From positions 1 through 12,727 of the forward strand of contig MCBC01000010.1 in NCBI GenBank assembly GCA_001723855.1: a DNA stretch of 12,727 nt. The letters run 5' to 3'. Under the pieces are notes generated by a model that did not search any database, was not told where the DNA came from, and saw only the letters and a program-made list of their open reading frames with translations. A program made the translations under genes and the position numbers. Numbering within the stretch: position 1 is the stretch's first letter; every line of letters starts with the position of its first letter. Of the stretch, positions 1 to 12,727 are shown piece by piece. This DNA comes from Candidatus Altarchaeales archaeon WOR_SM1_86-2. GTDB taxonomy: Archaea > Altiarchaeota > Altiarchaeia > IMC4 > MCBC01.

Positions 1-305
1 ATTGCTTTTTTGAAGTCACATAAATAACAATAAGCATTACCTAAATTTGTGGAACATTCAGATTCACCTGCACGATTGCCACTATCCTTAGCGATTCCAA
101 GTGATTTCTCATAAAATTCAATCGCTTTCTTGAAATCTCCTAAACTACGATAAGTAGCACCTAAATTTGTATAACTTACAGATAGGCCCACCCTGTCGCC
201 AATATCTTTATCAATCACCAGAGATTTTTCATGATATTCAATCGCTTTCTTGAAATCCCCTAAACCATAATAAGCATTACCTAAACTGGTATAACATGCA
301 GATTC
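1..305 (-). repeat. 120-bp tandem repeats encoding TPRs
   Basis: The coding DNA repeats with a 120-bp period (for example at 1, 121 and 241), one unit per 40-residue TPR. Nucleotide similarity between units is high enough to see by eye, and the same unit type recurs in the neighbouring SIR2-TPR gene. Such arrays can gain or lose units by recombination. Confidence 0.8.
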
Positions 306-530
306 TCCCGATCTGTCTTTATTTTGAATGAAATATTTAAGTGCATGTCCCCATAATGATAACGCCAATCTAGGATATGAAAGGTTGAATAATCTGATTC
401 CTACTTCTAAGAATAAATTTCCTTTCTTATTTGCCGGAGCAGATAAATTTCCCAGCACATCAATAAATCCATTGGGATTTTCTTTATATTGCTCTGCTAA
501 TTGTAAAATAAATTTGTCTATCTCATCCAT
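1..530 (-). CDS. TPR-repeat protein, C-terminus cut by window edge
   Basis: An open frame runs from an ATG at 530 to the window edge (176 complete codons, no stop seen), so the C-terminus is missing. Residues 1 to about 75 form a non-repeat helical domain (MDEIDKFILQLAEQYKENP...), followed by 40-residue TPRs of the pattern CYTNLGxAYxxLGDFKKAIEYHEKSL. The N-terminal domain aligns with that of the 376-residue TPR protein at 3944-5074 (FILxLA, LFN..P.LA...W..AL.Y), so the two are paralogs. The start overlaps the stop of the SIR2-TPR gene by 8 nt (ATGGATGA) and has no clear ribosome binding site, which suggests translational coupling. I infer a protein-protein interaction scaffold working with the SIR2-TPR protein; the partner is not known. 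TPR identity is certain, the function is not. Confidence 0.85.
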   Translation of the reverse strand, partial: MDEIDKFILQLAEQYKENPNGFIDVLGNLSAPANKKGNLFLEVGIRLFNLSYPRLALSLWGHALKYFIQNKDRSGESACYTSLGNAYYGLGDFKKAIEYHEKSLVIDKDIGDRVGLSVSYTNLGATYRSLGDFKKAIEFYEKSLGIAKDSGNRAGESECSTNLGNAYCYLCDFKKA

Positions 531-2514
531 TTTCAATATTTTCTGAATTTATTTCATCGCTTTTCTTTTTATATTTTTCCGCATTTGAATAATCGCCAAT
601 CTTTGCATAAGCAAGGTATAAACTTCTATAAACTCTATTAAGATGATGGAATTGTTCTGTTTCACTAAAAATTTTTTCTGCTTTTAAATAATATTCAATC
701 GCTTCCCAAGGGACTCCTAACTTATCATAGGTGATACCTAAGTTCATATAACATTCTGATTCCTTTAGTGGATTATCAATATCTTTAAAAATTTCCAATG
801 ATTTTTCATGAAAGTTAATCGCTTTTTTGAAATCCCTTAGATTAGCATAGGTACAGCCCAAATTAGCATAACAATGAGCTTCCTCCACTATGCCACCAAT
901 ATTTATATTAATCTCCAAGGATTTTTCATAGAATCCATTCGCTTTTTTGAAATCCTTTAAACTAGAATAAGTGTTCCCTAAACCGATATAACATGTAGAT
1001 TCTCCTACCTTATCACCAATATCTTTAGCAATCTTCAGAGATTTCTTAAAAAATTTAATTGCTTTTCTGAAATCCTCTAAATTGGCATAAGCAATACCTA
1101 AATTTGTATAACCTTTAGATTCTACTAATTTACCACCAGTCTCTTTAGCAATTTTCAGAGATTTATTATGGAATTCAATTGCTTTATTGAAATCCTCTAA
1201 ATTACGATAAACAATACCTAAACCAGTATAACATGCAGATTCTACTGATTTACCACCAATCTCTTTATTAATTTTCAGAGACTTTTCATAATATTCAATT
1301 GCTTTTTTAAAATCCCCTAAATTTGTATAAGCAGCACCTAAATTTGCATAACATTCAGATTCTCTTGCCCTATCACCAATTTTAGCGATTTTCAGAGATT
1401 TCTCATAGAATTCAATCTCTTTGTTGAAATCCCCTAAACTACCATGAGCGGCACCTAAATTCATATAACATTTAGATTCCCCTGCTCTATCACCACAATC
1501 TCTCCTAATTTTCAGAGATTTCTCATAATATTCAATCGCTTTATTGAAATTCGAAATGTTGTAGAACATTATACCTGCTATAAAACGACCTTTATTTTCA
1601 TCAACTTCTTCACCCCAATTATCGATGTATGTTTTCCATTTAGTTTTAGATGTGATGCGTTTATATTTTTCAATAATCTCCTCAAAAGAATTCCATAATT
1701 CTTTGATAAACCCATCTGTATCATACTTTATCCAATATCCAAGAAATTTTTTAAACGGGTTCTCATTACCATTAAGTAGCTTATCAACTTTTTCTATATC
1801 CTTTATTTCTATACTGGTGGAAAAATGATCAATAAGAATTATTTCTTTTTTACTTCCATCTATACTTTGTACCTGTGGCACTATGTCAAAAGAATCGGAG
1901 CAGCTGTATCCTAAAGCTAAAATCTTTTTATGATTTCCTGTTGAGAACACGTGCCTTATCACATTCATTCTCTTATCTGAAAGTTCTTTACTCGCAACCG
2001 CTTTCAGCGTTGTCCTCACACTCTTTTCATCATCAGCACTTCCATGAATTTTAAAAATACTTATCCTGTTTAAATTCTTAAAATCTACCCCCGAAAATTG
2101 CTCTTCACTGCAATATACCTCAAAATCTTTGCCTTTTTTCAGTCCTTCATTTTCCAGCGCCTTTTCTATAAGCAAATCAAAGTTGGTTGTGCATATTGTT
2201 TTAAGGATACCTGCTTTAGCAAGTTTCGCCATCAAGATATGATTTGTATTTGCTTCACCTTGTTTAAATAAATCTAAAATTTTTGAAATATCTGAATTTT
2301 CTGCAAGAACTTCCATAAATGCCTCAAAAGGGAGATTTGAGTTTACTATTTCATTAATATCACCTTCAATAACAGATAACTTTTCAAGAATATATCTTAT
2401 CATCCCATATTCCCCACCAACTAAAGGCATTCCTGAATTATATGAAATTCCTGCACCGCAAAATACTGCGAATTCTTCATCCTTCAATGAGTTTATGATT
2501 TCTTTTATTTCCAC
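523..2514 (-). CDS. SIR2-domain NADase-like protein with C-terminal TPR array
   Basis: This 663-residue protein has an N-terminal SIR2 domain (about 1-250), a linker (about 250-305) and about nine 40-residue TPRs (about 308-655). Visible SIR2 motifs are FCGAGISYNSGMP (18-30, NAD-binding GAGxS...SGxP), CTTNFDLLIE (108-117, with N111 and D113), KIHGS (155-159, with H157 as the likely catalytic histidine) and LGYSCSD (201-207). This is the SIR2_2-like arrangement of prokaryotic NAD-consuming effectors; no zinc-binding cysteine quartet typical of deacetylase sirtuins is seen. The TPRs follow CYxNLGxAYxxLGDFxKAIEYYEKSLKIAK, close to the LGN/rapsyn-type 40-residue repeat. The start is GTG. It overlaps the next TPR gene by 8 nt. 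By analogy with SIR2-based antiphage proteins I infer NAD depletion triggered through the TPR sensor; this is untested, and no STAND NTPase is present. Confidence 0.88.
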   Translation of the reverse strand: MEIKEIINSLKDEEFAVFCGAGISYNSGMPLVGGEYGMIRYILEKLSVIEGDINEIVNSNLPFEAFMEVLAENSDISKILDLFKQGEANTNHILMAKLAKAGILKTICTTNFDLLIEKALENEGLKKGKDFEVYCSEEQFSGVDFKNLNRISIFKIHGSADDEKSVRTTLKAVASKELSDKRMNVIRHVFSTGNHKKILALGYSCSDSFDIVPQVQSIDGSKKEIILIDHFSTSIEIKDIEKVDKLLNGNENPFKKFLGYWIKYDTDGFIKELWNSFEEIIEKYKRITSKTKWKTYIDNWGEEVDENKGRFIAGIMFYNISNFNKAIEYYEKSLKIRRDCGDRAGESKCYMNLGAAHGSLGDFNKEIEFYEKSLKIAKIGDRARESECYANLGAAYTNLGDFKKAIEYYEKSLKINKEIGGKSVESACYTGLGIVYRNLEDFNKAIEFHNKSLKIAKETGGKLVESKGYTNLGIAYANLEDFRKAIKFFKKSLKIAKDIGDKVGESTCYIGLGNTYSSLKDFKKANGFYEKSLEININIGGIVEEAHCYANLGCTYANLRDFKKAINFHEKSLEIFKDIDNPLKESECYMNLGITYDKLGVPWEAIEYYLKAEKIFSETEQFHHLNRVYRSLYLAYAKIGDYSNAEKYKKKSDEINSENIENG
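550..1593 (-). repeat. Tandem 120-bp TPR-coding repeats within the SIR2-TPR gene
   Basis: About nine units encode 40-residue TPRs. Units begin near residues 308, 349, 388, 428, 468, 508, 548, 588 and 628. One unit is a codon short (the spacing from 349 to 388 is 39 residues). The central units are very alike at DNA level and the last two are more diverged, as expected for an array homogenised from the middle. Confidence 0.8.
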
Positions 2515-2524
2515 TTTTATTTTT
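2443..2524 (-). repeat. 82-bp direct repeat, copy 1 (5' end of intact SIR2 gene)
   Basis: This segment covers the first 24 codons of the SIR2-TPR gene plus 10 bp upstream. It matches 3281-3362 at 79 of 82 positions by eye, in the same orientation and 838 bp away. The two copies bracket the toxin-antitoxin pair. Confidence 0.9.
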
Positions 2525-2549
2525 GTAATCTAATTTTTAATTATCTAAA
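2515..2549. promoter_or_regulatory. 35-bp divergent AT-rich promoter region
   Basis: This short gap separates the GTG of the SIR2-TPR gene (minus) from the ATG of the antitoxin (plus). It is almost entirely A and T and holds TATA-like runs (atttttaatta), but no box is clear enough to assign to one direction. Any promoters must overlap each other or the neighbouring coding ends. No ribosome binding site is visible before the antitoxin ATG, so a leaderless or short-leader transcript is plausible. Confidence 0.3.
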
Positions 2550-2810
2550 ATGGCTGAATTGGTTGTTAATATTCCCGAGGAATTGGCACACGAAATTAAG
2601 GGTATGCATGTGAACTGGCAGGATGTTGCCTTAGAGGCAGTCAAATCAAGAGCGTTTGAATTAAAACTTGAAAAATCCCGTAAACTGAGACACTTACTAT
2701 TTAAGGTGCTCATATCAAAAAGTAAACTAACCGAGGAGGATGCAATGGAGTTAGGTAAGGATATTAACGAGTCAATGCTTAAAGACCTTAAAAATAAAGG
2801 GTTGATATAA
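2550..2810 (+). CDS. VapB-like antitoxin (UPF0175-like / ribbon-helix-helix type)
   Basis: This is a small 86-residue protein. Its N-terminus (AELVVNIPEELAHEIK...WQDVALEAVKSRAFELKLEKS) has the strand-then-two-helices look of ribbon-helix-helix or UPF0175-type antitoxins; the rest is a charged helical tail (LLFKVLISKSKLTEEDAMELGKDI). The stop is immediately followed by the ATG of a PIN-domain gene with zero spacing, the usual antitoxin-toxin order. The expected role is to bind and neutralise the PIN nuclease and autoregulate the pair. It lies on the opposite strand to all other genes left of 8.3 kb and sits between two copies of the SIR2 5' end. The pairing is firm; the exact antitoxin family is less so. 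Confidence 0.75.
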   Translation: MAELVVNIPEELAHEIKGMHVNWQDVALEAVKSRAFELKLEKSRKLRHLLFKVLISKSKLTEEDAMELGKDINESMLKDLKNKGLI

Positions 2811-3221
2811 ATGGAATCCATAATAGTTGACGCAAATAAAGTAATGGCATCGTTTATTACAGAAGGGATAGTGCATGATACACTATTTTCCGGAAAGTTC
2901 ATACCGATTGCCCCGGAAAAGTTATTGGAGGAAGTTAAAAAACATAAGGGAGATATTGCAAAAAAATCCGGGATGAATTTAAGTGATGTTGAATCGGCAA
3001 TAGAGTTACTTCTGCCTGATTTTAAGGTATTTTCCAGAGACATGTATCTTGACAGGTTAAAAGAAGCAAAAGGATTATCCCCGCATTTGAAAGATGTTGA
3101 ATATTTTGCCTTATCATTATCTATTGGCTGCCCGATATGGTCAAATGAAAAGGCATTTAAAGAGCAATCCAGGATCAAGGTGTTCTCAACTTCCGAATTA
3201 TTGAATTTTTTATCTGAATAA
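2811..3221 (+). CDS. PIN-domain ribonuclease, VapC-like toxin
   Basis: This 136-residue protein has a PIN-domain pattern. IIVDANKVMASF gives the first acidic residue (D7), E40/E41 lie in the next helix, HLKDVEYFALSLSIG supplies D95, and PIWSNEKAFK (108-117) is the typical last strand with the N/E cluster. The order DAN...E...KDxxYFALA...WSNEK is that of the archaeal PIN group found next to short antitoxins. It probably cleaves RNA in a metal-dependent way when freed from the upstream antitoxin. It follows the antitoxin stop directly (TAA ATG). Its stop lies about 5 bp from the remains of a SIR2 gene on the other strand, which suggests the pair is a later arrival. Confidence 0.85.
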   Translation: MESIIVDANKVMASFITEGIVHDTLFSGKFIPIAPEKLLEEVKKHKGDIAKKSGMNLSDVESAIELLLPDFKVFSRDMYLDRLKEAKGLSPHLKDVEYFALSLSIGCPIWSNEKAFKEQSRIKVFSTSELLNFLSE

Positions 3222-3226
3222 TTGCT

Positions 3227-3352
3227 TTTATTTAGGATGTATTTTTTTACATCATTTGCTGAAAGTAGCTCTGAATTCCTTGAAATTCCTGCAGCGCAAA
3301 ATACTGCGAATTCTTCATCCTTTAATGAGTTTATGATTTCTGTTATTTCCAC
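3227..3352 (-). pseudogene. 5' remnant of a second SIR2 gene
   Basis: Read from a GTG at 3352, the first ~42 codons give MEITEIINSLKDEEFAVFCA, then AGISRNSELLSANDVKKYILNK. The first 20 residues match the intact SIR2-TPR protein at 18 of 20. The part after SRNSE differs from it but still looks like an authentic SIR2 N-terminus (…ANDVKKYILNK), so this came from a related SIR2 gene, not just a fresh copy. The glycine before AGIS is alanine. Similarity stops at about 3227, next to the PIN stop at 3221; beyond that the frame stays open only because it is antisense to the toxin genes. The sequence upstream of the start is conserved with the intact gene, so it may still be transcribed into the toxin genes. 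Confidence 0.72.
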
Positions 3353-3362
3353 TTTTATTTTT
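3281..3362 (-). repeat. 82-bp direct repeat, copy 2 (SIR2 remnant 5' end)
   Basis: This is the partner of 2443-2524, with three mismatches by eye. It includes 10 bp upstream of the GTG, so part of the leader is shared as well. Recombination between the copies would remove the toxin-antitoxin pair together with the remnant and leave one SIR2 start. Confidence 0.9.
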
Positions 3363-3398
3363 TGATTTTAATGATGAGTCCCAAATTTTATTTTAATT

Positions 3399-3911
3399 TC
3401 AATATTCCGTTTGCTCAAACTTCCTGTACTTTTCAAATATATCCTCCTTCATCTCAAACTGTATGAATGTGTACATGGTTGAAATGATAAGCCATGTGGT
3501 GAATGAACCATCCAGATCCCTCCACTTCCTTATACCTGTTTTTACCGGACTGGTAAGGGGTATTTTCAATGAAGCAACGGTCTCCCATTTCCTGATGCGT
3601 ATTAAAATCTTTATTTCAAGGTTCTTTGAGGTGAGTTTAAGCGTAAAGTATTTCTTAAAGCTGTCAATCAAAATAGTCTGTCCCTTAACATTCTCCGGGT
3701 AATGGGTGATATTTTCATATCCCCCGATCCTGAAAAGAGTTTTTCTTCTAAACCCGGGATAGTGGTCAATATAAATTTCCTTTACAAATTCGTTGTCAAA
3801 TATTTTATTGATTATTTCCGCTTCTCTCTTTCCGCGAGGAAAGAAGTATTGCTGATCTCTTTCATCAGATTTTATCTCTGTCCTATGATCACTGCCTGAT
3901 TTTTCTACCAT
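3399..3911 (-). CDS. Uncharacterised 170-residue protein
   Basis: I do not recognise this family. The N-terminal ~30 residues are polar and charged (MVEKSGSDHRTEIKSDERDQQ). The middle is rich in alternating hydrophobic and charged residues that suggest beta strands (FVKEIYIDHYP, LEIKILIRIRKW, TVASLKIPL). Near residues 138-154 lies a hydrophobic stretch (FTTWLIISTMYTFIQF) that may be a buried helix or a peripheral membrane contact, and the end is a charged helix. It lies 32 nt downstream of the 376-residue TPR gene on the same strand, so the two are probably cotranscribed. No ribosome binding site is obvious. Its place between a TPR gene and a SIR2 remnant makes it a candidate component of the same system. 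Confidence 0.7.
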   Translation of the reverse strand: MVEKSGSDHRTEIKSDERDQQYFFPRGKREAEIINKIFDNEFVKEIYIDHYPGFRRKTLFRIGGYENITHYPENVKGQTILIDSFKKYFTLKLTSKNLEIKILIRIRKWETVASLKIPLTSPVKTGIRKWRDLDGSFTTWLIISTMYTFIQFEMKEDIFEKYRKFEQTEY

Positions 3912-3943
3912 TTTTGATTTTTTTTCATTTTGCTTTTTAGTTT

Positions 3944-5074
3944 TTATTGCAATCTCCTGTAAATATCCTTTAATTTAGCATTTATCTTCTCTTCCATTGC
4001 ATTGTTTCCGATTTCGCGGTTTATTGATTGTACCTTTTCGTAACATTCAATCGCTTTTTCAAACTCACGGAATTTGATATATGCGTCACCTAAGTTCACG
4101 TAAGTTGCGGCTTCAGCCGGTTTATTGCCGGTTTCCTTTATAATTTTCAGGGCATCTTTATTGTATCTAACAGATAACCCGATATTGCCCATGCCCGCAT
4201 AAGCATTGCCCATATGTCCGAAACATCTGGCTTTTCCAAGTTTATCGCCGGTTTCCTCGGCAATCTTCAACGCCTTTTTAAAAAACACGAGTGCTTTATT
4301 GAAATTCTTTAAACCTGCATGATCAATACCTAAATTCACATAATTTGCATATTCTCCTGATTTATGCCCTCTGTCCTTATCAATTTTCAGGGCTTTTTCA
4401 TGGAATGCGAGTGCTTTATTGAAATTGTCCAAATCCGGATAAACATTACAGGTGTTTGTGTAGCATGCTGATTGCCATGGCCTATCATTAATTTCTTTAA
4501 AAATTCTCAGGGCTTTTTCAGAGTATGCGAGTGCTTTATTTAAATTCCCCATTTTACGGCAGGCAGCACCTAAATTCATATAACATTTAGCGTCCTGTGG
4601 TCTATTGCTTGTATCTCTATTTATCTTAAGAGATTTTTTATAAAATTCAACGGCTTTGTTTAAATCCCCGAGACTATGGTAAGCAATACCCATGCCAGAG
4701 TAAGCCAGAGCTGTTTCTTCTGCATCATCCATCTTTTTTGCGACCTGCAGGGAGTTTTTGTAAATCTCAAGTGATGTCTTGAATTCTCCCAGGCGCTGGA
4801 ATGCGTCGCCTAAATGCGCACAGCACATACACCATCCTTTTTTATCCTTTTCCTGCACGAGATATCTAAGCGCCTGCTCCCATGAGGCTATTGCCAGCCC
4901 GGGAAAAGAATTAAACAATATGCCTCCGACATCCATGAGAAAATATGCCTTCATATGTTCTGGCATGGGCATCTTTTCCATTGCAATTATAAACTCTTCG
5001 GGTTTCTTACAATCCCGTGCCAAATTCAGGATAAAATTCTTCATTTCCTTTTCTATTCTTTCTATTTCTTTCAT
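3944..5074 (-). CDS. TPR-repeat protein, 376 residues
   Basis: An N-terminal helical domain (about 1-80, with FILNLARDC and LFNSFPGLAIASWEQALRYL) is followed by about seven 40-residue TPRs (starting near 82, 122, 162, 202, 242, 282 and 322) and a short capping helix ending in KDIYRRLQ. The N-terminal domain is shared with the TPR protein at the left edge. The TPRs are more diverged than in the SIR2-TPR gene and several have lost consensus residues (NTCNVYPDL, NLGIDHAGL). The ATG has a ribosome binding site (AAAGGA, ending about 4 nt before it). It follows the three membrane-protein genes after 85 bp and precedes the 170-residue orphan by 32 bp. A scaffold or sensor role is inferred from the repeats; no enzymatic domain is seen. 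Confidence 0.88.
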   Translation of the reverse strand: MKEIERIEKEMKNFILNLARDCKKPEEFIIAMEKMPMPEHMKAYFLMDVGGILFNSFPGLAIASWEQALRYLVQEKDKKGWCMCCAHLGDAFQRLGEFKTSLEIYKNSLQVAKKMDDAEETALAYSGMGIAYHSLGDLNKAVEFYKKSLKINRDTSNRPQDAKCYMNLGAACRKMGNLNKALAYSEKALRIFKEINDRPWQSACYTNTCNVYPDLDNFNKALAFHEKALKIDKDRGHKSGEYANYVNLGIDHAGLKNFNKALVFFKKALKIAEETGDKLGKARCFGHMGNAYAGMGNIGLSVRYNKDALKIIKETGNKPAEAATYVNLGDAYIKFREFEKAIECYEKVQSINREIGNNAMEEKINAKLKDIYRRLQ

Positions 5075-5112
5075 TTTGTCCTTTAATTTTTTAATTTATT
5101 TAATTTATTGTT

Positions 5113-5163
5113 TCAACTCAATTTTTCGACATCTTCAGTGTCTGCTTTTTTATTAATTTTCAT
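5113..5163 (-). other. Possible 16-codon ORF coupled to the membrane operon
   Basis: An ATG at 5163-5161 overlaps the stop of the upstream membrane-protein gene as ATGA. It opens a 16-codon frame (MKINKKADTEDVEKLS) that stops at 5113. The overlap copies the tight spacing of the rest of the operon, but the frame is short enough to occur by chance. The same stretch contains a small inverted repeat (GACA...TGTC) near 5128-5142 that could instead be part of a transcript end. Confidence 0.12.
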
Positions 5164-6071
5164 TTTCCATCACCCCTCAAGATCTTAATTGAATTTTCCT
5201 TATTACCATTAGCAAACTCAATAAATGATTGTTCAAATTTCTCTGCAATATTCCTGCAAAGTGTGTGATAAGTCACCTCCCTGTAGATATTTTTATAATC
5301 TTCTCTTGAGACAAATACTGTAATTTTCCCATTCTTACCCATTCTTATCCACGAGCCCAGATTTCCACAGTAAAACACATCAAGGTATGTCAGCATATCT
5401 CTTCTTGCAGTTATCCACATTTTTACGCTCTCTTCCTCACATCTCCAGTTAATAATTATGAAATTTTTAGCGAGAAGTTTGCAAAACTCGTCAATATGCG
5501 AAAGATCAATATCTGATCCGTGCTTCATTTTATATGTATGTGGTCGTTCGGTGTAACCATCCTGGGTTGAATGAATGTCGTCCGCGATCTTGCCCACAAC
5601 ACATCCGCCAAGAAACCATGTAGTGTATCGTTGGGTTTTCAGCCCAAAATAAGCAAATAATCCGAATAATCCGAAAACTATTCCGATGATAAGTAATGCT
5701 AAAATAACGGGATTCCTCCCCACCATTTCTTTCGTTATTGAGATAAACAATCCAATGATATCTATATTTACAAATTCGCAGATAAAATCAACAACAATTA
5801 TAATGGCTCCGAGTATAAATGGTAGAATCGCACCGATAACATAATACCTTTTATGTGTTTTTATGGCGATCGGCACCATAGGCAGCCAGAAAACAAGCAA
5901 AGGGTATGCTAAATAGCATATTTGGAATATGCGAATATCATTCATAATAACCGATAATATGAGCCCTATGATGCCCATAACAATCACGGATGCCAGTATG
6001 ATACTACTTACCGGGTGATATCTTCTATACCATGCGATTTTTTCTTTTAATGATTTATTTGTTTCATGCAT
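5160..6071 (-). CDS. Membrane protein, paralog 3 of a tandem triplet
   Basis: This 303-residue protein has no recognised family. About four membrane segments (near 20-43, 48-70, 77-97 and 121-143) are followed by a soluble C-terminal domain of about 155 residues. It shares two signatures with the two upstream genes: DGYTERP (171-177) just after the last membrane segment, and a C-terminal block with ITVFVSREDY, EVTYHTLCRNIAEKFEQSFIEF and IKILRG. The ATG is preceded by a clear ribosome binding site (GAGGTGA, 5 nt away) and overlaps the previous stop by 8 nt (ATGCATGA). The N-terminal halves of the three paralogs are much less alike than the C-terminal domains, so the soluble domain is probably the functional core. 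Function unknown. Confidence 0.83.
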   Translation of the reverse strand: MHETNKSLKEKIAWYRRYHPVSSIILASVIVMGIIGLILSVIMNDIRIFQICYLAYPLLVFWLPMVPIAIKTHKRYYVIGAILPFILGAIIIVVDFICEFVNIDIIGLFISITKEMVGRNPVILALLIIGIVFGLFGLFAYFGLKTQRYTTWFLGGCVVGKIADDIHSTQDGYTERPHTYKMKHGSDIDLSHIDEFCKLLAKNFIIINWRCEEESVKMWITARRDMLTYLDVFYCGNLGSWIRMGKNGKITVFVSREDYKNIYREVTYHTLCRNIAEKFEQSFIEFANGNKENSIKILRGDGK

Positions 6072-7038
6072 TTATTTCACCTCTCAAAATTTTAATTGCA
6101 TTCTCCTTATTGCCCGTTGCAGATTCAATAAATGCTCGTTCAAATCTTTCCGCAATGATCCTGCACAATGTGTGATAAGTTACTTCCTCTAAAATCCTGT
6201 CATAGTCACCTTTCGATACAAAAACGGTTATCTTTCCCTCGCTATTTAATTTAATCCATGAAATTTTATCCTTCCCGAGTGATAGAAATATTGAATAAAA
6301 TTGTGCTATCATGAGATATGCAGTAACGGGATAAAATATTGCATCATTCTCGTTAATTTTCCAGTCCATGAAAATCAATTCCTTGCCCATTGTTTTTCCA
6401 AAATTATCTACCTTATTTTTGAAATTTTTATTTAGCATATTTTTTATTTCAACGGATTCTTTGCTGAATGGTCTTTGAGAGTAGCCATTCATCTGCGAAT
6501 CAATATCCATTCCAGCAGTTACAACGAGATTGCCGTATAATGCCGTAGCCTCTTGCTCCCCTTTCATTTTGAAGAGCATCCACCAGCACAAAAAAATAAA
6601 AAACGGAACCACTACAATGTAGAAATTATTTATAACTCCAACCCCATACAATCCATAACCAGCACAAAGCAGTAATGAAAAGATTAATGATATTATCTGG
6701 TCCCTATTTTTTGTTTTGAATACAAACCCGGCATGTACAAGGAGTAATGGGATAACAAGTATGGCTAAAAGAAGGAATCCTTTCCTCGCACTGCCCAGGA
6801 TTACCGCGGCCGCCATAAAAAGAATTAAGATACCGATTATGAGTGCCGCGACTTTCCAGTTACCTCCTTTTGATACGCGATATTTTTCAAATTGCTGCCA
6901 TCGTTTTTTTTCTGATTCGCTCATGTCCCTCATATGTCTGTTTCGCAGGTACTCACGTAATTTGAACCCGATCAGCATGCTTACAATCATTAACAATAAC
7001 ATTCCACCCAACAGTAAAAGCATTGTTGTTTCATCCAT
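6064..7038 (-). CDS. Membrane protein, paralog 2 of a tandem triplet
   Basis: This protein has 324 residues from the ATG at 7038; an ATG two codons earlier (7044) is also possible. I prefer 7038 because it gives the same 8-nt stop/start overlap (ATGGATGA) as the next gene and an MDE start like the other paralogs. About five membrane segments lie near 6-24, 61-81, 86-106, 114-133 and 138-156, with a charged loop between the first two (residues 27-58, rich in K, R and E). The soluble domain carries NGYSQRP (about 184-190), then ITVFVSKGDY, EVTYHTLCRIIAERFERAFIE and IKILRG. It sits in the middle of a coupled three-gene operon. No enzyme motif is recognised. Confidence 0.83.
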   Translation of the reverse strand: MDETTMLLLLGGMLLLMIVSMLIGFKLREYLRNRHMRDMSESEKKRWQQFEKYRVSKGGNWKVAALIIGILILFMAAAVILGSARKGFLLLAILVIPLLLVHAGFVFKTKNRDQIISLIFSLLLCAGYGLYGVGVINNFYIVVVPFFIFLCWWMLFKMKGEQEATALYGNLVVTAGMDIDSQMNGYSQRPFSKESVEIKNMLNKNFKNKVDNFGKTMGKELIFMDWKINENDAIFYPVTAYLMIAQFYSIFLSLGKDKISWIKLNSEGKITVFVSKGDYDRILEEVTYHTLCRIIAERFERAFIESATGNKENAIKILRGEINA

Positions 7039-8083
7039 TTTCATCGCATCTTAAAATTTTAATTGCACTCTCTTTATCTCCTTTAGTAAATTCAATAAAT
7101 GATTTTTCAAATATTTCCGCAACATTCCGGCACAATACATGATAGGCAACAGGCTCTAAGATCCTCTCATAGTCATTTTTTGAAATAAATACAGTAATCC
7201 GATCGTCTTCTGTTATCTTAAACCATGTGAATTTCTTTTTGTTGAAAAGGAAATCAATTGATGCCATCCAATAAGTATATATTTTCAGATCCATAACATT
7301 CGTTGAGGGAAAATAAACTGCGGAATTCTCTTTAATGCCGTAATCAAAAATAATAAACTCTTTACCGAGCGCCTGTGCAAATTTCCCTGCAGTACCCTTA
7401 AAATCTTTCACAGAAATTTTTGTTTTCCTGCTGTATGGTCTCTGCGAATAACCATCTGAATGATCATCAATCTTCTCGCCTTCTTTAACCACAATATTCC
7501 GGTAAAGACCAAAAGGATCTACTTTGCACCTCTTTCTCATTCGCAGATATCCGAGAAAAATTCCTACAAACAACATCATACACATAACCAAAACTACCGA
7601 CATATCTCCAAAAACACCAAATATGAACAATATTATCCCTGAAACGGCAAGTAATTGTATTACAGATGCCAAATCAAAAAATTGATTTCTTGTCTTGTAT
7701 GCGATTTTCATATTCATCAGGATCAAGGGTAGAAAGAGTAAAGTGAGGACACCCCACAAAAATTTGATTTCATAATCCGTGGGTGTTGGTTCATTTGTTA
7801 TCACTGGATAAGAATAGTGGATTATGCTGCCCAATATCATGACTAATGCAATGTAAACAATGAATCCCTTTGATTGTTCCCACCAGATTTTTCGCATATA
7901 TCTCCAGAAAATATTTTGGCTCTTCACTACAAAGTAGATAAATATCACACAGAATATAACAGATATTACAAGTAAAAAACTTCCAAGCCCTATATTTTTC
8001 CATACCAGGCGCACCACAATACTTGCAAGTGCTGCAAGTATGCCAATTGCTATGCATACCCACATCAACTTTTTTTCATCCAT
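7031..8083 (-). CDS. Membrane protein, paralog 1 of a tandem triplet (first gene)
   Basis: This 350-residue protein has about six membrane segments (near 7-26, 32-53, 72-91, 107-126, 139-158 and 162-180) followed by a soluble domain. The shared motifs are DGYSQRP (210-216), ITVFISKNDY, PVAYHVLCRNVAEIFEKSFIEF and IKILRC at the end. It is the first gene of the minus-strand operon, with a TATA-like box about 45 bp upstream and no ribosome binding site, consistent with a short leader. The stop overlaps the next start. Three tandem copies differing in membrane-segment number but keeping the same C-terminal domain suggest a hetero-oligomeric membrane complex; that is inference. Family and function are unknown to me. 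Confidence 0.84.
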   Translation of the reverse strand: MDEKKLMWVCIAIGILAALASIVVRLVWKNIGLGSFLLVISVIFCVIFIYFVVKSQNIFWRYMRKIWWEQSKGFIVYIALVMILGSIIHYSYPVITNEPTPTDYEIKFLWGVLTLLFLPLILMNMKIAYKTRNQFFDLASVIQLLAVSGIILFIFGVFGDMSVVLVMCMMLFVGIFLGYLRMRKRCKVDPFGLYRNIVVKEGEKIDDHSDGYSQRPYSRKTKISVKDFKGTAGKFAQALGKEFIIFDYGIKENSAVYFPSTNVMDLKIYTYWMASIDFLFNKKKFTWFKITEDDRITVFISKNDYERILEPVAYHVLCRNVAEIFEKSFIEFTKGDKESAIKILRCDENG

Positions 8084-8126
8084 TTTAGTATTTTAAAATT
8101 CTACTTTAATTAATTTAAAGTTGTTA

Positions 8127-8135
8127 TTATATAAA
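8127..8135 (-). promoter_or_regulatory. Archaeal TATA box for the membrane-protein operon
   Basis: On the minus strand the sequence reads TTTATATAA, a close match to the archaeal TATA consensus. A transcription start about 25 bp downstream would fall near 8105, giving a leader of roughly 20 nt before the ATG at 8083. Confidence 0.55.
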
Positions 8136-8180
8136 ATAGATTTTGAAAATAAAAACCCTTTGAATTATCTCTGCCGATAA

Positions 8181-8229
8181 CAGGGGAGTATTGGAGGGAA
8201 GAAGGAAGGGAATGGGAAATACTGTTCTG
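8181..8229. other. Purine-rich stretch inside an interrupted inverted repeat
   Basis: The arms CAG...AGTATT (8181-8192) and AATACT...CTG (8218-8229) can pair around a 25-nt loop at 8193-8217 that is all purine except one T. It lies in the 315-bp gap between the divergent membrane operon and flavoprotein genes, with no ORF over it. It may be a structured leader, a small RNA or chance. Confidence 0.2.
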
Positions 8230-8263
8230 CTGAGGTGATCTGGAATCAAGTTGAGGATTAAGA

Positions 8264-8279
8264 TTTTTATTTTATTATT
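8264..8279 (+). promoter_or_regulatory. Candidate TATA region for the leader ORF and flavoprotein gene
   Basis: The run TTTTTATTTTATTATT lies about 25-30 bp before 8292-8300, which would put a start just upstream of the ribosome binding site at 8302-8307. The whole area is AT-rich, so the assignment is weak. Confidence 0.28.
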
Positions 8280-8308
8280 CTTAATATTCTGAGATAGTTA
8301 AAGGTGAG

Positions 8309-8320
8309 GGTCAAATGACC
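8309..8320. promoter_or_regulatory. Palindrome GGTCAAATGACC, possible operator
   Basis: Perfect 5-bp arms surround AA. It lies between the ribosome binding site and the first codons of the 19-codon leader ORF, where a bound repressor or an RNA stem could block expression of the downstream flavoprotein gene. A 12-bp palindrome can arise by chance. Confidence 0.3.
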
Positions 8321-8374
8321 TTATCTGATACAATAAAAAATTTGCATAGCAAATTTTTTAGCATTGAAAACTAG
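8315..8374 (+). CDS. 19-codon leader ORF ending in the double-hairpin element
   Basis: The frame reads MTLSDTIKNLHSKFFSIEN then TAG. It has a well-placed ribosome binding site (AGGTGA at 8302-8307, 7 nt before the ATG), whereas the flavoprotein ATG at 8399 has none. Its last 12 residues (KNLHSKFFSIEN) equal the last 12 of the nucleotidyltransferase protein upstream of hisS, because both ends lie in copies of the same repeat. The stop is 24 nt before the next ATG in both cases. It may be a translated leader that controls the flavoprotein gene by coupling, or the tail of a lost gene that gained a start. Translation is not proven. Confidence 0.4.
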   Translation: MTLSDTIKNLHSKFFSIEN

Positions 8375-8397
8375 TATAGTTTTCAATACAATAAAAA
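8331..8397 (+). repeat. Double-palindrome element, copy 1
   Basis: Hairpin A has arms at 8335-8345 and 8349-8359 with loop ata. Hairpin B has arms at 8363-8373 and 8377-8387 with loop gta. Both are perfect 11+3+11 palindromes separated by agc. A 12-bp direct repeat (atacaataaaaa) occurs at 8328-8339 and 8386-8397. The element ends one base before the flavoprotein ATG. A second copy precedes hisS. Confidence 0.88.
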
Positions 8398-8398
8398 G

Positions 8399-9712
8399 AT
8401 GCGTATTATAATAATCGGATGTGGAGATGCGGGGATTTCGGCAGCGTTCTCGGCACTGAGAGAGAACCCCAAGGCCGAGATACTGGTGATAGAAAAGAAA
8501 GGGTATTTTTATCCGAAGTGCCCGCTGCCGTTTGTCCTGGAGGGGGATGTAAAAATCGAGGATATAGTGACGCCCCTTTCCAAATTATTTGCAAATTCCG
8601 GGATTAACTATGAAACAGATGAGGTCGTGGGTGTTGACACTGAAAATAAGGTCGTGCAAACAAAAAACAACAGGTTTACATACGACTGCCTGATAATCGC
8701 AACCGGGTCAAAGGCTGTCATTCCGCCAATAAAGGGCGTAAATTTAGAGGGCGTTTATACCTTAAAGACACTTGAGGATACCAAAAAGATTATGCAGCGG
8801 ATGGAAAAGTCAAAGGAAGCGGTTATAATCGGGGGAGGGTTTATCGGCTGCGAGACAGCGGCTTCGTTAACAAATAAGAACATTTCCACAACCATAGTTG
8901 AGCTGCTCCCAAATCTTCTCTCCCCGCAATTCGATGCGAATTTCTCCAGGATCGTAGAAAATAAATTAAATGAGAACGGGGTGAGAATGATAACCGGTAA
9001 AAGCGTGGATGAGATAATAGGAAAGGATGAAGTTGAAGCGGTCCGGGTTGGGGACGAGATAATTGCCTGCAGCCTGGTTATAATGAGCGTTGGAGTCAGA
9101 CCGGATGTTGAGTTTTTGAAGACTATAGAGGTTGGAAAATTCGGGATAAAGGTGGATGAGAAATTAAGAACCTCTGCGAAGGGGGTTTATGCCTGCGGCG
9201 ACTGCATAAGAATAAGGTTCATGGTAACCAACGAACCGCAGCAAAGCGGCTTAGGAACGGTTGCGGAAAGAGCGGGACATGTCGCAGGATTAAATGCTGC
9301 CGGGGGGGATGCAACTTTCTATCATACCCTGAATTCAATGATAACGAAGATATTTGATTTGGAAATCGGCGTAACGGGAATGAATGAGACAATGGCAAAG
9401 GAACGAGGATATAAGGTCGTAAGCGGGATAGCTAAGGGCCTATCCAAACCAAAGTATTACCCGGGAGGTAAAGAATTGATAACCAAATTGATTTATCATG
9501 CCAACATACATAAACTGCTCGGGGCGGAGATTGCCGGCTATGAAGGGGTGGACGGTTATCTGAATCTCGCTTCCATGGCCATACAGAAAGGAAGCATCAT
9601 GGATGACATGCTCAGGTTCAGATACTGCTACGCCCCCCCTATATGCTCGGCCCCAAACCCGATGATCCCCGCAACGGAAAATGCTTACAGGAAGTTAAGG
9701 AGAAGAAGGTGA
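8399..9712 (+). CDS. FAD/NAD(P)-dependent disulfide oxidoreductase, CoA-disulfide reductase/NADH oxidase type
   Basis: This is a 437-residue flavoprotein of normal length for the single-cysteine branch of the pyridine nucleotide-disulfide reductase family. FAD-binding GCGDAGIS lies near 7-14, and the redox cysteine in KCPLPFVLEG is C41, at the position of Cys42/43 in NADH oxidases and CoA-disulfide reductases. ATGS lies near 100, the NAD(P)-binding VIIGGGFIGCETA near 141-153, and the second FAD motif VYACGDC near 262-268. The C-terminal dimerisation domain ends in YCYAPPICSAPNPMIPA. It probably reduces CoA disulfide, polysulfide or oxygen with NAD(P)H in the cytoplasm; the substrate cannot be told from sequence. 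The start follows a double-hairpin repeat and a short ORF, with no ribosome binding site of its own. Codons are less AT-rich than in the genes to the left. Confidence 0.9.
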   Translation: MRIIIIGCGDAGISAAFSALRENPKAEILVIEKKGYFYPKCPLPFVLEGDVKIEDIVTPLSKLFANSGINYETDEVVGVDTENKVVQTKNNRFTYDCLIIATGSKAVIPPIKGVNLEGVYTLKTLEDTKKIMQRMEKSKEAVIIGGGFIGCETAASLTNKNISTTIVELLPNLLSPQFDANFSRIVENKLNENGVRMITGKSVDEIIGKDEVEAVRVGDEIIACSLVIMSVGVRPDVEFLKTIEVGKFGIKVDEKLRTSAKGVYACGDCIRIRFMVTNEPQQSGLGTVAERAGHVAGLNAAGGDATFYHTLNSMITKIFDLEIGVTGMNETMAKERGYKVVSGIAKGLSKPKYYPGGKELITKLIYHANIHKLLGAEIAGYEGVDGYLNLASMAIQKGSIMDDMLRFRYCYAPPICSAPNPMIPATENAYRKLRRRR

Positions 9713-9790
9713 TTATACTTTGGTTTATTAATACTGTTTGGTATAATCTTTTTATACTTTAGTTTATTAATAATGAAAGGTATAATCCAA
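9713..9790. terminator. Two 39-bp tandem repeats between convergent genes, probable terminator
   Basis: The units at 9713-9751 and 9752-9790 match at about 31 of 39 positions. Each begins TTATAC and has GTATAA near its end, so each can form a stem; unit 2 pairs TTATACTTT with AAGGTATAA, including one G-T pair. T-rich runs follow the first stem. The flavoprotein gene ends at 9712 and hisS ends at 9807 on the other strand, so a two-way transcript end is expected here. Confidence 0.5.
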
Positions 9791-9806
9791 AATAAATGAT
9801 GTGAAT

Positions 9807-11066
9807 TTATGGTTTTCCAAAAAACGCCCCTATTCCGTCCATGTTAATAACTGCCTGTTCCCCGGTTCTCATATCTCTCACCACAACCTTATCCTCCTTT
9901 AATTCTCTCGGGCCCACGATAACGGTCCATCTTGCACCTGTGTTATTCGCGTAATCCAGGATTTTATTCAGCTTTCGGTTCATAAGGTCAAGGTCGACAG
10001 CCAGGTTGGATGATCTTCTCAGCTGGCAGGCGATTTTAAATGCGTCCTTCCGTACGTCTTTACTCACTGGAGCGATTACAACCTTATCCGCCTCTTTAGA
10101 GACTTTAATTTCCTGCACTTCCATAGCGTCCATCACCCTATCGAAACCAAACGCGAACCCCACCGCAGGCATTCTTTGCCCGGAAAACAGTTCGATCAGG
10201 CGGTCATACCTTCCTCCCCCGCATATCTGATCCTGGGCTCCCAGCCCGGGAACTCTTATCTCAAAAACCATTCCCGTATAGTATTCAAGGCCGCGGGCGA
10301 TGCCTAAATTTATTGTGTAATCCATATCCGCGATATCGAGATACGAGAGAATTTCTTCCAATTCCCCAAGAGCATTTATCGCGGAAGGATACGCATCCAG
10401 CAGCGAATATGCCCTCTCTATTACTTCCTTATCGCTGTCCTCCAGTTCAATCAGACCCAATAAAACATCATGCTCAACCAGCACCTCCAATCTCGCAATA
10501 TCTTTTTTATCAACCACATTAATTAACTCGTCCTGCTTTTCCTCCTCTATCCCAAGATCACCCATCAAGCCCCGCAAAATACCCAGGTGTCCGACCTCTA
10601 ATTCAAAAGCTAAACCAAGTTCCTTTAACGCATCATTTGCCGCCATTATAACTTCGGCGTCACCTTCCACACCTTTCGCCCCGATCAGTTCGATTCCCTG
10701 CTGCCAGAACTCCCGGTACCTTCCTTTCTGGGGGCGCTCATACCTGAACATGGGACCGAAATACGACAGTTTCAGCGGCTTCTGGAGGTTCTGTAATTTT
10801 TGAGCAAACATCCTGCATACGGATGCTGTTGCTTCAGGTCTTAAACATAACTCGCGGTCTGATTTGTCCCTGAAAACATACATCTCCGCCCTTATCTCCT
10901 CCCCCGACTTAAGGGCAAAAAGTTCCGTATGCTCAAATGTCGGAATGGAAATCTCGGAATAACCGTAGCGTTCGAAAACATTTTGTATCACTTGCCTGGC
11001 ATAATTTCTCCTTTCCATCTCCACGGGGGCGAAATCACGGGTTCCGCGGGGTTTTTCAATATTCAT
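9807..11066 (-). CDS. hisS: Histidyl-tRNA synthetase
   Basis: This 419-residue class II aminoacyl-tRNA synthetase attaches histidine to tRNA-His in the cytoplasm. All family signatures are present: RGTRDFAP at 7-14, LCLRPEAT at 73-80, motif 2 FRYERPQKGRYREFWQQGIE at 107-126, RGLEYYTGMVFE at 258-269, GGGRYDRL at 283-290, and motif 3 AVGFAFGFDR at 301-310. The anticodon-binding domain covers about 325-415 (VVIAPV...LRR...LNKILDYANNTGA..TVIVG). Length and domain order are normal. The ATG lies 24 nt after the stop of a nucleotidyltransferase-like gene, and the gap is filled by the end of the double-palindrome repeat, so hisS is probably transcribed from the upstream gene's promoter. Confidence 0.97.
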   Translation of the reverse strand: MNIEKPRGTRDFAPVEMERRNYARQVIQNVFERYGYSEISIPTFEHTELFALKSGEEIRAEMYVFRDKSDRELCLRPEATASVCRMFAQKLQNLQKPLKLSYFGPMFRYERPQKGRYREFWQQGIELIGAKGVEGDAEVIMAANDALKELGLAFELEVGHLGILRGLMGDLGIEEEKQDELINVVDKKDIARLEVLVEHDVLLGLIELEDSDKEVIERAYSLLDAYPSAINALGELEEILSYLDIADMDYTINLGIARGLEYYTGMVFEIRVPGLGAQDQICGGGRYDRLIELFSGQRMPAVGFAFGFDRVMDAMEVQEIKVSKEADKVVIAPVSKDVRKDAFKIACQLRRSSNLAVDLDLMNRKLNKILDYANNTGARWTVIVGPRELKEDKVVVRDMRTGEQAVINMDGIGAFFGKP

Positions 11067-11068
11067 AT

Positions 11069-11133
11069 TTTTTATTGTATGAAAACTATATTAGTTTTCA
11101 ATGCTAAAAAATTTGCTATGCAAATTTTTATTG
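11069..11133 (-). repeat. Double-palindrome element, copy 2
   Basis: Read on the minus strand this matches 8331-8397 with one substitution and two single-base indels. Hairpin A arms are 11107-11116 and 11120-11129; hairpin B arms are 11080-11088 and 11092-11100, each around a 3-nt loop. It supplies the last codons and stop of the nucleotidyltransferase-like gene and reaches to 2 bp before the hisS ATG. Its orientation toward hisS is the same as that of copy 1 toward the flavoprotein gene. Confidence 0.88.
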
Positions 11134-12086
11134 AAATATAATGAAGATAAAAGATCATTTAGATTTTTCTCATTCTCTTTCCTCATTGATCTTGTGAATC
11201 CGGGGATTTTTGACTCATCTAACGCGATCTTTATGTCCTTATCAAGCTTCTCGAATATCCCGTCCCGCATATCCGCTGCGTAATAAATGAAGCGATCCGG
11301 CTTTACCTTCACCTTCTCTATATCACATTTGTGGTTGTAGCATTGCATTAAAAACTCGAACTCTTCTGTATCAAATCTATCCCCGTATTCCTCAAAACAT
11401 AGATGATAAAAGTTCCTGCTTATCTTTTGCCGCTCAAGCAGGTACAAGCCGTTAAGGCATATCCACACGCCGTCTATTGTTAATTTGACAACCGGGGTGC
11501 AGCTGTTTTTCTTTAATGACTCAAGCATTCTTCTCTCACCATCAACTCTTCTCCTATGTCTCTGCAGTTGGCTTTTCATATACCCGTGAAAATAACCGAA
11601 CACGCTGTCCTTGTTCAAATGAAAGTCATTTTTTAGATAATCCAGCAGTTTCGCGAACCACTTTGTTTCGATGTATGGAATGCCGTTAAGAATCTTATAG
11701 ATGTAATCTATCTTTTGCGAATAGATGTTTGAAAATAACTCCTTTCTCGTGTCAGTTGTTGTTTTGATGGGGATAAACACCAGTTCATATTCTTTACCGT
11801 CCATCACGTAGAATGCAGTTCCGCTCCCGCCCTTGACTTCGATCCTCCGGGTTTTTTTTATGTTGATCGTCGGTGGATGTATTTTGATTAAATCCTCCGT
11901 GTTGTATGAATAGTAAACATTTAGATCTATATCCGAGTCTCTATTCACGGTTCCTTTTGCATGTGCCCCGGCGAGCAGGATTCCCTGGACATTCACGTCT
12001 TTAAAGAACGGCTCTATTTTGCCCCAGAATATATCGCAGTGACCAGCAACTTCTTCATCTATTTCTTTGTGTTCTACTTCTATCAT
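11091..12086 (-). CDS. Nucleotidyltransferase-fold protein with helical C-terminal region
   Basis: This 331-residue protein has a polymerase-beta-type nucleotidyltransferase motif near its N-terminus: GILLAGAHAKGTVNRDSDIDLNVYY (35-59). The usual GS is GA, but the two metal-binding aspartates D52 and D54 are kept, and the acidic residue in KEYELVFIPI (about residue 100) may be the third. From about 130 the protein is largely helical, with no family I recognise. This is the fold of kanamycin nucleotidyltransferase and of MNT proteins that modify small molecules, RNA or partner proteins; the substrate here is unknown. It lies directly upstream of hisS and diverges from the KH gene. The last 12 residues (KNLHSKFFSIEN) and the stop are encoded by a repeat element, so the original C-terminus may have been replaced. 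Confidence 0.78.
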   Translation of the reverse strand: MIEVEHKEIDEEVAGHCDIFWGKIEPFFKDVNVQGILLAGAHAKGTVNRDSDIDLNVYYSYNTEDLIKIHPPTINIKKTRRIEVKGGSGTAFYVMDGKEYELVFIPIKTTTDTRKELFSNIYSQKIDYIYKILNGIPYIETKWFAKLLDYLKNDFHLNKDSVFGYFHGYMKSQLQRHRRRVDGERRMLESLKKNSCTPVVKLTIDGVWICLNGLYLLERQKISRNFYHLCFEEYGDRFDTEEFEFLMQCYNHKCDIEKVKVKPDRFIYYAADMRDGIFEKLDKDIKIALDESKIPGFTRSMRKENEKNLNDLLSSLYFNKNLHSKFFSIEN

Positions 12087-12121
12087 TTCTTTATTGATTT
12101 TTAAATTTTAAAATAAATAAA
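12087..12121. promoter_or_regulatory. 35-bp divergent promoter region
   Basis: The gap between the nucleotidyltransferase ATG (minus) and the KH ATG (plus) is nearly all A and T and contains the palindromic run TTTTAAATTTTAAAA, which could act as a TATA element in either direction. At about 20-25 bp from each start it would give leaderless or near-leaderless mRNAs. No ribosome binding site is seen for either gene. Confidence 0.4.
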
Positions 12122-12637
12122 ATGCAGTATGTGAAAATCCCAAGGGAAAGAGTGGGGGTGCTGATCGGAAAGGGCAGCAGGGTAAAGAACGAGGTTGAGC
12201 GCAGAACGAACACGAAGTTGGACATAGGAGAGGACATGGTTTCTATTGAAGGCAACGCAATGGATGAGTGGATTGCGAAGGACATTGTAAAAGCGATCGG
12301 CAGGGGATTTAACCCGAAGACGGCACTTATGCTTACGCATAAAAACATGACTTTTGAGATGATCGCGCTTTCTGATTTCGGCGGGTCAGAGAAAGCTTTG
12401 AATCGCATAAGAGGGCGGGTCATCGGCAGGGGCGGCACGACCAAGAAGTTCATTGAAGAATTAATGGGCTGCTGGATAACGGTTTATGGAAAAACGGTGG
12501 GAATTATCGGGCCGTTGGATGAGTGCTATTCTGCAAAGGAAGCAATCGTTATGTTAGCGTCAGGGGCATCTCACGGCAATGTTTACAGATTCTTAGAGCG
12601 GGAAAAACAAGGTATATTGGAGCAGAAATTCGGATGA
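12122..12637 (+). CDS. KH-domain ribosome biogenesis protein (archaeal Dim2/Pno1 type)
   Basis: This 171-residue protein carries two KH RNA-binding domains. The first has VGVLIGKGSRVKNEVE (11-26, GKGS as the GxxG loop). The second has GRVIGRGGTTKKFIEE (98-113, GRGG). The C-terminal block ASGASHGNVYRFLE (147-160) is typical of the archaeal homologs of eukaryotic Pno1/Dim2. In that family the protein binds the 3' end of the small-subunit rRNA and works with the Nob1 endonuclease during 16S maturation. Length and two-KH layout are as expected. The RIO kinase gene that often neighbours it in archaea is not in the window upstream. The start at 12122 is the first ATG after the AT-rich gap. Confidence 0.92.
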   Translation: MQYVKIPRERVGVLIGKGSRVKNEVERRTNTKLDIGEDMVSIEGNAMDEWIAKDIVKAIGRGFNPKTALMLTHKNMTFEMIALSDFGGSEKALNRIRGRVIGRGGTTKKFIEELMGCWITVYGKTVGIIGPLDECYSAKEAIVMLASGASHGNVYRFLEREKQGILEQKFG

Positions 12638-12727
12638 AATTGATTTTTAAAATTAAAAAAAAACAGGGAGGTATCATTTTATCCTTCCGTGTTTTTCATG
12701 CTGCTTTTGCTACTCTCCCTCTCCTAT
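12638..12727. other. Window end, no gene supported
   Basis: An A-rich stretch follows the KH stop, then a GGAGGT at 12668-12672 region with no ATG behind it before the window ends. All three minus-strand frames contain stops within this tail. A neighbouring gene may begin or end just outside. Confidence 0.4.

Follow-up and report, generated by a model that had tools for sequence, protein, structure and literature searches.

How did the same small structure come to stand before two unrelated genes? The window (the whole 12,727-nt stretch of DNA analysed here) contains two near-identical double hairpins of ~60 bases, each of them before a different and unrelated gene. Both copies are probably insertions of one non-coding miniature mobile element of ~56–58 bp. 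The anatomy of the copies, a protein from a second strain and similar double hairpins in other Altiarchaeota bear on this reading, as do several alternatives in which the hairpins would be regulatory or ancestral.

Two copies of a double hairpin

Both copies consist of two tandem perfect hairpins followed by a 3′ tail ATACAATAAAA (Table 1). In copy 1, hairpin 1 is TAAAAAATTTGC-ATA-GCAAATTTTTTA and hairpin 2 is ATTGAAAACTA-GTA-TAGTTTTCAAT, with GC between them; the arms of copy 2 are shorter because both one-base indels fall in the outer arms. A sequence-only reading of this DNA had described a duplicated double hairpin with the same orientation toward the downstream gene, and had counted a single substitution and two one-base indels between the copies; the sequence bears out both statements, the substitution being G/A and located in the second loop. 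Its coordinates are right to within a few bases. Its “identical geometry” with 11-bp arms and a 3-nt spacer is slightly off, with arms of 12 and 11 bp in one copy against 10 and 9 bp in the other and a GC spacer in copy 1, and the copies end 2–3 bases before ATG. Copy 1 is laid out as CAATAAAA-(58 bp)-AG-ATG (flavoprotein gene) and copy 2 as CAATAAAA-(56 bp)-AAT-ATG (hisS), which leaves 2 and 3 bases, respectively, between the tail CAATAAAA and ATG. Two features had been missed: a direct repeat of CAATAAAA bounds both copies (8331–8338 with 8389–8396, and 11126–11133 with 11070–11077), and the final 11 codons of the ORF upstream of hisS, with its stop, come from copy 2.

The double-hairpin pair is far beyond chance. 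With hairpin pairs defined by arms ≥9, loops of 3–5 and a separation of ≤10 nt, none occurs in 200 first-order Markov versions of the window, and exactly these two occur in the real one. Folded as DNA, the double hairpin has z = −7.4, with 0 of 200 shuffles as good; copy 1 folded as RNA has z = −6.0. The double hairpin is absent at ten other gene starts that were inspected.

Table 1. Positions of the two element copies, their hairpins and putative targets, and the neighbouring genes in the window
Feature	Position	Strand	Basis or remark
Left CAATAAAA, putative target site of copy 1	8331..8338	+	Sequence; same 8-mer left of copy 2 at an unrelated site
Copy 1 hairpin 1, 12-bp arms, loop ATA	8334..8360	+	Outer bases in left flank
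Copy 1 of element, 58 bp, ends in its own ATACAATAAAA	8339..8396	+	Probable extent, read from copy 2
Copy 1 hairpin 2, 11-bp arms, loop GTA	8363..8387	+	
CoA-disulfide-reductase-like flavoprotein, start just 3′ of copy 1	8399..9712	+	Best NCBIfam match, below cut-off
hisS, start just 3′ of copy 2	9807..11066	-	TIGR00442 above cut-off
Copy 2 of element, 56 bp	11070..11125	-	Probably absent in the strain encoding P0121
Copy 2 hairpins, 10- and 9-bp perfect arms	11080..11129	-	
Nucleotidyltransferase-like ORF upstream of hisS	11091..12086	-	Nine homologues aligned; weak Pfam matches only
Left CAATAAAA (minus-strand sense), putative target site of copy 2	11126..11133	-	Sequence and deletion test

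Other features of the window

HisS of the host, an Altiarchaeota lineage, is at most 64% identical to named Altiarchaeota proteins, the value for a partial one; over nearly its full length it reaches 63%. A tandem 36-nt repeat, partly palindromic (GATTATAC...GTATAATC), occupies 9711–9787, in the space that separates the convergent flavoprotein and hisS genes. Elsewhere in the window, a minus-strand gene at 523–2514 encodes a fusion of a SIR2-like N-terminal domain and TPR repeats that is similar to ThsA of Thoeris and is possibly a defence protein. The gene adjoins a PIN-domain gene with a small upstream ORF (2550–3221) in a toxin–antitoxin-like layout, and a 102-nt, 90%-identical second copy of its 5′ end (3271–3372, compared with 2433–2534) looks like a gene remnant. 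Three adjacent minus-strand genes at 5160–8083, apparently for membrane proteins, have a common C-terminal region that, over 185 nt, is 64–71% identical in DNA to that of one reference copy.

Element ends, putative target and a probable empty site

The right ends of the two copies are identical down to ATACAATAAAA (CAATACAATAAAA in copy 1 and CATACAATAAAA in copy 2), and the left flanks (GATACAATAAAA and TTTCAATAAAA) share CAATAAAA only. In copy 2, a T precedes the left CAATAAAA and an A the right one; in copy 1, the left CAATAAAA together with 8328–8330 makes up ATACAATAAAA. Since the right ends are the same and the left flanks differ, the left CAATAAAA would be the target and the right one would be borne by the element, and for the same reason a target-site duplication was rejected. 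An element-borne right CAATAAAA would in turn rebuild the A-rich leader before ATG. The left CAATAAAA common to both sites and the precise empty site of copy 2 may fit the insertion of PATEs 3′ of a short fixed target without target duplication, over two sites and with the one empty site deduced from a protein.

That protein, P0121, is a 98%-identical homologue of the ORF upstream of hisS and is encoded on a contig of 1668 nt. It ends in SSLYFNKKYEY, and the window ORF ends in SSLYFNKNLHSKFFSIEN. Single deletions were placed in the window sequence with starts from −30 to +39 around an anchor and lengths of 20–89, and each product was translated; among these, only a 56-bp deletion between the CAATAAAA repeats (in 10 equivalent offsets) reproduces the P0121 tail, and copy 2 would therefore be a strain-polymorphic, precisely joined insertion. 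P0121 also differs from the window ORF at other residues and hence derives from a second strain. Copy 2 thus appears to be precisely absent in that strain, a conclusion drawn from a protein sequence instead of DNA and limited to this one copy. There, the hisS start seems to come directly after CAATAAAA, and the upstream gene would overlap hisS. The element-encoded C-terminal tail is found in 0 of 9 homologues of the upstream ORF, which makes insertion in the lineage of the window the simpler reading; copy 2 was probably gained here, not lost from the other strain.

Similar double hairpins in other Altiarchaeota

A comparison with 29 Altiarchaeota genomes yielded BLAST matches to the window element (E ≤ 0.01) in 8 of them, none near identical; the best (E 2.5e-5, in G015) covers hairpin 1 alone, and a match in G007 has E 9.3e-5. 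Four genomes, G006–G009, have abundant double hairpins that resemble those of the window, built as TTTAAAAATC...GATTTTTAAA, then G, then ATTGAAAACT...AGTTTTCARTA. The unit of G007 itself has at least 51 BLAST matches in that genome (40 of 176 candidates scored). A covariance model of 25 sequences, 2 of them from the window, gave at least 150 matches in G006, 125 in G007, at least 150 in G008 and 127 in G009, with some places matched on both strands, and 0–4 matches in each of the other 25 genomes.

Covariation in the stems, which the sequence-only reading had named as a check, is present as compensatory change in similar elements of relatives. Both stems covary in elements of the G006–G009 type; in those of G007, 34 double-changed cells compare with 12.1 in shuffles and 97.4% of cells are paired (alignments used 23 of 39 G007 cores, with partial, duplicate-like or misaligned ones excluded). 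A model from which the window sequences were left out gives 38.4 bits for copy 1 (the best match in the window), 22.9 for the opposite strand of copy 1 and 21.6 for copy 2, and the best control scores 33.0 bits in 880,598 bases (stretches of G011 and G028 and ten bacterial loci). With this independent model, copy 1 lies above the best control, and copy 2 taken alone lies below both the best control and the opposite strand of copy 1. The window element may share common descent with the elements of G006–G009, judging from these scores; the scores are modest and come from AT-rich hairpins, so that convergence is also possible.

Placement was analysed in sampled stretches of G006, G008 and G009, where 77 of 113 matches (those ≥45.7 bits, at least one being the opposite strand of another) form 48 clusters. 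None of the 48 lies inside an ORF of ≥100 codons. Half of them (24) are flanked by two genes that run the same way, with which 8 agree in orientation and to which 16 are opposed; 9 of the remainder are convergent, 6 are divergent and 9 have no ORF on one side within the stretch. There is no clear orientation bias in these samples. Stretches of G028, G006, G008 and G009 and 8 of the 20 G015 contigs were chosen for holding matches and therefore give placement, not density; G011 was sampled at regular steps. Genome-wide random placement relative to genes had been named as evidence against a regulatory role: the copies, intergenic and without clear orientation, point that way in samples, though not whole genomes, of three copy-rich relatives and not in the host itself, and adjacency to start codons recurs in G028.

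Copy-rich relatives also have tandem arrays of ~50-base units in which different but self-matching stems stand side by side, and in G014 a single double hairpin, whose stems differ, immediately precedes an ATG. Perfect hairpins in intergenic DNA are ~30 times enriched in G011 (2.99 per kb vs 0.10 in Markov sequences) and G015 (3.72 vs 0.13), and amount to 1.13 vs 0.50 per kb in G028, where all stretches, as well as some of those from G015, were picked for holding matches. The intergenic hairpins of G011 (L259–L278) and G015 (L279–L298) form tandem arrays of perfect 8–12 bp hairpins in which most stems are unique (101 distinct arms among 150 hairpins in G011 and 107 among 138 in G015). Short spacers such as GTGTCC/GGACAC in G011 and GGGCCC in G015 separate the hairpins, and one array is repeated at L265 and L275. 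These arrays and the double hairpins could be one kind of element or two.

Viral contigs contain no exact copy of a 23-base core or of a G028-type core, and a 19-base hairpin match in one of them is probably due to chance or convergence. Viral contig L001 (IMGVR_UViG_3300042197_000006) has, at 35–176, two 71-nt tandem units with a similar double-hairpin layout, each with an AT hairpin (one with AAATTTGC-TAT-GCAAATTT) followed by a second hairpin.

Adjacency to start codons

Genome G028 has 29 matches of a family of its own, some of them being parts or both strands of one place. Among the 22 of 24 copies that have a 3′ end (L244 and L251 were left out), 11 directly abut the ATG of unrelated genes, as counted by hand; the BLAST query ended in ATG, which may favour ATG-adjacent copies. 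Judged by eye, most left flanks close with AAAAAT and most right ends with AATAAAAAAT, so that ATG would be rebuilt there too. Noncoding sites in the G028 samples abut a possible start in 20% of cases for AAAAAT and 29% for TAAAAAAT, against which 11 of 22 has binomial tails of 0.0016 and 0.028. Start adjacency probably results mainly from target choice. Its excess over the motif expectation means that targeting is maybe not the whole story, and its recurrence in G028 and once in G014 leaves room for a local promoter or leader effect.

Covariation in the G028 family alone is weak: 2 double-changed pairs were reached by 205 of 500 shuffles and 4 further pair types by 493 of 500; 5 double-changed cells (mean 1.7 in shuffles) and the covariation score were reached by 0 of 500. 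At L239 and L247 (C66), tandem G028 double hairpins immediately precede a small gene (MAEVVISVPEDIK...), which to the eye is similar to the small ORF at 2550–2810 of the window.

Alternative explanations

Deletion is a classic fate of hairpins that lie between short direct repeats, and an old element at hisS might have been lost from the other strain through slippage from one CAATAAAA repeat to the other, whether in the cell, during amplification or as an assembly artefact. The shortness of the P0121 contig and the fact that the site is known from a protein leave some room for this. Loss is nevertheless unlikely, as the homologues lack the element-encoded tail throughout and a copying step has to be assumed anyway for near-identical copies before two unrelated genes; the differences at other residues of P0121 mark a second strain.

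A promoter or 5′-leader cassette kept alike by selection would explain the position before ATG differently: hairpin 2 would overlap a TATA-like box, ACAATAAAA would be the initiation region of near-leaderless transcripts, and the hairpins would serve as operators or adjust expression. Within copy 1, a TATA-like TAGTATAG does lie in hairpin 2, 20–27 bases before ATG, and examples from the window, G014, G018, G028 and G011 have, by eye, a TATA-like sequence at near-constant distance before ACAATAAAA-ATG. Across the 29 genomes, ACAATAAAAN0-6ATG occurs 261 times vs 91 for the reversed pattern (summed by hand), and the above-expectation start adjacency of G028 copies points the same way. Given this overrepresentation and the TATA-like boxes before the motif, an inserted copy may bring a promoter. 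As the cause of the likeness between the copies, however, selection on such a cassette is quite improbable: the upstream gene apparently runs straight into hisS in the strain without copy 2, in the samples of G006, G008 and G009 the copies between same-direction genes oppose them in 16 cases and agree with them in 8, two G028 copies (L252 and L258) have hairpin arms without a TATA-like core, and TATA profiles have no sharp peak at 120, 90 and 110 gene starts of G011, G015 and G028. A core promoter as sole explanation was rejected, since the TATA-like box is centred ~22–24 bases before ATG, which is short for a leaderless start, and those two G028 copies have no box. A cis-acting RNA element common to the two genes (riboswitch, attenuator or translational hairpin), as the sequence-only reading had also proposed, is the most remote of these explanations. 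The covarying stems of relatives and the strong RNA fold of copy 1 would fit it, but DNA hairpins needed for mobility would covary as well, the copies of relatives are dispersed, partly tandem and without clear orientation, and the apparent passage of the upstream gene straight into hisS where copy 2 is missing leaves the proposal without support. In Rfam nothing matches the element at E ≤ 1 (a single match in the window lies elsewhere, below the gathering score), so that a riboswitch or other known RNA was rejected. A conserved hisS leader was likewise set aside: by eye, no such double hairpin occurs at 16 hisS loci (those of L125–L151 with a recognised start). The hisS leader of L134 contains TTACAATAAAA.

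Relation to known mobile palindromes

Among known systems, the element appears to behave most like IS200/IS605-derived PATEs or REPs, and would be a variant of the miniature mobile palindromes. PATEs of Haloquadratum walsbyi are described as IS200/IS605-derived, transposase-free and palindromic near their ends, with terminal-only forms down to 52 bp, strain-specific insertions, no target duplication and a short left oligonucleotide target (PMC3119063). The window element resembles them in being transposase-free and in having subterminal hairpins without a terminal inverted repeat. It differs in that the Altiarchaeota elements are AT-rich and reach >100 matches per genome where no Y1 was found, that no IS605-type element with matching ends was found, and that stems diversify within tandem arrays. 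RAYT-linked REPs and REPINs, as presented in PMC3733652 and PMC3116915, are likewise short, dispersed extragenic palindromes with dimers, tandem clusters and high copy numbers; high copy number and extragenic position apply here to the similar elements of relatives, the window itself holding two copies. Unlike REPs and REPINs, the element has two unlike hairpins in fixed order, and no Y1-type gene was found in copy-rich genomes. The REP tags GTAG/CGTC or their complements are absent from 8321–8402 and 11061–11145, and with no tags at the hairpins a REP assignment was rejected.

Mitochondrial double-hairpin elements and GC clusters (the latter in PMC4478555) are also described as tiny palindromic mobile DNA with presence or absence among strains, merging or shuffling and an unsettled mechanism. 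They are GC-rich and organellar, whereas the present element is archaeal and AT-rich, and the likeness carries no claim of homology. MITEs, as defined in PMC3119063, are similar in being non-coding miniature elements with direct repeats at their borders; here there is no overall terminal inverted repeat, and the right CAATAAAA is part of the tail, not of a classical target duplication. The proposal of a MITE- or REP-like mobile palindrome is supported as regards mobility, given that copy 2 is absent in the sister strain according to its protein and that similar elements are high-copy in relatives, and is not supported as regards a MITE or REP proper. Within the literature covered on Altiarchaeota palindromes, intergenic hairpins and transposable elements, which leaves most subscription journals outside, no such repeats are described, and the main text of the RepRanger survey (PMC12306157) has no mention of ‘altiarchae’.

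Proposed mobilization and implications

In the insertion reading, an element of two tandem AT-rich hairpins and the 3′ tail ATACAATAAAA would enter at CAATAAAA, which is an A-rich motif of leaders and is found repeatedly right before start codons in Altiarchaeota. On the left, the target copy would remain, and the element tail would give a new CAATAAAA copy beside ATG, so that the downstream gene would keep its leader and reading frame. Like IS200/IS605 elements, it would move as single-stranded hairpin DNA, by means of an enzyme supplied in trans. Precise joining, a kept left target, an element-borne right copy and compensated hairpins would be expected from IS200/IS605-type single-strand transposition, as outlined in PMC3119063 and PMC7290912.

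That a Y1-type enzyme mobilizes the element is nonetheless a tentative proposal, and we lean slightly against it. Y1 transposases (PF01797) were found in 5 of the 29 genomes and in none of G006, G007, G008, G009 and G028, all of these being drafts that are maybe incomplete. Nor was a parent transposon with matching ends found among Y1 and TnpB elements. TnpB loci number 1 in G007, 8 in G008 and 1 in G014, with none in G006, G009 and G028; model matches at three of them (L420, L421 and L422) are weak (19.6–25.0 bits, best E 0.013) and under the best control. An IS200/IS605 origin was set aside, with no Y1 found in the copy-rich drafts and no convincing hairpin match at TnpB loci. Six of the eight TnpB genes of G008 share other ends: at L416–L421, six TnpB-like genes have near-identical surroundings with inverted GTGATTTCGCTTT / AAAGCGAAATCAC at the borders, which makes them a TnpB-only element that ends in terminal inverted repeats.

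In bacteria and haloarchaea, where miniature mobile palindromes are well known, their origin has often been put down to Y1 transposases; no such enzyme was found in the Altiarchaeota drafts with >100 similar double-hairpin matches per genome. A broader reading, speculative and rather doubtful, is that Altiarchaeota contain widespread self-complementary hairpin DNA that spreads and arrays in tandem without a recognisable transposase; its stems would diversify with pairing kept, as if an arm served as the template of its own hairpin, and leaders at start codons would be rebuilt when an element inserts there. If this is true, it would imply an enzyme of a kind not yet linked to mobile palindromes. 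The many covarying copies make the structural requirement and the mobilizing enzyme directly testable. At hisS, the insertion appears to part two apparently overlapping genes, yet to rebuild the A-rich leader at the start codon. In this way a mobile element could settle at gene starts while doing little harm, and could possibly carry a promoter there.
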